DNA of 64,000 nt, taken from positions 1 through 64,000 of IMG/VR virus record IMGVR_UViG_3300017917_002937; one strand, written 5' to 3'. Shown one piece after another: positions 1 through 64,000 of the stretch (within the stretch, counting starts at the first letter, position 1; each line of letters begins with the position of its first letter). Under the pieces are notes generated by a model, which was given only the letters and a program-made list of their open reading frames with translations, had not been told where the DNA came from and did no database searches. The stretch comes from a virus. The translations under genes and the position numbers were made by a program.

Positions 1-1956
1 ACCAGTTACATTACCTGTAGCTGTGACAAGTCCTACAGTGGTTAAATTACCACCAGTTACATTACCTGTAGCTGAAACTAATCCAAGTGTAATAATATTT
101 CCACCATCAATATTACCAGTTGCGGTAATTAATCCAGCTGTTCCTATGTTACCAATGTTTGCGTTGCCACTTACTGTTAGTGTTGCACTATTAGCTAGAC
201 CTGCTGTATTTAAGTTACCGGCATTTACATTACCTGTAGCAGTAATTAATCCAGCTGTTCCTATGTTACCAATATTAGCATTACCACTTACTGTAAGTGT
301 TGCACTATTTGCAAGACCTGCTGTATTTAAATTACCACCATCAATATTACCTGTAGCAGTTATAAGACCTGCAGTACCAATATTACCAATATTTGCGTTG
401 CCACTTACTGTAAGTGTTGCACTATTAGCTAGACCTGATGTATTTAAGTTACCAGCATTTACATTACCTGTAGCAGTAATTAATCCAGCTGTACCTATGT
501 TACCAATATTTGCATTACCTGTTGCACTTATTGCGCCACTGGTATTGATATTACCACCATCTATATTACCAGTCGCTGTAATTAATCCAGCTGTGCCAAT
601 GTTACCTATGTTTGCATTACCACTGACACTCAATGTACCAGTAATGTTTGCACCTGTGCCTGTAAATACTGCTATATTTGAATTACCACTTACACTAATA
701 GTAACATCACCATTTGCGGTTGGAATATTTACACTAGTATTTCCATTTGCTATTGATGTACCTGAAGGCAATCCAGTTAATTGACTACCATTACCTAAAA
801 TATAGTTACCTGTTATATTTCCTGTAGCACTAACAATTCCTGCTGTGATTAGGTTGCCACCTTGGATGTTTCCAGTTGCGGTAATTAATCCAGCTGTGCC
901 AATATTACCAATGTTGGCATTACCTGTTGCACTAATTGCGCCACTGGTATTGATATTACCACCATCTATATTACCAGTCGCTGTAATTAATCCAGCTGTG
1001 CCAATGTTACCAATGTTAGCATTACCTGTTGCACTTATCGCACCACTGGTATTGATATTACCACCTTGAATATTACCTGTAGCTGTTATAAGCCCTGCTG
1101 TTCCTATGTTACCAATATTGGCATTACCTGTTGCACTTATTGCGCCACTGGTATTGATATTACCACCATCTATGTTACCTGTAGCTGTTACAAGCCCTGC
1201 TGTTCCTATGTTACCAATATTGGCATTACCACTAACACTTAAAGTTCCACTATTTGCAAGACCTGCTGTATTTAAATTACCTGCATTGACATTGCCTGTA
1301 ACTGTGATTAGTCCAGTTGTGCCGATATTACCTATGTTAGCATTACCTGTTGCACTTATCGCGCCACTGGTATTGATATTACCACCATCTATATTACCAA
1401 TTGCTGTAATTAATCCAGCTGTTCCTATGTTACCAATGTTTGCATTACCTGCTACAGTAATTAATCCACTAATACCAATGTTACCAATGTTAGCATTACC
1501 TGTTACACTAAGTACACCTCCAGTAACAAGATTACCAGCTGTTACGTTTCCAGTTGCAGTAATTAATCCACCAGTACCTAAATTTCCAACGTTTGCATTA
1601 CCACTACTGCTTAAAGTCCCTGATATATCTAAACCTGTACCTGTTATTACAACAACATTACTATTTCCTGCAACACTAAAAGTTATATTACCATTTGCAA
1701 GTACTTGTACATTACTATTACCGTTAGATAAACTTGTTGTACTAACAGTAATAAAACTAAGATTGCCTGAGCCATCTGTAGAAATTACTTGCCCATTAGA
1801 ACCACCTGAAATTTTAACGTTACCAATAGCATTAAGATTAGCAACTCCTGTAGTGGTAAAGTTATTTGTAGTTATATCGCCATTGGCAAGTATAACGTTA
1901 GCGGGTGTTTCACCTACTGAGAAACCTGCCACTGAGTTTAAGGGTTTTAGTGCCAT
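1..1956 (-). CDS. Repetitive tail-fibre protein, 3' end cut by window edge
   Basis: The reverse strand is open from an ATG at 1956 to the left edge (652 codons, no stop), so the C-terminus is missing. The N-terminus begins MALKPLNSVAGFSVGETP. Most of the rest is a tandem array of a 25-36 residue unit of the type GNANIGNIGTAGLITATGN, with variable linkers such as IDGGNINTSGAISAT. Glycine/asparagine/threonine repeats of this kind are usual in fibre or other elongated virion proteins; the exact role and receptor cannot be told. A Shine-Dalgarno AGGA (1965-1968) and a late-promoter octamer (1976-1983) precede the ATG. The long open frames on the forward strand here are translations of the same repeats backwards. 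The N-terminus resembles that of the next gene upstream, so the two look like paralogues sharing an attachment domain. Confidence 0.8.
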   Translation of the reverse strand, partial: MALKPLNSVAGFSVGETPANVILANGDITTNNFTTTGVANLNAIGNVKISGGSNGQVISTDGSGNLSFITVSTTSLSNGNSNVQVLANGNITFSVAGNSNVVVITGTGLDISGTLSSSGNANVGNLGTGGLITATGNVTAGNLVTGGVLSVTGNANIGNIGISGLITVAGNANIGNIGTAGLITAIGNIDGGNINTSGAISATGNANIGNIGTTGLITVTGNVNAGNLNTAGLANSGTLSVSGNANIGNIGTAGLVTATGNIDGGNINTSGAISATGNANIGNIGTAGLITATGNIQGGNINTSGAISATGNANIGNIGTAGLITATGNIDGGNINTSGAISATGNANIGNIGTAGLITATGNIQGGNLITAGIVSATGNITGNYILGNGSQLTGLPSGTSIANGNTSVNIPTANGDVTISVSGNSNIAVFTGTGANITGTLSVSGNANIGNIGTAGLITATGNIDGGNINTSGAISATGNANIGNIGTAGLITATGNVNAGNLNTSGLANSATLTVSGNANIGNIGTAGLITATGNIDGGNLNTAGLANSATLTVSGNANIGNIGTAGLITATGNVNAGNLNTAGLANSATLTVSGNANIGNIGTAGLITATGNIDGGNIITLGLVSATGNVTGGNLTTVGLVTATGNVTG

Positions 1957-1975
1957 TTTTTTTATCCTATAAATC

Positions 1976-1983
1976 TATTTATT
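1976..1983 (-). promoter_or_regulatory. Late promoter-like AATAAATA
   Basis: The octamer ends 19 nt upstream of the fibre gene ATG at 1956, with AGGA in between. It matches NATAAATA, the T4-type late promoter element. Confidence 0.55.
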
Positions 1984-1989
1984 GAAATC

Positions 1990-3558
1990 TTATGGGGAAT
2001 ACCTTGATATCAACATCTTGTAAGTTGTAACTGCTGCTGAACTTGGTGTAACTGTTAATTTTAAAAACGGTGGTTCAATAATATTTCCTGCATCATAATC
2101 AACTTCAAAGTTGCCAACACCACCATTTACAAACAAACTAGCATATTCGTTAAAACTAACAGTGCCATTGTAATAAAGCGAACTAATTTTACAAAATTGT
2201 CTTGATGAAATGGTTGGATTAGTAGCGATAATTTCAAATTCGACTCCAGATATTTCACTAACCGGTATTGAATACAATAATTGATTCGCTGCTGCACTTG
2301 CAGTAGTTGCAAAAAATACTTCACTGGTAGACCATTGATATACTCCAGAGCCCATTTGAAAGCTATTTGCAATAAGATTACCAGCTACTTGCAATGTATT
2401 ATTAACATTATTAAATGTTAAATATGAGCTTCCAGCAAAACTTCCATTATTGTTATATTGAATTTGAGAATTACTGCCACCTGGATTACCATTTCCTCCA
2501 CCTCCGCCTGCTGTCCAACTTAAGTTTCCAGTACCATCAGTGGTTAGTACCTGACCGTTAAATCCACCATATATATGTAATTTTTCTATTTCCGTCAATT
2601 CAACACTGTAAGCATTGTAGAAATCAATGTTACCATTGGCTATAAATTTACCAGTATTCATTGACATATTTCCACTAATACTTACATTACTAGTAACAAA
2701 TAAATTACCTATTGTTGCTCTGTTACTTGCATTAACATTGGCACCTAAAATATTCCCTGTTGACGTTAAGGTTGTAAGTGTACCAACGCTTGTAATGTTT
2801 GGTTGACTATTATTTGTTACAGCATTTGCTAATGGAATGCTTCCTACAATATTACCTGCTGGAATATTAGAAAGATTAGCACCACTACCTTGAAATATAT
2901 TTGCATCAACTTGTCCACTTACACCCAATGCAGTAAGTGTGCCTAAACTTGTAATATTTGGTTGAGAATTAGCGGTGACTGTAACTGCAACAGTTGCAGA
3001 ACTTGCAACACCAGTTAAATTACCAGTAAAATTACTAACAACCGTACCAACATTTAATGTGTTAGTGTTTTCATTATACGTAAAACCAGCATCACCATTA
3101 AATGTACCACTGTCGTTATATTGAACTTGTGTGTTTGCACCACCTGGACTACCATTACCGCCACCACCACCTTGTGCTACCCAAGATAATGTACCCATAC
3201 CATCTGTTTGTAGTACATATCCATTAATACCACCTAGTATACTTACTTGTGTAACATCACCTAAATTAGTTGTACCTGGTACTGCTAAATTTGTGACTTC
3301 TAAAAAATTTGTACTACTATTAAATGTAAAGTTTGCACTTGATCCAAATGTATTACTATTATTATAAATTATCTGTGTATTTGATCCAGGTACATATGTT
3401 TGTCCATTAGAATATCTAAGATTATTAGTAAGAATAGTATTTGATAAAATATTATCATTATTAATATTAGCCACAACTACGGCACTAGAATTAATAACTG
3501 GTATGCTTGGAATACCTACACTATAACCAGAGAGTGAATTAAATGGATCAGCCGCCAT
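1990..3558 (-). CDS. Tail-fibre / virion structural protein (522 aa)
   Basis: The protein begins MAADPFNSLSGYSVGIPS, similar to the start of the neighbouring fibre gene at 1956, and continues with glycine/asparagine/threonine-rich segments. Two copies of a module are visible: GG(I/F)NGxVLxTDGxGxLSW, followed by a poly-Gly linker and an NTQVQYN/NSQIQYN block. Such modules recur in fibre proteins of T4-like aquatic phages. The last ~110 residues (from about FFATTASAAANQ) are non-repetitive and may form a compact C-terminal tip; this is inference. An AGGA ribosome binding site (3566-3569) and a CATAAATA octamer lie upstream. The gene ends 33 nt before the fibre gene downstream, so the two are probably expressed in series. 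Confidence 0.75.
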   Translation of the reverse strand: MAADPFNSLSGYSVGIPSIPVINSSAVVVANINNDNILSNTILTNNLRYSNGQTYVPGSNTQIIYNNSNTFGSSANFTFNSSTNFLEVTNLAVPGTTNLGDVTQVSILGGINGYVLQTDGMGTLSWVAQGGGGGNGSPGGANTQVQYNDSGTFNGDAGFTYNENTNTLNVGTVVSNFTGNLTGVASSATVAVTVTANSQPNITSLGTLTALGVSGQVDANIFQGSGANLSNIPAGNIVGSIPLANAVTNNSQPNITSVGTLTTLTSTGNILGANVNASNRATIGNLFVTSNVSISGNMSMNTGKFIANGNIDFYNAYSVELTEIEKLHIYGGFNGQVLTTDGTGNLSWTAGGGGGNGNPGGSNSQIQYNNNGSFAGSSYLTFNNVNNTLQVAGNLIANSFQMGSGVYQWSTSEVFFATTASAAANQLLYSIPVSEISGVEFEIIATNPTISSRQFCKISSLYYNGTVSFNEYASLFVNGGVGNFEVDYDAGNIIEPPFLKLTVTPSSAAVTTYKMLISRYSP

Positions 3559-3578
3559 AATAAAATCCTATTATATAG

Positions 3579-3586
3579 TATTTATG
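3579..3586 (-). promoter_or_regulatory. Late promoter-like CATAAATA
   Basis: The octamer ends 20 nt upstream of the fibre gene start at 3558, with an AGGA Shine-Dalgarno between them. Confidence 0.6.
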
Positions 3587-3632
3587 ACTAACCCAAAATA
3601 TAAACCCACTAAAAAAATACTATGGATATCTT

Positions 3633-3640
3633 TATAAATA
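3633..3640 (+). promoter_or_regulatory. Late promoter-like TATAAATA abutting a start codon
   Basis: This is a perfect T4 late consensus octamer. It ends only 4 nt before the ATG at 3645, leaving no room for a ribosome binding site, so any transcript would be leaderless or nearly so. Confidence 0.55.
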
Positions 3641-3644
3641 CATT

Positions 3645-4010
3645 ATGCTTACTCAACAACCCAATAGGCCTTTTTGCAAGGCATGTAATATATCATTAGC
3701 TAAACCAAATGGTATAAGTAAGCATGGATTTAAAAAATGGCACAAATATTGTGCAAGTTGTGCAAAATTAGTATATAATCCAAATTATGGATATTTAATT
3801 AACAAGAAAAATTTTTGCGAGCGTTGCAACTTTATACCAATGGATAAATGCCAACTCGATGTGATATACAAAGATAATAATAAAAAAAATAAAAACAAAA
3901 AAAATTTACAAACTTTGTGTGCTAATTGCAGTAGATTGTATCGTAAAAATCTACGTGATAAACATAAAAGTATATTTGATATAACAATTGATAGTGATGT
4001 ACGTATTTAG
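3645..4010 (+). CDS. Cysteine-rich HNH-like protein, probably catalytically degenerate (121 aa)
   Basis: The protein has paired cysteines (FCKACN, YCASCAK, CERCN, CANCSRL) and an HNH-like C-terminal half, CQLDVIYKDNNKK... followed by NLQTLCANCSRL. Small phage HNH proteins typically read (L)xHIDGNxxNN...NLxxLCxNCH. Here the catalytic histidine position is Val, and the final NCH is NCS. I infer a zinc-binding protein that has lost nuclease activity, perhaps retaining DNA binding; it is not clearly a homing enzyme. The start is ATG at 3645, directly behind a TATAAATA octamer with no ribosome binding site. Its 3' end overlaps the convergent gene at 4007 by 4 nt. Confidence 0.6.
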   Translation: MLTQQPNRPFCKACNISLAKPNGISKHGFKKWHKYCASCAKLVYNPNYGYLINKKNFCERCNFIPMDKCQLDVIYKDNNKKNKNKKNLQTLCANCSRLYRKNLRDKHKSIFDITIDSDVRI

Positions 4011-4384
4011 GTATGTTGCTTTTCTTCAACAATATAACTATCACTTAATATATTAATAAGTTTTTTAATGTCAGCCCTGTTATCATTTTTAATATAAACA
4101 TTTCTAGCTAGTTGTATAAATTCATCATCAAATTTTTGATACTTTTCACAACGTCTTTTAGCTACTTCAATGTCCCACAATTCATTATTAATATCATAAA
4201 GTTTTGTATATAAATTTAAAACATCATTTGACAATTTTAATTCATCAGAAATAGTTTTAAGTGTAGTGTATTCAATAATAACATTTTTTAGTTTATTAAG
4301 GTCAGTGATTTTTTTAGTTTTAATTTCTAGTATACTTAACTTATCCAATAATTCACCAATACTAACAGGGACATATGTAATCAT
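4007..4384 (-). CDS. DUF6165-like protein (125 aa)
   Basis: The N-terminal signature VSIGELLDKLSILEIKTKKI, followed by a helical region ending DINNELWDIEVAKRRCEK, resembles the DUF6165 family of small helical proteins found in bacteria and marine phages. Function is unknown. No membrane segment or catalytic motif is visible. The gene is convergent with the HNH-like gene (4-nt overlap) and divergent from the gene at 4445. The upstream gap holds a weak GTTAAATA (4391-4398) but no good late octamer on this strand. Confidence 0.55.
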   Translation of the reverse strand: MITYVPVSIGELLDKLSILEIKTKKITDLNKLKNVIIEYTTLKTISDELKLSNDVLNLYTKLYDINNELWDIEVAKRRCEKYQKFDDEFIQLARNVYIKNDNRADIKKLINILSDSYIVEEKQHT

Positions 4385-4418
4385 AATATCTATTTAACCA
4401 ATAATAATTGTAAAAAAT

Positions 4419-4426
4419 AATAAATA
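4419..4426 (+). promoter_or_regulatory. Late promoter-like AATAAATA
   Basis: The octamer ends 18 nt before the ATG at 4445, with AGGG (4433-4436) as ribosome binding site between them. Confidence 0.5.
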
Positions 4427-4444
4427 TTATATAGGGAAAAAATT

Positions 4445-5053
4445 ATGAGAATTAATGAAATTGAACAATTAAACGAAGCCCCAATGGGTTTTATGTCAAA
4501 GCTTGGTAGAAAACTACAAAGTTATGTTCCAGGTACTACTGGAGCCACTGGACAAGCACATCTTGATGTTGGAAATAGAGCCAATGAAATTGAAAAATTA
4601 TTACAACCCTATGTTATAAGAATTGGACAAAACTTACAAAATGTTCCTGCTAGTACAATTGATACATTTCTAAAAATACAAAAACTCCCAAGTATACAAC
4701 ATACACAAAAATCTTATAATTTAAACGATAAAAATACTGCAAAAAACTTGTTTTATAATATTGCACAACAAAGTTACAGCCAAGCCGGTATGCAAGGTGC
4801 ACTGCCAATTGGTAGTACATATGGTACAAAAAATACACCCGTAAAACAAAAAGCACAACCTCAAGCAACTCAACAAGCTAGTAATAAAAGAGGCGAACCT
4901 TCACTAAACTTACCAGCACAATCAAAAAACTTAGATTTTCCTACATTATATCAAGAATTAAAAAATAAACCACTAAGCCAACAACAAGTTGCTATACTTA
5001 AAGTTTTAATCGCAAATAAATCATCACAAGCTGGTACAGGTACTAATCCTTAA
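4445..5053 (+). CDS. Hypothetical phage protein with MRINEIEQLNEA N-terminus (202 aa)
   Basis: I do not recognise a function. The N-terminus MRINEIEQLNEAPMGFMSKLG is of a kind seen at the start of several small T4-like aquatic phage proteins. The middle (residues ~60-110) is helical. Residues ~125-165 are Gln/Ala/Pro/Lys-rich and probably disordered, and a short helical C-terminus follows. It is preceded by AGGG and a late-promoter octamer, so it is probably a late protein. Its stop overlaps the stop of the convergent LamG-like gene by 4 nt. Confidence 0.6.
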   Translation: MRINEIEQLNEAPMGFMSKLGRKLQSYVPGTTGATGQAHLDVGNRANEIEKLLQPYVIRIGQNLQNVPASTIDTFLKIQKLPSIQHTQKSYNLNDKNTAKNLFYNIAQQSYSQAGMQGALPIGSTYGTKNTPVKQKAQPQATQQASNKRGEPSLNLPAQSKNLDFPTLYQELKNKPLSQQQVAILKVLIANKSSQAGTGTNP

Positions 5054-7125
5054 AAGGTTGGGAAGGCTGCTGTTGGTGGCGTGAAGTTGGCTGTGTATCG
5101 TGCGTAGCCTTTGGTAATGCGAACGTCTTGCATATACCCGTTAAATACTTTTGGTAAATCCCATCCCTTTGTGCCAACATAACAAAGCGAACTTGTGTTG
5201 TTATCAGTAATCGTAGAACTTCCTACACTTGTACCGTTTTGATACAGAGTTACGGTATTTCCTGACCTGACGCAAGCTATGTGAACCCACTGATTTAGTG
5301 GCAAAAGCGTTGTCGCAGCGAAACCACCCCCATTGTAAATATCAAACCTAAGATAGCCTGTTAAGAAATAAAAACCCAACGAACCTGTTGCTGCGCCGCC
5401 ATTGGTAAAGAAGCCTGCGTCAGAAGGAGTTGCTAAAGCATAAACCCATCCTTCAATAGTAAAAGCCCCTGTACCAAAATTAACTAAATTATTACTAGGC
5501 CCAACTAAATAATCCCCCGTCCCGTCAAACGACATACTACTACCACCCCACTTGCTCTGTGTCGTACTTATCTGAGCATTCCCCACCGTCTCCAAGTCAT
5601 TCTTACTTGTAGCATCGTAGATACCGGCGTTGGTGAAGTTGAGTAATAGGGATGTGTTGGTGATGGCGGTGAGTGGTGCGGTGGGGACTGTTATGGTTGT
5701 TTGTGTTGGATCATAGACCGATGACCCATTGACTGTTCTATATCCTGACATATAGCCAGTAATTTGATGACCCCCATTGCTTGCATCGCCACTGTAAGTG
5801 CCTATAAAAAGAGCGGTAGATGCCGAATTCGCTATTGCAGCAGATCCACTTGCCGTTGTTGCATCCCTGTTTCCATTTACGAAAAGGGAGAAGTTAGCGC
5901 CGCTTCGTACAAGGGCAACGTGGTACCACTGATTAGCAACAATTGTGGTTGTTCCTGTTAAATTTGGGCCTGTCCCATAACACGATAGGATAAAGACGTT
6001 GCTTGTATTGGCTTGAAAATACCATCCATTACCAGAACCGTTACCGGCTGAAGATATTTTCATCCCAAAAGACTTGCTGCTTGGAGCTGCGGTAAAATAA
6101 ACAAACGTCTCAATACAAAAATCACCGCTAAATGCCGTTGTAGATGCGTTATATGCCGCACTTAAATAATCCCCACTACCATCAAAATACCCACTCCCAC
6201 CATAAGTCGCAGCACTCCAGCTTGCAGTGGGGTTGAATGGGGAGAAGGCTTGGACGGATGTTCCTGTGCCTACAGTTGGAACAAAAGCATTCGCTGTGAC
6301 ATCTACAAATCGGTTTGTTTGGCAAGTAAGCAAAGATGTTTGCGTACCTGTAATTGCCGAAATATTTGTTCCCGACGATTGGGTCATCGCTAATGGTGTA
6401 GACGGTACAGTAAAATTGCCTGTGTAAACAGCTACGCCTTTAACAACCCTGACGTTGCTCATGTAAGACAGAACATTGTCAGTGGTAGTCAATCTACCAA
6501 TTCTCAAAGGCTCGGCATCAGCCCCAGTACCAGCCCCGTAAGTTCCAGTCGTTGCGTCCTGCACACCGTTAATGTAAAAGTACAGGGTTGTACCATTCCA
6601 TACAACAGCAACATGATTCCATTGATTGGGTGTTAGCGACGAAGTTGAAGTTACAACTGTCTGTCCTGTTACAAAGAACTTTAAGGTGTTTGCACCTGAG
6701 CCGCAATAGATCTGATAAGAAGAAGTATATGCTCCACTTGCCTGCCTTCTTGTAATCCAAATTCTTTCTCTAGCGGGAGCATTCTCAGTTGGATAAGTCC
6801 AAAACTCAATTGTCAAGCTAACACCGGAAAGATTAAAAGCGGCGTTAGAGGCAAAACTAAGCTCAGAAGTATTGGCCGAAAAATAATTCCCCCACCCAGT
6901 CTGACTGAACGGTGAGAACGTACCCTGTGTTGTGTTGCCGTTGCGGGTGATGGTGAAGTTATTGGTAGAACCGTCTAAGAACGTATTGCTCTGTGCGCCG
7001 TTAGTTCCGTTGCCAGGAAGCAGTAGCGTGGTGTATTCAAAATAATCATCACTTTCCAAACTTGGTAATGTTATACCACTTGTAATTGTTACACCACTTC
7101 CAATTGTCAATCCATAACTTGCCAT
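5050..7125 (-). CDS. Triple LamG/concanavalin-A-like lectin-fold protein (691 aa)
   Basis: Three tandem LamG-like jelly-roll repeats are visible: residues ~30-245, ~260-480 and ~485-691. Each has an entry strand TSLL/TTLLLPG, an FDGSGDYL or FDGTGDYL-type strand, an (I)EGWVY/IEFWTYP strand, a W-x-H-(V/I)-A motif (QWNHVAVV, QWYHVALV, QWVHIACV) and a closing V(R)-x-(T/V)(K/N)G-x-(A/S)-x-Y segment. Such domains bind glycans, so the likely role is a virion adhesion or decoration protein; the target is unknown. Base composition is clearly higher in GC than its neighbours (26 of 60 GC at 5221-5280 against 16 of 60 at 3361-3420), suggesting recent acquisition. No late octamer precedes it, only GTTAAATA at 7148-7155. 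GGGA lies upstream of the ATG. Confidence 0.75.
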   Translation of the reverse strand: MASYGLTIGSGVTITSGITLPSLESDDYFEYTTLLLPGNGTNGAQSNTFLDGSTNNFTITRNGNTTQGTFSPFSQTGWGNYFSANTSELSFASNAAFNLSGVSLTIEFWTYPTENAPARERIWITRRQASGAYTSSYQIYCGSGANTLKFFVTGQTVVTSTSSLTPNQWNHVAVVWNGTTLYFYINGVQDATTGTYGAGTGADAEPLRIGRLTTTDNVLSYMSNVRVVKGVAVYTGNFTVPSTPLAMTQSSGTNISAITGTQTSLLTCQTNRFVDVTANAFVPTVGTGTSVQAFSPFNPTASWSAATYGGSGYFDGSGDYLSAAYNASTTAFSGDFCIETFVYFTAAPSSKSFGMKISSAGNGSGNGWYFQANTSNVFILSCYGTGPNLTGTTTIVANQWYHVALVRSGANFSLFVNGNRDATTASGSAAIANSASTALFIGTYSGDASNGGHQITGYMSGYRTVNGSSVYDPTQTTITVPTAPLTAITNTSLLLNFTNAGIYDATSKNDLETVGNAQISTTQSKWGGSSMSFDGTGDYLVGPSNNLVNFGTGAFTIEGWVYALATPSDAGFFTNGGAATGSLGFYFLTGYLRFDIYNGGGFAATTLLPLNQWVHIACVRSGNTVTLYQNGTSVGSSTITDNNTSSLCYVGTKGWDLPKVFNGYMQDVRITKGYARYTANFTPPTAAFPTF

Positions 7126-7170
7126 ATAATATTTCCCATATACATATTATTTAACAAAATATAATTATAA

Positions 7171-7193
7171 TAAAAAAAGGGACTTTCGTCCCT
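7171..7193 (-). terminator. Rho-independent terminator after the GIY-YIG gene
   Basis: On the reverse strand AGGGAC-GAAA-GTCCCT is a perfect 6-bp stem with a GNRA loop, followed directly by a run of T. It separates the GIY-YIG gene from the LamG gene. Confidence 0.85.
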
Positions 7194-7223
7194 AAATCTT
7201 CCCATCCCGAATGAGTTGATAAC

Positions 7224-8018
7224 TTATTTATCTTTACAATTGTCTCCGTGCCACCTTGTATACATACCAACACTTACAGTCTTGGAACAATGTTTACAAG
7301 TTTGTTTTTGTTGACTTGGATGACGACCTTCAGCCAATCGTTTAAGATTTGCTTCGCTTCCTAAAAAGTTATGTGTTCCTTGATCTATTCGTTTTTGATT
7401 TGTTTCAGAACCTAAAAAGTTATGCCTACCTTCTTCTATCAATTTTTTATTAAGTTTACCTTGATAATTTGGTGCTTTACCATTCTGCCAATGATGTGTA
7501 CCATTTAATGCATTGATAGTGCTTGGATTGTTAGTAATACTATTGTGTTTACCGTTCTTCATTGCTATCTTTGCGTTTCTGCCGTCTTTATTAGGATGAT
7601 TTTCTAAAAAATTTTCTTTTGCTTCAGGATCTTTATTCATCCAATGTGCTTCCCCGGCAAATTTTTCTCTATATTTTTCTGGATCAAGATGAGACCAATG
7701 ATTATCTCCGCTGACCTTAGCGGCTATTTTTGGATCCTTCATTGGATTAAATTCACTACTAAACCCAATTGGATCAGCAGTACGATTCATACATTTATCT
7801 TTACCAAAGTTTTCATTTAGATATTTACCTTCTAACACTTTTAATGATATTTCATCGTCAGCATATTCTAGTATCTCTCTAGTTAAAGTGGTCTTATCTT
7901 TAATAGATGACGGCCATAATCCTGAACCTAAATACCCATCTTCAAGGTTAGTAGTACTATGTCTACCTATGTAGTATTTTCCGTTTGTGTGAGTTGTCTT
8001 GTATATAAAATGTTTCAT
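7224..8018 (-). CDS. GIY-YIG homing endonuclease with NUMOD3-like repeats (264 aa)
   Basis: The N-terminal ~90 residues form a GIY-YIG nuclease domain: FIYKTTHTNGKYYIGRHST, a GYLGSG turn, and LTREILEY in the position of the catalytic-helix region. The downstream region has repeated short segments (HHWQNGKAPNYQG, RHNFLGSETNQKR, THNFLGSEANLKR, EGRHPSQQ) like NUMOD3 DNA-binding modules. It ends in a C-x2-C...H-x3-C motif (CKHC...WHGDNC), probably a zinc finger. Free-standing enzymes of this sort (Seg/Mob-like) spread by cutting neighbouring sequence in phages that lack them. It sits just downstream of gp23, between two terminators. TATAAATA lies 5 nt before its ATG, so it has its own late promoter and no room for a Shine-Dalgarno. 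Confidence 0.85.
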   Translation of the reverse strand: MKHFIYKTTHTNGKYYIGRHSTTNLEDGYLGSGLWPSSIKDKTTLTREILEYADDEISLKVLEGKYLNENFGKDKCMNRTADPIGFSSEFNPMKDPKIAAKVSGDNHWSHLDPEKYREKFAGEAHWMNKDPEAKENFLENHPNKDGRNAKIAMKNGKHNSITNNPSTINALNGTHHWQNGKAPNYQGKLNKKLIEEGRHNFLGSETNQKRIDQGTHNFLGSEANLKRLAEGRHPSQQKQTCKHCSKTVSVGMYTRWHGDNCKDK

Positions 8019-8023
8019 AGAGT

Positions 8024-8031
8024 TATTTATA
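8024..8031 (-). promoter_or_regulatory. Late promoter-like TATAAATA abutting a start codon
   Basis: A perfect consensus octamer ending 5 nt before the GIY-YIG ATG at 8018. It lies just downstream of the gp23 terminator, so it would give the endonuclease gene its own transcript. Confidence 0.6.
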
Positions 8032-8075
8032 ATCGGCTGCGTTTCATTATATACTATTACTTATTAAAGGGCATC

Positions 8076-8100
8076 AAAAAAGGGTACCGAAGTACCCTTT
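8076..8100 (-). terminator. Strong terminator after gp23
   Basis: On the reverse strand a 9-bp stem AAAGGGTAC-TTCG-GTACCCTTT, with a UUCG-type tetraloop, runs into a T tract. It ends the capsid operon 29 nt after the gp23 stop codon. The forward strand also has some T-richness, so it may be bidirectional. Confidence 0.9.
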
Positions 8101-8128
8101 GTATTTCATAAAACAAACAATCCAAATT

Positions 8129-9325
8129 TCACTGAAACGTAAGGTTAGAAACTGCTATTTCCCCAACATAATCGGCGGCATTGCCAAACGAACTTGCGGT
8201 GTTAGTAAGCTCGATGTAGCCATACCTGGTCATAAAGCTAACTACTGGTTCGAATGTTGTTGGATCTAGAACAACACCACTGCTCATTAATGGAATATAT
8301 GGGCAATAGAATGCTGCTGCATCTGTTTCACTTGAACCTTTATAACCAACTAATACAGGTTGTGTGTCTGGTGCATAGCTGTTTACAAATACACGCATTG
8401 CGCCATTTAAAGTACCTACAAACTTTGTATTTGTTGGAGCTTCAAATGTACCTTCTGTGGTACGTGCAAATGCACTTGTTGTTGCACTTTGTAGTACAGT
8501 CAAGCTAGCTGGACTTACAACTGCCCAGTTACCAGCACCACGACGAGTACGTTGTGCAATCAAGTTTGCAACACGATTAATAAGAACTGCTAAAGCAGCA
8601 TGTTCGTCACCAACGTATGTAGCTGTACCACTTACTGTTGCTTGGTTGTATGTGAACTCGATTGAAGCTAATGTTGCTAATGATAACAAAATTTCTTGGT
8701 CGATTTCAGCAGTGATTTCTTGTGCAAGTGCTGCCATGATTTCTGCTTCTACATCGATACCATGTTGACTTTGTGCATCTTGTGCTGCTTCAAATGTCCA
8801 ACGTGCTTGTAACTTACGTGATTTAGCTTCAACAGCCTGACGTAAGATTTGCACTGAAATTTGCTTACCACCGTTACCTTCAAGAGCCGCTGTGTCATTA
8901 CCTGTGTAGTAAGCACTTGAGCCTGTAGCCTGTGGTGTGCGTGAGTAAGCCTGAGCAATTTTGAATGGACTCAATGCTTCTTCACCTGCTGTTACACTTG
9001 TTGCTGCTGCTGATGTATCAGTCAATGACTGTGCATAGCGAACACGTAGTGTATGAATTTGACCAACTGGACCAGTCATTGGCTGTACGCCTACCAATTC
9101 GTTAGCAATAACAGTTGGCATTACACGACGGATAACTGGTAGAATCACACGATTTAATGTAGCAATGTTACCAGCTGTTGTTGTACCTGCTGAACTTTCT
9201 GCAAGTAGCTGCTTTTTGGTGTTCTCTAAGAGAACTCCCATAGTGTTACGACGATTACCCTTTAAGCCTTCTAACAGGGCGTCTTTTGTTTCGTCCCAAC
9301 GGCTTTCTAATAGAACTTTTGACAT
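8129..9325 (-). CDS. 23: Major capsid protein gp23
   Basis: This is the T4-type major head protein. The N-terminal ~43 residues are a charged propeptide ending LAE(43)|SSAG, which fits the (I/L)-x-E cleavage rule of the gp21 protease. Mature protein of about 355 residues would begin near residue 44, followed by the conserved stretch ATLNRVILPVIRRVMPTVIANELVGVQPM. The C-terminal part FYCPYIPLMSSG...FEPVVSFMTRYG is also characteristic of the family. At 398 aa it is shorter than T4 gp23 (521 aa) but comparable to cyanophage homologues. Its ribosome binding site AGGAG is good. It is last in the operon acidic protein-21-22-23 and is followed by a strong terminator. Confidence 0.96.
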   Translation of the reverse strand: MSKVLLESRWDETKDALLEGLKGNRRNTMGVLLENTKKQLLAESSAGTTTAGNIATLNRVILPVIRRVMPTVIANELVGVQPMTGPVGQIHTLRVRYAQSLTDTSAAATSVTAGEEALSPFKIAQAYSRTPQATGSSAYYTGNDTAALEGNGGKQISVQILRQAVEAKSRKLQARWTFEAAQDAQSQHGIDVEAEIMAALAQEITAEIDQEILLSLATLASIEFTYNQATVSGTATYVGDEHAALAVLINRVANLIAQRTRRGAGNWAVVSPASLTVLQSATTSAFARTTEGTFEAPTNTKFVGTLNGAMRVFVNSYAPDTQPVLVGYKGSSETDAAAFYCPYIPLMSSGVVLDPTTFEPVVSFMTRYGYIELTNTASSFGNAADYVGEIAVSNLTFQ

Positions 9326-9355
9326 GATTAATTTTTCTCCTAATTAATGTCTCAC

Positions 9356-10465
9356 TTATAGCCCCGCCAAACGCTTAAAGTCGATTAAGTTAGCTAATAC
9401 TTCTGGCTCAACTTCTTCTACTTTTTTGGCAGACTTATCACCAGTCATTTCACTTATCATCTTTCTTTCAGTGATATTTTGTTTTGTATGTTGTTTTTCA
9501 ACACCATTATTCAAAACTGCTGGTAAATACTTATCGAAAGCGACTTTCAATTTTGGTGTCTGTACGCTTTCTAATAAAGTTTTCATTACCTGTGCCTTTT
9601 CTTCGTTCAATGTACCTAATAATTCAGTCATTGTTTTTTCACGAATATTTGACTCTTTGATAATTCTAACTTCACGTTCTTTGCTTTCAACTAATTTTTT
9701 AGCTTCACTAATGCTGCGTTGTGATTCAGCAATTAATTCATCTTTTTGTTTTAGTTGTTGTATTAATTTGCGTGTTTCGGCTTTTTCGTTTAAATGAGTT
9801 ACGCTGAACTCGCTTGCAAACGCTTCAAACAATTTACGACCAAAATTGTTTTCTCTTGCAAATTTAATATCTTCTTTGAGTTGACTGATTTCACCCTTCA
9901 ACTGATTAGTAACTGCTTGATTGATTTTGTTTGCACTTTCATTGACAAACTTTTGTTTTAGCAATTGTAACTGTTTGCGACCCTCTGCAACTAATTTAAC
10001 TTTTGCCTCAACAACTGCTTGTTTATCAATTGAAAACTCTTTAATCTCTCTAGCTAAAGCATGTACAACAAAATCTTGAACCTTTTGTTGATTTTCAAAT
10101 TGCACTTTACGGTCAGTACGTAGTTCACGAATTTCTTCTGCTAACTTTGTAACCATAAAATCATTAAAACGTTGTGCGTTTTCTTTTAATTTTAACTGTG
10201 CTTTAACTCTTTCTTCATGCAGTGACTTTCTTTCATTTTGAAATTCTTGAATTTCTTCTGAAAGGTTTTCACTAATCATTTTATCTAGGGCTTCAACCAT
10301 TACACTACGATCATGTTCATAACGTTGTGCGAATTCCTCACGTAATTCAGCACGAACTTGTTCACGGGCTTCATTGAGTTTGCCTTCCCAAGCTTCATTT
10401 AATTCTTGGGCTACATCTTCCTTGATAAGTCCGCTCTCAAGTAGTGGTTTGATAGCATCAAACAT
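9356..10465 (-). CDS. 22: Prohead core scaffold protein gp22
   Basis: 369 aa, almost entirely helical and highly charged (Lys/Glu/Gln-rich), with long coiled-coil segments from about residue 20 to 300. The opening FDAIKPLLESGLIKEDVAQELNEAWE is typical of T4-type gp22. The protein forms the temporary core around which gp23 assembles and is then degraded by gp21. It lies between gp21 and gp23 with short gaps (12 and 30 nt), as in T4. GGGGAAAA precedes the ATG. Confidence 0.9.
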   Translation of the reverse strand: MFDAIKPLLESGLIKEDVAQELNEAWEGKLNEAREQVRAELREEFAQRYEHDRSVMVEALDKMISENLSEEIQEFQNERKSLHEERVKAQLKLKENAQRFNDFMVTKLAEEIRELRTDRKVQFENQQKVQDFVVHALAREIKEFSIDKQAVVEAKVKLVAEGRKQLQLLKQKFVNESANKINQAVTNQLKGEISQLKEDIKFARENNFGRKLFEAFASEFSVTHLNEKAETRKLIQQLKQKDELIAESQRSISEAKKLVESKEREVRIIKESNIREKTMTELLGTLNEEKAQVMKTLLESVQTPKLKVAFDKYLPAVLNNGVEKQHTKQNITERKMISEMTGDKSAKKVEEVEPEVLANLIDFKRLAGL

Positions 10466-10477
10466 TTGCTTTTCCCC

Positions 10478-11113
10478 TTATTTTATTTTGAGGTCCTTGA
10501 TGAGGCGCAACACTTCCTCTTTCAAGTACTTTTCTACTTTTTTGTTACCCTTAACTTCCTTACCAATTTCTAACATCTTATGACCATACTTCATGTTCAT
10601 AACGCCTTCATAAATTGCTTTTGGATACGCATTTGGTGCGCTTGGTTGGGCAACTACATCAACAGTGACAATTTCAAAATCACTGACTCTACCGTCCAAA
10701 TCATTGACATTACCGCTGCCACGACTTGATACACCTAGCTTAACACCACTCTCTAACATGGTACGTACTAATTGTCCCATAGGAGTTGGTAATATTTTTA
10801 ATTTTCCAAATCCATTAGCTCCGTCCATCCACATATTTGTAATCATATGTGATACACGGTCTAAATTAATCTTTAGATCATCTGGGTGATCTACTTCCCC
10901 TAATACTGAGTAACCTTCTTGTATTTGTTTATTCAATGTGTCTACAGCAGTTTCTATTTCAGATACGGGGTAAACACGCTCATTTGCGTTCTTTACCCCA
11001 CCCTGAATAAAGATACCTTTCATATAAAGGCTCTTTAAACTACCTTCACCTTCACTTTCTACGACCATATTGGCACGGTCGAAAGTTAGGCGCTCCTTGA
11101 GTATCAAAGCCAT
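10478..11113 (-). CDS. 21: Prohead core protease gp21
   Basis: This is the T4-type prohead serine protease. Expected active-site blocks are visible: GEVDHPDD with His76, and LGVSSRGSG with Ser129/Ser130. The N-terminal domain (MKGIFIQGGVKNANERVYPVSEI) matches the family. It cleaves gp22, gp23 and other core proteins after (I/L)-x-E. The length of 211 aa is normal. Gene order acidic core protein-21-22-23 matches T4, with a 15-nt gap upstream and 12 nt downstream. Confidence 0.93.
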   Translation of the reverse strand: MALILKERLTFDRANMVVESEGEGSLKSLYMKGIFIQGGVKNANERVYPVSEIETAVDTLNKQIQEGYSVLGEVDHPDDLKINLDRVSHMITNMWMDGANGFGKLKILPTPMGQLVRTMLESGVKLGVSSRGSGNVNDLDGRVSDFEIVTVDVVAQPSAPNAYPKAIYEGVMNMKYGHKMLEIGKEVKGNKKVEKYLKEEVLRLIKDLKIK

Positions 11114-11128
11114 TGTACTCAGTTATCC

Positions 11129-11974
11129 TTACCTAATAACTTTCTTTACTGATTTTTTAGACTCAGCGACTGGGCTCTTTGTGTTTGAACCATCATCACC
11201 GTGTTTAGCAGCTGGTGCTTTTTCTAAATCAGCGTTGTTTTGTGCTGGAGCATTTTTAAATGAACCTGCACCTTTTACTTGTGTTTCACCTTTGCTGTAT
11301 GCGTTACTTGGGCCTTTAGGACTTGTTGGAACTGCTTCATCATGACCACTAAACTTTACAGGATTAGCACCTGTGCTTACAACTTTTGGTTTTGTTAATG
11401 CAACTGATTTGGTGTTTGCACCATTATCACCGTGTGTTACACTAACTTTTTTTAACTGTATTGCTTCTTCAAGTGATTCAGCCATATCTTCTTCTTCATC
11501 GTCTGCTTCTTCAGACAATTCTTCTTCGCCTTCTTCATCACCCATGCCGTCCATGTCACCCATGCCGTCCATGTCATCCATGCCGTCGTCGCCACCCATG
11601 ATTTGTTCAAATTCTGCCATTAATTCATCAAGTTTATCTTTAATATCTTCAATGTCATCTTTTGTAGCAGGCTCATCGCCATCGCCCATTTCATCACTAT
11701 CTATATCAATGACTTCATCTTCAATGTCGTCCATACCTTCCATATCATCATCTGCTTCTGACATGTCTTCGCCTGATTCTTCTGAACTTATTTCATCCAT
11801 AAGTTGACCAACTTCACCAACCATGCCTTGTTCTTCGTTCATTTCATCATTTAAAATACTTTCATAGATTTCTCTTGATTTTTCTACAACAATTTCATGA
11901 AATAATTCACGTGCCTGTTCTTCATTCTCATTGATAATAAGATCAATAAGCTTTTCAAATTTTTGGTTATCCAT
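11129..11974 (-). CDS. Acidic prohead core protein (gp68-position)
   Basis: 281 aa. The N-terminal helical domain (EKLIDLIINENEEQARELFHEIVVEKSREIYE) is followed by a very acidic segment at residues ~50-165, with Asp/Glu/Gly/Met runs such as MDDMDGMGDMDGMGDEEGEE. A Lys/Thr/Pro-rich tail ends KKSVKKVIR. In T4, small core proteins gp67 and gp68 lie between portal gp20 and protease gp21; this gene has that place and a fitting charge pattern, so a prohead-core role is inferred from position rather than sequence identity. A good AGGAG site and a TATAAATA octamer precede it, making it the first gene of the capsid operon. Confidence 0.7.
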   Translation of the reverse strand: MDNQKFEKLIDLIINENEEQARELFHEIVVEKSREIYESILNDEMNEEQGMVGEVGQLMDEISSEESGEDMSEADDDMEGMDDIEDEVIDIDSDEMGDGDEPATKDDIEDIKDKLDELMAEFEQIMGGDDGMDDMDGMGDMDGMGDEEGEEELSEEADDEEEDMAESLEEAIQLKKVSVTHGDNGANTKSVALTKPKVVSTGANPVKFSGHDEAVPTSPKGPSNAYSKGETQVKGAGSFKNAPAQNNADLEKAPAAKHGDDGSNTKSPVAESKKSVKKVIR

Positions 11975-12011
11975 TATAGTTTTCTCCTGAATAAAATGGC
12001 TTTGATAGTTT

Positions 12012-12019
12012 TATTTATA
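12012..12019 (-). promoter_or_regulatory. Late promoter-like TATAAATA for the capsid operon
   Basis: A perfect consensus octamer 37 nt upstream of the first gene of the acidic protein-21-22-23 operon. AGGAG lies between it and the ATG at 11974. Confidence 0.75.
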
Positions 12020-12028
12020 GTATATGAC

Positions 12029-12057
12029 AAAAAATAGCTCAAAATGTACTATTTTTT
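12029..12057 (-). terminator. Possible weak terminator before the capsid operon promoter
   Basis: AAAAAATAG and CTATTTTTT form a 9-bp A/T-rich stem with an 11-nt loop. It lies between the 74-aa gene and the late promoter of the next operon. The stem is weak, so this is tentative. Confidence 0.35.
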
Positions 12058-12072
12058 TACGTTTTTGAATTT

Positions 12073-12297
12073 TTAGACTGTACTTGCTGCTTCAGCCTTA
12101 GGTCCGTATTGATCGTGGATTTTTTTCAGATTTTCTTTCTTTTCATAGTTTCTAACATCTAACATTTTTCTAAGTTTGCGTATTTGTTTTAAAGTAAGTT
12201 TTGTTTTTCTACTTTGTTTAAATACAGGTTTACTATGATCAGCATTTGCATCCTGATATCCTGGTATAGCCTTTTCAAACATTTCGTATAATTTCAT
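12073..12297 (-). CDS. Small basic protein in the gp67 position (74 aa)
   Basis: The protein starts MKLYEMFEKAIPGYQDANAD and continues with a Lys/Arg-rich helical segment (KLTLKQIRKLRKMLDVRNYEKKENLKKI). It sits immediately after the portal gene, where T4 has core gene 67, so a prohead-core role is possible; sequence alone does not prove it. The ATG lies 5 nt after a CATAAATA octamer that overlaps the end of gp20, and no Shine-Dalgarno fits between them. Confidence 0.5.
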   Translation of the reverse strand: MKLYEMFEKAIPGYQDANADHSKPVFKQSRKTKLTLKQIRKLRKMLDVRNYEKKENLKKIHDQYGPKAEAASTV

Positions 12298-12302
12298 AAT
12301 TA

Positions 12303-12310
12303 TATTTATG
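12303..12310 (-). promoter_or_regulatory. Late promoter-like CATAAATA overlapping the gp20 stop
   Basis: The octamer spans the last codons of gp20 and ends 5 nt before the ATG at 12297. Confidence 0.45.
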
Positions 12311-14081
12311 CTGTTGGAGCAGCTCCAGTGGGAGTCGGTGCACCAGGTGCACTTGTAACAGGACCTGCGACTTCGGGTTCAGGTAATTCTTCTTCAGGTG
12401 GCGCATTCATTTCTTCAGCAGTACCTATATCAGTTTCAATATCTCCCACACTTATACCTATATTTCTTAAATCACCACCTTCTGGGTCAACATCAATATC
12501 TTTATTGTTTTCTTCACGCCAAAGTTTTTCATTCTTAGAAATTTCTTCTTCTGTTAATCCTAAAAATCTTTCCATAGCAAAACGCTTACTTACATACGGA
12601 AATGCTTCCATTGTTGAAAATGTAGTAACTCTACTTGTATCAAGTTCTGCTTGTCTATATGCAGCAAAATTTTGTGGAGGATTAAAATTTATCGAAAATA
12701 AATTACTATCAATATTAAATCCACGCCAACGTAAAAATAACTTAAATTCTTCATCTAGTTTAAGTGCTAGATAATTTTGAAGTCTTTCACAATATTGGTT
12801 AAAACGAAACTCTTGAATCATTGCAGTACCAACACGTCCATCACTTAGTGGAGTCGTATTATCATCAGGGCCGGTTGGTAAATAACTACTAGGTACACGT
12901 AAACCACGTGCTAGTCTGTTATTAAAATAACGTAAATCATCAATTTCGCCTAAATTTTGACCACCAGGTAATACTTCAACACTACTACCACGTCCATCTG
13001 CTGTAACAGGGAAGAAATAATCTTCATTCATGCTTAATGGATTATATGATGCATCAACGATACTTTGTCCACCATACAAACTAGGTATTCTACGTTGATG
13101 AATTTCATTTTTAATACGCTCAACAAAAGCCATAGCCATATGACTTGGCATATTACCAACATCAATCTTAAACATTCTACGTTCAGGAGCACGTTGTACA
13201 CGATAAATCAATACAGCGTCTTCTAATAATTCTTTTTGTTTATAAACTTTGAAAATGTTTTCTAGTATTGATTGCCCAAAAGGCCAAAATCTATCTAAGC
13301 CCTCAGTTAAACTCAAATGAACGATATGTTTGGCATCTACTGCACTTTCACTTTGTCCCAACGTAAACCTACTACCTGATGTATTATATGGCATAGCAGG
13401 TACTGTATAAGGTGTATTAGTTCCTCCGCCTGTACCACCAAGACCTGTTGCTGGGTTAGCTGCAAAATCTGTATTTGTTTTTTGAGCCACACTAAGATTT
13501 TGTAAGTTAACATTTAAATCTTTTAAAACATATTGTTCTGGCTTTTTCCCTTCACTTTCATTAACAATAACTTTAATAACTTTAACCATATCGACCCAAT
13601 ATAATTTAAAGTTTTCTGGGTCACGAACGAATACTTGATCACCATATTTTACTACATTTCTGAATACCTTAAATATTCTTACATCAAATTCGTTTAATTT
13701 ACACCATTGTTGCAATTGTGTTGTAAGAATGTTAATTTCGTTTGGAGTAGGATCTTGTTTAAAATTAAACATAAAAGGTGTTTTATTATGTTCATTTTTC
13801 ATTGTGCTAAATTCTGAAATAATATCCAAACAAGCATTTATTTCAGCATCAACATCCATCATTTCATATTGATTATAACGCTCAATTCTATTTGGGTGAC
13901 CTGTGTAGACTTCAGGAAGTCTACTCATATAATTTCTATAACCCCAATCTAAATTATTCCATCCGCCTGTACTTGACCCGTTTTGTCCTGGACTTCCATT
14001 CCAAGCATTACTATTACTATTACCACCTGAAATAGGACTAGAAACACCGCTTTTGTTTAAGAATTTTTTTGTGTAAGCCAT
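12306..14081 (-). CDS. 20: Portal vertex protein gp20
   Basis: 591 aa, clearly T4-type portal. Recognisable blocks include SRLPEVYTGHPNRIERYNQYEMMDVDAEINACLDIISEF (around residues 50-95, given here in part: YNQYEMMDVD, INACLDI), KVFRNVVKYGDQVFVRDP, YRVQRAPERRMFKIDVGNMP and the RVGTAMIQEFRFNQYCERLQ helix. The dodecamer forms the DNA gateway and binds terminase and neck. The C-terminal ~60 residues are acidic and then Pro/Ala/Thr-rich, probably disordered. CTAAATA (14086-14092) ends 4 nt before the ATG and leaves no room for a ribosome binding site. Confidence 0.95.
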   Translation of the reverse strand: MAYTKKFLNKSGVSSPISGGNSNSNAWNGSPGQNGSSTGGWNNLDWGYRNYMSRLPEVYTGHPNRIERYNQYEMMDVDAEINACLDIISEFSTMKNEHNKTPFMFNFKQDPTPNEINILTTQLQQWCKLNEFDVRIFKVFRNVVKYGDQVFVRDPENFKLYWVDMVKVIKVIVNESEGKKPEQYVLKDLNVNLQNLSVAQKTNTDFAANPATGLGGTGGGTNTPYTVPAMPYNTSGSRFTLGQSESAVDAKHIVHLSLTEGLDRFWPFGQSILENIFKVYKQKELLEDAVLIYRVQRAPERRMFKIDVGNMPSHMAMAFVERIKNEIHQRRIPSLYGGQSIVDASYNPLSMNEDYFFPVTADGRGSSVEVLPGGQNLGEIDDLRYFNNRLARGLRVPSSYLPTGPDDNTTPLSDGRVGTAMIQEFRFNQYCERLQNYLALKLDEEFKLFLRWRGFNIDSNLFSINFNPPQNFAAYRQAELDTSRVTTFSTMEAFPYVSKRFAMERFLGLTEEEISKNEKLWREENNKDIDVDPEGGDLRNIGISVGDIETDIGTAEEMNAPPEEELPEPEVAGPVTSAPGAPTPTGAAPTA

Positions 14082-14085
14082 AATG

Positions 14086-14092
14086 TATTTAG
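14086..14092 (-). promoter_or_regulatory. Late promoter variant CTAAATA before gp20
   Basis: The heptamer ends 4 nt before the portal ATG. The sequence CTAAATACATTATG closely resembles the TATAAATACATTATG arrangement at 3633-3647. Confidence 0.4.
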
Positions 14093-14100
14093 TTTAAGTA

Positions 14101-17100
14101 TCACATACTATACTTTAGTAATTGATCTTGTGATCTTGCACTGCTTTCAAGCAATTCTACCATAGTATTAAATTTTTCCATTGTTTGCTCTTGTTGTTTT
14201 ATCAATATAGAAATTAAATCTTTTACCGCGGAGTCATTACTTACATTATTAGTAGAAGGTATGCTCTGTTGTGTAACTTGTGTTTTTTCTTTTTCTTGAT
14301 CGACCTGTTTTAATTCAGTGGTTTTTATACCAAATGCCTTAATAATAGGATCAAAAATATTAGGTACCATAGTTTTTTCTATATTTTTAAATAATGGTTC
14401 AATGTCTTTAATGCCTTGTGTAGTGTTTGAATCATAAAATATTGGAATATTTTTAATTGTATTAGTTAATTGTTGAATATTTTTTGATAATGAATCATTT
14501 GTAACAATAGTACTGTCTTTACTTTGATTAAGTTCAGGTATTATTGTTGAAACTGATTGCTTTTGAACTTGATTTAGTTTTTCACGTAATGATTTAACCA
14601 TTTCTGCTGTAAGTACGGTTTCATTAGATTTTAACAATACAGGAAATTCTGAACCAACTGGGCCCTTAAAATGTCCACCATCATGTGCAACTTCAACGTG
14701 TATGTGTCCTCCAGTAGAGTTTTTAGATGGTTTATTATATTCATCAAGAACTTTAATAGCACCCAATTTTTTAATTTTTTCAATTATATTATTACCTTCT
14801 TCGGCAGTAGGTTTAAATCCTAAACTAAAGTCTAAAGCTTTACCTTTTACATGAGCACTATCTGGTGCATTTTTTTGATGATACAAATCATTGAGTGCAG
14901 TGAATGTAGCATTCGGATAGAGTTCCTGAATTTTTTCAGCAAGTTGTAATAATGCAGATGATGATTCTCCACCACTTGTTGCCTCAGAGGATTTTAGTTT
15001 TAATTTTGATAAAATATCTTTGGCAGGAGTAGAGGCCCCTGCGCCAAAGCCGAAAAATGATGTTAAGTTTTGTAAAAAATTAGTTTGTCCTTGACTTGAT
15101 TGTTGTACATCATTCTTTTTATCTGTAAAATCTTTCAATGCTTTTTGAAATTCATTCTTTTTTTCTGTGCTTATTTTTAATGCTTCTTGTTGAACTTCTA
15201 ATTCTTTTTTAGCAATGTCAATACTATCCTTATTGACTTTTAACTGCTCTTGAATTTGTGTTTTAGCTTTTCCTGTTGATTTTTCTAAATCCTTTTCTAA
15301 TTCAACTTTTTTACCAATAAGATCACTTAATTTTTCTGTTTGTAATTTTACTTTTGCTTCTTCTACTAAAACTCCCGCCAGTGCAATATCACGGTCTTGA
15401 TAGAACTTATCTTCTTGCATATTGGCTTTTTGATTTGCTTTTCTTTTTGCATTTTTTCTTTCAAGATCAGCTTGGAAGGCATTTTTTATTTCTGCCATTA
15501 CTTCCATTTCATCTTTTTGACGAATTTCAGTTAACTTGTTTAATTCCGCTTTTTTCTTAGTTGCTTCTTCAACCATTCCTTTTTTAATTAAATCATAATA
15601 ATCTTTTTTGACACGATCTTCTTCTTGACTTGATTTAGTTGTCTTATCTGTTTTTTGTTCAACTGCAAGTTTTTTAATATCTAATTTTTCTTCTGCTACA
15701 AGTTGTTCATGACTTTTAGGTGTATCTTTATTTTTATTAATACCTAAAAAATCATTAACCGCCTTTCCAAATTTCGTAACATCCACTCCAAAAAATTCAC
15801 TAGCCTTTTTAAGTATGTTTGTTGATTCTCCAAACATATTCATGATATTGCCTTGGGCTACAACATTTGATTCTTGTCGTGCAATTGCTTCTAATCTTAA
15901 TTTTCTTTCTAAATCAATTGCTTTTTTAGTTTCTTCATCTTGAGTTTTACGAATTTCAAAAAGTGCTTGATCAAGACTAATTTTTTTCTCAAGTGATAAT
16001 TTTTCAGCAGCAGCATATGAATTGTCTACTTTTATTTTTAAATCAGCAGCATCTTTAAAGCCCATAATTAATATATCTTTTATAGCTTCGTAACTTAATC
16101 TGCCTGTACCTGCGAATTGTTTTTGAAATTCTTGAACTTCTCCTGCGAACCCTTTTAATGCAACTGTAACAGGACCTTTGCCATTAAGAATATCTTCTAC
16201 AAATTTGGGAGCAGCCATTTGCAATCTAGCTGATTCTTGACTTGTAATAGCACCACCTGCTGCTGCCATTTTAGCTATTGCAGCACCTGCATCTTTTGCA
16301 CCAGCTGCAAATAAAGCTTCACTTGCTTGTACTGCCCTTTCTAATTGTTTTTTCTTTTCAATATCTTCTTCAGCAAGCATCGCGGCTCTTAATTCTTCAA
16401 TTGCCATTACTTGATCTCTTGCCTTTTCTTGTTCTTCTCTTGTAGCTCCTGTTAAAACTGCAATTTTTTCTAATTCAACTAAATATTTTCCTGCTGCCAT
16501 ACTTAGTTTTGTGGTATCTTTTTCTTGTGCAAACCCTAATCTTTGTTGTAAGGATAAATATTTTAGTGTATGTTCTGTTTGTTTTTCAACAGTAATACCC
16601 ATATATTCAAACTGTTTTCCTAAATCACTTTCAATAAGTTTACCTGATATCTCAGCTAATTTTCTTCCTCCTTCAGCGGCAGTAGGACCTATAATTGCTA
16701 ATTCACTTACATTGTTTCTTAATATAGTGCTAAATTTAGCTAAATCACTAAACGGTAATGTTAATTTTGCTAAATCCTTTTTAAAACCAGTAATTCCTTC
16801 TATACCTATTACAGAAGCAGCACCTAAGTCATACATTGTAGAAGTTATTCTATCACGTAATTCAGCTTGTGCGGTAGCTAATTCTAAAGCAGCATCCGCA
16901 GCCTTTGCAGCAATTTGTTCATTGTAACCGAACAATGTTGCAACTGCTCCTGCTGCAATACCCAACGCTTTTAATACAGGATTAACCTTGCTTACTATTG
17001 TAAAAAATGTTACAAGTGAACCAACTTGTATGGCAAGTCCACCTAGTTGTCTTTGTAAATCATTTGCTTCTTTACCAACTTGTTCGTTATACCTTGCCTG

Positions 17101-17634
17101 TAATGCAAATCCTCTTTGACCTCCAATTAATGATCTTGTATATGCATTTTGAGCATCTATAGTAGCTTCATATACTTTTCTTAAATTATTGAGATATATT
17201 GACCCAGCTTCCATTGCTGTTGAAAATACTAAACCATTTCCAGCAGCCTTTGACAATGCGGACGAAGTTTGATTTACAAAACCTTCTAAACTTGTAGCAT
17301 ACCCACTTAAACTTTTATAATATGTTAAATTGCGGGTATGTTCAGTTTCTAATTCTTTACTTTGTTTTTTCTTTTTTTCTAAATCTGTCTGTGCAAACTT
17401 ATCAGCTTTTTCTGCATCTTTTGATGACTTATCTAGATTTTTATTAAATTGAGTTAAACTTTTGGCTAAATCACTATTTGTAATACCAATAAGTTTAATA
17501 AATTCAGTGTTTAAACTTCTAGTTGAACTTGTTAAACTATCAAATTCTTTATTTTGATATCCAGTACTAGAGGTTAATAAACTAAAATTTTCATACAGTT
17601 CTCTTAACAAATTGGGATCTAAATTATCAGCCAT
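14101..17634 (-). CDS. Tape-measure-like tail protein with M15 peptidase domain (1177 aa)
   Basis: A long, mostly helical protein. The N-terminal ~130 residues are coiled-coil-like. Hydrophobic stretches follow at ~190-240 (including LAIQVGSLVTFFTIVSKVNP), then Lys/Glu-rich coiled coil at ~500-850. Residues ~880-985 carry a D-Ala-D-Ala carboxypeptidase-like (M15) signature, SAHVKGKALDF and GHIHVEV, supplying the His/Asp/His zinc ligands. The C-terminal ~150 residues are again helical. Size, hydrophobic segments and embedded peptidoglycan hydrolase fit a tape-measure protein that sets tail length and opens the cell wall on entry. T4 tape measure gp29 has no such domain, so the call is inference from architecture. 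It diverges from gp26, with a CATAAATA octamer 26 nt upstream. Confidence 0.65.
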   Translation of the reverse strand: MADNLDPNLLRELYENFSLLTSSTGYQNKEFDSLTSSTRSLNTEFIKLIGITNSDLAKSLTQFNKNLDKSSKDAEKADKFAQTDLEKKKKQSKELETEHTRNLTYYKSLSGYATSLEGFVNQTSSALSKAAGNGLVFSTAMEAGSIYLNNLRKVYEATIDAQNAYTRSLIGGQRGFALQARYNEQVGKEANDLQRQLGGLAIQVGSLVTFFTIVSKVNPVLKALGIAAGAVATLFGYNEQIAAKAADAALELATAQAELRDRITSTMYDLGAASVIGIEGITGFKKDLAKLTLPFSDLAKFSTILRNNVSELAIIGPTAAEGGRKLAEISGKLIESDLGKQFEYMGITVEKQTEHTLKYLSLQQRLGFAQEKDTTKLSMAAGKYLVELEKIAVLTGATREEQEKARDQVMAIEELRAAMLAEEDIEKKKQLERAVQASEALFAAGAKDAGAAIAKMAAAGGAITSQESARLQMAAPKFVEDILNGKGPVTVALKGFAGEVQEFQKQFAGTGRLSYEAIKDILIMGFKDAADLKIKVDNSYAAAEKLSLEKKISLDQALFEIRKTQDEETKKAIDLERKLRLEAIARQESNVVAQGNIMNMFGESTNILKKASEFFGVDVTKFGKAVNDFLGINKNKDTPKSHEQLVAEEKLDIKKLAVEQKTDKTTKSSQEEDRVKKDYYDLIKKGMVEEATKKKAELNKLTEIRQKDEMEVMAEIKNAFQADLERKNAKRKANQKANMQEDKFYQDRDIALAGVLVEEAKVKLQTEKLSDLIGKKVELEKDLEKSTGKAKTQIQEQLKVNKDSIDIAKKELEVQQEALKISTEKKNEFQKALKDFTDKKNDVQQSSQGQTNFLQNLTSFFGFGAGASTPAKDILSKLKLKSSEATSGGESSSALLQLAEKIQELYPNATFTALNDLYHQKNAPDSAHVKGKALDFSLGFKPTAEEGNNIIEKIKKLGAIKVLDEYNKPSKNSTGGHIHVEVAHDGGHFKGPVGSEFPVLLKSNETVLTAEMVKSLREKLNQVQKQSVSTIIPELNQSKDSTIVTNDSLSKNIQQLTNTIKNIPIFYDSNTTQGIKDIEPLFKNIEKTMVPNIFDPIIKAFGIKTTELKQVDQEKEKTQVTQQSIPSTNNVSNDSAVKDLISILIKQQEQTMEKFNTMVELLESSARSQDQLLKYSM

Positions 17635-17645
17635 GGTTTTCCATA

Positions 17646-17653
17646 TATAAATA
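17646..17653 (+). promoter_or_regulatory. Late promoter-like TATAAATA for gp26
   Basis: A perfect octamer 36 nt before the gp26 ATG at 17690, with AGGAG at about 17680 between them. It forms one half of a divergent promoter pair. Confidence 0.7.
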
Positions 17654-17660
17654 CTACATA

Positions 17661-17668
17661 TATTTATG
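17661..17668 (-). promoter_or_regulatory. Late promoter-like CATAAATA for the tape-measure gene
   Basis: The octamer lies 26 nt upstream of the ATG at 17634 and only 7 nt from the oppositely directed TATAAATA of gp26. Confidence 0.6.
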
Positions 17669-17689
17669 TTTTTAAAAACAGGAGAATGA

Positions 17690-18508
17690 ATGAACCCATT
17701 ACGACAATACTTTAGAAGACCTGCATTACATTTAAAATTACCAAGTCAAGGTAAATTTTATCCTCAAAATAGTATTGAAATGCCTGAAAATAGTGAATTA
17801 CCCATATTTCCAATGACAGCGATTGATGAAATAACATCAAAAACTCCTGATGCATTATATAACGGTACTGCTATCGTTGACATTATAAAAAGTTGCGTGC
17901 CTAATATTAAAGACCCATGGAGAATTCCAGCAGTTGATATTGATGCATTATTAATAGGTATTAAGTCAGCAAGCACCGGTAACAATTTAGACATATTAAG
18001 TACATGTACAAATTGCAATAATGAAGAAACATTTGCAATAAACTTATTGATTTTACTTCAAAATATTAAGTTAGGTAATTATCATGAACCATTACAAATT
18101 GGAGATTTAAAAATATTTTTTAAACCATTAGATTATAAAACAGTAAATGAAACAAACCTAATGCAATTTGAAACTCAAGTAGAAATCAACAATTTAGAAA
18201 AAATACAAGATGACAAAGAACGATTAAACAAAACTGGAATTACCATGCGTAAAGTCAATGAAAATCTATTTGCAATTATTGCTAAAGGCATAGATAGAAT
18301 TGAACTACCCAATGAAACAGTAACAGATTATAACTTTATACTTGAATTTATATTGAATACAGATAAAGCAACTTTTGAAGAAATGAGAAATTATGGTGTC
18401 TCATTAAGAGAAACTAGTGAAATAAAACCTGTTAAGTTAAAATGCAATAGTTGTGCAAATGAATATTTACAACGTGTTGCATTAAATGTTACTGATTTTT
18501 TCGAATAA
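17690..18508 (+). CDS. 26: Baseplate hub assembly protein gp26
   Basis: 272 aa, T4 gp26-type baseplate protein. The characteristic N-terminal block is visible: LKLPSQGKFYPQ, then LPIFPMTAIDEITSKTPDALYNG, IKSCVPNIKDPW and DIDALLIGIKSAS (residues ~15-90). Two Cys pairs (CTNCNN and CNSCAN) suggest a zinc site not needed in all homologues. gp26 takes part in assembly of the central hub of the baseplate. AGGAG precedes the ATG and TATAAATA lies further upstream. The gp51-like gene follows at once, as in other T4-like phages. Confidence 0.85.
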   Translation: MNPLRQYFRRPALHLKLPSQGKFYPQNSIEMPENSELPIFPMTAIDEITSKTPDALYNGTAIVDIIKSCVPNIKDPWRIPAVDIDALLIGIKSASTGNNLDILSTCTNCNNEETFAINLLILLQNIKLGNYHEPLQIGDLKIFFKPLDYKTVNETNLMQFETQVEINNLEKIQDDKERLNKTGITMRKVNENLFAIIAKGIDRIELPNETVTDYNFILEFILNTDKATFEEMRNYGVSLRETSEIKPVKLKCNSCANEYLQRVALNVTDFFE

Positions 18509-18534
18509 GGCTTCTGTACTTACAACCTGAAGAA

Positions 18535-18732
18535 GTGCAGAAGCTACTTGATAGCCTTGAAAAAGAAGCAAATTCAATAAAAGAAAATGCGTTAAAATTA
18601 AGTTGGTATATGAGAGGTAGTGTTTCATATAATGACGTTTTAAATATGTCAACATTTGAAAGAGATGTTATATCCAATATTGCTAACGAAAATTTAGACA
18701 CAACTAAAAAATCAGGACTACCCTTCTTTTGA
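18535..18732 (+). CDS. 51: gp51-like baseplate hub assembly protein, non-ATG start
   Basis: A short helical protein ending ENALKLSWYMRGSVSYNDVLNMS...TTKKSGLPFF, which matches the small gp51-type proteins that follow gp26 in T4-like aquatic phages (T4 gp51 itself is longer). No ATG is available: the frame offers GTG at 18535, CTG at 18514 and ATA at 18505, the last overlapping the gp26 stop. Residues encoded upstream of the GTG (RLLYLQPEEV) read like real protein, so the true start may be one of the earlier codons. The gene ends directly before a double-hairpin terminator. Confidence 0.65.
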   Translation: MQKLLDSLEKEANSIKENALKLSWYMRGSVSYNDVLNMSTFERDVISNIANENLDTTKKSGLPFF

Positions 18733-18782
18733 AGACGAACCACGTTCGTCTAAGACCTCACTAACGTTCGGTCTTATTTTTT
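18733..18782 (+). terminator. Double-hairpin terminator after gp26-gp51
   Basis: A perfect 8-bp hairpin AGACGAAC-CAC-GTTCGTCT (18733-18751) is followed at once by AAGACC...GGTCTT (18752-18775) and a T-rich run (18777-18782). The T tract is on the forward strand, so it ends rightward transcription directly after the gp51 stop. Confidence 0.8.
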
Positions 18783-18802
18783 AATTATTGATACTAAAAA
18801 CT

Positions 18803-19146
18803 AATACTTGCCGCTAGGATCTCCATGGTAGTGCTATTCAGCACTACCAACGGGACTTGCCATGCTTGTCACTCCGTGTTGTCTTTGCCAATACATACAG
18901 CCTTACTGCTTATGTATCCTACCGGTTGCCCTTTAAAGTTTATGGCCTGTAGTGAAGCTTATGTTTGTAAACACATCTTCGGCAACGCACATCCTATAAC
19001 ATCAAGACAAAATAGCTATAGGCTTGTTGAGTGTTCGCTTTGTCGATTGCACTCTCGGTATAATGAGGATAGGTTATCCTCCTACTCCAGATCCGTCGGC
19101 ACAGCACTACCTGTACTTTCTCAAGGAGGGTCTAGGAACCTAGACC
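18803..19146. ncRNA. Candidate structured non-coding RNA, GC-rich and hairpin-dense
   Basis: This fills most of the 424-nt gap (18733-19156) with no convincing gene. GC is 137 of 300 (46%) at 18841-19140, far above its surroundings. Perfect or near-perfect hairpins are TGGTAGTGCT-ATTC-AGCACTACCA (18826-18849), ATACATA...TATGTAT with inner CAG/CTG (18891-18917), GAGGATA-GGT-TATCCTC (19065-19081) and GGTCTAG-GAAC-CTAGACC (19129-19146 overall). Longer-range pairs are GTTGCC/GGCAAC (18925-18930 with 18981-18986) and GAGTG/CACTC (19029-19033 with 19050-19054). I do not recognise tRNA, tmRNA, RNase P or group I intron signatures. The strand is not determined; on the forward strand it starts just after the gp51 terminator. 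A forward open frame exists but runs into the antisense of the next gene. Confidence 0.55.
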
Positions 19147-19156
19147 AAACAAATTT

Positions 19157-19726
19157 TTATAATAAAGGGTTATGTGAAATTCTAGTAATTTGTATTTGTT
19201 GTTCTGACTTGGTGTCAATTATTTTACTATATTTTTTAATTAGTTCTTTGTTTAATTTCCAAAAATGTTCAAATTCTATTATTAACCAATCATTGTGATT
19301 TTTTGATGTATAATATAAAAATTGGTCTGTTATCCAAGTAAGTTTACTTTGGACACACATAAATTTTCCTTTACGATTAAATTTCATAAAAAGTAAATTT
19401 AAATCTTGAGGTTCACTTACAGACATTAGTTGATCTAGCCACGCATCTAAAACTTTACAGTTTCCAGCTAACACTAGATTAAACGGAAAATCAGCATAAA
19501 ATTTACATTCGATATTCATATTACCAAAACTTTGTCCAGGTACAACATCACCCTTAAAGCTACGAATCTGACCTTCATGTAATACTTCTTTTCTTACTTG
19601 ATTTTTACCACCGACATAAGCACCACTTCCTGGAGCACGTATAAAGCTTTCGTCATAAGTATCTGTTAAGAATTTTGCAACTTCTCTCTCAAATCCTGAA
19701 CCTTTTGCTTTTTGTGGACTAGGCAT
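19157..19726 (-). CDS. Hjc-like Holliday-junction resolvase / PD-(D/E)XK nuclease (189 aa)
   Basis: The N-terminal half shows the archaeal-type resolvase pattern: KGSGFEREVAKFL (catalytic Glu), an R-x-PGSGAYVGG loop, GDVVPGQ (Asp) and IECKFY (E-x-K). The C-terminal half is less conserved. It would cut branched DNA made during recombination-dependent replication, a job done in T4 by the unrelated gp49. It follows the gp46/gp47 block on the same strand, which fits. The ATG lies 4 nt after an AATAAATA octamer, without a Shine-Dalgarno, and 7 nt after the stop of a mini-ORF. Confidence 0.7.
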   Translation of the reverse strand: MPSPQKAKGSGFEREVAKFLTDTYDESFIRAPGSGAYVGGKNQVRKEVLHEGQIRSFKGDVVPGQSFGNMNIECKFYADFPFNLVLAGNCKVLDAWLDQLMSVSEPQDLNLLFMKFNRKGKFMCVQSKLTWITDQFLYYTSKNHNDWLIIEFEHFWKLNKELIKKYSKIIDTKSEQQIQITRISHNPLL

Positions 19727-19730
19727 ATTA

Positions 19731-19738
19731 TATTTATT
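19731..19738 (-). promoter_or_regulatory. Late promoter-like AATAAATA before the resolvase gene
   Basis: The octamer ends 4 nt before the ATG at 19726 and overlaps the end of the 11-codon ORF. Confidence 0.45.
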
Positions 19739-19769
19739 TTAAAAGTATGGTATTATTATAAATATTCAT
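19734..19769 (-). CDS. Possible 11-residue leader peptide ORF
   Basis: ATG at 19769 begins a frame reading MNIYNNTILLK and stop. A strong AAGGAG (19777-19782) sits 7 nt upstream, better than most sites in the window. It lies between the gp46 C-half and the resolvase gene, directly behind a hairpin that pairs part of the AAGGAG. It may be a leader peptide or a coupling device; with 11 codons, chance cannot be excluded. Confidence 0.35.
   Translation of the reverse strand: MNIYNNTILLK
19757..19764 (+). promoter_or_regulatory. Orphan TATAAATA octamer, forward strand
   Basis: A perfect late-promoter octamer on the forward strand with no forward gene behind it. It would transcribe antisense into the gp46 C-half gene, or be chance. 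Confidence 0.25.
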
Positions 19770-19776
19770 GCTGATG

Positions 19777-19839
19777 CTCCTTGATAGCTTTAGAGTGAGT
19801 GGGTATTTCCAGTACCGCGACTCACAATAATTTATCAAG
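19777..19839 (-). promoter_or_regulatory. Candidate cis-acting RNA hairpin partly pairing a Shine-Dalgarno
   Basis: On the reverse strand, directly after the gp46 stop, CTTGATA (19839-19833) pairs with TATCAAG (19786-19780). An inner stem GTGAGT...ACTCAC (19825-19820 in complement, with 19800-19795) is topped by GGTA/TACC and a 7-nt loop. The closing helix overlaps the 5' part of AAGGAG (19777-19782), the ribosome binding site of the 11-codon ORF. This resembles a translation-control leader; no known riboswitch class was recognised. Confidence 0.4.
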
Positions 19840-21816
19840 TTACTCAAGTTCAGTGCTAGTAGCATAAGTTGAAAAGCCATTTTCTTTTATTACTTTTAAA
19901 ACACTATTTACCCTCATAGCTAGTTCGTCTTTATGACTAATTAACCAAATGGACTTTTGTCTACGGCGTGACATATCTTTTAAGATACTTATAGAATTTT
20001 CCATTCCAATAGCATCCGTGCCGTTATCTAGTAACTCGTCAATAAACAATACATTAATTGGACTATATAAATTTTCCCAAACATCACGAAATGCCCAAGA
20101 CAGCGACAAAATTAATCTATTCATTTCTCCCCTTGAAAGATTATAGAAGTCCATTTCACGACCTAGTTCTGTAATTTCTACTTGTAAATCATTTTTAAAT
20201 ACAACCTGATGTGGTAATCCAATCTTATCTAAGTAATGTGTTAATCGTGAATTCAAATAACTTAAATTTTGGTCAATAATTTTCTTACGTACAAAACTAT
20301 CTTTACTTGTTAATAAATCTAATAAGAACTTTTGATGTTCCATTGTTCTAGTGATTTTATTAATCTTATCAAAATTAACTTCCTGTAATGCTTGACTTTC
20401 CATCTCATTGATTTGTTCTTGATATGGATCAGTCTCATTACTTTTATCTTCAATCTGTTTAATAATTGTTTCAATTTGACTGCTATGTTTAATAGCTTCA
20501 GCCTCAGTTTGATAATATGTGACTGGTTTATCAATCACAGTAACTGGAACTTTTATTAATTCGTCTAATTGAAACTTATAATCATCAAGTAAATTTTTAC
20601 TCTCTACCAATGAATTATATTTACTTTCTAGTACACTAGTGTGCTGTTTATCATGCAATTCATGCCCACAAGTATAACATTTGTGATCTTTTAGTGTGTT
20701 AACTTCAGTTTCTAGTTTTTTGTAATCTTTTTCTTCTTTGGCAATATCTTTTTTAAGACTTGCAACCTTACTATCATATGAGATTTTTAACAAAACTTGT
20801 TGATTATATATGGCTAAATCTTTGTGTGCTTGTAATTCTATTTCAATATCTATTTGACTTAATCTAGTATATTGAATAGCTAGATTTTCTAAATCTTCGT
20901 TATGTTTTGTTTTCCAAAGTTTTTGTCTGCGCTTAGTGCTTTCAATTTGTTCTTTAACACGCTTATTTGCTTCTTCTACGGCTTTAACACGAAATTCTTC
21001 TTGTTGGATATCATCTTTGCTCTGACGTATGAGGTCTTTAATAACATCAGCCTTTTCACTTAGTAAGGTGATACCAAGTAATTGTTCAATAATAGCACGT
21101 TGATCGTTTGCTTTAAGTGCTAAGAAGGGTTCGCTGTAAGTATTAAGGGCGACAATATGCCGAAACATATCACTAGACATATTAACAGTGCGTTCAATGA
21201 AACTCTGTGTTTCCTTGTTCTCGCCCTGTGCATCATCCTGCGTTTTCTGTAATTTATTGTCAACATAAAATTTTAGTATGTTAGGTTTACGACCACGTTC
21301 AATCTTATAGTCTGTACCATTTACGTTAAAATCTAATGTAACTAACATACCTTTACTATTGGTACGATTTACAAGATTATCCTTACGTATATTATTTATT
21401 GGTACACCAAATAATGCATAACATAACCCTTGGATTAAGGTTGTGTTATGTGACAGTATTTCGTTAGTGTAATATCTATGGTCAGGTGAATCAACGGTAA
21501 TATCGTACATGTTTTCTTCTCTAGTCGAAGAAGTAATTGTGTGTACCTTTTCAATTCCTGATGAAGTTAATATATGTGATTTATAAGGAATTAAGTTTTT
21601 TACAAATATTTCTGTAGCATTATCAGTGAAAACAATATGATCGTCAGCACATTCTAGCTGTTTTCCTGTTTCTGTTTCTATTGTCCAAACAGTATAAGGT
21701 ATTGTTTTGTGTATTTTGGAAATTGGCTTCCAACCAGTATCAGTTTCTATTTCTAAATTATTTAAATTTAGACTTTCTATGAATTTTCTTTTTACTGATT
21801 CAGAAAGTTTATGCAT
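19840..21816 (-). CDS. 46: gp46 C-terminal half with N-terminal split-intein fragment (IntC)
   Basis: Residues 1-124 are an intein C-fragment. It contains a block-B-like LECADDHIVF, block F (MYDITVDSPDHRYYTN) and block G ending LSHN(124), with Thr125 as the first extein residue. The extein then resumes as TTLIQGLCYALFG, the second half of the Walker A helix of the Rad50/SbcC-like ATPase gp46. Coiled coil follows, with a zinc hook CYTCG near residue 375, an ABC signature NLSRGEMNRLILSLSW and Walker B INVLFIDELLDNG near 585. It can act only after trans-splicing to the 50-residue extein encoded by the N-half gene at 23109, giving about 584 aa. AAGGAA (21827-21832) precedes its own ATG, which lies inside the end of the endonuclease gene (25-nt overlap). 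Confidence 0.92.
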   Translation of the reverse strand: MHKLSESVKRKFIESLNLNNLEIETDTGWKPISKIHKTIPYTVWTIETETGKQLECADDHIVFTDNATEIFVKNLIPYKSHILTSSGIEKVHTITSSTREENMYDITVDSPDHRYYTNEILSHNTTLIQGLCYALFGVPINNIRKDNLVNRTNSKGMLVTLDFNVNGTDYKIERGRKPNILKFYVDNKLQKTQDDAQGENKETQSFIERTVNMSSDMFRHIVALNTYSEPFLALKANDQRAIIEQLLGITLLSEKADVIKDLIRQSKDDIQQEEFRVKAVEEANKRVKEQIESTKRRQKLWKTKHNEDLENLAIQYTRLSQIDIEIELQAHKDLAIYNQQVLLKISYDSKVASLKKDIAKEEKDYKKLETEVNTLKDHKCYTCGHELHDKQHTSVLESKYNSLVESKNLLDDYKFQLDELIKVPVTVIDKPVTYYQTEAEAIKHSSQIETIIKQIEDKSNETDPYQEQINEMESQALQEVNFDKINKITRTMEHQKFLLDLLTSKDSFVRKKIIDQNLSYLNSRLTHYLDKIGLPHQVVFKNDLQVEITELGREMDFYNLSRGEMNRLILSLSWAFRDVWENLYSPINVLFIDELLDNGTDAIGMENSISILKDMSRRRQKSIWLISHKDELAMRVNSVLKVIKENGFSTYATSTELE

Positions 21817-22880
21817 TTGTTGATTATTCCTTGTTTGTCTTTTTTGTATTCCGACTCCCAGATTATTAATACAGTGTACCCATCATCATTAAGTAACTTT
21901 ATTTTTTGACGGTCATGATCCCATATTTTTTCTGCGGTTGTTTTTTTTATGACATCTGTGGCTTTAAATTTGTTAGGATTGGCATGCCAATAGTCACCAT
22001 AGAACTCTATAATTTTTTTTTGTAGAACATCAATACAATCTATAGAGTATGACATATTGTTTATTCTTAATACAACCTCATTATAACCAAACTTTATATT
22101 TGGGATATTGCATTTTATGGATTCAAACAACTCAAGTGATATTTTTGAAAATCCACCATGTAATCCCGATTTTTTTAAAGAAGACAGCCATTTAATTTGT
22201 CGTTCGCTCCAAATTTGTAATCCTTTTTCTTCTCCATATTTTTCAACACATTTTTTTTGTGAAAATAAAGTTTGAGCTTCTGTAACTTTGTTTGTTGCTT
22301 CTTCTTTTGAATAGCCTCGTAACATCCAATACTCAATAGTACGATGACTATGTGCTCTTATACGGTTAACATTTCTGTTTTTTGATGCTTTCGCTCCCAT
22401 GCTATTATTAAAGTTTTTTTGATTTTGTGCCAAAAATAAGGCGATTTCATCATCGTACCCTTTATTAATCCAATATTCTTTTCTTATAGGTCTTCTAGAA
22501 TTTCTTTCAAACTCAGCCTCGGCGAATGTATATTTTTTTCCTGTTTTAGGATTAATTCTGTCTGTCCAAAAATTAATAGAGTAAGTGCTTTTTCTTACTG
22601 TTTTACTATTAATGTCCTTCATACACATTTTAGCCTTAATTTCTGCTGACAGTTCGTCCCAACCCCTACTAAGCCAATATTTTTTTCCTCCCTTACCTAC
22701 TCCAGGTAAGGTTAGCATATTTTGTCTTACAATGGCTTCACATTTTTTAACACTAGTTATGTCAACATGACATAACAATTTTTCTCTAATTGATGCCATG
22801 AGGTTAGGTTCTATGTTTTTAATAATTTCTATCAATGTTTTATCTATTATTTGGGTCAGTGTAAATTTTGGCTGCTTCAT
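21792..22880 (-). CDS. Vsr-like (EDxHD-type) homing endonuclease between split-intein halves
   Basis: 362 aa. The C-terminal ~130 residues have the Vsr-related nuclease pattern YSIDCIDVLQKKIIEFYGDYWH, then WDHDRQKIKLLNDDGYTVLIIWESEY (in part: DxxRxxxLxxxGYxVLxIWE). Upstream are repeated Trp-containing modules: KKYWLSRGW, KEYWINKGYDDE and IEYWMLRGYSKEEA, then KKCVEKYGEEKGLQIWSERQIKW. This architecture is that of free-standing endonucleases found in fractured phage genes. It is translated in its own frame with GGGAGAA (22885-22891) as ribosome binding site. Its start overlaps the gp46 N-half by 41 nt and its end overlaps the C-half by 25 nt. It presumably cuts gp46 alleles lacking the insertion at the Walker A site. 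Confidence 0.88.
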   Translation of the reverse strand: MKQPKFTLTQIIDKTLIEIIKNIEPNLMASIREKLLCHVDITSVKKCEAIVRQNMLTLPGVGKGGKKYWLSRGWDELSAEIKAKMCMKDINSKTVRKSTYSINFWTDRINPKTGKKYTFAEAEFERNSRRPIRKEYWINKGYDDEIALFLAQNQKNFNNSMGAKASKNRNVNRIRAHSHRTIEYWMLRGYSKEEATNKVTEAQTLFSQKKCVEKYGEEKGLQIWSERQIKWLSSLKKSGLHGGFSKISLELFESIKCNIPNIKFGYNEVVLRINNMSYSIDCIDVLQKKIIEFYGDYWHANPNKFKATDVIKKTTAEKIWDHDRQKIKLLNDDGYTVLIIWESEYKKDKQGIINKCINFLNQ

Positions 22881-23109
22881 ATAATTCTCCCATAGTTATA
22901 GAGCATATCTCACCTGTGAGAGTGTTTCTTACTCTAACTATAGTATTTATCCCAACGCACTTACCAGTACCATTACGTGCACCGTCACCACCTAAGTCTA
23001 AGTTCTCACCTAATATTAGTGTTAACTCTTTTCTATCAAAGTTTACTGCTTGTGTGACTTGTCCAATAGACAAAAAATTACGCAAGGTTATATTTTTTAG
23101 TGTTATCAT
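22840..23109 (-). CDS. 46: gp46 N-terminal half with C-terminal split-intein fragment (IntN)
   Basis: 89 aa. Residues 1-50 are the gp46 N-terminus, ending GGDGARNGTGK(50), the first part of the Walker A loop. Cys51 (codon 22959-22957) starts the intein: CVGINTIVRVRNTLTGE, whose Cys-(V)-x-G-x-T pattern is a normal block A. The frame stops after residue 89, giving an N-fragment of only 39 residues, much shorter than the ~100 of common split inteins. Its ATG overlaps the gp47 stop (ATGA), so it is translationally coupled to gp47 as in other T4-like phages. Alone it has no ATPase core. Confidence 0.92.
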   Translation of the reverse strand: MITLKNITLRNFLSIGQVTQAVNFDRKELTLILGENLDLGGDGARNGTGKCVGINTIVRVRNTLTGEICSITMGELYEAAKIYTDPNNR

Positions 23110-24119
23110 AGTGTGTTATAGATATCCAATAATAATTTTTTATCAAAACTATTACTTTCAATAGCGTTAATCTGATCTACGATGATTTGGTCAACGCTTT
23201 CAAATTTCAGTCCCTCAAAATTACCTTGGTCAACATTTTCTAATTTCATTGGTATTAATGTCATTTCACGTAGTTTGTATTCGGGAATAAATGTTTCACG
23301 TAGAAAGTTAGCTTCTTCATAACTTATATCAATATCTAGGTGTACCCTAACATGGCTATCAATTAATAGCAAGCCCTGTGGATTATCTAATATATCGCTA
23401 AGTTTATGTACACGGTATACAGGTTGTCTTGGCCAACTATGAAAAACAGGGTCTTTACCCCATTCTAATATCATCATACCACGTGCATCATCACCTGCGT
23501 CAGCATAATTATGCGGGAAAGCGTTACCTATATACCAAATATTTTTACGTGCTTGTCGTTTATGAAAATGTCCACTGAAAGCACTTTCAAAACCAACAAA
23601 ATGTTCTTCATTAATTTCGCCATGATCTGGCATCTCTACCATAGCATTCATATAAAAATGAGGTAATTCTAAATGTCCAAACAAATATTTACCTGACATT
23701 TTTTTGATTTTCTTGTAGTCATCCTGTACTAACCATGGACAAATAACTACATCATCTTGTTTAAAAAAATCATTAACAATGTGTACATTTGGTAAGTGAT
23801 TAGCCCATTCTACACTATGAATGTCACGACGGTCACGATAATATAAGTCATGGTTGCCTGGAATAAAATATACTTGGCTAAAGTTTTGATTTAGTTTTTC
23901 TAATGCTTTTAATCCAAATTGTAATGTTTGGATGTTTATACTAGCACGATGATGATTATAGTCACCTAAAAAGAAACAAGTATCACATTGTTCCTTTTTA
24001 GCTTTATCTATGAACCAATCAACAAAGTTAGCACAATCAATATTGTGCTGTAAACTATTTGACTTTAAACCGAAATGCACGTCGGTAAAAATTGCTGCCT
24101 TTTTAAATAAATTACTCAT
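23106..24119 (-). CDS. 47: Recombination nuclease subunit gp47 (Mre11/SbcD-like)
   Basis: 337 aa metallophosphoesterase. Expected metal-binding motifs appear in order: FTDVHFG, FFLGDYNHH, IPGNHDLYYRD, GHLELPHF and FSGHFHKRQ. With gp46 it makes the Mre11-Rad50-type complex that resects DNA ends for recombination-dependent replication and host-DNA breakdown. The length is like T4 gp47 (339 aa). Its stop overlaps the ATG of the gp46 N-half. No late octamer lies upstream, which fits early or middle expression. Confidence 0.94.
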   Translation of the reverse strand: MSNLFKKAAIFTDVHFGLKSNSLQHNIDCANFVDWFIDKAKKEQCDTCFFLGDYNHHRASINIQTLQFGLKALEKLNQNFSQVYFIPGNHDLYYRDRRDIHSVEWANHLPNVHIVNDFFKQDDVVICPWLVQDDYKKIKKMSGKYLFGHLELPHFYMNAMVEMPDHGEINEEHFVGFESAFSGHFHKRQARKNIWYIGNAFPHNYADAGDDARGMMILEWGKDPVFHSWPRQPVYRVHKLSDILDNPQGLLLIDSHVRVHLDIDISYEEANFLRETFIPEYKLREMTLIPMKLENVDQGNFEGLKFESVDQIIVDQINAIESNSFDKKLLLDIYNTL

Positions 24120-24167
24120 TTTATAAGTATAACTTTAATTTTTACACAATTCAAAGTTATTGGTTAA

Positions 24168-25067
24168 TTATTCTTCAAAGACTGGACCTATAGATCCAAC
24201 TCCTTGTCTAGACCAAGAAGGATTTAATCCATTTATTTCTAAAATGTCATCACGTATGTTTTGATTTCGTTTTTCTGTGTTTAATACACGACAGAAACTA
24301 TTTGTTATAGCGGCAGTGTAATAAGCAAATGGGTTAGCTGACTTCGCTTCATTGAATCGTAAACCCACATATGTAAGTTGAAGTATTGCACTATTTTGCA
24401 TTTCATCTCTGTAAGTATACCCACGCCAATTATATTTCATGGCATATTTTTCACACATCATAATATACATTCTAGCCAATTTATCTGTAATTGTACCGTG
24501 TTCCTTGCTAAATTTACCAGTCTTGATACCACCTGTCCAATGACTTTTACCTACACAATAAAAACTATCATTTTCATCAATTTTGTAATGTTGAAAAGGT
24601 GGAAAATTTACTTTAACATGAACCATGTCGTCTACTTCATCTTTAGTAGTTGTATCTTCTAATTCAACAAATATATCATCTTCATCGTCTTCAAATTCAA
24701 AAATATCAATAGCGGTTCTTTTTTTATTAGTTTTCCTAGGTTGTTTAGTAGATATAGGTATATGTTCCCAAGTCATTACCCTAAACACTAAATCTGTAGT
24801 AGGTATTGATTTTGGATCTACAAGGTCTTTAGCTCCTTTTTCTAATGATAATCTTAGTGCTCTATTTTCTTTAGCCTGTTTTATAATATCACGTTTTTTT
24901 GCATATTTAAAACATTCTTCAAGTGAACTTTGCGGCATGTCAATAATTAAATCATACATATGATATTCTTTTTTAGTAAAATAACAATATGATGATTTGC
25001 TTGTGTGTATTTCTTTTAATATGTCTTTATTGTTAAGGTAGTTAACCGGTTTTTTGGAGGTACTCAT
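24168..25067 (-). CDS. 55: Late-transcription sigma factor gp55
   Basis: 299 aa. The N-terminus YLNNKDILKEI resembles the T4 gp55 start. The second half has the sigma-2-like region IMMCEKYAMKYNWRGYTYRDEMQNSAI, then RFNEAKSANPFAYYTAAITNSFCRVLNTEKR (in part: NPFAYYTAAITNSF). An inserted acidic stretch (FEFEDDEDDIFVELED, around residues 125-140) lengthens it relative to T4 gp55 (185 aa). gp55 directs host RNA polymerase to TATAAATA-type late promoters, which are present throughout this window. It has an AGGA site but no late octamer of its own, as expected for an early/middle gene. It is divergent from the tail operon. Confidence 0.85.
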   Translation of the reverse strand: MSTSKKPVNYLNNKDILKEIHTSKSSYCYFTKKEYHMYDLIIDMPQSSLEECFKYAKKRDIIKQAKENRALRLSLEKGAKDLVDPKSIPTTDLVFRVMTWEHIPISTKQPRKTNKKRTAIDIFEFEDDEDDIFVELEDTTTKDEVDDMVHVKVNFPPFQHYKIDENDSFYCVGKSHWTGGIKTGKFSKEHGTITDKLARMYIMMCEKYAMKYNWRGYTYRDEMQNSAILQLTYVGLRFNEAKSANPFAYYTAAITNSFCRVLNTEKRNQNIRDDILEINGLNPSWSRQGVGSIGPVFEE

Positions 25068-25100
25068 AAAATCCTTTATTTTAATAATTATATCATAGAT

Positions 25101-25117
25101 GTTGTGGAGGGCACAAC
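25101..25117. other. Small hairpin in the gp55 / tail-operon divergent region
   Basis: GTTGTG-GAGGG-CACAAC is a 6-bp inverted repeat in the 121-nt divergent gap. It has no T tract on either side good enough for a terminator; an operator is possible but unproven. Confidence 0.3.
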
Positions 25118-25159
25118 AATTTAATTTGTATTTGGTAAAATGATGCTATATTTATTTAG

Positions 25160-25166
25160 CTAAATA
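25160..25166 (+). promoter_or_regulatory. CTAAATA late-promoter variant inside a 14-nt palindrome
   Basis: TATTTAGCTAAATA (25153-25166) is a perfect palindrome carrying CTAAATA in both directions. It ends 22 nt before the ATG at 25189, with AAGGA at 25172-25176. It probably starts the rightward tail operon. Confidence 0.5.
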
Positions 25167-25188
25167 TATATAAGGATAATAAGACGAC

Positions 25189-26721
25189 ATGCCACAATAT
25201 ACCAGTACAGTTACTTCATCACTGGGAGTGCTAACAGTAACAACAGTTATAAACACCGAGGCGAACACCCAAACAATAACTGTTACCACTTCAGGGGGTC
25301 AGACGGCAACCGCCACTCAAACTAGTTCATCTAGACCTAATAATTCAACATTAGATAGTCTAGGAACACAATTAAGAGCAGCCGGCGCTAGAGATTTAAA
25401 CACAACAGATTTAGGAGGTGCTGTTAGGTCTAGTTATAACAAGGCAACACAGGAAGCATCAAAAGCCCAAGCCACAGCAACAGCAACTAATACAAGTGTA
25501 CCTGAAAACCCTAGTCCTCCGCCCCCTGTATCACCTCAAACTGATCCAACTGTTCCTGAATCGGTACCACTAACTAATTCACCTTTATCAGAGCCTCCTG
25601 GCGTACCAACAGATGAGTTTACAGGAGTAGAAGAAGTAATTGTAAGTAATGAAAATAGATTACAAGAACCACCGCAGCTTACAGAAGAAGAAGGTGAACA
25701 AGCATTTAGAACTTTCAATGAAGAATTTATAGAAAATGAAGAACCACCTGTAATCGATATAAATGAAGAACCATATCCTGTCGCTGATTTGGGGGAATTA
25801 GGAATTAATACTGATTTACCAACTGAAGCTGATTTAGGAGAATTAGGCATTAATACAGATCCTGCAGCAGGAGGAAGTTCTAGAGGATTAACAGGAGCTC
25901 AAATTAATGCTAGGACTGGAGCAACAGCACAGGATGAAGCTAATTTTAAACAACGTGAAGATTGGAGAGTTCGCTTAAGTTTAGCACCATCAGCAGATTA
26001 TCTTTATAAATCAAAACAGGTACAAGGTATATTACAACCACTAGCAGCAACCGATGGTATTATATTTCCATACACACCATCTATTCAGTTAACTTATGCT
26101 GCAAGTTATACAACTACTGATTTAACGCATAGTAATTATAAAATTTTTCAATACAACTATAGTTCAATTGATAACTTACAGATAACTGGTGATTTTACAG
26201 CACAAGATACATTTGAAGCTGATTATTTATTAGCTGTAATACATTTTTTAAGATCGGTAACCAAAATGTTTTATGGTCAGGATCAAAACCCTAAACCAGG
26301 AACACCTCCACCGTTATGTTATTTAAGTGGATTGGGTGCATTTCAATTTGATGCACATCCTTTAGCAGTAACAAGTTTTACTTATTCTTTACCTAGTGAT
26401 GTTGATTATATAAGAGCAGGTTCTACTACTACTCTAGCTGGGGTTAATAGAAGTTCAGGTAATACACCTATTAATGATAATTCTATTACAAACAATCGAT
26501 TGGTTGGTTTACAAAGTGGTGGACAACCTATAGGTCCACAATATCAAACCACACCAGGTGGTACAGTAGAGCCAACATATGTTCCTACAAAAATTCAAAT
26601 TAGTATAGGTTGTGTACCAATTATAAGTAGAAATGACATAAGTAATCGCTTTAGTTTGAAAGATTATGCTTCAGGAAAATTATTACGTGGATCACAAAAC
26701 AAACAAGCAGGGATATGGTAA
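25189..26721 (+). CDS. Baseplate tail-tube-associated protein (gp48/gp54-like, 510 aa)
   Basis: Residues ~1-250 are low-complexity (Thr/Ser/Pro, then Glu-rich with a repeat (A)DLGELGINTD). The C-terminal part is compact and family-like: RLSLAPSADYLY, IIFPYTPSIQLTYAASY, a GDFTAQDTFEADYLLAVIHFLRS helix, LCYLSGLGAFQF and FTYSLPSDVDYIR. This block resembles the proteins joining baseplate to tail tube in T4-like aquatic phages; I cannot separate gp48 from gp54 by eye. It is first in the tail operon and is followed by gp53 with a TAATG overlap. The long N-terminal extension is unusual compared with T4 (320-364 aa). Confidence 0.65.
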   Translation: MPQYTSTVTSSLGVLTVTTVINTEANTQTITVTTSGGQTATATQTSSSRPNNSTLDSLGTQLRAAGARDLNTTDLGGAVRSSYNKATQEASKAQATATATNTSVPENPSPPPPVSPQTDPTVPESVPLTNSPLSEPPGVPTDEFTGVEEVIVSNENRLQEPPQLTEEEGEQAFRTFNEEFIENEEPPVIDINEEPYPVADLGELGINTDLPTEADLGELGINTDPAAGGSSRGLTGAQINARTGATAQDEANFKQREDWRVRLSLAPSADYLYKSKQVQGILQPLAATDGIIFPYTPSIQLTYAASYTTTDLTHSNYKIFQYNYSSIDNLQITGDFTAQDTFEADYLLAVIHFLRSVTKMFYGQDQNPKPGTPPPLCYLSGLGAFQFDAHPLAVTSFTYSLPSDVDYIRAGSTTTLAGVNRSSGNTPINDNSITNNRLVGLQSGGQPIGPQYQTTPGGTVEPTYVPTKIQISIGCVPIISRNDISNRFSLKDYASGKLLRGSQNKQAGIW

Positions 26722-27032
26722 TGGCAAATAACGATTTATACCCTAGAACAAGTCCTTATTATAATACAGGTATTGAAAATGGTAAATTTTTAGATATAAT
26801 GATTAATAGACCTATACCCATTGTAAGTAGTGATGTATATTGGAATATACAAAGAGTTTATGAATATAGACCTGATTTGTTGGCATATGATTTGTATGCG
26901 GATAGTAGATTATGGTGGGTGTTTGCACAACGTAATCCTAATAGACTTAAAGACCCGTATTTTGATTTTGTAACAGGTTTAGGAATTTATATTCCAAAGT
27001 TAGATACTATTAAACAAGTATTAGGAATATAA
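26721..27032 (+). CDS. 53: Baseplate wedge protein gp53
   Basis: 103 aa from the chosen ATG at 26721, which overlaps the previous stop (TAATG); an in-frame ATG at 26715 is possible. The core block VYWNIQRVYEYRPDLLAYDLY...LWWVFAQRNPNRLKDPYFDFVTG and the end GIYIP match the gp53 family (LysM-like wedge subunit). It is shorter than T4 gp53 (196 aa). Position next to other baseplate genes supports the call. Confidence 0.82.
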   Translation: MANNDLYPRTSPYYNTGIENGKFLDIMINRPIPIVSSDVYWNIQRVYEYRPDLLAYDLYADSRLWWVFAQRNPNRLKDPYFDFVTGLGIYIPKLDTIKQVLGI

Positions 27033-27109
27033 TGGCTATCATAAAAGAAAAACAAACTAACGGTATTTCAAATAAGTTATACTTAATAATAGAGTTAATT
27101 AATGAGTAA
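27032..27109 (+). CDS. Possible 25-aa ORF bridging gp53 and the hub gene
   Basis: ATG at 27032 overlaps the gp53 stop (TAATG), and the frame stops inside the start of the next gene (ATGAGTAA). The peptide begins MAIIKEKQTNGIS and ends IIELINE. Perfect overlap at both ends suggests a translated coupling peptide. No homologue is known to me and it may be chance. Confidence 0.35.
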   Translation: MAIIKEKQTNGISNKLYLIIELINE

Positions 27110-29558
27110 TAATAATAATGTTGATGGTCAAACTTCAGGTGATCAAGACGGACCTGCTGTTGGTGGTCCAGCAAATGAAACTGAAGCACAGAACGAACAG
27201 TATATTAGTCAAGGTGGATCAGATGATGACAACGCAGGAGAAATGGATACTAGTGGTTTAGCACCACAACTTAATGACAACGCAGGAGAAATGGATACTA
27301 GTGGTTTAGCACCACAAATTAATACTACAAGTAAAAAGCAACCAAGTAATCCAAATCAACGAGTAGGAAAACGCAAAGACAATCCATTAAGTAATTTAGC
27401 GAGTTATACCTATCAACTATCGTTATATATGGTTACTCCTGAATCTTATAATTCATTTGTCAACTCAGGCAGAAGAAATATATCTGCTTTAAATACTGCT
27501 TCAAGCACTGGCGGTGCATTTTTAATTGCACAAAGCGGTGGTATAAACAATCAATCAAGTAAAAGAGCTCCTGGGTTTAATTATGATTACTATATAGATA
27601 ACTTAAAAATTAAAACAGCTACAGATAGTTCTGCAACACAAACGGCAAGTAATGTTACTACAATTACATTTACTATTACTGAACCATATGGTTTTAGTTT
27701 TTTAAGTAATCTTAAAAGGGCAAATGAAGCATTGGGTAGAGGAAGTACAACTAAAAATGCAAATCAACAAAAAAATGCTTCTAGACAATTTTTTATTATT
27801 GGTATAAGATTTTTAGGATACGATATTAATGGAAAATTAATTACAGGTAAAGAATCGTTTGTAAGTAATGCCAATGATAATAGTGGAAATAGTGATGGTA
27901 TTTTTGAACGTTATTATGATGTTTTTATAACAAATATAAAATTTAAAATAGATGGTAAAGCTGTTATTTATAATATAGAAGCAAAAACGGCGGCACCAGA
28001 CATTGCATTTGGAAACAAAAAAGGCAGAACTACAAAAGATTTACAAATTACTGCTGCTAATGTATTTGACGCCTTGGTGGGCGATGATGAAGATGGTACA
28101 ATAATCGGCTTATTAACTAGTTTAAATCGTCAACAAAAACTTGAAGTTGCAGATAATGTAAGAGAATTGGCTAACACATATTCTGTTGTATTTAAAGGAC
28201 AAGGAAACGAACTCATTCGTAATGCGTCAATTGCAGATGAAACACAAAAATCACAATGGCCTATGAAGGCTACTAATAAACAAAAAGTAAATCCATATTT
28301 AGAAACCAAAGCAGTACCTAATAGTTTATTAAGGACATTAAAATTTAAAACCGATACAAGTATCATGCAAGCTATTGGTTTAATTATTTTGCAAAGTGAT
28401 TATCTAAAACAAGCATTAACAAAACTTTATGATAGTGACCCAGAAGGTGAGGAAGATGATCCCAATAATCCTAGACCACCTAAAGGAGGAATCACATGGT
28501 ATAACTTAAGTGCAGATGTTAGAGTAAATGGATATGATACAAAAGTAGGAGATTATGCATATGATATAACCTATATTATACAACCTTATCAAGCGCCTAT
28601 TGTTATAAGTCCATATGTAAATGATGAAATTAATTATTATGGACCTGTAAAACGTTATGAATATTGGTATACAGGACAAAATAATGCTATTATTAAGTAT
28701 GAACAGGAACTTAACAATGCTTATTTTAATGTGACTTTAGATACACGTAGTGATGGTAAGGGTAATGATAAAGGAGGTGATGCAAGTATACCGTTAGAAC
28801 CTAATAAAAATCAGCCTCAACCAAGTCAAGGTGATTTAAGTAAAGGATTATTCCCTCAAAATAGTGTGGTAACATCACTTTATGATCCTGGTTCATACGC
28901 CCAAGCAAGAGTAACAATTTTAGGAGATCCTGACTTTTTAGTTATAGATAGTCCAGATACTATCAATAGCGTTTATAATAGATTTTATGGTAGTGATGGT
29001 TTTACTATAAATGCGAATGGTGGTCAAACTTTTATTGAAATAGATTTTAAAGAACCAGTTGACTATCTGAATAGTTCAGGTTTATTAAGTATTAATGAGT
29101 CTATTGAATTTTTTAGATATCCTCCTAAAGTACCTAAAGTTAAAGGTGTTAGTTATAGAGTAGTTTGGGTAACATCAACATTTAATAAGGGAGTTTTTAC
29201 ACAGGAACTTGAATTAAAATTAAACACATTTCCAAATAATAAAAGTAAAGCTGCTAATGACGGTGGTCGTATACCTTCAGGTGAAAATGCAAGAGATGAT
29301 TTATTATTAAGAGGTCAAGGGAATACTGCGAGCGAAAGTGAAAATGTACAACCTAAAGGTTTAAAAGACGATCCTCCTGCACCTAACGCTACTGAATATA
29401 TAGCAGATGATTTTAGAAGCGAAAATCAAGGCGACATAACTTCGCAACAAAATTCATCTCCAACTACAAGAGGTGGTTTTGTTCAGGATGGTGATAATAC
29501 AGCAGATAATATTGTTTACATAGCAGATGATTTTAGATCAGAAGGTAGAGAGGTTTAA
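27102..29558 (+). CDS. Putative baseplate hub protein (gp27-position, 818 aa)
   Basis: After a disordered acidic N-terminus (residues 1-85, with a 16-residue exact-type duplication around DNAGEMDTSGLAPQ), the protein starts a structured region at LASYTYQLSLYMVTPESYN. It continues with ITFTITEPYGFSFLSNL and YDITYIIQPYQAPIVISPYV. Such large hub proteins precede the gp5-like spike gene in T4-like aquatic phages and take the place of T4 gp27; the identity is by context and general resemblance. The last 60 residues contain YIADDFRSE twice. It lies 2 nt before the spike gene. Confidence 0.6.
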   Translation: MSNNNNVDGQTSGDQDGPAVGGPANETEAQNEQYISQGGSDDDNAGEMDTSGLAPQLNDNAGEMDTSGLAPQINTTSKKQPSNPNQRVGKRKDNPLSNLASYTYQLSLYMVTPESYNSFVNSGRRNISALNTASSTGGAFLIAQSGGINNQSSKRAPGFNYDYYIDNLKIKTATDSSATQTASNVTTITFTITEPYGFSFLSNLKRANEALGRGSTTKNANQQKNASRQFFIIGIRFLGYDINGKLITGKESFVSNANDNSGNSDGIFERYYDVFITNIKFKIDGKAVIYNIEAKTAAPDIAFGNKKGRTTKDLQITAANVFDALVGDDEDGTIIGLLTSLNRQQKLEVADNVRELANTYSVVFKGQGNELIRNASIADETQKSQWPMKATNKQKVNPYLETKAVPNSLLRTLKFKTDTSIMQAIGLIILQSDYLKQALTKLYDSDPEGEEDDPNNPRPPKGGITWYNLSADVRVNGYDTKVGDYAYDITYIIQPYQAPIVISPYVNDEINYYGPVKRYEYWYTGQNNAIIKYEQELNNAYFNVTLDTRSDGKGNDKGGDASIPLEPNKNQPQPSQGDLSKGLFPQNSVVTSLYDPGSYAQARVTILGDPDFLVIDSPDTINSVYNRFYGSDGFTINANGGQTFIEIDFKEPVDYLNSSGLLSINESIEFFRYPPKVPKVKGVSYRVVWVTSTFNKGVFTQELELKLNTFPNNKSKAANDGGRIPSGENARDDLLLRGQGNTASESENVQPKGLKDDPPAPNATEYIADDFRSENQGDITSQQNSSPTTRGGFVQDGDNTADNIVYIADDFRSEGREV
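27228..27317 (+). repeat. 48-nt-period tandem duplication in the hub gene
   Basis: Two copies of a 42-nt segment (27228-27269 and 27276-27317) are identical as read, separated by 6 nt. Exact nucleotide identity suggests recent duplication. Confidence 0.8.
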
Positions 29559-29560
29559 CA

Positions 29561-32500
29561 ATGCAAGATAATTTTAAACCTTATGGTAGCACCGCTAGCG
29601 GTGAAGTAGGCGCAGGTAAAGGCAATTATAGAACTGTACCAGTAATAGGTGTTGTTAAAGATAATATTGATCCTATAAGGTCGGGCAGATTGCAGGTATT
29701 TGTAGCTGATATAGGTGGCAGTGATCCTGATAATGCTGATAGTTGGATAACAGTAAATTATCTTACTCCGTTTTATGGTTATGTAGAACCAACGTCAAAC
29801 AATACAGGTCCAGGAGATTTTGTAGGTAATCCAGCAAGTTATGGAATGTGGTTTAGTCCACCTGATATTGGTACTGAGGTTCTTTGTGTTTTTGTAAATG
29901 GTGATCCTAATTATGGTTTTTGGGTGGGTTGTATACCTAAGCCAGAAGCATTAAGAATGGTTCCTGCTATTGGAGCTAATTTTCCTAATGAAAATGTTGT
30001 GCCTAATAAAGGTGAAGGAAAATCATTGGGTGGTGCTGAAAGATTGCCTGTTACAAATATGAACACTAATGATGCCAATCAAGAAGATAGTCCATTATTT
30101 TTAACTGCCCCTAAACCTGTACATAGTTATGTTGCATCTATTATGGCACAACAAGGTATAATTCGTGATCCAATAAGGGGTCCAATATCAAGTAGTAGCC
30201 AACGTGAGAGTCCAAGTCGTGTAGGATGGGGTGTAAGTACACCTGGTAGACCTATTTACGAAGGAGGTTATACAGACGATACAATATTAAGTTCACTTGA
30301 AGAATCTAACCAAGAAACCTTAAAGGTAATTAGCCGTAGAGGTGGACATAGTATTGTCATGGATGATGGTGATATAGTTGGACAAGATCAATTAATTAGA
30401 ATTAGAACAGCATTAGGACATCAAATATTATTAAGTGATAGTGGACAAGTCCTTTCTATATTGCATAGTAATGGACAAAGTTATATTGAGTTAGGTAAAG
30501 AGGGTACAATTGATATGTACTCAACTAATTCAGTAAACATTAGAACACAAGGTGATTTAAATTTACATGCAGATAACAATGTTAACATTCATGCTAAAAA
30601 GAAATTACAAATTTTTGCAGAGGAATCAACTGTAAATATTGAAAAAGATTTATCAGTAAAAACAGGTAAAGATTTTCAAGCTTATACAATGGGTAAGTTT
30701 ACTCATTTGGTAGATGGTGCATACAGTATAAAATGCACTGGTGAAGCAAGTCTTAACAGCTCAAGTATTACTTATATAAATGGCAGTAAAGTTAATTTAA
30801 ATACTGGTGAAACAAGTGTAACACCTGAAAAAGTAAAAGATTTACCTATTGTCGCACATAGTGATACACTGTTTGATAGTGAAAAAGGATATGCAGCAGC
30901 TCCAGTTAAATTACAAAGTATTACATCAAGAGCACCTGCACACTATCCATGGTCAAGTGCAAATCAGGGGGTAGCCGTTGAAACATCAACTAATGCTAGT
31001 GAAAATTTACCTGCTAATCCAAGTTCCAGTGCTGATGCTGTAAATAATTTGGCAGATAATGCTGCTAATGAAGCAGAAGTAAGTGCAGCAGGTATAAGCA
31101 CGGTACCACCAGTTGAAGCGGTTAGCCCTTCAATTGATAAAGCTACCACTACAGGACTTGTAAGTGCAGCAGCAACCTCAGCAGCAACAGGACCTTTAAA
31201 GGATGCAGTTGCAAAGGGTGCTGATATAGTAAAAACAGCTACAGGAAATATTGCAGCAGTTGGACCGTTAGCATTAAATCCAAAACAATTAGAAACAGCA
31301 GGATTCATTAAGCCAGGATCTAGTGCGACTGTAAATGCACTAATACAATCAGGTGCTAATATAACACAATCAATGTCTAATGCAATATTCACAGGTAAAG
31401 ATGGTGTAAAATCTGTTGTTGATATGGCAACTAACTTACCAGCACAAGTTGGAGCGGCAGTTAGAAACTTGCAACAGGTACAAAGTGGGCTACAGGCAAC
31501 AGGAATTATGTCAGGTAAAGAAGCTCCAACTGCCGTAGCAGGTATGGTCTTATCAGGTTTTAACAATGGTATAACAAACACTGTAAATACAATAAAGAAT
31601 GTAGCAACTACAGCATTAGGCGGTGTTACAAGTTTAGCTTCAAATACTATAAATTCATTAACTGGTTCAGCAAGTAAAGTTTTAGGTACTATCAACGCAG
31701 GAAACTTTGCAGCAGGCGCTATGAATAATGTAAGTGGAGCATTATCGGCAGTGCAAGGAAGTCTAAGCGCACTACCAAAAATTACAGGTGTGTCAGGATT
31801 AATTGATGCTGCTAAAGGTGTAAGTGCAAGTGCTTTTACAGCAATTACTGATTCATTTAAGCCTTTACAAGCAGGGGTACCTCAAAATTTAATACAAATT
31901 GCAAAGGCTAATGCAGAAAAAATAGCAGCTAATGCAACTAATGAACTTCAAAATGTAGCAGGACAGTTTTCTAATTTAACAGGAGGACTAAGTAGTGCTG
32001 CTGGTTTACCAACTTCATTGGCAACAAATTTATTACCACAAGCTGGACAACTTTTACAAACTGGTTCACGAAGTATACAAAATCTTAACTCACAAATACC
32101 TGATATATTAAAAACAACAGGAATAAATCCAAGTATTCAAGGTCTCAGTCCTGTAAGTAGTATTGCAAGTGGTATAAGTGCATTACCTGGTGGACAGGCT
32201 GTACTTAATAATATAACTAATTTTGCTAATCCCTCAAATTTATCTGTACCCGGTGTAGATATAATTAAAAATGCATCTCAATCTGTTATGACAGCAGCAA
32301 CAAATGGTCTTAGTATACAAGATATTAATAAAAGTTTTGGTACAGTCACAAACTTATTACCACAAACTTCTAAATTATTAGAAGGTCTTGGAACAAATCC
32401 ATTATCAAGTTTAGCAGGATCAGGATTACCTGCAGGTGCAGCAGCGCAATTGAATGCAGCAGTGTCAAGTTTAAGTAGTGGAAGTGAAATTCAAATTAAG

Positions 32501-32842
32501 CTTCCTGAAATAGGTTTAAACACTTTAAATAGAAAAGAAATTACTACTAATGTTCAACGAGTATTAGAAAATCCTAAAATACCTGCCCCAGATTGGTTAA
32601 AAGTACAAAATGTTGAAGCAGATGCAATATTGAAAAATGAGTTTCAAAAACAATTAGAAGAGGATGAAAAACGTAAAGAAAAATCAAAAAATTACGATGA
32701 ACAATTTCTGATTACTAAAAAAGCAAAAGAAGAATTTTCTAATGCTTTAAATATTTTAGATGAGGGAGATTCACAAATTCCTATATTAAAAACAAAGTAT
32801 ATAGAAGAATATAAAAAGTTAATTGAAATAATAAAATCTTGA
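29561..32842 (+). CDS. 5: gp5-like baseplate spike protein without a lysozyme domain (1093 aa)
   Basis: Residues ~20-130 form an OB-fold (VPVIGVVKDNIDPIRSGRLQVFV ... GTEVLCVFVNGDPNYGFWVG), as in gp5/VgrG. Residues ~265-425 have the short-period pattern of a triple-stranded beta-helix spike (INIRTQGDLNLHADNNVNIHAKKKLQI type). T4 gp5 carries a lysozyme between these parts; none is seen here. From ~430 to 1000 the protein is Ala/Ser/Gly/Asn-rich with many short repeats. It ends in a charged helical tail (residues ~1010-1093). The long C-terminal extension after the spike is unusual. Operon position between hub and gp25 agrees with a baseplate role. Confidence 0.8.
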   Translation: MQDNFKPYGSTASGEVGAGKGNYRTVPVIGVVKDNIDPIRSGRLQVFVADIGGSDPDNADSWITVNYLTPFYGYVEPTSNNTGPGDFVGNPASYGMWFSPPDIGTEVLCVFVNGDPNYGFWVGCIPKPEALRMVPAIGANFPNENVVPNKGEGKSLGGAERLPVTNMNTNDANQEDSPLFLTAPKPVHSYVASIMAQQGIIRDPIRGPISSSSQRESPSRVGWGVSTPGRPIYEGGYTDDTILSSLEESNQETLKVISRRGGHSIVMDDGDIVGQDQLIRIRTALGHQILLSDSGQVLSILHSNGQSYIELGKEGTIDMYSTNSVNIRTQGDLNLHADNNVNIHAKKKLQIFAEESTVNIEKDLSVKTGKDFQAYTMGKFTHLVDGAYSIKCTGEASLNSSSITYINGSKVNLNTGETSVTPEKVKDLPIVAHSDTLFDSEKGYAAAPVKLQSITSRAPAHYPWSSANQGVAVETSTNASENLPANPSSSADAVNNLADNAANEAEVSAAGISTVPPVEAVSPSIDKATTTGLVSAAATSAATGPLKDAVAKGADIVKTATGNIAAVGPLALNPKQLETAGFIKPGSSATVNALIQSGANITQSMSNAIFTGKDGVKSVVDMATNLPAQVGAAVRNLQQVQSGLQATGIMSGKEAPTAVAGMVLSGFNNGITNTVNTIKNVATTALGGVTSLASNTINSLTGSASKVLGTINAGNFAAGAMNNVSGALSAVQGSLSALPKITGVSGLIDAAKGVSASAFTAITDSFKPLQAGVPQNLIQIAKANAEKIAANATNELQNVAGQFSNLTGGLSSAAGLPTSLATNLLPQAGQLLQTGSRSIQNLNSQIPDILKTTGINPSIQGLSPVSSIASGISALPGGQAVLNNITNFANPSNLSVPGVDIIKNASQSVMTAATNGLSIQDINKSFGTVTNLLPQTSKLLEGLGTNPLSSLAGSGLPAGAAAQLNAAVSSLSSGSEIQIKLPEIGLNTLNRKEITTNVQRVLENPKIPAPDWLKVQNVEADAILKNEFQKQLEEDEKRKEKSKNYDEQFLITKKAKEEFSNALNILDEGDSQIPILKTKYIEEYKKLIEIIKS

Positions 32843-32843
32843 T

Positions 32844-32851
32844 GATAAATA
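32844..32851 (+). promoter_or_regulatory. Late promoter-like GATAAATA before gp25
   Basis: The octamer lies 18 nt before the ATG at 32870, with AAGG between them. Confidence 0.55.
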
Positions 32852-32869
32852 TTTTTATAAGGTTTAAAT

Positions 32870-33319
32870 ATGCCATATTATTTGGGTTTTAGTACAATAG
32901 GATCAAACTTGCCAATAACAACAAACGCACCTGGGGGTGTAGATGGTGGGTTTGGTGGTATCATGAAACCAATTAATACTGGAAGAAAATATAAATTAGT
33001 TGATGAAAAACTTGTATTACAGGATTTCATAAATGCACTTAATATAAGACAAGGACAAAAGGTAGGACAACCTGGTTATGGAACCACACTTTGGGATTTT
33101 GTGTTTGAACCAAATAATGCAGACACTCAATTTAAGTTAGAAACAGAAATTAGGCGTATAGGTAATCTTGACCCTAGATTAGAGTTAAATTCTGTAAGAG
33201 CTTTCCCACAAGAACTTGGTATACTAATCGAAGTAGAAATGAGTGTAACACCATTCAATAACGCTAGAATTTTAAGCGTATTCTTTAATAATCAAACAAA
33301 CAAAGCTATTTTACAGTGA
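32870..33319 (+). CDS. 25: Baseplate wedge protein gp25
   Basis: 149 aa gp25-like protein. The family block is clear: LVLQDFINALNIRQGQKVGQPGYGTTLWDFVFEP, then TEIRRIGNLDPRLELNSV and a C-terminal strand IEVEMSVTPFNNAR. gp25 joins sheath and wedge and is shared by T4-like tails and type VI secretion baseplates. The start is supported by the AAGG site and the upstream octamer. Confidence 0.92.
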   Translation: MPYYLGFSTIGSNLPITTNAPGGVDGGFGGIMKPINTGRKYKLVDEKLVLQDFINALNIRQGQKVGQPGYGTTLWDFVFEPNNADTQFKLETEIRRIGNLDPRLELNSVRAFPQELGILIEVEMSVTPFNNARILSVFFNNQTNKAILQ

Positions 33320-33342
33320 TCAAATAGTTGGTTTTTAAGTAT

Positions 33343-33350
33343 GATAAATA
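33343..33350 (+). promoter_or_regulatory. Late promoter-like GATAAATA before gp6
   Basis: The octamer ends 16 nt before the ATG at 33367. It lies downstream of an alternative ATG at 33328, which argues for the later start. Confidence 0.55.
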
Positions 33351-33366
33351 CTTTAAAGAGATACAT

Positions 33367-36300
33367 ATGGCTATAAGTTCTAGACAATCCGCACTTTTTG
33401 GTATCAATGATTGGAAAGCAATTTATCAAACTTTCCGTGAGGCTGATTTTCGTAGTTATGATTATGAAACCTTAAGAAAAAGTTTTATAGATTATTTAAA
33501 AATCTATTATCCAGAAACGTTTAACGATTATATTGAAAGTAGTGAATTTATTGCATTACTTGATGTAATGGCCTACATGGGTCAAGGTTTAGCATTTAGA
33601 AATGACTTGAATACTAGAGAAAATTTTATTGATACTGCTGAACGCAGAGATAGTGTCATAAAGTTAGCCAATTTAGTAAGTTATACTCCTAAAAGAAATT
33701 TATGTGCTGAAGGGTATTTAAAGATTACAAGTATTCAAACTAGTCAAAACATAAGTGATATTAATGGTACAAATTTAAGTAACATACCTATACTATGGAA
33801 CGACCCAGCCAATCCAAATTGGTTAGAACAATTTAATACGATCCTAAATGCTACATTAATTAGTAATCAAAGAATAGGTAGACCTGGTAATGTTTCTGAT
33901 TTGTTAGGTGTTACAACAAGTGAATATTCTATGCAAATTCCTGTTAACACATTACCTATAGTTCCATTTACAAGCACTGTTGATGGTATCAATATGGATT
34001 TTGAATTAGTAAGTAGCACCAGTTTAGATGCAGATTATATCTACGAATTACCTCCTGCTCCAACAGGCAAGTTTAATTTTTTGTATAGAAATGATAAATT
34101 AGGTTACGGGAGTCCTAATACAGGTTTTTTCTTTTATTTTAAACAAGGCGCACTAACAAACTTTGATTTTAATTTAGAACAACAAATTAGTAACCAAAGC
34201 ATATTGATTGACATTCAAGGTATTAATAATACTGATACTTGGTTATATCAATTAAATGTAAATAACGGTGGAAACGTATTATGGAATAAAGTAGAAAGTG
34301 TATATGCTGATGCATATCTACAGACACAAACAAGTAGTAGAGAAATTTTTAGTGTAACTTCAGGATTTAATGATACTGTATCTTATGTGTTTGGTGATGG
34401 AGTTTTTAGTAAAATTCCAGTTGGATTATTTAGAGCATATGTTAGATCAAGTAATGGTTTAACATATACAATTGATCCAAACGAAATACAAGGTTTAAGT
34501 GTAACATTCTCATATTTAAGTAGAGTAGGTAGATTAGAAACGCTTACTTTAGGTTTAACATTAACGATTCCTGTAAGTAATGCACAAGCAAGAGAAAGTT
34601 TAGCTAGTATTAAACAACGAGCACCTACTAGATACTATACACAAAATCGTATGGTTAACGGAGAAGATTATAGTAATTTTCCATATACACTATACAGTTC
34701 AATAATTAAAAGTAAAGCAATTAATAGAAGTAGCATAGGTGTAAGTAAAAATTTAGACTTACTTGATCCGACAGGAAAATATTCAAGTACCAATAGTTTT
34801 GGAAGTGACGGAGCATTATATCAAAATAGTGATAATGGTGTACTAACACTTACTATAACTAATACAGGGGATATTATTACATTTTTAACTGGAGACCTAG
34901 CAGCAGCACTTGCTGCAAATAGGTCTACACAGTATTACTTGCAAAATTATCCAAGATACAACTTAGATAGTGCATCTGGTGATGGTGTTGTATATTGGAA
35001 TAATTCAACAGTAAATGCTAATTCAGATACAGGTTATTTTTATAATTTAAATGTTACTTCAATCGTACCTATACCCGTTGGTACTTTTTCAAGTTTAAAT
35101 GCAAAATATATTACAAAAGGTGCATTAATCAAGGTTACAGCACCTACTGGATATTATTTTGATGAGAATAATAGATTAATTTCAGGAATACCAACTCCTA
35201 GTAATCCAACTTATTTTTGGACTACAGTTTTAAATGTAGTCGGTGATGGTAATAATAATGGAGAAGGTAATTTTACAAATGGTTTAGGTCCTATTACACT
35301 GAACGGATATGTTCCTTCTGGTGTAATAATTACTACTGTAATACCTAGTTTTGATAATACTTTGTCTAATAATATTATTCAAGAAATAATCACAAAAATG
35401 GAATTAAACCAAAATTTTTCATTATTATTTAATAATTCATTGACAATAGGACAAGATCGGTGGGATATTGATAATTATGATACTTCAGGTTGGTTTGTAA
35501 ATTTTCTTTCAGACGGATCAAATCGTTATACTATTACATATAAATCATTGACTTATTATTTTGGTAGTGTAAGTGACACACGTTTTAGTTTTGATAGAGA
35601 TAAACTTGTATATGATCCTTTTTCAGGAAAAATCTTACAAGATTTCATAAAAGTTTTAATAACAAATACTCAACCAACAAATAGTTATCCATTATCTAAT
35701 CCAATTATTACAAATATAGTTGGACAAACTGTTGCGACAGATGGATACATAAATGATTTTGAAGTTGAAGTTGCAACTACAGATGTAAACAATAGAACAT
35801 TAATTGTTAATCCAGACTTTTTCAACATCATTACAGGGTATACATCAGGTTCAAGTAACATTGGTATCTATGTATTTTTTACATTAGTACAAGATGCAAT
35901 AAATTTATCACGTTATCAACTATTACCCACAACCGATGTAGTTTATATCTACCCTACAAAAACTAGTATTGAAATTATAAAATATGAATATCCATTGGGA
36001 CAGTTGTTTTATGCTTATACTGATAACAAATTTTATGTAACCATTCAAGATCAGACTGTTACAACTCCCTACTATATTGTAACTGAACAACCTGAAGGTC
36101 AATATACTGTTTTACCAGGCAGACAAGGTCTACAATATCAATATAGACATAATAGTAATAATACCACTAGAATTGATCCTGCTACAACAAATATTATTGA
36201 TTTATATGTCGTAACACAAAGTTATTACACGCAATATCAAAATTATATTACAGACAGTACAAATACCATACCCGAACCTGATAGACCCACTATAGCAGAA

Positions 36301-36744
36301 CTATCATCTGAATATGGACTTGTAAATGATTATAAAATGTTAAGTGATAGTTTAGTGCTTAATAGTGTAATTTTCAAACCATTATTTGGTCCTAAAGCTG
36401 CACCCGCTTTGAGAGCAACAATTAAAGTCATTAAATCTAGTTCTACAAATGCAAGTGATAGTGAAATCAGAAGTGCAGTATTAGGTTCAATGAATACTTA
36501 TTTTAATATAAACAATTGGAGTTTTGGAGATACGTTCTATTTCAGTGAATTAGCAGCTTATTTACATAATGAATTGGGGGACTTAATAAGTTCAGCAGTA
36601 TTAGTGCCAAATGATCCAACATTAAAGTTTGGTGATTTATATGAAATAAAATCTGGCCCATATGAAATTTTTGTAAATGGTGCCACTGCAAATGATGTTG
36701 TTATTATTAGTGCCCTTACACCGGCAGAACTACAGATAGGTTAA
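33367..36744 (+). CDS. 6: Baseplate wedge protein gp6
   Basis: 1125 aa from ATG 33367, chosen because AAAGAG and a late octamer precede it and the conserved family start is MAISSRQSALFGINDW. Further blocks are DYETLRKSFIDYLKIYYPETFND, ALLDVMAYMGQGLAFRNDLNTRENFI and AERRDSVIKLANLVSYTPKR. These are hallmarks of gp6, the largest wedge ring protein. It is longer than T4 gp6 (660 aa), with extra beta-rich inserts in the middle. The C-terminal domain (TIKVIKSSSTNASDSEI...FYFSELAAYLHNELGDLISSAVL) also fits. The giant gene follows after 4 nt. Confidence 0.9.
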   Translation: MAISSRQSALFGINDWKAIYQTFREADFRSYDYETLRKSFIDYLKIYYPETFNDYIESSEFIALLDVMAYMGQGLAFRNDLNTRENFIDTAERRDSVIKLANLVSYTPKRNLCAEGYLKITSIQTSQNISDINGTNLSNIPILWNDPANPNWLEQFNTILNATLISNQRIGRPGNVSDLLGVTTSEYSMQIPVNTLPIVPFTSTVDGINMDFELVSSTSLDADYIYELPPAPTGKFNFLYRNDKLGYGSPNTGFFFYFKQGALTNFDFNLEQQISNQSILIDIQGINNTDTWLYQLNVNNGGNVLWNKVESVYADAYLQTQTSSREIFSVTSGFNDTVSYVFGDGVFSKIPVGLFRAYVRSSNGLTYTIDPNEIQGLSVTFSYLSRVGRLETLTLGLTLTIPVSNAQARESLASIKQRAPTRYYTQNRMVNGEDYSNFPYTLYSSIIKSKAINRSSIGVSKNLDLLDPTGKYSSTNSFGSDGALYQNSDNGVLTLTITNTGDIITFLTGDLAAALAANRSTQYYLQNYPRYNLDSASGDGVVYWNNSTVNANSDTGYFYNLNVTSIVPIPVGTFSSLNAKYITKGALIKVTAPTGYYFDENNRLISGIPTPSNPTYFWTTVLNVVGDGNNNGEGNFTNGLGPITLNGYVPSGVIITTVIPSFDNTLSNNIIQEIITKMELNQNFSLLFNNSLTIGQDRWDIDNYDTSGWFVNFLSDGSNRYTITYKSLTYYFGSVSDTRFSFDRDKLVYDPFSGKILQDFIKVLITNTQPTNSYPLSNPIITNIVGQTVATDGYINDFEVEVATTDVNNRTLIVNPDFFNIITGYTSGSSNIGIYVFFTLVQDAINLSRYQLLPTTDVVYIYPTKTSIEIIKYEYPLGQLFYAYTDNKFYVTIQDQTVTTPYYIVTEQPEGQYTVLPGRQGLQYQYRHNSNNTTRIDPATTNIIDLYVVTQSYYTQYQNYITDSTNTIPEPDRPTIAELSSEYGLVNDYKMLSDSLVLNSVIFKPLFGPKAAPALRATIKVIKSSSTNASDSEIRSAVLGSMNTYFNINNWSFGDTFYFSELAAYLHNELGDLISSAVLVPNDPTLKFGDLYEIKSGPYEIFVNGATANDVVIISALTPAELQIG

Positions 36745-36748
36745 TTAA

Positions 36749-39700
36749 ATGGCTACACGTATAAGAACTTTAAATTTTTTACCTGAAATATTTCAAACTC
36801 CTACTAATTCACAATTTTTATCTGCTACTCTAGATCAAATTGTTAATCCACCTAATACTAATCGCATTCAAGGTTATGTTGGTAGTAAGTTTGGTTATGG
36901 TATAAATGCCAAAGACTATTACGTAACAGAACCAAGTAAAGAAAGAGTAGATTACCAATTAGAACCAGGTGTCGTTTTTACAAAAGATAATGAATCTACT
37001 GCATATGATTTTATAAGTTATCCAGGTATTGTGAATGGATTACAAAATCAAGGTGGTATTGTTAATAACAATGATAGATTATTTGAAAGTCAGTTTTATA
37101 GCTGGGATTCATTTTCTAATTTAGATAAACTAATTAACTTTAATTATTATTATTGGTTACCTGAAGGTCCACCAGCCGTAACAGTTAGTACAGAAACAGT
37201 TTTTACTACATTTTCATATGTTGTAGTGGATACGCCTTCTGGGTATTTAATATCTGGTAGTCAACAAGCTACAGGTAGTGTGAATCCAACTATTACATTA
37301 TTACGCGGTGGAACATATACTTTTACAGTCAATCAAGCAACCGATTTTTGGATACAAGGGGAACCAGGAGTTACTGGGTACAGTCCTACACAACCAAATT
37401 TAAATACACGAGAAATATTGGGTGTTACTAATAATGGTATTGATCAAGGTATACTTACCTTTAGTGTACCACTTGCTGATGCACAAAGTAACTTAAATTT
37501 TCCAGGTAATAATTTAGTAGATGTTGTTAGTACAATACCATTTTCTCAATTAAATGGGCAACCTGTTGTTGGATTCGCCGGTGTTGATGGTATAACGTCA
37601 TTAAACGGCTTAACTGTTATGTTTTATAATACAGGTGTTGTTAATGAATTGGGTTATGTTCAACAATTTTTTAACCAAAATAATTATGATGTTAATGGTA
37701 ACCTAATTACACCGCTTACTATAGATATAACAAATACTAATAGTGTTGGGAACGTTATAACATGTAATTCAACTGCTAATCTTACAGTTGGACAAACAAT
37801 AACTTTTACTGGTACTGAATTTGGAAACTTAACATCATACACTGGTTTAACAAGTAGTGCCATATCAGCAGGTAGTTTTAATATAGGTCAAAAATATATA
37901 ATTCAAACTAGTGGTACTACAGATTGGATATCAATCGGGTTAACAGAGACAGCAAATGTAACTGCATCAATTAGTGGTACAGTTCTGACAGTAAGTGCAG
38001 TAAATACAAATCCTTTTAGTATTGGACAAACAATTACAGGTACTGGTGTAGCATCAGGTACGGTTGTAACAGACTACAATGAAATTAATGGTACTTATAC
38101 AGTAAGTATTAGCCAAACTGTAAGTAGCACTACTATACTAGGTTATACAATTTTAGGGGGTTTATTTACTGCAACTGGTATAGGTTCAGGAACAGGAACT
38201 GCTTTACTTTATGATCCTGAAATATTTTATGTTACAAGTATTTTAAATGGTACGACTTTTACTATCGCAGCAGAAGAACCATATATTGACTATGGTGGCA
38301 CATTAGTAATAGGACAAAAATATGTAATAACAAGTTTAGGATCAACTAATTTTATATTGTCTGGTGCTGCATCAAATACAGTAGGTACTGTATTTACAGC
38401 TACAAATGTTGGTTTGGGTACTGGATCTGCAAGACAAGTTATAACAGCGGGAGCGTTTAATCCAGGATCCACCTATACAATTACAAGTATTGGTACCACA
38501 GATTTTACTTTAATAGGGGCAAGCTCTAACACAATTGGATTAAGTTTTACAGCAACTGGAGTTGGTGCAGGTAATGGTACTGCATATTTAGGAAGTAATA
38601 TTACACTTACAACAGCTACAGGGACAATGACAGGATACATTAATCAAGGTTTGTTGGAAGAAGGATATTATACAACTGTTGATGATTTATTTTATACTAT
38701 TACATATATAGGAGATCCTGCAACTCCAACAATAAGTTTAGTACCATATAATTCGATACCAACAAATCAAAAAATTACAGCAAATTTTGGTACAACTTAT
38801 AATGGCAGAAACTTTTATAAGAATACTGCAGGAACAATTATACTAATTCCTTACTTAAGTGCACCATTAACAACATTGTATTATCAAGATGGTACTTTTG
38901 CCAATAAGGTAGGTATCATTAAAATTATTGAAAGCAATACAAGTAATCGTTTAAACATTTTGACTGAAATACTTGGAAAAGACCAATATACAAGTAGTAC
39001 AGGTATAGTTTTTACAAATGGATTAAAAGTAGAATTTCAGGGAGATATTTTTCCTTCAAGTTATTTAGAAGGAAGTTACTATGTTGAAGGTGTTGGAACA
39101 AGCATACAACTTATCAATACGAATGATTTAGTTGTACCTGAAGCGTTTACAGAAAATTTATTGTTGCCATGGGACACAGTGGGTTGGGATTTTGGAAACT
39201 GGGACGGTACATCAAATATACCAATAAAACAAGATTATATAACAATAAGTAGAAATAGTTTAAGTTTAAATCCTTGGTCTAGAAGTAATCGTTGGTTTCA
39301 TATTGACGTTATTAATGCAACAGCAACTTATAATAATAATCCAAACATTGTAACAGAGTATGCTACTGAATCTGCAAAAGCAAAAAGACCTATTATTGAA
39401 TTTTATCCAAATTTAAAACTTTTTGATTTTGGCACTTTTGGTAAAGCACCTGTTGATTTTGTTGATGAAAGAACTACAGATGCTTTCAGTGAAGTAGCTG
39501 GGCAGCAAAATTATTATCCCGATGTTATTGCATATACAGATTATACAGGAAGTATCGCAACAACTAACTATACAGTATCAAGAACTATATCAGCAACAAC
39601 TACCCTGACAAATCATGTAACGGTTAGTAGTACTAATGGCTTTAGAGTTAATGATTTAATTGTTATTACATCATTGTCTACGTTTGGTGGTTTAAGTTAT

Positions 39701-42700
39701 AACACTGATTATTATGTTCAATCAATTGTTAATTCAACAACTTTAAAATTAAGTACAACAGTAAATGGAGATCCAATTAATTTGACTACAGGTTCAGGTA
39801 CAATGAATTTTGATTGGACTCCTAGAAGCACTGAAATTACTATTGCAGCAGATGACGTTACAGGCTTATTAACAGAAGGTAACTATATTACCGACTCTAC
39901 TAATTTATTACCAAATAACTCTTATATTGTAGAAATTACAGGTACTACTACATTTACAATTACAGTAAGTTGGCCAGAAAGTTCTAATCCATTTTTTACA
40001 TCAACGAGTGTAGCATCATTTATTACTACAGATACTACTGTTGATAATTATGCACTGTTTGATGGAGCAAGAATTGTTTTTGCAAATGACACAAACTTAA
40101 ATGTTAGAAATAAAATATACATTTCTAAATTTCAAAGTATTACAGGAACAAGCACACCAGTTATAACATTAATCGAAGCACTAGATGGTACAGTATATGA
40201 AAACGATCAAACTGTAAGTAAGAGGGGTTATAACAACACAGGTATAGATTTTTATTTTGATGGAAATAATTGGATAAAAGGTCAACAAAAAACAGATATA
40301 AATCAAGCTCCATTATTTGATATATTTGATAATAACGGAATAAGTTTTGGAAATAGGGACATATATGTTGGTTCAAATTTTAATGGCTGTAAACTATTCA
40401 GTTATAGTATAGGAAACGGTATCGATGATATAGTATTAGGATTTCCTATAAAGTATAGTAATATTGATAATATCGGTGATATTTCTTTTGATGTGAATTT
40501 AAACAGTGACACATTTGATTATGTTACAGGGTCAACACCTATTAATCAAAATGTAAGTAAAGGTTATGTTTATAATTATTTGACTAGAGAATTATATGAA
40601 AGAATGTTGGGTTGGCAAACAGCAAAATATCCAAGTGTGCAATATCAGCTTTTCCAGTTTAACTACGTATTAGGGGATGATAATTCATTTTTATGTGATG
40701 TGGCTGCTAATATTGTTGATAGTTGGCCTAACATTAGAGTTTTTATTAATAATAATTTAGTAGCAACTGATAACTTTACAACATTAATTGGTAGTAATTC
40801 AACTACTGTTACTATTGATTCTATTTTACTTTTAGAAAATACAGTTATTCAAATTTTAATACTTAGTGATCAAGTTAGTTTAACAGCTTATTATACCACT
40901 CCTATTAACTTAAATAATAATCCGTTTAATGTAAACATAACTTCTGTTAATGTTGGTGAAATAAGAGGGCAATATCAAAGTATATTTTATAATAATACTA
41001 ATTTAACAGGTCAAGTTTTTGGATCAAATAATTTTAGAGACTTGGGTAATTTAGTACCATATGGTGACAGAATAATACAAAATAGTGCCAGTCTTGTATT
41101 ACCTGGAGTCTTTTTAAGAAAACAAGATTGTAATTTGTTTGACGCACTTTTGTTTAATAGTAAACAATATATTTTATATAAAACTTTACTTGTTTATACT
41201 GTTAATAATTCAAATTATGAACAAAGATATAATCCTAGTGAAATTTTAGATGACGCTCTTGATCAAATAAGTGCATCAAAAACTGACAGTATGCCATTCT
41301 TTTGGAGTGATATGCTACCAGGTAAAGCAGCTTATATTATTAACAATTACACCTTTGCTAATAGTTTAAGTGTTTCAGTTTATCCACTGTCTAAGATTTA
41401 TGATTTTACCTCTGCAAATTATAATGGATTGTTGGTATACTTACAAAGAACTGCAAATAACATTGTAAATACGACACAACTTATTATCAATCAAGATTAT
41501 ACAGTAAGTGCTACAGCACCATCACTCACTATCACACTTCAATTACAACCTGGCGATACTATAATTGTAAAAGAATATAATCAAACATATGGAAGTTATG
41601 TACCAAACACTCCAACTAAATTAGGTCTATATCCTTCATTCATTCCTGAAGTTGTACTGGATACAACATATTCTACCCCAACATATTTTATAAAAGGACA
41701 TGATGGTTCATATACTAAATTATATGGCGATTATGATAGTACCAATAATTTACTTATTGATTTTCGTGATCAAGCTTTACTAGAATTTGAACGAAGAATT
41801 TATAATAATTTAAAAATTAATGATATAATACCTATACAATCTTACGAAATAACACCTGGCTTTTTTAGAGATACAGGTTATAGTTATAATGAATGGTTAG
41901 AAATTTATAGTGTAAACTTTTTAAATTGGATAGGTCAAAATCGTTTAGATTATGAATCACAAATTTATAATAAAAATAATCAATTCACATTTAATTATGA
42001 CAATAGCGGAATTAAATTAAACAATAAACCAATTGAACAGGGTTATTGGAGAGGAGTCTATACTTATTTCTATGACACTAGTACTCCTAATCTAACTCCT
42101 TGGGAAATGATTGGGTACAAAAATCAGCCTAATTGGTGGACCGATCGTTATGGTCCTGCACCATACACAAGTAATAATTTAATACTTTGGGAAGATATGG
42201 CTAATGGTATCGATTATAACAATGGTAATCCAATTGTCATAAACGAACTTAAGAGACCTGAGTTATTACAAGTTTTGCCAGTTGATTCTTATGGTAATTT
42301 ATTAAGCCCATTTGATAGTATTGTAGGTAATTTCAACGAAAGACTATTTAAAAATGATTGGAAAGTTGGCGACGACGGTCCTGTTGAATTTAGCTATAGA
42401 AGAAGTAGTACCTATCCATTTGATTTGATGAAAATTTTAGCATTGACTAAACCTGCTAAGTTTTTTAACTTAGGAGTTGATGTTGACAACTATAAGTACA
42501 ACTTAGAATTTAATCAATATTTGGTCAATGATAGAAGTCATTTAATTATATCAGACATTGAAATATATGGAAATGGTACTGCAAAAACAAGTTATATTAA
42601 TTGGATAGTTGATTATCAAAAACAAGTTGGCATTCCAGCAACTACAAATATTACAAACATTCTTAAAAATCTTGATGTTAGACTTATATATAGACTAGCT

Positions 42701-45700
42701 GGTTTTAGTGATAAAACTTTCTTAAAGTTTTTTGTAGAAAAAGGTAGCCCTAATAGTACAAATGCTTCTTTACTAATTCCAGATGAAAGTTACAGCTTAT
42801 TATTATACGATAATGTTCCATTTGACAAAATAATTTATAGTGGTATTATTGTTCAAATAGACCAAAGAGGTTTCACTGTATTTGGTAACTCACAAACACA
42901 AGCTTATTTTAACATTTTAAAACCTAAAAATAATGGAGTCTATGATCAATTAACTGTAGAAGATATTACAGTAAGAGTTCCTAGAAACTTTTTTACAACA
43001 ACTGATATTGTACCTTATGGTCAAACATTTTATAGTATTCAAGAATTGTGTATTTTTATAAAATCATATGGTGCATATTTAGAAAGTAAAGGAATGAAAT
43101 TTGATACAATTGAAAATGGATTAGAAATTAATTGGAATCAAATGATATTAGAATTCTTGTATTTTGTACAGAATGGTTGGGAAGTTGGTACACTCATTAC
43201 TTTAAACCCTGCTGCTGTAAATTTACAAATCAATAGAGAAAATGCTATTGTTCAACCTTTAACTTATTATGAATCTAATTTTGTAGTTAATGAAAATTTA
43301 TACCCTATAGCTTTGAAAGATTTAGCAATAACTAGGGAGGAAACATTTTTTAGTGTTCAAGCGTTAAATCAAGGAGATAGTATTGGTTATGGGCAATTTA
43401 ATTTAAATAGTATTGAACATGGGATTGTGTTTGATAACATAACATTATTTAATGATACAATTTATAATGTACCAACTGGTTTACGTCAGATAAGAATTTT
43501 CTGTAGAGGAACTAAAACAGCAGAATGGAATGGAACATTAACTCCTTCAGGATTTATATTAAATCAAGATAACATACAAGAATGGAATTCAACTGTAACT
43601 TATACCAAAGGACAAATTGTAAAATATAAAACAAAATACTATACAGCTATAAAAATTGTACAACCTAAAATAGTTTTTGACGAAACTGATTGGAAACGTA
43701 CAGATTATGATGAAATTCAAAAAGGTTTGTTACCAAATTCAAGCACAAGAAGTGCAGAAAGTTTATTGTATTATGATATCAACAATGCAAATTTAGAAAA
43801 TGAGGCTGATTTATTAGCATTCTCACTTGTTGGATATAGACCAAGAAATTATCTAGCACTTGCTGACTTAACCGATATAACACAAATTAATGTCTACCTT
43901 AATTTAATTAAAAACAAAGGTACAAGAAATGCTACCTATGCATTTAAAGGAGCAAACTTACCACAAGGTGGAATCGATTATGAAATTTATGAAAATTGGG
44001 CAATTAAATCAGGTGAATATGGTGGTGTTTTAAACAATAACTTTATTCAATTAAGATTACAAGAAAATGATTTAAAGGGTAATCCTAGCACGTTAGGATT
44101 AACAAATGGTAATGTTTTTGATGATGTAGAACAAACAATACCATTAAACAAAATTTATAACTATGCAAGACCTATTACTGATCCAAATATTTTAGCAACT
44201 ATTCCGGTTGATACTCCAAATAAAGTTTTTCCTGACGCAGGATATGTAAATTTTAATGATGTTAAAATGAGTGCATTTTATGCTTCATTATTAAATGGCG
44301 CAGTAGATAAAAATGGATTGGTGGTACCATTATCTAGGGTTTATGTTAATGATTATATATGGTTGGCAAAATATTTAAGTACTTGGCAAGTATATACTCC
44401 AGTAAGTAATGGACGTGTAGTTTTTGCGACAAATAATTTAAACGGGTCAGTAACACTAACTTTTAGTGAACCACATAATTTAAATTTAAATCAACTTATA
44501 GCAATAATAAATTTTGATCCAACTATAAATGGATATTTTATTGTCAAAGCAATTGTAAACATTTATAAAATTATAATTAATTTAACATTATCCCCTCAGA
44601 CTACCACAGTGTCAGGGCAAGGAATTGTATTTAAGTTTCAAACCCAGCGTGTTTCTAAGCCTAGCGACATTAATGATTTGCCTTTGTTAAATTATGAGTT
44701 TGTAAAAAATAGAGTTTGGGTAGATCAAGGATCAAGTGGTAATTGGGAAGTTTACCAAAAGAGTGTTAATTACAGTTTTGATACAGAAATTACTAAAACA
44801 AATACTGATACCTTTGGATCAGCAGTAGCATACACTGACAAATTAGGGTATTTAATAGGAGATCAAGATGCAGGTAAAGTTTATCGTTACACATATAATG
44901 ATTTAACTCAATCATATGATCTAAATCAAACATTGACACAAACTGCAAGTTTTGGTGCAAGTATTTCTTATAGTGATAATATTTTTGTTATAAGTCAACC
45001 GACAGGTACCAGCAGAGTTTATGTTTACGAGTTACCTGATTCTATTTTAACTGATGATTTAACACTTTATCAAACTGCAATTTCAGCATTAGGAGGCTCA
45101 AGTAACTGGGGTAGTTCAACTGCTATATCAGGTGATAAAAATTGGATTTATATAAGTGCAGTTGATTTAGCTAGAGTTTATGTATATAGAAAATCACAAG
45201 TTACTGATGAGTATGAATATATTACATATTTTAATGTAGGGGGTCTTACCTCAAGTGATAATTTTGGATATTCACTTAGTACTGATTATTATGGTGACAC
45301 TGTAATTGTAGGCGCTCCAAATGTAGATTATTCAGGTACTATTACAGATTGGGGCAAAACATATGTATTTACCCGAAGTCTTCAAAACATAGAATCACAA
45401 TTTAATAGTGATTCAAGTATTTCCCAAACACTTCAACTTGCTTGGACACCAACTACAATTACTTCAGCATGTAGTGCAACTGCTGTAACAACAAATCGTA
45501 TAACCTGTACAGATACAACAGGCTTTGTAGTTGATATGCCTGTAATATTTTCAGGAACCATATATTCAGGAAGTGAAATATTACCTAATACAATTTATTA
45601 TATTCATAGTATTGTTTCAGGGACACAGTTTACAATTAAAACAACGAGAGCAGGTATAACTTCTTTTGCATTAGGAACGTCGTCAGGAACAGGAATGACA

Positions 45701-48700
45701 GTAAATGTTCAAAGCGAACCACTTTATGTTAGTGTTAACGGAGAACTTGTTGAAGATTCAACTTATGGTGTAATTGGAAGTACATTAAATTATGTAGGTA
45801 ATTTAACAGCAGGAGATATAATTACTGTAAGTGGTAGTAATTTTACATTAAATCAAACACTGACCTCAACAGACATTGATACAGTAGGAATTAGATTTGG
45901 TAATAGCGTCAGCACAACCACACATGCCACTGAAGTTATTGTTGGAAGTCCATTTATTATTAGTAACAACGTAGAAGGTGCTGTATATCGATTTACTAAT
46001 GCAGGAGGTAGATTTGGAAGTGTAAGTAGCACAACAGAAGTCAATGTAACATCTGTAAGAAAATTATTAATAAATGGTTATCTAGTTTTTATTCCTGTTG
46101 GGCTTGCTGAGGATGCGGCAGATGCAATTAATGCAAGTTTGATTACAAATGTTATTGCAAGTGCAGAAAATAATTATTTGACAATTTCTATTGTTAATAG
46201 TGATCTTACTCAACCAAATGAAAAATTGATTTTAGCCAGTACAGATAGCTCAACATTTACTGAGTTGGGAATAGATATTTATTCATTAACTCAAACTATA
46301 AATTGCCCACACCCACAAGGAAGATCACAGTTTGGCACAACCGTTAAATTTAATGAATTAGGAAGTTTTGTTGCTAGCGCCCCGGTTGGTACAAGATATA
46401 CTTCAACAACTTTTGACTTTTCTGATGATGTTAATTTAGATAACGATACAGTATTTGATAATAATGCTACACAATTTGTTGACAGTTTTCCTAATGCTGG
46501 TGCAGTTTATATGTTTGACTATATTCCAAATTATAATGAAACAATCAACAATGTTGGTCAATTTATTTACGCACAAAGTATAAACGATACAGATTTAACA
46601 TATGGTAGTCAACCATATTATGGTACTGCGTTAGATTTTAATCAAAATCGTGTAATTGTTGGTACTCCTAATTTTGAACCTAATATAACAAATGGAAAGG
46701 TAACAACATTTATTAATCAATTAGGTGTGCAAGATTGGTCAATATTAAGGCAAAGCCCTGCAATTGTTGATATTAATAAAGTTTACAATGTACAAATCTT
46801 CAGCGCACAAACAAATAATACGCTAATTAATTTAGATTATATTGACCCATTACAAGGTAAAATATTAGGGGCAGCAAGACAAAACATTGATGTAATTAGT
46901 AATGTTGATCCTGCCAATTATAATCGTGCAGATCAACAACGAGGTTTATTTTGGGGAAGTGATCATGAAGGTGATATTTGGTTAAACACAAGCAGTATGG
47001 CTTATGTAAATTATCATCAAAACGATGTAGTTTATGATTCAAAATATTGGGGTGAATTATTCCCTGGTAGCTTTGTTGGCGTATATAGTTGGATATCAAG
47101 TAATGTTCCTCCTATAGATTATCAAGGTCCAGGTGTTGTATATGATGTTGAAAAATTTTCAATTCAATATATTTTGAATGCAAATAATCAAATACAGCCT
47201 ATATATTTCTTTTGGGTACAAAACACTAATATTATTTTTTACAAACGTGGCAAAACTCTTGCAGATAGTATTATTGCAAACTATATAAGAAATTCAAAAA
47301 ATTCTGGTATAAGTTATTTTGCACCAATTAAGCAAAATGTTTATGCATTATATAATTCAGGTGAATATATAAATGCAAATGACAGTATTTTAAGTTTTTC
47401 TTATGCAACTGGCAATAATGACGAGGCTATTCATAACCAATATAACTTAATAAGATCAAACTTTGCTGATGATTTTTTACCAGGGGTACCTAAATTTACA
47501 GGTGTTGTAAGCCCGAATCAGCAGGTTAATGGTACACAACTAAATAATAGTCCACAATACTTGTATGACAGATACTTAGATAGTTTTTCAGGTGTTGATG
47601 AGGTAGGTGAAATTGTTCCTAATCCATATTTACCAAAAGCTGTACAGTTTGGAATACTAGCAAGACCTAGACAAAGCTTTTTTATTGACAGATTATTAGC
47701 ACTAAAAAATTATATTACATATGCAAATACAGTAATGTCACAATTTCCTATTGTTGAATTAAGGCCTAATTTAAGCTTTTTGTTCACAGAAGGGGCAATT
47801 AATCCAAGTGATAGTCCTAATTTATTTTTTAATACAACAGATTATTGGCAATACAAGAATTGGTGGGCTGTTGGATATAGTGACAGTACAAGATCAGCAT
47901 TACAGGTACCATTGTTTGCAGACCTTTCCACACTTAATGTTAACGTAGGTACTATTGTTACAGTTAATACAAATAGCGAAGGTAGAAGTGAAACTTATAT
48001 ATTAAGTGATACTTTAATTTGGAACAGAATAGGATTACAAAATGGTACTATTGAAATAAAAGCAGAAATTTATGATTACCAAGATGCAAGATTGGGTTGG
48101 GGAGATAATTTTTGGGACACTACTCCATATGATTATTATCCAAGTGAGGAAACACGTTATATTATAAGAGCACTAAACGAACAAATTTATACAAATGAAT
48201 TTTTAATTTTTAGAAATAAAAGTTTAATTTTAATGTTTGAATATATTCAAAGTGAATCATTAGAAAATCAAAATTATTTACCATGGTTAAATAAAACTTC
48301 ATTAATTGATGTAAGTCATAAAATTAGAGAGTTAAGACCAATTGAAGTTTTTCAAAGTGACAATCAAGAATTTTTATCTGCCTACTTAAATGAAGTAAAA
48401 CCTTATCATGTAGTCATTAAGGACTTTTTATTTACCTATACAGGTAATGAAACATTTGAAGGAGATATTACAGATTTTGATTTACCATCAAAATATAATA
48501 ATACATTCAAACAGTTTATAACACCACAGATAGTATACCAAAGTCCTGATGCTAATAATGAGTATACACCAAATAATTCTATTTGGTTAGATCCAAGTTA
48601 TAATCAATGGTATGAAAATTATGGTCTTTCAATCGTTGGTCAATTAAATTATGAAATTACTACACTACAATCATATATTGGTTTATCAACAACATTTTTT

Positions 48701-51700
48701 GCTGTAGATAATGCATTTGGTTTCCCGATTAATGGATATATAAAAATTGGTAATGAAATTATAGGTTATAGTAATGTAGACAGAAACCTACAAGTCATCA
48801 GTGGTATAACAAGAGGTGTAAATGGTACACCAATTGAAACACATATACCTAATGAACTTATTTTTATTGATTTACCTCCAGTTATAATTTTAAATGGAAG
48901 CAGAGGTTATACTGAACCACCAAAAGTAAGCGTTTACATTGATACAACGATTTATCCTGAGCCAAAAGAGGCTGCTGAATTAGAAGTAGTTATGGCATTA
49001 GATTCTGTAAGTTATATTAATGTAGTAAATCCTGGTATAGGATATGCTGTAACACCTGAAATTATTATCGACCCTGCTATAACAATAACACTTACTGATC
49101 AAGAAGTTAATACAACAAATAATACAATCAGATCATTTAGCTCTTTCTTACAAACAGGGGACGAAATTCAATACAAGGAGGTTGAAGGTAATCCAATACA
49201 AGGACTGCAAAATAACCAATGGTATTATGTTAATATTTTAGAAAATACTCCATTAATAATTTTAGCATTGTATAGCAATTACGGGGATAGCTTAAAAGAT
49301 GAAAATAGAATCAAATTTTATTCAAAAAGCATAGGTACATTCTCACTTAATTTAGGTGCTAAAGCATTTGCTGTTACAATATCAAGTCCAGTAAGAGAAA
49401 ATAACATTACATTAAGATTTGATAGAACAACATATAATTCAGACTTAATAGATTGGAGAGCAGGTCAATACTATGGATCGTATTATGCAGGATCATATAG
49501 TAATAGTGAAAGTGTATCTAGTTCAAGTATACAATTGGCTTCGACTAGCCCGCCTATTGAAAGTATTTTAGCAAGTGCTCAGGGAGTTGCTTTTGAAATT
49601 TTAAATGCAGAAAATATAAGAGTAATTGATTACACATCATTTATTCGTTATGTTTCTCAAACGCTAACGTCTAGTAATATAATTACACTTATTTTACAAG
49701 ATGATGGGTCAGGTAATCCAAATGCATCGGGAGGTACATTAGGATTTTATATAGGAATGCCTATAAAATTTGTAGGAAATACAGGTACATCTAATATAGT
49801 TAATGAAACAACTTATTATATTGCTGAAATAGTTAGCCTAACAGAATTTAAAATAAGTGCTTCAGACTCAGGTTCACCTGTATTGGCTTTAGGAAACTTT
49901 ACAGTTGGTCCAGCTGGTCTAAAATGTTATGTTGGGCAAATTATTGATACTGCAAAATTAACTGTTTATTATCCAGGAATATTAACTGCAACAGCTACCT
50001 CAGAGGGTACAAATAAAATTACTGTCCCACTTAATTTAACAGGAACAGGTGGAACAAATAATTTTTATACAGGTATGACATTGTTTTTTACAGGAACAGT
50101 ATTTGGTAATATTATTGAAAATGAAATTTATTATGTTACGACTGTTTGTGATAATCAAACATTCACAATATCAAAAACAAATGATCCATTAAGATTAGAT
50201 GTTTTAGAGACAATAGCAAGTACAGATTCAATAAGAGTAGATGGTACATACCAAACTTTGGCTGTCAATGATCCTATCATATTTACTGACTTTTTGTTTA
50301 CTGCTGGTGATTTTGTAATTGGACAAGAATATGTTATAGAATTTGTAGGTACAACTGATTTTACATTAATTGGTGCAACCTATAATACAGTTGGAACAAG
50401 ATTTACTGCATCAGGCGTAGGTACAGGTACAGGTACAGCAAGTTCATTAGAGTTTGGTAATTTAGTTGCAGGAGATACTTATTATGTTATAAGTACGATT
50501 GGTAATGATGAATTTGTCGTTGCTACATCACTTAATGGATCAACTTTTACACTTATTGACAGTGTAGGTACAGGATATGTAACAAGTCAAATTAATACAG
50601 TGGATTTAACAACAGATACAGGTTCTATGATTGTAAATGTTAATTTACCAGTAAGTCCAGGACAAGTAAACGGTCAATTATTTACAATGTACCAAACAAG
50701 TGGACAATATACTGGTATTACTGGCTCTGAAACATCACTACTAGAAAGAGTAGTTAAAGCAACACTTGGTAATAGAACAGGTAATCCTGGTGCAGAGGTA
50801 GACAGAGTATTGATAAGTCAAACTGGTGATGGTTTGGAAAACTTCTATATTAATATGCCTGTGCAATTTGAAGCAAGTATAGGTGGTTTGTCTGCAGGTG
50901 CACCGGGTTATTATGTAACAGATTATGGAACAACAAGTGTTACTGTTATAAGCACAAGTGCAAGTATTACAGCAGGAATAGTAACAGGTTCAATATCAAG
51001 CACAGTGCTTACTGTTACAGCAGTGACTTCAGGTGTTGTGGTGCCAGGAGCAATATTAAGTGGTACAGGAATCACCACTGGGACTACTGTATTAGATTAC
51101 ATTGGTGGGTCAGGGGGAGTTGGTACTTATTTAATTACGCCATCACAGGCTGCAGGTAGTACAACTATAAACGTTACTATAAGTGCATTAACATGTCAAA
51201 ATTCTGATGATACGAATAAATTATATGTTGATATGCCAGTCTTATTCTCTGGTCAAAGTCTTGGTGGTATAGAAATAAACTTAGAATATTACGTAAGGTC
51301 AATTATTGACGATGTTAGATTCTCAATTTCTTCAAGTCCAGGAGACACAGCAACAACATTAACTAACGAATCAGGTATAATGGTCGGTACGGGTGATCCA
51401 TGGATACAAGTTAGTACGTCAATTGGTGGAGGTGTGGTTACACTTTCAGATGATACGAATTCGACTAATTTAACACAAACACCAACAAGTACACCTGTAT
51501 TTGATGTAAGTTATATATTGGGTGGATATCGTGTTGTCTTAAATAATGCTGGAACTGGTTACGCAGTAGATAATGTTATCACTATACCAGGTACACAATT
51601 AGGTGGCACAAGCCCAACGAATGATTTAGTGTTAACTGTAAACGCTATTGATGTTATTAGTTATGATCAAATAAATGATATTTTAACAAGTAATGGTGAA

Positions 51701-54700
51701 ATTACAAGTGTAATATGTAATGGTACACCGGTTGGGATAGAACAAAGTTATTATTTAAAAGTTACAGGTGATAATACTTTTGAGGTTTATTCAAATTCAT
51801 TAATGACTGTACCTGTTAGTGGACTAACGTTTCCTTATTCAGGAATTGTAAGTACAAATGTATTAAGCACTACTGCAAGTAATGATATTGAATTGTTGGA
51901 TGTTACTGATTTTAATTTATATGATAGAATAGTGTTTACAGGAGATGTGGTTGGTGGTCTGATAAGAGGAGCTGTATATTACATTTATAGTATTGACAGT
52001 ATTAACAACTTAATTACAATTTCAACAGTACCAAATGATGTTTCAACGTTAGTTACAGTAACTAATACATCTACCGAATTTACAGTAGCAAAAGTTGGTG
52101 ATTTTGCATTACTACCTGAACCATTCATATTTAATCAAAGTATTGTAAAATATAATAACAATGTTTATATTTGTATTATTAGTAACAATGATCCAACATT
52201 TGTTATCGGTAAATGGGAATTACTTACATCAGGTGATCGTAGATTAAATGCATTAGATAGAATAAATGGTTATTATCGTCCAACTGTTAATATGCCAGGA
52301 CTTGATTTAACACAATTGGTTGATGGAATAACATATCCTGGATCAACTTATCAAGGTAACGCATTTGAACCTGATCAACAATTTGCAGTTGACGTAATAA
52401 TCCCTTCACAGCAGTTTTATCCAACAGAAATTACATTAAAAGCAATAGTATTTGGTGAAAATGATTATTATGCACCACTTTATACACCTAACGAATTTGG
52501 ACTTGCAGTTAGCGACGTAGGCAATAGTTGGACTATTGCAAAATTAGCAAATTCAACAATAGAAGCAACAGATATAATTTATGCTAATGGATATTATTTA
52601 ATCACAACAACTAATACTGCTACTCCAATATATAGAAGCAGCAATGGTTCTGTATGGACAACAAATGGGTTCTTTACTCCATATGGTGCTACTCCGTATG
52701 ATCTTGAAAATTATGATATGACTAGTTTATCTATTGCAGCTATTAGATTAAATGGTGCAGCATATGGTTCCAACGTGTTTATAGCCGTAGGAGACAGCAT
52801 TGTTAGAAGTACAGATACATATAGTTGGACTGAAGTTTTCACATTTACAGGAACAGCAGTAAGTCAATTCAATGGTGTAACCTATGTAAATATTCCTAAT
52901 TTTACAGGTTTTATAGCAGTAGGAAAAACACAAACAATAATTTCAAGTAACTATGTTGATATTAATTGTATTGCATATTCTAATCCAAATGGTATATTTT
53001 ATACTCAAACACCTGTAGTTACATATCAAATTTTTAATAGTATTGTAAGTAGTCCAACTGAAATAGTTGTAGTTGGTAATAATGGTTCTATTTATACAAG
53101 TTTAAATGGTATTAATTACACAGGCGTTACAGAAACTCAAGTCTTAAATACCAATGGCGCTACGAATGAAATGGTATTATTAACAACCACGTCATTTACT
53201 GTTGGAGACGAAATACGATTTTTAGGGGAAGGTTTTGGTGGAGTATTGCTTAATACAAGTTATTGGGTCAAAACCATCTCTACCAGTACAAATTCTATTA
53301 CATTAAGTGATGATTCAGGGTTAGTAAGTACCACTACTTTAACTACCGCGAGTCCTAGTAGATTAGTAATAATATACAAATATGGGTTTGAAAATTTAAA
53401 CAAGGTGATTTATGCAAATAGTTTTTATACTGCAATAGGAGATACAGGTACTATACTTACAAGTAATGATGGTTTAACTTGGACAACACAAACATCAGGT
53501 GTTTCTGAAAATCTATATGGTATAACCTATAATTCAACAACTGGTGATTTTATTGCAGTAGGAGATAATAATACAATTATTATTAGTAGTGATAATTGTG
53601 TTACTTGGACAAGTACATCATTATTTGTACAACCTATTTCAACTTATACACTAGATGGTGGTGAGTTCTTGTCTGGTTTTGGCCCAGAAGAATTAGTTCC
53701 TGGTGTAGTAAGTGACAATTTAGCAATGATTGTTACTACACGACCAGGTACAAATTGGCCAGTAACTGAATATGCTCACGTTGGTTATAATGTTGTAAGT
53801 ATTGAAGTAAGTCCAACTACAGGTATTCAAACAACATTTAGTTTTGAATATGTAGTTCAAACTCCTGCACAAATTGCTGTTTACCTAATGGATGCAACAA
53901 ATCAATTATGTACAGCATTATATGAAAGTAATGGGGACTATACGATTGATTGGATAAATCTAACAGTTACAATACCTAGCCCATTAAATCTTAATGAAAA
54001 ATTAAGAATTGACGTATATGAAGTGGGAAATGGAGATCAATTAGTAAAAGCAAATACATTTACCGATCCTATTAGAATTAATACTACAACAGGATTTAAT
54101 GAAATTTTTGTGAATTGTGCCTATTCTGGTACAATATTTAGTGGTGGAGGTATAATACAACAAGGAACCGAACCCAAAACAGTTACAGCATATGAGACAG
54201 ATGATATATCAAATGCTATATTTTGTTTAGATGTAACTGATTTTATTCTAAACGATCCCATTACATTTCAAGGTGCAGTATTTGGTGGTTTAGCTGAAGA
54301 TACTACATATTATGTTAAAACCATAAGTTATGTTTCAAAAACAATTACAGTATCAACAAGTATAACTGGTGGTTTAGCAGGACCTACATTTGATGTTAGT
54401 TCGGCTACAGGTACAATGACTGTTATTATTCAATTAGGTACAGGAGCTGCTTTTTATTCTACACCTATTATATATCATAATGGTAATAAATTACAACATG
54501 GAGTTACTGGTACAGTGACTAGAACCAACGGTGATGATATACTTGCAGCAAACTTAATTGCAGGAAAAGAATATACAATAACCGATATCGGTACAACAGA
54601 TTTTACATTGATAGGCGCAGCGTCAAATACAGTAGGTTTACTATTTACATGTTCTGGTCCAGGAACGGGCACAGGGACTGCTGCAAAATATACAATACAA

Positions 54701-56944
54701 GTTAGCACAACAACTGGTTTAATTGTTAATGATCCTGTTGTTTTTAGTGATACAATGTTTGGACCAAATATTACACCACAAACAGTTTATTATGTAAAAA
54801 ATATTTGGGATATGAATGAATTTACTGTATCAACTACTCCTGGTGGCGCAATATTACCCTTGGATAGTTACACAGGTGGGGCAACTTATATTACAAATGA
54901 TTATACATTTGGTATACAACCAAATGGTGTATCTGCTAAAATTATATTTACATCACAATATGATAATACAATAGACTATATCACATACACATTATTTGGG
55001 CAAACTACTCCTGCACAATATGGTTATACGATACCTGAGACACAATTAATAACAGCAGACGGTACCGTAGGACCATTTACTTTAAATAATTATGTTGGTG
55101 GAGATAATCCAGATAATGCAATCGTTGAAGTAAACGGATTACGTATTACACCCTCAGATTATACAATTAATTTTAGTTTGAATGAAATCACATTTACCAG
55201 TGCACCAACTATAGGTGATAATATTGCTGTTACCAGTTATAATTTAACCGATCGACAATATTTTTATACCATGTCAGGAGTAACTGGTAAAACAGTTTCC
55301 TTGATAGTAAATGTGCAGAATAGTTTAGCACCTTATATTGCAGTAGTACAAACAACTGCAACAACCACAGGTACAAACTACATAACCTGTTCATCAACAA
55401 CAGACTTTGTTGTTGGACAAACTGTACAATACAAAGGTACTGGATTTGGAAACATATTAACAGATGGTACTGTTTATTATATAAGAGCAATTATAAGTCC
55501 AACACAATATACAATTGAAGACGAAAACGGTAATATAATTTCGTTAACCACTGCTACAGGTTTAATGTTGACTTATGTAGGTGGACTTGAAGCTGTAAGA
55601 ATTACAACTGCTCAAGCACATAACTTTGTTACAAATGATTTGGTAAGAATAGATGGAGTAGGAGGATCCACGCAATTAAACGATAATATTTACTATGTTC
55701 ATGTCATTAATAGTGTTCAGTTTGATTTATATGAATTTAATCCTAACAGTCCTAGTACTGATTATGATCCAGCAGCTGGTGCGGTAAATTATCCTATTAC
55801 AACCGTTAGTTCATTTACGTCAGGTGGGTATGCATGGTTAAATCAAACATATATGTTAGATCAGTTTAACCCGACTGCTACAGACAGTACTGACAATAGT
55901 ATAACTATATCATCAACTAGCGACTTAGTTATTAATAATCCTATAGTTTTTATGGAAGTTGGTAGTCAAATAGGTGACACATTAATGGGAGGAATTGTTG
56001 CAGGAACAATATATTACATCAAAGAAGTTTTAAGTGTTACAAAGTTTACAATGAGCGAAGAAAGAGAAGGAACAGAATTTGTATTAACAACTGATACTGG
56101 ATCAATCATTATGAACATGTGGGAACAATTTAATGTTGATAGACTATGGGTAACGGTTGATGGTTATCGTGTTCCAAGTAGTAAATTAAGATTAAATCCA
56201 GGTAATCAAATTAGTATTCTAACCGAGATTACTTCTGCACAAGAAGTAATTATAACATCAATGGTTCCTTCTGCTACACCTAATGAATTAACATACTTAT
56301 TAAAGGTAGATAGTTCAAATCAAGGTGTTGTTTACAGAGATAATACTAATTCTAGAACTTGGTTAACAGAAGATTTATATAATACAAGTGAAACAATAAA
56401 TGTTGATGATGTTACAAAAATAACAGATGTATTAGTACAAAATAGTATTGCTTCTGCTGCTATAAATGGGTATGTTTATGTTGGACTAATAGGAGATAAA
56501 AATTCTATTGTAAATGTCAGTGTTTATAACAATACACAAAATGCTATAATCAATTCTACTAATTATGAAATTGTTATTGAATCATTAGCTCCTAAGTTAA
56601 AAATCACCTCAGGTGCATATATTAATACAGGAGATAGTTTAACAATAACCATTCTTGAGGGCAATTTAATACTTATTAATGGAGAAGAAATTAAATTTAC
56701 TACTGTTGATACTACAAATAATACAATAACTGGAATCAGTAGAGGTGTTAATGGTACTGGAATACAAACACTTATTCCAAAATACTCGGAGGTTTATAGT
56801 GAATTATCTAGAAATGAAATGCCAATAGCAGACTATTCTATTACATGGAATCCTATTCCAGGTAATTTGAATCCAACTTTAGGCGACCCTTTACAACTAG
56901 CCGATACATCATCTGCTATATTCCTTAGAGAGGATCAAACCTGA
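36749..56944 (+). CDS. Giant 6731-aa baseplate/tail protein (gp7-position)
   Basis: One uninterrupted frame of 20.2 kb. The N-terminus (TRIRTLNFLPEIFQTPTNSQFLSATLDQIV, then NFNYYYWLP) and its place right after gp6 suggest the wedge-initiator position of T4 gp7 (1032 aa), greatly enlarged. Visible parts: five copies of a module around GTTDFTLIGA...NTVG...FTA...GTGTA; many copies of a module around PV(I)F(T)G...G(I)...YYV...I...FTIS; FG-GAP-like propeller repeats at ~2685-3300 (FGYSLSTDYYGDTVIVGAPN, IRFGNSVSTTTHATEVIVGSP); and BNR-like repeats at ~5260-5630 (GTILTSNDGLTWT, NTIIISSDNCVTWT). Two copies of a motif IGNEIIGYS.../NGEEIKFT...I(T)GI(S/T)RGVNGT lie near 4015 and 6650. The function of the inserts is unknown; surface binding is plausible. 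Confidence 0.7.
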   Translation: MATRIRTLNFLPEIFQTPTNSQFLSATLDQIVNPPNTNRIQGYVGSKFGYGINAKDYYVTEPSKERVDYQLEPGVVFTKDNESTAYDFISYPGIVNGLQNQGGIVNNNDRLFESQFYSWDSFSNLDKLINFNYYYWLPEGPPAVTVSTETVFTTFSYVVVDTPSGYLISGSQQATGSVNPTITLLRGGTYTFTVNQATDFWIQGEPGVTGYSPTQPNLNTREILGVTNNGIDQGILTFSVPLADAQSNLNFPGNNLVDVVSTIPFSQLNGQPVVGFAGVDGITSLNGLTVMFYNTGVVNELGYVQQFFNQNNYDVNGNLITPLTIDITNTNSVGNVITCNSTANLTVGQTITFTGTEFGNLTSYTGLTSSAISAGSFNIGQKYIIQTSGTTDWISIGLTETANVTASISGTVLTVSAVNTNPFSIGQTITGTGVASGTVVTDYNEINGTYTVSISQTVSSTTILGYTILGGLFTATGIGSGTGTALLYDPEIFYVTSILNGTTFTIAAEEPYIDYGGTLVIGQKYVITSLGSTNFILSGAASNTVGTVFTATNVGLGTGSARQVITAGAFNPGSTYTITSIGTTDFTLIGASSNTIGLSFTATGVGAGNGTAYLGSNITLTTATGTMTGYINQGLLEEGYYTTVDDLFYTITYIGDPATPTISLVPYNSIPTNQKITANFGTTYNGRNFYKNTAGTIILIPYLSAPLTTLYYQDGTFANKVGIIKIIESNTSNRLNILTEILGKDQYTSSTGIVFTNGLKVEFQGDIFPSSYLEGSYYVEGVGTSIQLINTNDLVVPEAFTENLLLPWDTVGWDFGNWDGTSNIPIKQDYITISRNSLSLNPWSRSNRWFHIDVINATATYNNNPNIVTEYATESAKAKRPIIEFYPNLKLFDFGTFGKAPVDFVDERTTDAFSEVAGQQNYYPDVIAYTDYTGSIATTNYTVSRTISATTTLTNHVTVSSTNGFRVNDLIVITSLSTFGGLSYNTDYYVQSIVNSTTLKLSTTVNGDPINLTTGSGTMNFDWTPRSTEITIAADDVTGLLTEGNYITDSTNLLPNNSYIVEITGTTTFTITVSWPESSNPFFTSTSVASFITTDTTVDNYALFDGARIVFANDTNLNVRNKIYISKFQSITGTSTPVITLIEALDGTVYENDQTVSKRGYNNTGIDFYFDGNNWIKGQQKTDINQAPLFDIFDNNGISFGNRDIYVGSNFNGCKLFSYSIGNGIDDIVLGFPIKYSNIDNIGDISFDVNLNSDTFDYVTGSTPINQNVSKGYVYNYLTRELYERMLGWQTAKYPSVQYQLFQFNYVLGDDNSFLCDVAANIVDSWPNIRVFINNNLVATDNFTTLIGSNSTTVTIDSILLLENTVIQILILSDQVSLTAYYTTPINLNNNPFNVNITSVNVGEIRGQYQSIFYNNTNLTGQVFGSNNFRDLGNLVPYGDRIIQNSASLVLPGVFLRKQDCNLFDALLFNSKQYILYKTLLVYTVNNSNYEQRYNPSEILDDALDQISASKTDSMPFFWSDMLPGKAAYIINNYTFANSLSVSVYPLSKIYDFTSANYNGLLVYLQRTANNIVNTTQLIINQDYTVSATAPSLTITLQLQPGDTIIVKEYNQTYGSYVPNTPTKLGLYPSFIPEVVLDTTYSTPTYFIKGHDGSYTKLYGDYDSTNNLLIDFRDQALLEFERRIYNNLKINDIIPIQSYEITPGFFRDTGYSYNEWLEIYSVNFLNWIGQNRLDYESQIYNKNNQFTFNYDNSGIKLNNKPIEQGYWRGVYTYFYDTSTPNLTPWEMIGYKNQPNWWTDRYGPAPYTSNNLILWEDMANGIDYNNGNPIVINELKRPELLQVLPVDSYGNLLSPFDSIVGNFNERLFKNDWKVGDDGPVEFSYRRSSTYPFDLMKILALTKPAKFFNLGVDVDNYKYNLEFNQYLVNDRSHLIISDIEIYGNGTAKTSYINWIVDYQKQVGIPATTNITNILKNLDVRLIYRLAGFSDKTFLKFFVEKGSPNSTNASLLIPDESYSLLLYDNVPFDKIIYSGIIVQIDQRGFTVFGNSQTQAYFNILKPKNNGVYDQLTVEDITVRVPRNFFTTTDIVPYGQTFYSIQELCIFIKSYGAYLESKGMKFDTIENGLEINWNQMILEFLYFVQNGWEVGTLITLNPAAVNLQINRENAIVQPLTYYESNFVVNENLYPIALKDLAITREETFFSVQALNQGDSIGYGQFNLNSIEHGIVFDNITLFNDTIYNVPTGLRQIRIFCRGTKTAEWNGTLTPSGFILNQDNIQEWNSTVTYTKGQIVKYKTKYYTAIKIVQPKIVFDETDWKRTDYDEIQKGLLPNSSTRSAESLLYYDINNANLENEADLLAFSLVGYRPRNYLALADLTDITQINVYLNLIKNKGTRNATYAFKGANLPQGGIDYEIYENWAIKSGEYGGVLNNNFIQLRLQENDLKGNPSTLGLTNGNVFDDVEQTIPLNKIYNYARPITDPNILATIPVDTPNKVFPDAGYVNFNDVKMSAFYASLLNGAVDKNGLVVPLSRVYVNDYIWLAKYLSTWQVYTPVSNGRVVFATNNLNGSVTLTFSEPHNLNLNQLIAIINFDPTINGYFIVKAIVNIYKIIINLTLSPQTTTVSGQGIVFKFQTQRVSKPSDINDLPLLNYEFVKNRVWVDQGSSGNWEVYQKSVNYSFDTEITKTNTDTFGSAVAYTDKLGYLIGDQDAGKVYRYTYNDLTQSYDLNQTLTQTASFGASISYSDNIFVISQPTGTSRVYVYELPDSILTDDLTLYQTAISALGGSSNWGSSTAISGDKNWIYISAVDLARVYVYRKSQVTDEYEYITYFNVGGLTSSDNFGYSLSTDYYGDTVIVGAPNVDYSGTITDWGKTYVFTRSLQNIESQFNSDSSISQTLQLAWTPTTITSACSATAVTTNRITCTDTTGFVVDMPVIFSGTIYSGSEILPNTIYYIHSIVSGTQFTIKTTRAGITSFALGTSSGTGMTVNVQSEPLYVSVNGELVEDSTYGVIGSTLNYVGNLTAGDIITVSGSNFTLNQTLTSTDIDTVGIRFGNSVSTTTHATEVIVGSPFIISNNVEGAVYRFTNAGGRFGSVSSTTEVNVTSVRKLLINGYLVFIPVGLAEDAADAINASLITNVIASAENNYLTISIVNSDLTQPNEKLILASTDSSTFTELGIDIYSLTQTINCPHPQGRSQFGTTVKFNELGSFVASAPVGTRYTSTTFDFSDDVNLDNDTVFDNNATQFVDSFPNAGAVYMFDYIPNYNETINNVGQFIYAQSINDTDLTYGSQPYYGTALDFNQNRVIVGTPNFEPNITNGKVTTFINQLGVQDWSILRQSPAIVDINKVYNVQIFSAQTNNTLINLDYIDPLQGKILGAARQNIDVISNVDPANYNRADQQRGLFWGSDHEGDIWLNTSSMAYVNYHQNDVVYDSKYWGELFPGSFVGVYSWISSNVPPIDYQGPGVVYDVEKFSIQYILNANNQIQPIYFFWVQNTNIIFYKRGKTLADSIIANYIRNSKNSGISYFAPIKQNVYALYNSGEYINANDSILSFSYATGNNDEAIHNQYNLIRSNFADDFLPGVPKFTGVVSPNQQVNGTQLNNSPQYLYDRYLDSFSGVDEVGEIVPNPYLPKAVQFGILARPRQSFFIDRLLALKNYITYANTVMSQFPIVELRPNLSFLFTEGAINPSDSPNLFFNTTDYWQYKNWWAVGYSDSTRSALQVPLFADLSTLNVNVGTIVTVNTNSEGRSETYILSDTLIWNRIGLQNGTIEIKAEIYDYQDARLGWGDNFWDTTPYDYYPSEETRYIIRALNEQIYTNEFLIFRNKSLILMFEYIQSESLENQNYLPWLNKTSLIDVSHKIRELRPIEVFQSDNQEFLSAYLNEVKPYHVVIKDFLFTYTGNETFEGDITDFDLPSKYNNTFKQFITPQIVYQSPDANNEYTPNNSIWLDPSYNQWYENYGLSIVGQLNYEITTLQSYIGLSTTFFAVDNAFGFPINGYIKIGNEIIGYSNVDRNLQVISGITRGVNGTPIETHIPNELIFIDLPPVIILNGSRGYTEPPKVSVYIDTTIYPEPKEAAELEVVMALDSVSYINVVNPGIGYAVTPEIIIDPAITITLTDQEVNTTNNTIRSFSSFLQTGDEIQYKEVEGNPIQGLQNNQWYYVNILENTPLIILALYSNYGDSLKDENRIKFYSKSIGTFSLNLGAKAFAVTISSPVRENNITLRFDRTTYNSDLIDWRAGQYYGSYYAGSYSNSESVSSSSIQLASTSPPIESILASAQGVAFEILNAENIRVIDYTSFIRYVSQTLTSSNIITLILQDDGSGNPNASGGTLGFYIGMPIKFVGNTGTSNIVNETTYYIAEIVSLTEFKISASDSGSPVLALGNFTVGPAGLKCYVGQIIDTAKLTVYYPGILTATATSEGTNKITVPLNLTGTGGTNNFYTGMTLFFTGTVFGNIIENEIYYVTTVCDNQTFTISKTNDPLRLDVLETIASTDSIRVDGTYQTLAVNDPIIFTDFLFTAGDFVIGQEYVIEFVGTTDFTLIGATYNTVGTRFTASGVGTGTGTASSLEFGNLVAGDTYYVISTIGNDEFVVATSLNGSTFTLIDSVGTGYVTSQINTVDLTTDTGSMIVNVNLPVSPGQVNGQLFTMYQTSGQYTGITGSETSLLERVVKATLGNRTGNPGAEVDRVLISQTGDGLENFYINMPVQFEASIGGLSAGAPGYYVTDYGTTSVTVISTSASITAGIVTGSISSTVLTVTAVTSGVVVPGAILSGTGITTGTTVLDYIGGSGGVGTYLITPSQAAGSTTINVTISALTCQNSDDTNKLYVDMPVLFSGQSLGGIEINLEYYVRSIIDDVRFSISSSPGDTATTLTNESGIMVGTGDPWIQVSTSIGGGVVTLSDDTNSTNLTQTPTSTPVFDVSYILGGYRVVLNNAGTGYAVDNVITIPGTQLGGTSPTNDLVLTVNAIDVISYDQINDILTSNGEITSVICNGTPVGIEQSYYLKVTGDNTFEVYSNSLMTVPVSGLTFPYSGIVSTNVLSTTASNDIELLDVTDFNLYDRIVFTGDVVGGLIRGAVYYIYSIDSINNLITISTVPNDVSTLVTVTNTSTEFTVAKVGDFALLPEPFIFNQSIVKYNNNVYICIISNNDPTFVIGKWELLTSGDRRLNALDRINGYYRPTVNMPGLDLTQLVDGITYPGSTYQGNAFEPDQQFAVDVIIPSQQFYPTEITLKAIVFGENDYYAPLYTPNEFGLAVSDVGNSWTIAKLANSTIEATDIIYANGYYLITTTNTATPIYRSSNGSVWTTNGFFTPYGATPYDLENYDMTSLSIAAIRLNGAAYGSNVFIAVGDSIVRSTDTYSWTEVFTFTGTAVSQFNGVTYVNIPNFTGFIAVGKTQTIISSNYVDINCIAYSNPNGIFYTQTPVVTYQIFNSIVSSPTEIVVVGNNGSIYTSLNGINYTGVTETQVLNTNGATNEMVLLTTTSFTVGDEIRFLGEGFGGVLLNTSYWVKTISTSTNSITLSDDSGLVSTTTLTTASPSRLVIIYKYGFENLNKVIYANSFYTAIGDTGTILTSNDGLTWTTQTSGVSENLYGITYNSTTGDFIAVGDNNTIIISSDNCVTWTSTSLFVQPISTYTLDGGEFLSGFGPEELVPGVVSDNLAMIVTTRPGTNWPVTEYAHVGYNVVSIEVSPTTGIQTTFSFEYVVQTPAQIAVYLMDATNQLCTALYESNGDYTIDWINLTVTIPSPLNLNEKLRIDVYEVGNGDQLVKANTFTDPIRINTTTGFNEIFVNCAYSGTIFSGGGIIQQGTEPKTVTAYETDDISNAIFCLDVTDFILNDPITFQGAVFGGLAEDTTYYVKTISYVSKTITVSTSITGGLAGPTFDVSSATGTMTVIIQLGTGAAFYSTPIIYHNGNKLQHGVTGTVTRTNGDDILAANLIAGKEYTITDIGTTDFTLIGAASNTVGLLFTCSGPGTGTGTAAKYTIQVSTTTGLIVNDPVVFSDTMFGPNITPQTVYYVKNIWDMNEFTVSTTPGGAILPLDSYTGGATYITNDYTFGIQPNGVSAKIIFTSQYDNTIDYITYTLFGQTTPAQYGYTIPETQLITADGTVGPFTLNNYVGGDNPDNAIVEVNGLRITPSDYTINFSLNEITFTSAPTIGDNIAVTSYNLTDRQYFYTMSGVTGKTVSLIVNVQNSLAPYIAVVQTTATTTGTNYITCSSTTDFVVGQTVQYKGTGFGNILTDGTVYYIRAIISPTQYTIEDENGNIISLTTATGLMLTYVGGLEAVRITTAQAHNFVTNDLVRIDGVGGSTQLNDNIYYVHVINSVQFDLYEFNPNSPSTDYDPAAGAVNYPITTVSSFTSGGYAWLNQTYMLDQFNPTATDSTDNSITISSTSDLVINNPIVFMEVGSQIGDTLMGGIVAGTIYYIKEVLSVTKFTMSEEREGTEFVLTTDTGSIIMNMWEQFNVDRLWVTVDGYRVPSSKLRLNPGNQISILTEITSAQEVIITSMVPSATPNELTYLLKVDSSNQGVVYRDNTNSRTWLTEDLYNTSETINVDDVTKITDVLVQNSIASAAINGYVYVGLIGDKNSIVNVSVYNNTQNAIINSTNYEIVIESLAPKLKITSGAYINTGDSLTITILEGNLILINGEEIKFTTVDTTNNTITGISRGVNGTGIQTLIPKYSEVYSELSRNEMPIADYSITWNPIPGNLNPTLGDPLQLADTSSAIFLREDQT

Positions 56945-56946
56945 AA

Positions 56947-56954
56947 GATAAATA
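56947..56954 (+). promoter_or_regulatory. Late promoter-like GATAAATA after the giant gene
   Basis: The octamer starts 3 nt after the giant gene's stop and ends 4 nt before the ATG at 56959. Confidence 0.5.
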
Positions 56955-56958
56955 ATAT

Positions 56959-57108
56959 ATGATTAAAAATAATGTAAAAGAAAATACAAATACCAAGCCT
57001 GTTGAAAAAAAACCTAACGAAAAATACGGTTTTTATTTCTCAAGTTCAGTTAAAATTTTTGATCCAATTACTAAAGAAGTGTTTGTTCAAAAAAGAGGCG
57101 ATAATTAA
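56959..57108 (+). CDS. Small conserved-type virion-region protein (49 aa)
   Basis: The frame runs MIKNNVKENTNTKPVEKKP... to ...KEVFVQKRGDN and its stop overlaps the next ATG (TAATG). The C-terminal half YGFYFSSSVKIFDPITKEVF resembles the start of the next gene (KIEGFLKIFDPNNGAIFV), so the two share a short beta-hairpin motif. Coding is supported by the exact coupling and by a GATAAATA octamer just upstream. Function unknown. Confidence 0.65.
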   Translation: MIKNNVKENTNTKPVEKKPNEKYGFYFSSSVKIFDPITKEVFVQKRGDN

Positions 57109-57728
57109 TGTCTGTTATTACTTTATCATATAAAATTGAAGGTTTTCTAAAAATCTTCGACCCTAATAATGGCGCAATATTTGTTGACAAAAAAAATGCT
57201 ATTAACTATGAAAATATGAGTGAAGCAATTGCAGATACTTTAAGTAGTAGAGGTTACGGAGAAATATATCAAATGGCTTTTGGAAACGGTGGAGCTAGTG
57301 TAGATGCTACAGGAGTTATTACATATCTACCACCAAATGTGACAGGACAAAACGCAGCTCTATATAATCAAACTTATGCAAAAATTGTAGATGACACCAG
57401 TGTTTTTAACTTAGATCCTACTAGAAATAAAATGACAGTTCTGCATACTACCGGTAAATTTTATACTGATATATTAGTGCAATGTTTATTAGATTATGGT
57501 GAACCTTCAGGACAGGATGCATTTGATACAAGCACACAAACTGATTCTAGTTATATTTTTGATGAATTGGGTTTATTGGCAAATTATGGAACAGATAATG
57601 ATGGTAATGTTATAACACGTTTACTAACTCATGTAATTTTTCATCCAGTACAAAAAAGCTTAAACAGACAGATTCAAATAGATTACACAGTTAGAATTCA
57701 AAGCCTTACTAACTTAGTAACGATATAA
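57108..57728 (+). CDS. Conserved virion structural protein (206 aa)
   Basis: The N-terminal strand LSYKIEGFLKIFDPNNGAIFVDKKNAINYENMSEAIA and the C-terminal LLTHVIFHPVQKSLNRQIQIDYTVRIQ are of a type I know from structural proteins of T4-like aquatic phages, without a firm T4 counterpart. It sits between the giant baseplate gene and fibre genes, so a baseplate or fibre-connector role is inferred. No enzyme motif is present. Confidence 0.55.
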   Translation: MSVITLSYKIEGFLKIFDPNNGAIFVDKKNAINYENMSEAIADTLSSRGYGEIYQMAFGNGGASVDATGVITYLPPNVTGQNAALYNQTYAKIVDDTSVFNLDPTRNKMTVLHTTGKFYTDILVQCLLDYGEPSGQDAFDTSTQTDSSYIFDELGLLANYGTDNDGNVITRLLTHVIFHPVQKSLNRQIQIDYTVRIQSLTNLVTI

Positions 57729-57736
57729 GATAAATA
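57729..57736 (+). promoter_or_regulatory. Late promoter-like GATAAATA before the fibre gene
   Basis: The octamer directly follows the previous stop and lies 24 nt before the ATG at 57761, with CGGAG between them. Confidence 0.6.
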
Positions 57737-57760
57737 AAATGATAGCGGAGTAAACTATAT

Positions 57761-58978
57761 ATGGCATATACAATAGTTAAAAGTGATGGGACAGTTTTAA
57801 CGACCATTGCCGATGGGACAATTAATACAACAAGTTCATCACTTGGACTTCCAGGACGAAATTACGCTGGTTACGGACAAACATTAGACACAAATTTTGT
57901 ACATCAATTAGAGAATTTTGCAGATACAGACCCTCCCCCAAATCCTCTTAGAGGTCAACTTTGGTATAATACAAATAACCAAACACTTTATGTGTGCCCA
58001 ACAGATGGAGAAACAAACAGTGCTAACTGGTCAGCATTAACTTCAACAACAAGTGGTGGAACAACAACATTCGGTGCTGTAACTATTACAGGGAATTTAT
58101 TAGCAAATAATGGTACATTTACTAATCAAGTCTCTGCAAATTTAGGAACATTTGCTTATTTGACTGTAACTTCAAATGCAAATATAGCAGATGCAAATAT
58201 AACAACCTCAAACATTGGTAATTTAACAACACAGGTTATAACAACAGGTGCCAATACCACCGCAGGTACAATAACAGGTACATGGACAGCTAACGGAGGC
58301 TTATCAGGAAATACTGTTATATTAACAAATGGCAATTTGTTTATTGGAAATTCAGGAGGTGCTAACCTTTATGGTGTACGCACTGACAAATACATGTATG
58401 CAAATGGAACACCAATTTCATTTGCTGGAACTTATAGTAATAGCAACGTTGCTGGATATTTACCAACTTATAACGGAGTGGTATTAGCAAGTAATGTGAC
58501 TACTCCTATATTAACAACAGGGGCAAACACAACACCAGGAACTGTTACTGGTAACTGGACATTAAGTTCAGGTTCAAGATTTAATGCTACATACGCTGAC
58601 TTGGCTGAAAGATTTGCATCTGATGCAATTTATGATGCAGGCACAGTTGTTGAATTGGGCGGTGACAAAGAAATTACCGCTGTAAAATATGAATTAAGTG
58701 AAGATGTGTTTGGAGTCATATCACATACTGCTGCATATTTGATGAATTCAGGTGCAGGTGATGACGAAACTCATCCTCCTGTGGCAGTTAGCGGTAGAGT
58801 AAAAGTTAAAGTAACAGGAAAAGTATCTAAAGGTCAACGCTTAGTAAGTGCTGGTAATGGCATTGCTAGGGCAGCTAATCCAGGTGAAGCAAATTCATTT
58901 AATACTATAGGTCGTTCTTTAGTAAATAAAACAACTGTTGGTGTTGGCACAGTTGAAGCTATAGTAATTATCAGATAA
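57761..58978 (+). CDS. Tail-fibre protein with autoproteolytic-type C-terminal domain (405 aa)
   Basis: The N-terminal domain (GLPGRNYAGYGQTLDTNFVHQLENFA, then PNPLRGQLWYNTNNQTLYV) is a common virion-attachment module in aquatic T4-like fibres. The centre is a Thr/Asn/Gly-rich repetitive shaft (residues ~100-260). The end, from YADLAERFASDAIYDAGTVVELGG to IGRSLVNKTTVGVGTVEAIV, resembles the Peptidase_G2-type domain that trims itself from trimeric fibres. Whether self-cleavage occurs is not shown by the sequence alone. Confidence 0.72.
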   Translation: MAYTIVKSDGTVLTTIADGTINTTSSSLGLPGRNYAGYGQTLDTNFVHQLENFADTDPPPNPLRGQLWYNTNNQTLYVCPTDGETNSANWSALTSTTSGGTTTFGAVTITGNLLANNGTFTNQVSANLGTFAYLTVTSNANIADANITTSNIGNLTTQVITTGANTTAGTITGTWTANGGLSGNTVILTNGNLFIGNSGGANLYGVRTDKYMYANGTPISFAGTYSNSNVAGYLPTYNGVVLASNVTTPILTTGANTTPGTVTGNWTLSSGSRFNATYADLAERFASDAIYDAGTVVELGGDKEITAVKYELSEDVFGVISHTAAYLMNSGAGDDETHPPVAVSGRVKVKVTGKVSKGQRLVSAGNGIARAANPGEANSFNTIGRSLVNKTTVGVGTVEAIVIIR

Positions 58979-58987
58979 GGATTAACA

Positions 58988-59938
58988 ATGACTTATGCAC
59001 AATTTGGATTAATACAGGCTACAGATTATAATGCGTTAGTAGGTGGTAATCCTACTACCTCAAGCGGTACATTAAATGCAGTATGGGCTACTGGAGGTAC
59101 AACAGCTGGTTATGGACAAACAGCAGAGGCTAATGTTTCAGTTGGAGATACGGTTACTTCTACAAAATGGGCAAATCTTGTCAACTTTACTGCCAATAGT
59201 GCAAGTCATCAGGGAACTTCTATTACGTCGGTTACTGCTCCTAGTTCAGGTGGAACTATAACATATTTAAGTGCTATACCAACAAATTTAACATCAATTT
59301 ATACAAGTCGTTTAAATGCTGCAACACAAGGATCAACCTCATCAAATGCTGTGTCATACGGAAGTACTTGGACAACTGCAATTACATTTACACATACTGT
59401 AACATTTGCTAATGGCGATGCTGCTAGATATTTCTTTAATTCAGGTGGACAACTTAAAATTACAACAAGTCATGCTAACAGTACAGCGGGAATTAATTTA
59501 CTAATGAACAATCTTTGTAGCAATATTGGAACAGTTGTTCTTAGTGCTCCTACTTCTGGTAGTGTAACGATTGCATCAACAAGTTATAATGGTATTACAA
59601 AAGTTGGTGGTGGTGGAAACGCTCCTACAATAAGCACAAATAATGGGTATTTTGCATTAACAACATCAAATGCAAACGTGTTCACTCAAACCGCTAGCAC
59701 TGGGCCTGCAGGATATCTAAGTACTTTTATACGAGTTATTGTAAAATCTAATGGTACTCAAGGTTCGAATGGTGATGCTGGAAGTGTTATCACAATCTAT
59801 ACAGTTTGGGATGAAGTGCCAGATGGTCTAACTGTTGGAACAGGATCAACAACTACTTGTACAATAACACCCCCTGAAAATGTATATTTACCTACAGCAA
59901 GCTGGGGAACACCTACTGTAACAGGTACTGTTGCTTAA
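58988..59938 (+). CDS. Virion structural / fibre-associated protein (316 aa)
   Basis: It begins MTYAQFGLIQATDYNALVGG and has a conserved-looking N-terminal segment (VSVGDTVTSTKWANLVN). A long beta-rich Ser/Thr/Asn region follows and it ends ITPPENVYLPTASWGTPTVT. The pattern is that of fibre or decoration proteins in T4-like aquatic phages. It lies 9 nt after the fibre gene and is probably co-transcribed with it. Function not further defined. Confidence 0.55.
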   Translation: MTYAQFGLIQATDYNALVGGNPTTSSGTLNAVWATGGTTAGYGQTAEANVSVGDTVTSTKWANLVNFTANSASHQGTSITSVTAPSSGGTITYLSAIPTNLTSIYTSRLNAATQGSTSSNAVSYGSTWTTAITFTHTVTFANGDAARYFFNSGGQLKITTSHANSTAGINLLMNNLCSNIGTVVLSAPTSGSVTIASTSYNGITKVGGGGNAPTISTNNGYFALTTSNANVFTQTASTGPAGYLSTFIRVIVKSNGTQGSNGDAGSVITIYTVWDEVPDGLTVGTGSTTTCTITPPENVYLPTASWGTPTVTGTVA

Positions 59939-59962
59939 TTTTTTAAAATCAAAATAATACCA

Positions 59963-59970
59963 TCTAAATA
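59963..59970 (+). promoter_or_regulatory. TCTAAATA late-promoter variant
   Basis: The variant lies 16 nt before the ATG at 59987. The site between them, CTCTC-AG-GAGAG, contains AGGAG inside a small inverted repeat. Confidence 0.4.
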
Positions 59971-59986
59971 CTCTCAGGAGAGTAAG

Positions 59987-60292
59987 ATGGATACAAACGA
60001 ACTTATTAATGATTTAAAAATTAGGTTTAATCATAATTCTGCCAAAGACTATCTTAAAAACAAATATGAATCAAAGTTAATTGTAGCTGACCAAGGGGGA
60101 TTATGGAAAGCTACTATAGAAATTATTAGTTTTTTAAGCACAAACAATCAAGAGCAAATAGTTTTAATGGACAGCTTTAATAATCCTGTTAAAGTTGATA
60201 GGATACTTCTATTAAACAAACTTACAAACATTTATAATCAAGTAACAAATGAATGGTACACAGAATGGTCTGAACTTGAAAGGCAACGATGA
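59987..60292 (+). CDS. Hypothetical protein (101 aa)
   Basis: I do not recognise a function. The protein is helical and charged, with a Trp-containing segment QGGLWKATIEIISFL and an end NEWYTEWSELERQR. It has a strong AGGAGAG site. It overlaps the next gene by 4 nt (ATGA), so it belongs to the glycosyltransferase-like operon. Small proteins of this type next to fibre genes are common in aquatic T4-like phages. Confidence 0.5.
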   Translation: MDTNELINDLKIRFNHNSAKDYLKNKYESKLIVADQGGLWKATIEIISFLSTNNQEQIVLMDSFNNPVKVDRILLLNKLTNIYNQVTNEWYTEWSELERQR

Positions 60293-61092
60293 GTAAAGGC
60301 GTTTTATTATTTGCTTTTAATTCACCAAAATTTAATTATTTTGACATGGCAGTTCATACTGCTAAAAGAGTAAATTATTTTTTAGATTTACCTGTAACAG
60401 TTGTCACTGATTCACAATCAAAACCAAATAATGTCGAATATAATTTTGATCAAATTATTATAACTGATTCTGACAGTTCAAATAAAAGAGATTGGGGTAT
60501 ATGGTTAAATAAAGGTCGATACAAAGCATTTGAACTATCTCCTTACCATCATACAATTTTACTAGATACTGATTATATGGTAAATTCACAAAAGTTATTA
60601 AAAACTTTTACTTTACCAACCGATTTTTGTTGTCATGACACTACCGAATTTTTAATGAATCCAAATGCAGTACAGGAAGTGTTAAGTGTATATAGTTTTA
60701 AAACATTATGGGCAACGGTAATAACATTTAAAAAATCTAAACGATCCGAACAAATTTTTAATTGTTTAAAAATGGTTCAAAAAAATTTTGAACATTTTGC
60801 ATTAATACATGGTTTTATAGCTAATACATTTAGAAATGATTATGCATTAACAGTTGCTCTTAGAACAGTAAACGGTCAAATGGCATTAAAGAGTGATATA
60901 ATACCATGGAATTTGACACATATTGGTAAAAATACTAGTGTTTATGCTGATGATACAAGTTATAAAAACACAAAGTTTAATGTTGTTTTTGACAGATGGC
61001 AAAGAGGTAAAGTTAAAAAAGAATATATTACTATAAAAGATTTCGACTTCCACGTCATGAACAAAGAAAACTTTTTGGAGCTAATAAAATGA
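60289..61092 (+). CDS. Glycosyltransferase-like protein A (267 aa)
   Basis: The N-terminal half looks like a GT-A fold: GVLLFAFNSPKFNYFDMA, VTVVTDS, then HHTILLDTDYMV with D93-T-D95 as a DxD metal motif. The second half has WATVITFKKS and a HGFIANTFRNDYALTVAL block, where acceptor-binding residues usually lie. Likely role: sugar transfer onto host surface glycans or virion proteins; donor and acceptor unknown. It overlaps the next gene by 4 nt and shares its general pattern with it, suggesting duplication. Confidence 0.6.
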   Translation: MSKGVLLFAFNSPKFNYFDMAVHTAKRVNYFLDLPVTVVTDSQSKPNNVEYNFDQIIITDSDSSNKRDWGIWLNKGRYKAFELSPYHHTILLDTDYMVNSQKLLKTFTLPTDFCCHDTTEFLMNPNAVQEVLSVYSFKTLWATVITFKKSKRSEQIFNCLKMVQKNFEHFALIHGFIANTFRNDYALTVALRTVNGQMALKSDIIPWNLTHIGKNTSVYADDTSYKNTKFNVVFDRWQRGKVKKEYITIKDFDFHVMNKENFLELIK

Positions 61093-61895
61093 ATAAAGGA
61101 TATGTTATATTAGCACAAAACACGAAAGCAGTAAACTATGTAAAATGTGCAGAAGCACTTGCTTTGAGTATACACAACGTCATGCCAAACGCAAAGGTTT
61201 CACTAATTACTAATGAAAACGATGTAAACTTTTCTTTATTTGATAGTGTTATTCCATTGCCATATGGCGATTTAGAACCTAACAGCGATTGGAAGCTAAT
61301 CAATGATTGGCAAATTTATGAAGCAAGTCCATATGAATATACAATTAAATTAGAAGCTGATTTGTATATGACAAAAGATATAAGTTATTGGTTCGATATT
61401 TTAGAACATAGAGATTTAGTAATTTGTACTACCATAAGAAACTTTAAACAAGAAATAAGTAAAGTCAGAGGTTATAGACGTTTTATTGACGATAATTATT
61501 TACCTGATGTTTATAATGCAATAACTTATTTTAAAAAATCAGATTTAGCCAATAAGTTTTTCAGTATTGTTAAAAATATTTTTGAAAATTGGAGTGAATA
61601 TAGAAAACATTACAAATGTAAACCAGATGAACCAGTATCAACTGATTGGGCCTATGCAATTGCAGCATATTTGTTAGGTATCGAGAAAACTACAATGCCA
61701 GTCTTTACTGACATGAGTATGATACATATGAAAGAATTTATCAATGGAAATGCTACCGAAAATTGGACAGATACATTTGTTTATGAAATTTTTAAAAATC
61801 AAATAAAAATACAAACAGTTCCGCAATTATATCCTTTACATTATCAAGTTAAAAGTTTTGCTAATAAATTATTAGAGGTCCATAATGACAGATAA
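61089..61895 (+). CDS. Glycosyltransferase-like protein B (268 aa)
   Basis: GT-A-like. It opens KGYVILAQNTKAVNYVKCAEALALSIHN, followed by VSLITNEND and YTIKLEADLYM, where E-A-D stands in the DxD place. The C-terminal half has VYNAITYFKKSDLANKFF, then PVSTDWAYAIAAYLLGI. Layout parallels the preceding gene, with weak similarity, so the two are probably ancient paralogues. The change from DxD to ExD may alter metal binding. The start overlaps the previous stop and its end overlaps the next gene by 11 nt. Confidence 0.6.
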   Translation: MNKGYVILAQNTKAVNYVKCAEALALSIHNVMPNAKVSLITNENDVNFSLFDSVIPLPYGDLEPNSDWKLINDWQIYEASPYEYTIKLEADLYMTKDISYWFDILEHRDLVICTTIRNFKQEISKVRGYRRFIDDNYLPDVYNAITYFKKSDLANKFFSIVKNIFENWSEYRKHYKCKPDEPVSTDWAYAIAAYLLGIEKTTMPVFTDMSMIHMKEFINGNATENWTDTFVYEIFKNQIKIQTVPQLYPLHYQVKSFANKLLEVHNDR

Positions 61896-62229
61896 TGAAG
61901 ATAGAGTAATTATTTTTGAAGCCCCTAAAATTATTGCACCTGAGTTTCGCTTATATTATAATGATAAGGGAGAAGTTATCTGTTACACCTGTCAAAAACT
62001 AGAAGGTGATAACTTTATAATTATTGATGCACGAACTTATGCTGAAGCAAGACCAGATGTAAAAGTAATTGATGGTAAAATTTCAAGAAAACAAGCAAAT
62101 GCAGTTGTTTATAAATTGATGCCTTCATTAGAAGGTACTTTATGTGCAACTGATGATATTAGTGTAATTGTTGATGATAGATATCAAGGAAACACAACCA
62201 ATTGGAAATTAACTATATATGAGTTATGA
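61885..62229 (+). CDS. Hypothetical protein in the glycosyltransferase operon (114 aa)
   Basis: A small beta-rich protein (EFRLYYNDKGEVICYTCQKLEGDNFIIIDARTYAEARPDV). CYTCQ is a lone Cys pair. I know similar small proteins beside glycosyltransferase-like genes in marine phages but not their function. It overlaps both neighbours by 11 nt, indicating translational coupling. Confidence 0.5.
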   Translation: MTDNEDRVIIFEAPKIIAPEFRLYYNDKGEVICYTCQKLEGDNFIIIDARTYAEARPDVKVIDGKISRKQANAVVYKLMPSLEGTLCATDDISVIVDDRYQGNTTNWKLTIYEL

Positions 62230-63169
62230 TATTGTTGATGTAGCAGATTTAGATATTATATACTTAAGTTATGACGAGCCACAAAAAGAAGAATTTTGGC
62301 TTAAGATTAAAAACATGGTTCCATGGGCTAAACGTGTAGATGGTGTAAAAGGTAGTGATGCTGCACACAAGGCTGCTGGGTTAGCAAGCGACACAGAAAG
62401 ATTCATACTAATTGATGGTGATAATATGCCTGATGAATCTTTCTTTAATATACAACTAGATTTTACAGACAAAGATCCTAAATATAAATTGGCGCAATTT
62501 AGATGGAAAGCTATCAATTCAATTAATGGGCTTAGATATGGTAACGGTGGAATGAGTTCTTGGACAAAAAGTTACGTTGCTAATATGAAAACCCATGAAG
62601 CACAAACAGAAGGTGATATAACAAGAATAGTAGATTTTTGTTTGGATAGTAATGATAATTTATATTGGGCTATGCATGATTGTTATAGCACAACATATCC
62701 CAATTATACACCTTTTCAAGCTTGGCGAGCTGGTTTTCGTGAAGGTGTAAAAATGTGTTTAAATCGCGGGGCTGTGCCTACTGTTGATGAATTTAAAGAA
62801 ACTGTAGCAGGTCGTAACTTAAATAACTTAACGATTTGGCATAATGTTGGTTTAGATGCAGAAAATGGTATATGGGCTATATATGGTTCTAGATTAGGTA
62901 CCTATCAAACATTGTTAACAGAATGGGATCCAAAACATGTCCAATGGTTTGATAATTATATAGAAACATGGCAACATCATAAAGATTTAGATCCCGAATT
63001 AGAATCAAATAACATTGGATCAATTTTGGCTAGTAAATTAGGATTACCAATTTGTACTTTGAGTGCTGACCAAAGTAAATTTTTTAAAAGGCATTATAAT
63101 GCTGATAAAAGAAACCTAGGTCCCCTTATTACTGAAATGGAAATTATAAGAAGCATAGAAGGTTGGTAA
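62219..63169 (+). CDS. Glycosyltransferase-like protein C (316 aa)
   Basis: The N-terminal ~110 residues are a GT-A-like domain: DIIYLSYDEPQKEEFWLKI, KRVDGVKGSDAAHKAAG, FILIDGDNMPD (D-G-D metal motif near residue 65) and a strand KYKLAQFRWKAINSINGL. The rest contains GNGGMSSWTK and FQAWRAGFREGVKM. The IDGDN segment and the GxxxAHxxA helix fit nucleotide-sugar transferases seen in aquatic phages. Acceptor unknown. The next gene starts inside its stop (TAATG). Confidence 0.6.
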   Translation: MSYDIVDVADLDIIYLSYDEPQKEEFWLKIKNMVPWAKRVDGVKGSDAAHKAAGLASDTERFILIDGDNMPDESFFNIQLDFTDKDPKYKLAQFRWKAINSINGLRYGNGGMSSWTKSYVANMKTHEAQTEGDITRIVDFCLDSNDNLYWAMHDCYSTTYPNYTPFQAWRAGFREGVKMCLNRGAVPTVDEFKETVAGRNLNNLTIWHNVGLDAENGIWAIYGSRLGTYQTLLTEWDPKHVQWFDNYIETWQHHKDLDPELESNNIGSILASKLGLPICTLSADQSKFFKRHYNADKRNLGPLITEMEIIRSIEGW

Positions 63170-64000
63170 TGAGTGAAAATCACGAACAAAAAAGAATTAA
63201 AGAAATAAAGATTAAAGTTGAAAACGAAGTTGGTCCTACCTTTTGTCTTGCTAAATGGCATCATGTAACCATGTATTTACAAAGTGGAGAAACACATAGT
63301 TGTTATCATCCACAGCCACATAAAATACCCTTACAAGAATTAGAAAATAACCCTTCTGCATTACATAATACACAACATAAAAAAGAAGAACGTAAATTAA
63401 TGTTAGCGGGTGGTAAACCATCAGGATGCCAATACTGCTGGAATATAGAAGCTATGGGTCCTGATTATATCAGTGACAGACATATAAGAAATAGCAGTAT
63501 ATTTACTGAAGAACGTTATCAACAAACAGCTTATGGTCCATGGGATCAAAATATTAATCCTGAATATATTGAAATTAATTTTGGAAATGAATGTAATTTT
63601 AAATGCGGATATTGTCATCCAAAATACAGTACAAGTTTTTACAAAGAAATTGAAAAATTTGGACCAGTTACTGCTGTTAAAAATCATCGTTGTGATATAG
63701 ATTGGATGAAGTTATACCAACGTGAAGATGAAAATCCTTATGTAGATGCATTTTGGAATTGGTGGCCTGACTTACGTAAAACGTTAAATATTATACGTAT
63801 AACAGGAGGAGAACCAACACTACACAGTAGTACTTGGAAATTTTTAGATCAGGTAGATATTGATCCCATGCCATGGCTAGAAGTAAATGTTAATAGTAAT
63901 TTAGGTACTAAAAATATTTTAATAGAACGTTTGGCAAATAAAGTTAAAAAATTAACTGATGAAAATAAAATAAAAAGTTTTAAACTATTTACTAGTATGG
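63169..64000 (+). CDS. Radical-SAM protein with extra Cys motifs, 3' end cut by window edge
   Basis: The frame is open from ATG 63169 to the right edge (277 codons). The radical-SAM cluster motif is CNFKCGYCHP (Cys142, Cys146, Cys149), followed by IRITGGEPTLHS. An N-terminal domain has CQYCW (Cys87, Cys90), which may hold an auxiliary iron-sulfur cluster with cysteines elsewhere. The family modifies peptides or small molecules through an adenosyl radical; the substrate is unknown. Coupling to the glycosyltransferase genes (TAATG overlap) suggests a joint pathway. Confidence 0.8.
   Translation, partial: MSENHEQKRIKEIKIKVENEVGPTFCLAKWHHVTMYLQSGETHSCYHPQPHKIPLQELENNPSALHNTQHKKEERKLMLAGGKPSGCQYCWNIEAMGPDYISDRHIRNSSIFTEERYQQTAYGPWDQNINPEYIEINFGNECNFKCGYCHPKYSTSFYKEIEKFGPVTAVKNHRCDIDWMKLYQREDENPYVDAFWNWWPDLRKTLNIIRITGGEPTLHSSTWKFLDQVDIDPMPWLEVNVNSNLGTKNILIERLANKVKKLTDENKIKSFKLFTSM

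What the first reader, a model, noticed from the sequence alone, without database searches (positions are those of the whole stretch)
18803..19146. GC-rich hairpin-dense intergenic block: candidate new phage structured RNA
In a ~30% GC neighbourhood this ~340-nt stretch is 46% GC over 18841-19140 and contains four perfect or near-perfect hairpins with 7-10 bp stems plus two longer-range helices. It follows a terminator and codes for no convincing protein. In AT-rich genomes, local GC rise with compensating stems is the classic mark of structured RNA. I could not assign it to tRNA, tmRNA, RNase P or group I introns.
Basis: seen in the sequence. Interest (0 to 1): 0.8.

Follow-up and report, generated by a model that had tools for sequence, protein, structure and literature searches.

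The report
New pseudoknotted RNA family of large phages
A stretch with no gene in the genome of a large, T4-like environmental phage encodes an elaborately folded RNA of about 350 nucleotides that hundreds of related uncultured phages keep at the same genome position and that matches no catalogued RNA family, so it is a new and testable phage RNA of unknown role.

Summary
The conserved block runs from about 19156 down to 18800, directly behind the stop codon of a PDDEXK nuclease gene and tail-to-tail with the baseplate-hub operon. I found 251 near-full-length homologues in IMG/VR (168 distinct; 147 after a 97% identity filter), at the same locus wherever the flanks allow a check. A tree-aware covariation test gives 25-37 significant column pairs (depending on the alignment), nearly all canonical, including two pseudoknots. 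G-U outnumbers A-C 332 to 88 on the minus strand. No reading frame is conserved. There is no Rfam match, no hit in isolated phages, in the one pattern scan of bacterial and archaeal genomes, or in the closest isolate relatives. Phages keep the RNA when the nuclease is replaced by an unrelated one. Two short sites flanking the main hairpin change together to the SAME base (10 of 10 joint changes), which ordinary pairing does not explain. The terminator just before the block belongs to the plus-strand operon. Best reading: a new family of free-standing, trans-acting phage RNA, comparable in kind to GOLLD and ROOL but unrelated by sequence. Its function is inferred, not shown.

The parts
18800..19156 (-). 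New structured RNA, 5' end near 19156 and 3' end near 18800 (ends inferred from conservation)
   Evidence: 251 near-full-length homologues, 168 distinct; covariation; minus-strand G-U bias
19129..19146 (-). H1, variable-sequence 7-bp hairpin
   Evidence: covarying pair 19141/19133
19120..19128 (-). Conserved CUCCUUGAG, resembles the 16S anti-Shine-Dalgarno; predicted to pair with the GGAG of 19085-19093
   Evidence: present in all 97 sequences checked; too invariant for a covariation test
19085..19093 (-). Conserved GAUCUGGAG, predicted partner of 19120-19128
19099..19116 (-). H2 hairpin
   Evidence: covarying pair 19114/19101
19064..19080 (-). H3, hairpin with a covarying stem
19056..19060 (-). 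H4 5' strand, closes the central multibranch domain (with 18920-18924)
18920..18924 (-). H4 3' strand
19029..19054 (-). H5 stem-loop
   Evidence: compensatory pairs 19054/19029 and 19052/19031
18989..19027 (-). H6 stem-loop; its loop enters pseudoknot PK1
   Evidence: strongest covariation, e.g. 19016/18999
19005..19010 (-). PK1 5' strand, pairs with 18879-18884
   Evidence: 19010/18879 and 19008/18881 significant
18879..18884 (-). PK1 3' strand
18981..18986 (-). H7 5' strand (GUUGC), pairs with 18925-18930
18925..18930 (-). H7 3' strand
18943..18946 (-). PK2 5' strand, pairs with 18887-18890
   Evidence: 18946/18887 significant
18887..18890 (-). PK2 3' strand
18891..18918 (-). H9, long hairpin of freely varying sequence
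   Evidence: seven or more covarying pairs
18856..18866 (-). Site m1 (GCAUGGCAAG in the window)
   Evidence: 18865 changes together with 18814 to the same base
18823..18853 (-). H10, 10-bp conserved hairpin with short extension
18806..18815 (-). Site m2 (AGCGGCAAGU in the window)
18733..18775 (+). H12 and H11: two hairpins with a T-run, intrinsic terminator of the plus-strand hub operon; not a terminator for the RNA
   Evidence: T-run after H11 on plus 97 of 147, on minus 1 of 115; H12 has no strand bias, G-U 10 vs A-C 8
19157..19726 (-). PDDEXK_15 phage nuclease (resolvase-like), directly upstream of the RNA
17690..18508 (+). T4-type baseplate hub protein
   Evidence: PF12322
18535..18732 (+). 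Small conserved 65-aa ORF, last gene of the hub operon
   Evidence: found beside the RNA in nearly all homologues

Best explanation
The block encodes a new family of free-standing structured RNA of about 350 nt on the minus strand, carried by a group of large T4-like environmental phages. Shown by sequence evidence: selection maintains a specific fold with a central multibranch domain, at least nine helices, two pseudoknots and a conserved terminal hairpin flanked by two co-evolving sites, and the RNA is kept in one copy at one locus. Inferred: it is transcribed with or just behind the nuclease gene, is separated from that mRNA or starts at its own promoter, and acts in trans as a compact RNA or RNA-protein particle during infection. 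Its two identical exposed sites, m1 and m2, would bind one common partner or each other in a symmetric, possibly oligomeric contact. This is the working mode proposed for large phage RNAs such as GOLLD and ROOL.
For: Homologues: 136 of 161 loci, 251 near-full-length hits, 168 distinct. Covariation with a tree-based null: 33, 37 and 25 pairs in three alignments; 23 of 30 pairs in the central domain show compensatory change. Pseudoknots PK1 and PK2. Minus strand: G-U 332 vs A-C 88, 253 vs 58 in the first set. Fixed locus: all elements of the first set of 130 that could be checked, and an independent pattern sample in which 80 of 81 loci hold the RNA and those with enough flank show the same neighbours. 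One strong copy in 10 of 10 large records up to 364 kb (weak extra matches at E 0.1-0.6 only). Independence from the nuclease: L122 and L400 keep the RNA but carry a SegE-type GIY-YIG nuclease instead. m1/m2: 10 joint changes, all to identical bases.
Against: No expression data. No promoter was found: upstream motif tests were negative. No intrinsic terminator on the minus strand. The RNA starts right behind the nuclease gene, and in some phages probably overlaps its end (stop codon 10 to 149 nt before the CUCCUUGA), which also fits an mRNA 3' end. About half the length of ROOL and GOLLD and not beside tRNAs. Trans action and oligomer formation are not tested.
Confidence: 0.6

Rival explanations
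1. A cis-acting 3' UTR element of the nuclease mRNA: the fold blocks 3' exonucleases or controls translation or decay of the nuclease transcript.
For: Same strand and directly behind the nuclease stop codon in nearly all phages.
Against: Kept when the nuclease is replaced by an unrelated one (L122, L400). Far more elaborate than known 3' protective hairpins, with two pseudoknots and invariant unpaired segments.
Confidence: 0.17
2. A bivalent antisense or guide RNA: the two identical sites m1 and m2 pair with one target sequence in a phage or host RNA or DNA, and the fold presents them on either side of hairpin H10.
For: m1 and m2 change together to the same base (10 of 10 joint changes; own pairs share longer words than 200 permutations), and the RNA contains few complements of its own motif.
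Against: No complementary partner is enriched within 6 kb on either side, nor is there an evident partner in the 85-kb record. A direct symmetric contact would give the same pattern.
Confidence: 0.12
3. A ribozyme (self-cleaving or self-processing RNA) that frees itself from the nuclease mRNA.
For: Multibranch fold, two pseudoknots, invariant unpaired nucleotides; no promoter or terminator of its own found.
Against: No match to any ribozyme or intron family in Rfam; no known catalytic motif recognised.
Confidence: 0.07
4. The element works as folded single-stranded DNA, for example at a replication or packaging site recognised by the neighbouring nuclease.
For: Always beside a nuclease gene where the flank can be read; G-U bias alone cannot tell RNA from single-stranded DNA.
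Against: Pseudoknots and strong strand asymmetry fit an RNA better; the nuclease family occurs in relatives without the element.
Confidence: 0.04

Closest known systems
ROOL RNA (phage and prophage)
   Same: Large structured RNA encoded by phages, multiple pseudoknots, unknown function, no protein partner known (PMC12286853)
   Different: 659 nt for the solved example against about 350 nt here; often near tRNA islands, here none in the window; no Rfam match
GOLLD RNA (phage and prophage)
   Same: Large phage RNA of unknown function whose amount rises during lysis (PMC12286853); found in metagenomes
   Different: Often over 800 nt, near tRNAs; different sequence and fold, no Rfam match
ICP1 abundant noncoding transcripts (about 800 and 300 bp)
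   Same: Noncoding RNAs of a lytic phage, detected by RNA-seq (PMC7567579)
   Different: Known from expression; no homologue of the present RNA is found in the phage collection
manA and wcaG motifs of T4-like cyanophages
   Same: Structured RNAs of T4-like phages found by comparative genomics (PMC2864571)
   Different: Those are mostly in potential 5' UTRs; the present RNA is in a convergent intergenic region with the opposite operon, not a gene on its own strand, next downstream

Membership tests
Conserved structured RNA family (general) | Base pairs that covary beyond phylogeny | tested here: met
   25-37 column pairs at E<0.05 against a tree-based null, nearly all canonical
Conserved structured RNA family (general) | No conserved open reading frame | tested here: met
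   Stop-free stretches as in shuffles, single-base indels common
Conserved structured RNA family (general) | Transcribed | not testable with these tools
   No expression data available
GOLLD RNA | Match to the Rfam covariance model | tested here: not met
   No match at gathering score or up to E=10
GOLLD RNA | Location near tRNA genes | tested here: not met
   No tRNA in the 64-kb window
ROOL RNA | Match to the Rfam covariance model | tested here: not met
ROOL RNA | Forms an RNA-only oligomer | not testable with these tools
   Needs cryo-EM or native gels
tmRNA or tRNA | ARAGORN or Rfam match | tested here: not met
RNase P, group I or group II intron, HEARO | Rfam match | tested here: not met
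   the only RNase P line is 9.5 bits (gathering 84), E 2.7, outside the core
3' UTR element of the PDDEXK nuclease | Always accompanies that gene | tested here: not met
   L122 and L400 have the RNA with a SegE-type nuclease instead

The most novel reading that the evidence does not exclude
A new class of phage RNA machine in which two short sites on either side of a rigid hairpin are held identical by selection, because both must bind the same partner, or each other in a symmetric RNA oligomer. I know of no such recognition principle in GOLLD, ROOL or other catalogued phage RNAs.
Probability: 0.25. Interest if true: 0.9.

Novelty: new variant of a known kind. Interest (0 to 1): 0.74.

Why it matters
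Only a few large, elaborately folded phage RNAs are known and none has a firm function. This one is present in hundreds of environmental phage contigs, in records up to 364 kb and a further contig of 525 kb, stays at one locus, and has a well-defined fold with two pseudoknots, which makes it a practical target for cryo-EM and probing. The identical-base coevolution of two sites gives a specific, testable handle on its partner.

Tried and rejected
Plus-strand RNA: rejected on G-U versus A-C counts. Fold stability does not separate the strands (minus lower in 7 of 16). Protein coding: rejected. Known RNA families: no match. Isolated phages: no match with two divergent queries, nor with the covariance model in the four closest isolate genomes PA5oct, Phosso, SCTP-2 and Atu_ph07. 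Bacterial and archaeal genomes: 38 pattern matches, none real by profile. More distant hub-gene relatives lack the RNA by profile and covariance model. T4 late promoter TATAAATA or a sigma-70 promoter upstream: not enriched. Third partner of m1/m2: not in the element, not within 6 kb, none evident in the 85-kb record.

Full report
What is there. The block 18803-19146 is real and unusual: 45.7% GC over 18841-19140 in a 32.7% GC window, reached by 1.2% of 300-nt windows. It folds better than shuffles on either strand. It lies between a plus-strand operon (baseplate hub, PF12322, 17690-18508, and a 65-aa ORF ending at 18732) and a minus-strand PDDEXK_15 nuclease (19157-19726). A T4-type portal (PF07230) and gp46/gp47-like genes nearby show a T4-like phage; the record is an 85,171-bp virus contig.

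Conservation. Loci fetched with the two neighbour proteins showed the block at about 67-90% nucleotide identity in most of them; 136 of 161 loci hold it. Two pattern scans that use only RNA letters brought more. In the second, 80 of 81 new loci hold the RNA and those with enough flank show the same neighbours, so the fixed locus is not a product of how homologues were sought. In all there are 251 near-full-length hits, 168 distinct, 147 after a 97% filter. Each of ten large records (121 to 364 kb) has one strong copy.

Structure. RNAalifold on the full alignment gives large covariation terms on either strand. I wrote a test like R-scape: G-test with average-product correction, null alignments made by replaying substitutions along a FastTree tree at random columns. 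It gave 33 significant pairs in 97 sequences, 37 in 116 and 25 in 147 (a noisier alignment). Nearly all are Watson-Crick or G-U; a few are neighbours of a true pair, and one is the odd pair below. They include two pseudoknots: PK1 (19005-19010 with 18879-18884) and PK2 (18946 region with 18887-18890). In a 48-sequence alignment of the central domain 23 of 30 pairs have compensatory changes. This is my own implementation, so the E-values are approximate.

Strand. In pairs predicted on both strands there are 253 cells that are G-U if the minus strand is the RNA, against 58 if the plus strand is. With the larger set and named helices the counts are 332 and 88. The H12 hairpin at the far end shows no bias (10 and 8). 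The T-run beside H11 is on plus in 97 of 147 and beside H12 on minus in 1 of 115, so H11 and H12 are the terminator of the hub operon, and the RNA ends before or reads into them.

Not a protein, not a known RNA. Stop-free stretches equal shuffles. Rfam 15 has no match in the window or in eight loci holding divergent homologues, and only noise at E<=10. ARAGORN finds nothing. The covariance model finds no convincing match in the four closest isolate genomes or in loci of more distant hub relatives, so the family has a sharp boundary, within the limits of these searches.

Relation to the nuclease. The RNA begins right behind the nuclease stop codon, which lies 10 to 149 nt before the conserved CUCCUUGA (median 31). 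In L122 and L400 the nuclease is absent and a SegE-type GIY-YIG protein (PF19835) takes its place, with the RNA kept. These two loci come from one sub-lineage. I found no conserved promoter.

The odd pair. Columns for 18865 and 18814 covary as identical bases: GG, TT, CC, AA. On the tree, 11 and 14 changes occur and 10 fall on the same branch, all to identical bases, while the four ordinary helix pairs used as control never do so. The surrounding letters, XC(AU)GGCAZ and XCGGCAZ, also resemble each other more within than between phages: mean shared word 5.53, against at most 5.32 in 200 permutations. No complement is enriched in the element or within 6 kb. Either both sites bind a common partner outside this region, or they touch each other as a symmetric non-canonical pair, within one molecule or between two.

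How it most likely works. Shown: selection on a specific pseudoknotted fold on the minus strand, one copy, one locus, no reading frame. Inferred: it acts in trans as a compact RNA in infection, as proposed for GOLLD and ROOL, which form RNA-only cages (PMC12286853). Phage noncoding RNAs can be very abundant: the top ICP1 transcript is noncoding (PMC7567579). Not shown: transcription, ends, partner, oligomer, phenotype. I did not find this RNA described in the papers I could search, but that library is not the whole literature.

Noticed in passing
window 19840-23109, minus: The gp46-like recombination gene appears split at its P-loop (GTGK|C... and ...SHN|TT) by intein-like halves, with a separate endonuclease-like ORF (21792-22880, weak MTES_1575 match) between them. 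It looks like a split-intein fractured gene.
   Followed up: partly
window 36749-56944, plus: Single ORF of 6,731 aa; its first 1,000 residues match no Pfam family.
   Followed up: partly
window 19120-19128, minus: The conserved CUCCUUGA resembles the 16S anti-Shine-Dalgarno sequence; it may be a coincidence or a ribosome-related site.
   Followed up: no
L122 and L400, upstream of the RNA: The PDDEXK nuclease is replaced by a SegE-type GIY-YIG nuclease (PF19835), and L122 also carries a further ORF with a NUMOD3 motif.
   Followed up: yes
G018:C1:43199-43333, minus: Weak full-length match to the RNA model (14.8 bits, E 0.12) far from the main copy; a possible decayed paralogue or noise.
   Followed up: no
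L263 1764-2277: Homologue whose profile match breaks into two pieces with about 170 nt between them, a possible insertion in a loop.
   Followed up: no

Follow-up and report, generated by a model that had tools for sequence, protein, structure and literature searches.

The window analysed here is a 64,000-nt stretch of an 85,171-bp uncultured virus contig. The phage is T4-like and large, with a gp23-like head protein, a gp20-like portal and a gp55-like late sigma factor, and its nearest isolates by gp46 and gp47 are the Pseudomonas PA5oct/MIJ3-type phages. On the minus strand of the window, gp47 is followed by gp46, which is present as two pieces with a further ORF between them. The features of this region are as follows.

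23106..24119, minus strand: gp47, the SbcD/Mre11-like nuclease subunit (PHROG 100, E 3e-62)
23109-22840, minus strand: ORF1, 89 aa, made up of 50 aa of gp46 ending GTGK and 39 aa of intein (CVGINTIVRVRN...DPNNR), then a stop
22960..23109, minus strand: gp46 N-extein, 50 aa, whose GARNGTGK end is the first half of Walker A (PHROG 77 positions 295-333)
22840..22959, minus strand: IntN, 39 aa, with intein blocks A and N2 and Cys1, plus the stop codon (TIGR01445 score gain when joined to IntC)
22887..22890, minus strand: Shine-Dalgarno core GGAG, 6 nt before the endonuclease ATG and within IntN codons
22840..22880, minus strand: 41-nt overlap of the IntN and endonuclease ORFs
21792..22880, minus strand: ORF2, the predicted homing endonuclease ORF, 362 aa, in the +1 frame relative to IntN and IntC
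22145-21795, minus strand: Vsr-like nuclease part of ORF2, residues about 246-362 (predicted fold)
21828..21831, minus strand: Shine-Dalgarno core AGGA, 11 nt before the IntC ATG
21792..21816, minus strand: 25-nt overlap of the endonuclease and IntC ORFs
21816-19840, minus strand: ORF3, 658 aa, made up of 124 aa of intein ending LSHN and 534 aa of gp46 from TTLIQG
21445..21816, minus strand: IntC, 124 aa, with blocks B, N4, F and G and a Ser-His-Asn end (PF14890, 1.5e-6; VidaL is the best PDB match)
19840..21444, minus strand: gp46 C-extein, 534 aa from TTLIQG, the second half of Walker A, plus stop (PHROG 77 positions 334-952, E 4e-83)
21445..22959, minus strand: inserted cassette, 1515 bp, missing with an exact junction in intein-less relatives

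All three ORFs lie where a sequence-only reading of the window had placed them; ORF1 and ORF3 share one frame and ORF2 occupies the +1 frame. ORF1 translates as gp46 residues ending GARNGTGK, then CVGINTIVRVRNTLTGEICSITMGELYEAAKIYTDPNNR and a stop codon, and ORF3 as MHKLSESVKRKF...NEILSHN (124 aa), then TTLIQGLCYALFG and the remaining gp46. Both the break after GTGK with a stop 39 codons on (50 + 39 aa in ORF1) and the resumption at TTLIQG after 124 codons ending LSHN had been described in that reading and are found here. The profile of the SbcC-like subunit, PHROG 77, aligns its positions 295-333 on ORF1 residues 1-50 and 334-952 on ORF3 residues 125-651; it is therefore continuous over the break, with nothing missing. 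The exteins sum to 50 + 534 = 584 aa, in agreement with the ~584 aa predicted for a spliced gp46. The neighbouring gp47 overlaps the gp46 start by 4 nt and lies outside the cassette. No further inteins and no other copies of the endonuclease were found in the 85-kb record. Elsewhere in the window, positions 36749-56944 on the plus strand form a single 6731-aa ORF with marginal Pfam matches below cut-off (FG-GAP_2, E1_FCCH).

The same three-part order and junctions are present in the independent contigs L003 and L004, and a 99% identical contig from another sample, L002, carries the 3′ part of the arrangement. Chance and an assembly error, the latter a concern raised with the sequence-only reading, were rejected on the independent agreement of these contigs (L002 in part) and on the layout shared by 45 non-redundant fractured loci. 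Nor is there a continuous frame: across the insert the gp46 frame of the window holds 46 stops, as compared with 44.6 +/- 3.5 in synonymous shuffles, so nothing keeps this frame open.

Layout statistics were collected over the 45 fractured loci. Relative to IntN, 43 of them have the endonuclease in the +1 frame; its ORF overlaps that of IntN in 39, and in 33 it stops exactly 25 nt inside the IntC ORF, the same overlap length as in the window. Shine-Dalgarno cores precede 28 of the 45 endonuclease starts and 19 of the 45 IntC starts, as against 6.3% of internal ATGs. For the window, clear Shine-Dalgarno sites had been claimed at both downstream ORFs; the GGAG of the endonuclease is indeed clear, and the AGGA of ORF3, at 11 nt, is only acceptable. 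The layout fits three separately initiated proteins, the translation of which may be coupled.

The two intein segments are recognizable by profile and by structure. The PF14890 match of IntC on its own (1.5e-6) stays under the curated cut-off, and placing the 39-aa IntN in front of IntC raises the TIGR01445 score from 20.7 to 26.0 bits, over that profile's cut-off of 24.5 bits. Among solved chains, the window halves come closest to VidaL, which is an atypically split intein (E 4e-5), and next to engineered CatC and gp41-1. The splicing residues are all present in the window: the nucleophile Cys1, the block B His (ADDH), the SHN terminus and Thr+1. Across 15 relatives there is no variation in block B Ala-Asp-x-His, block F Met-x-Asp or the terminal Ser-His-Asn, and all 71 non-redundant loci counted have Thr or Ser at +1; IntN is 35-85% alike in relatives. 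The intein fold was predicted for a relative that is contiguous in nature, the intein in the terminase of L186 (54% identity to the window in the IntC part), and this model (pLDDT 88) has VidaL as its top match (E 1.3e-10, TM 0.84 by target length), with many other inteins matching as well. The L186 model and the match of the window sequence to VidaL together predict a HINT-fold intein for the window halves. A failure to match intein profiles, which would have counted against split intein halves, did not occur, and the proposal that such halves divide Walker A is borne out by profile, structural and comparative evidence. Block N2 and the first helix precede the break and block B follows it, and the short IntN with its split close to the N-terminus makes this an atypically split intein. 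Published natural atypical splits have an IntN of 15-37 aa (PMC13014065), a range that the 39 aa of the window slightly exceeds. The gp46 parts on either side are under purifying selection (dN/dS 0.05-0.15).

The Vsr-like endonuclease expected between the halves, in a frame of its own, corresponds to ORF2. Foldseek comparison of its predicted fold returns Vsr (1cw0/1vsr, probability 1.00) and I-Bth0305I (3r3p, probability 0.99), with E-values that are modest (0.04-0.16) despite the high probabilities, and its profile matches are weak (MTES_1575/DUF559/Vsr). Residues D281, E292, H299 and E342 are invariant in 30 relatives. From the predicted fold and these invariant acidic and His residues, we assign ORF2 as a Vsr-like/EDxHD-type homing endonuclease; the remainder of the protein is a helical region taken to be putative DNA-binding. 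A dN/dS of 0.16 between the window and L003 indicates purifying selection on the endonuclease. The L004 endonuclease carries two one-base insertions in A-runs, and both gp46 halves at that locus are intact.

A T5orf172/MUG113-like domain, of the GIY-YIG superfamily, replaces the Vsr-like one in four relatives (L031:2214-3269, L034:3987-5282, L153:3974-5005 and L177:2539-3615). Residues 20-235 of the window endonuclease are 48% identical to L031/L032. The nuclease domain has been swapped at the same insertion site. Between gp47 and the intact gp46 of the intein-less relative L009 lies a free-standing endonuclease, apparently HNH-type (L009:4965-5780), with 37% identity to residues 98-235 of the window endonuclease.

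In intein-less relatives gp46 is uninterrupted at the exact junction, reading GTGKTT or near variants (GTGKTS, GVGKTT, GTGKSS). The intact alleles sought by the sequence-only reading are thus available and join GTGK to TT exactly, and several are 94-98% identical to the window over the N-extein. That reading had also valued the locus as a complete example; it is not a rare one, as at least 36 gp46 loci carry an intein of the window family. IntC is matched strongly at 71 non-redundant loci. The exteins are gp46 in 36 of these, of which 32 are fractured by an endonuclease-sized insert (~1 kb) at the same codon, 2 are split with little or nothing between and 2 have no visible IntN. Extein identity between gp46 lineages with the fractured arrangement goes down to about 20%. 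The gp46 loci L163 and L187 are still split though the endonuclease is gone, with a 72-nt gap and one stop in the former (4671-5050) and a 4-nt gap with IntN and IntC in different frames in the latter (3650-4260).

The other exteins include many terminase large subunits and some DnaB-type helicases or AAA+ ATPases. In nearly all loci the interruption follows the Walker A lysine (GTGK, GSGK, QSGK, QAGK and so on), so that one splicing family repeatedly occupies the P-loop of different phage NTPases, between GK and T/S. Cultured phages are represented: intein relatives are contiguous in the terminase genes of Ackermannviridae (L116, L224), and in Salicola phage SCTP-2 a separate, annotated gene for the C-terminal part of terminase opens with an IntC of the window family (L225:2992-3885), for which no IntN partner was located. 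Two other cultured phages were rejected: Caulobacter phage Cr30 as a fractured example, where the related endonuclease is free-standing beside an intein-less terminase, and Pseudomonas PA5oct, where the endonuclease match is at another locus. The terminase of L034 (3650-7398) is broken twice, by a window-family intein between GK and T and by a downstream AceL-TerL-like split intein, and its three polypeptides would need two splicing events. The IntC tree is poorly resolved (22 of 76 inner branches are well supported), so the order of architecture changes cannot be recovered from it.

The insert is less diverged than the surrounding gp46 at synonymous sites (p 1e-9 to 1e-13 overall). Between the window and L003, 77/286 synonymous differences are counted in the endonuclease and IntC and 176/348 in gp46 (p 1.4e-9); between the window and L004, the corresponding values are 29/103 in IntN and IntC and 231/345 in gp46 (p 3e-12). 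Insert and gp46 therefore differ in age, and the cassette has moved between diverged gp46 alleles. This pattern supports horizontal spread of the cassette as homing predicts, and other horizontal recombination would look alike.

We are confident that the locus is best described as a mobile split-intein cassette in a fractured gp46: three proteins would be made, two of them would trans-splice into a 584-aa gp46, and the 1515-bp cassette would spread by homing. In this model, chained overlapping starts would give gp46N-IntN, a Vsr/EDxHD-type homing endonuclease and IntC-gp46C. IntN and IntC would associate into one HINT-fold intein and excise themselves by way of Cys1, the block B His, the terminal His-Asn and Thr+1, joining Lys50 to Thr51 and so restoring Walker A (GARNGTGKTT) in a 584-aa gp46. 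Where a gp46 allele lacks the intein, the endonuclease would cut it close to the codons of Walker A, and repair of the cut allele would copy the 1.5-kb cassette into it. That active gp46 can arise only through trans-splicing, as stated earlier, is strongly inferred from the sequence and was not observed.

Splicing would be dispensable if gp46 worked as two non-covalently assembled chains, in the manner of the homing-endonuclease-split nrdA of phage Aeh1, and split phage enzymes that assemble without splicing are on record (PMC2988022). In gp46, however, intein residues would then remain inside the Walker A loop of both chains and part GK from TT, and such an assembly would not require the splicing residues, yet all of these are conserved across the gp46 loci; we regard it as very improbable. 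Less credible still is that the broken gene is a pseudogene and that the phage uses another gp46 or none; we give this the lowest probability of the alternatives. The coding sequence is broken, and the record covers 85 kb of the phage genome, but neither gp46 part is truncated, purifying selection acts on both, and many gp46 lineages, with extein identity as low as about 20%, retain the arrangement.

A single long precursor could also be made by two ribosomal frameshifts, from IntN into the endonuclease and from there into IntC, and be spliced in cis. The three ORFs do overlap, ORF1 and ORF3 have a common frame, and the relatives L033 and L180 keep one continuous frame. Against this stand the 46 stops in the gp46 frame of the window, no fewer than in shuffles (44.6), and the own starts and ribosome sites of both downstream ORFs. 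L163 and L187 are split although no endonuclease lies between their halves for a ribosome to shift into, and the endonuclease frame of L004 is broken; these cases argue that the halves act without read-through. For the window we rejected the frameshifted precursor on its stops and on the endonuclease-less splits, and its overall probability is as slight as that of non-covalent assembly.

Continuous frames do occur in the inteins of two terminase lineages outside the window. In L033 (1484-4516, a 1010-aa ORF) the intein frame is open across an intact out-of-frame endonuclease (1830-2786), and in L180 (4107-5369), as well as in L182 and L179, it likewise runs uninterrupted through a complete +1-frame endonuclease (4186-5022 in L180). 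The open frame contains 0 stops in both L033 and L180, where 19.2 +/- 2.9 and 15.8 +/- 2.5, respectively, are expected from synonymous shuffles, and none of 2000 shuffles reached 0. The simplest reading of these frames is that selection keeps a cis-splicing precursor free of interruptions while an endonuclease is overprinted on it. In L181 (4794-5369) the L180 intein lacks about 690 bp of the endonuclease region, in frame, leaving a contiguous mini-intein. The nearest published case found is the ShiLan domain, an out-of-frame HNH in a methylase with no intein (PMC11855218). Both hide an endonuclease in another frame while the host frame stays open (PMC11855218); the ShiLan domain is without an intein, whereas L033 and L180 are inteins, and the window itself does not keep its frame open.

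We lean towards the view that one intein family at phage NTPase P-loop codons switches among four states: (i) a contiguous mini-intein, (ii) a contiguous intein with an overprinted +1 endonuclease, (iii) a fractured gene with an endonuclease and (iv) a split left after endonuclease loss. If this is true, inteins would have a means of carrying an endonuclease not described before, by overprinting in the +1 frame, and this would naturally link contiguous to split inteins. The overprinting in L033 and L180 bears on the origin or reversion of fractured genes. A single family here offers natural intermediates in which an endonuclease gene breaks a gene and splicing would keep the protein whole. It also supplies a large set of natural short-IntN split inteins, sought as protein-ligation tools, which sit where repair and packaging ATPases have their most critical codons. 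How the element spreads can be tested through its layout (+1 frame, 25-nt overlap) and through the exchange of nuclease domains.

Fractured genes with split inteins and Vsr-related endonucleases were reportedly described by Dassa and colleagues in 2009 (NAR 37:2560), a study cited in PMC13014065 and PMC6892783. As in that set, a phage enzyme gene in the window is broken by a split intein: the halves of a conserved gene are fused to complementary intein parts, with a free-standing endonuclease gene between them, which in the 2009 set is reportedly often Vsr-related. The window locus is therefore a member of an arrangement already known since 2009. The 2009 inteins are reportedly split at the usual endonuclease site and have a long IntN, in contrast to the 39 aa of the window. 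Candidate variant features of the window locus are its split between N2 and B, its site in the P-loop of gp46, the rules by which its ORFs overlap and the exchange of nuclease domains. In the literature searched for gp46 with an intein, no fractured gp46 was found.

The intein parts themselves resemble VidaL, AceL-TerL, GOS-TerL and PolB16 OarG in combining a short IntN with a long IntC, and AceL-TerL and GOS-TerL are split after the first helix, as is the window intein. It differs from these atypically split inteins in its host gene and in an IntN two residues longer than the published range; in the window an endonuclease gene lies between the halves. ORF2 shares the nuclease fold of the I-Bth0305I/EDxHD homing endonucleases (3r3p, probability 0.99), with a long helical region before the nuclease. 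I-Bth0305I resides in a group I intron, whereas ORF2 sits in a split intein and its activity is predicted. In the related jumbo phage MIJ3 a fractured PolB gene with an endonuclease has been reported (PMC6892783). The split DNA polymerase B of MIJ3 thus has the broken gene and the endonuclease in common with the window, and differs in its HNH endonuclease, its PolB host, its Ser1 intein and its canonical split (PMC6892783).
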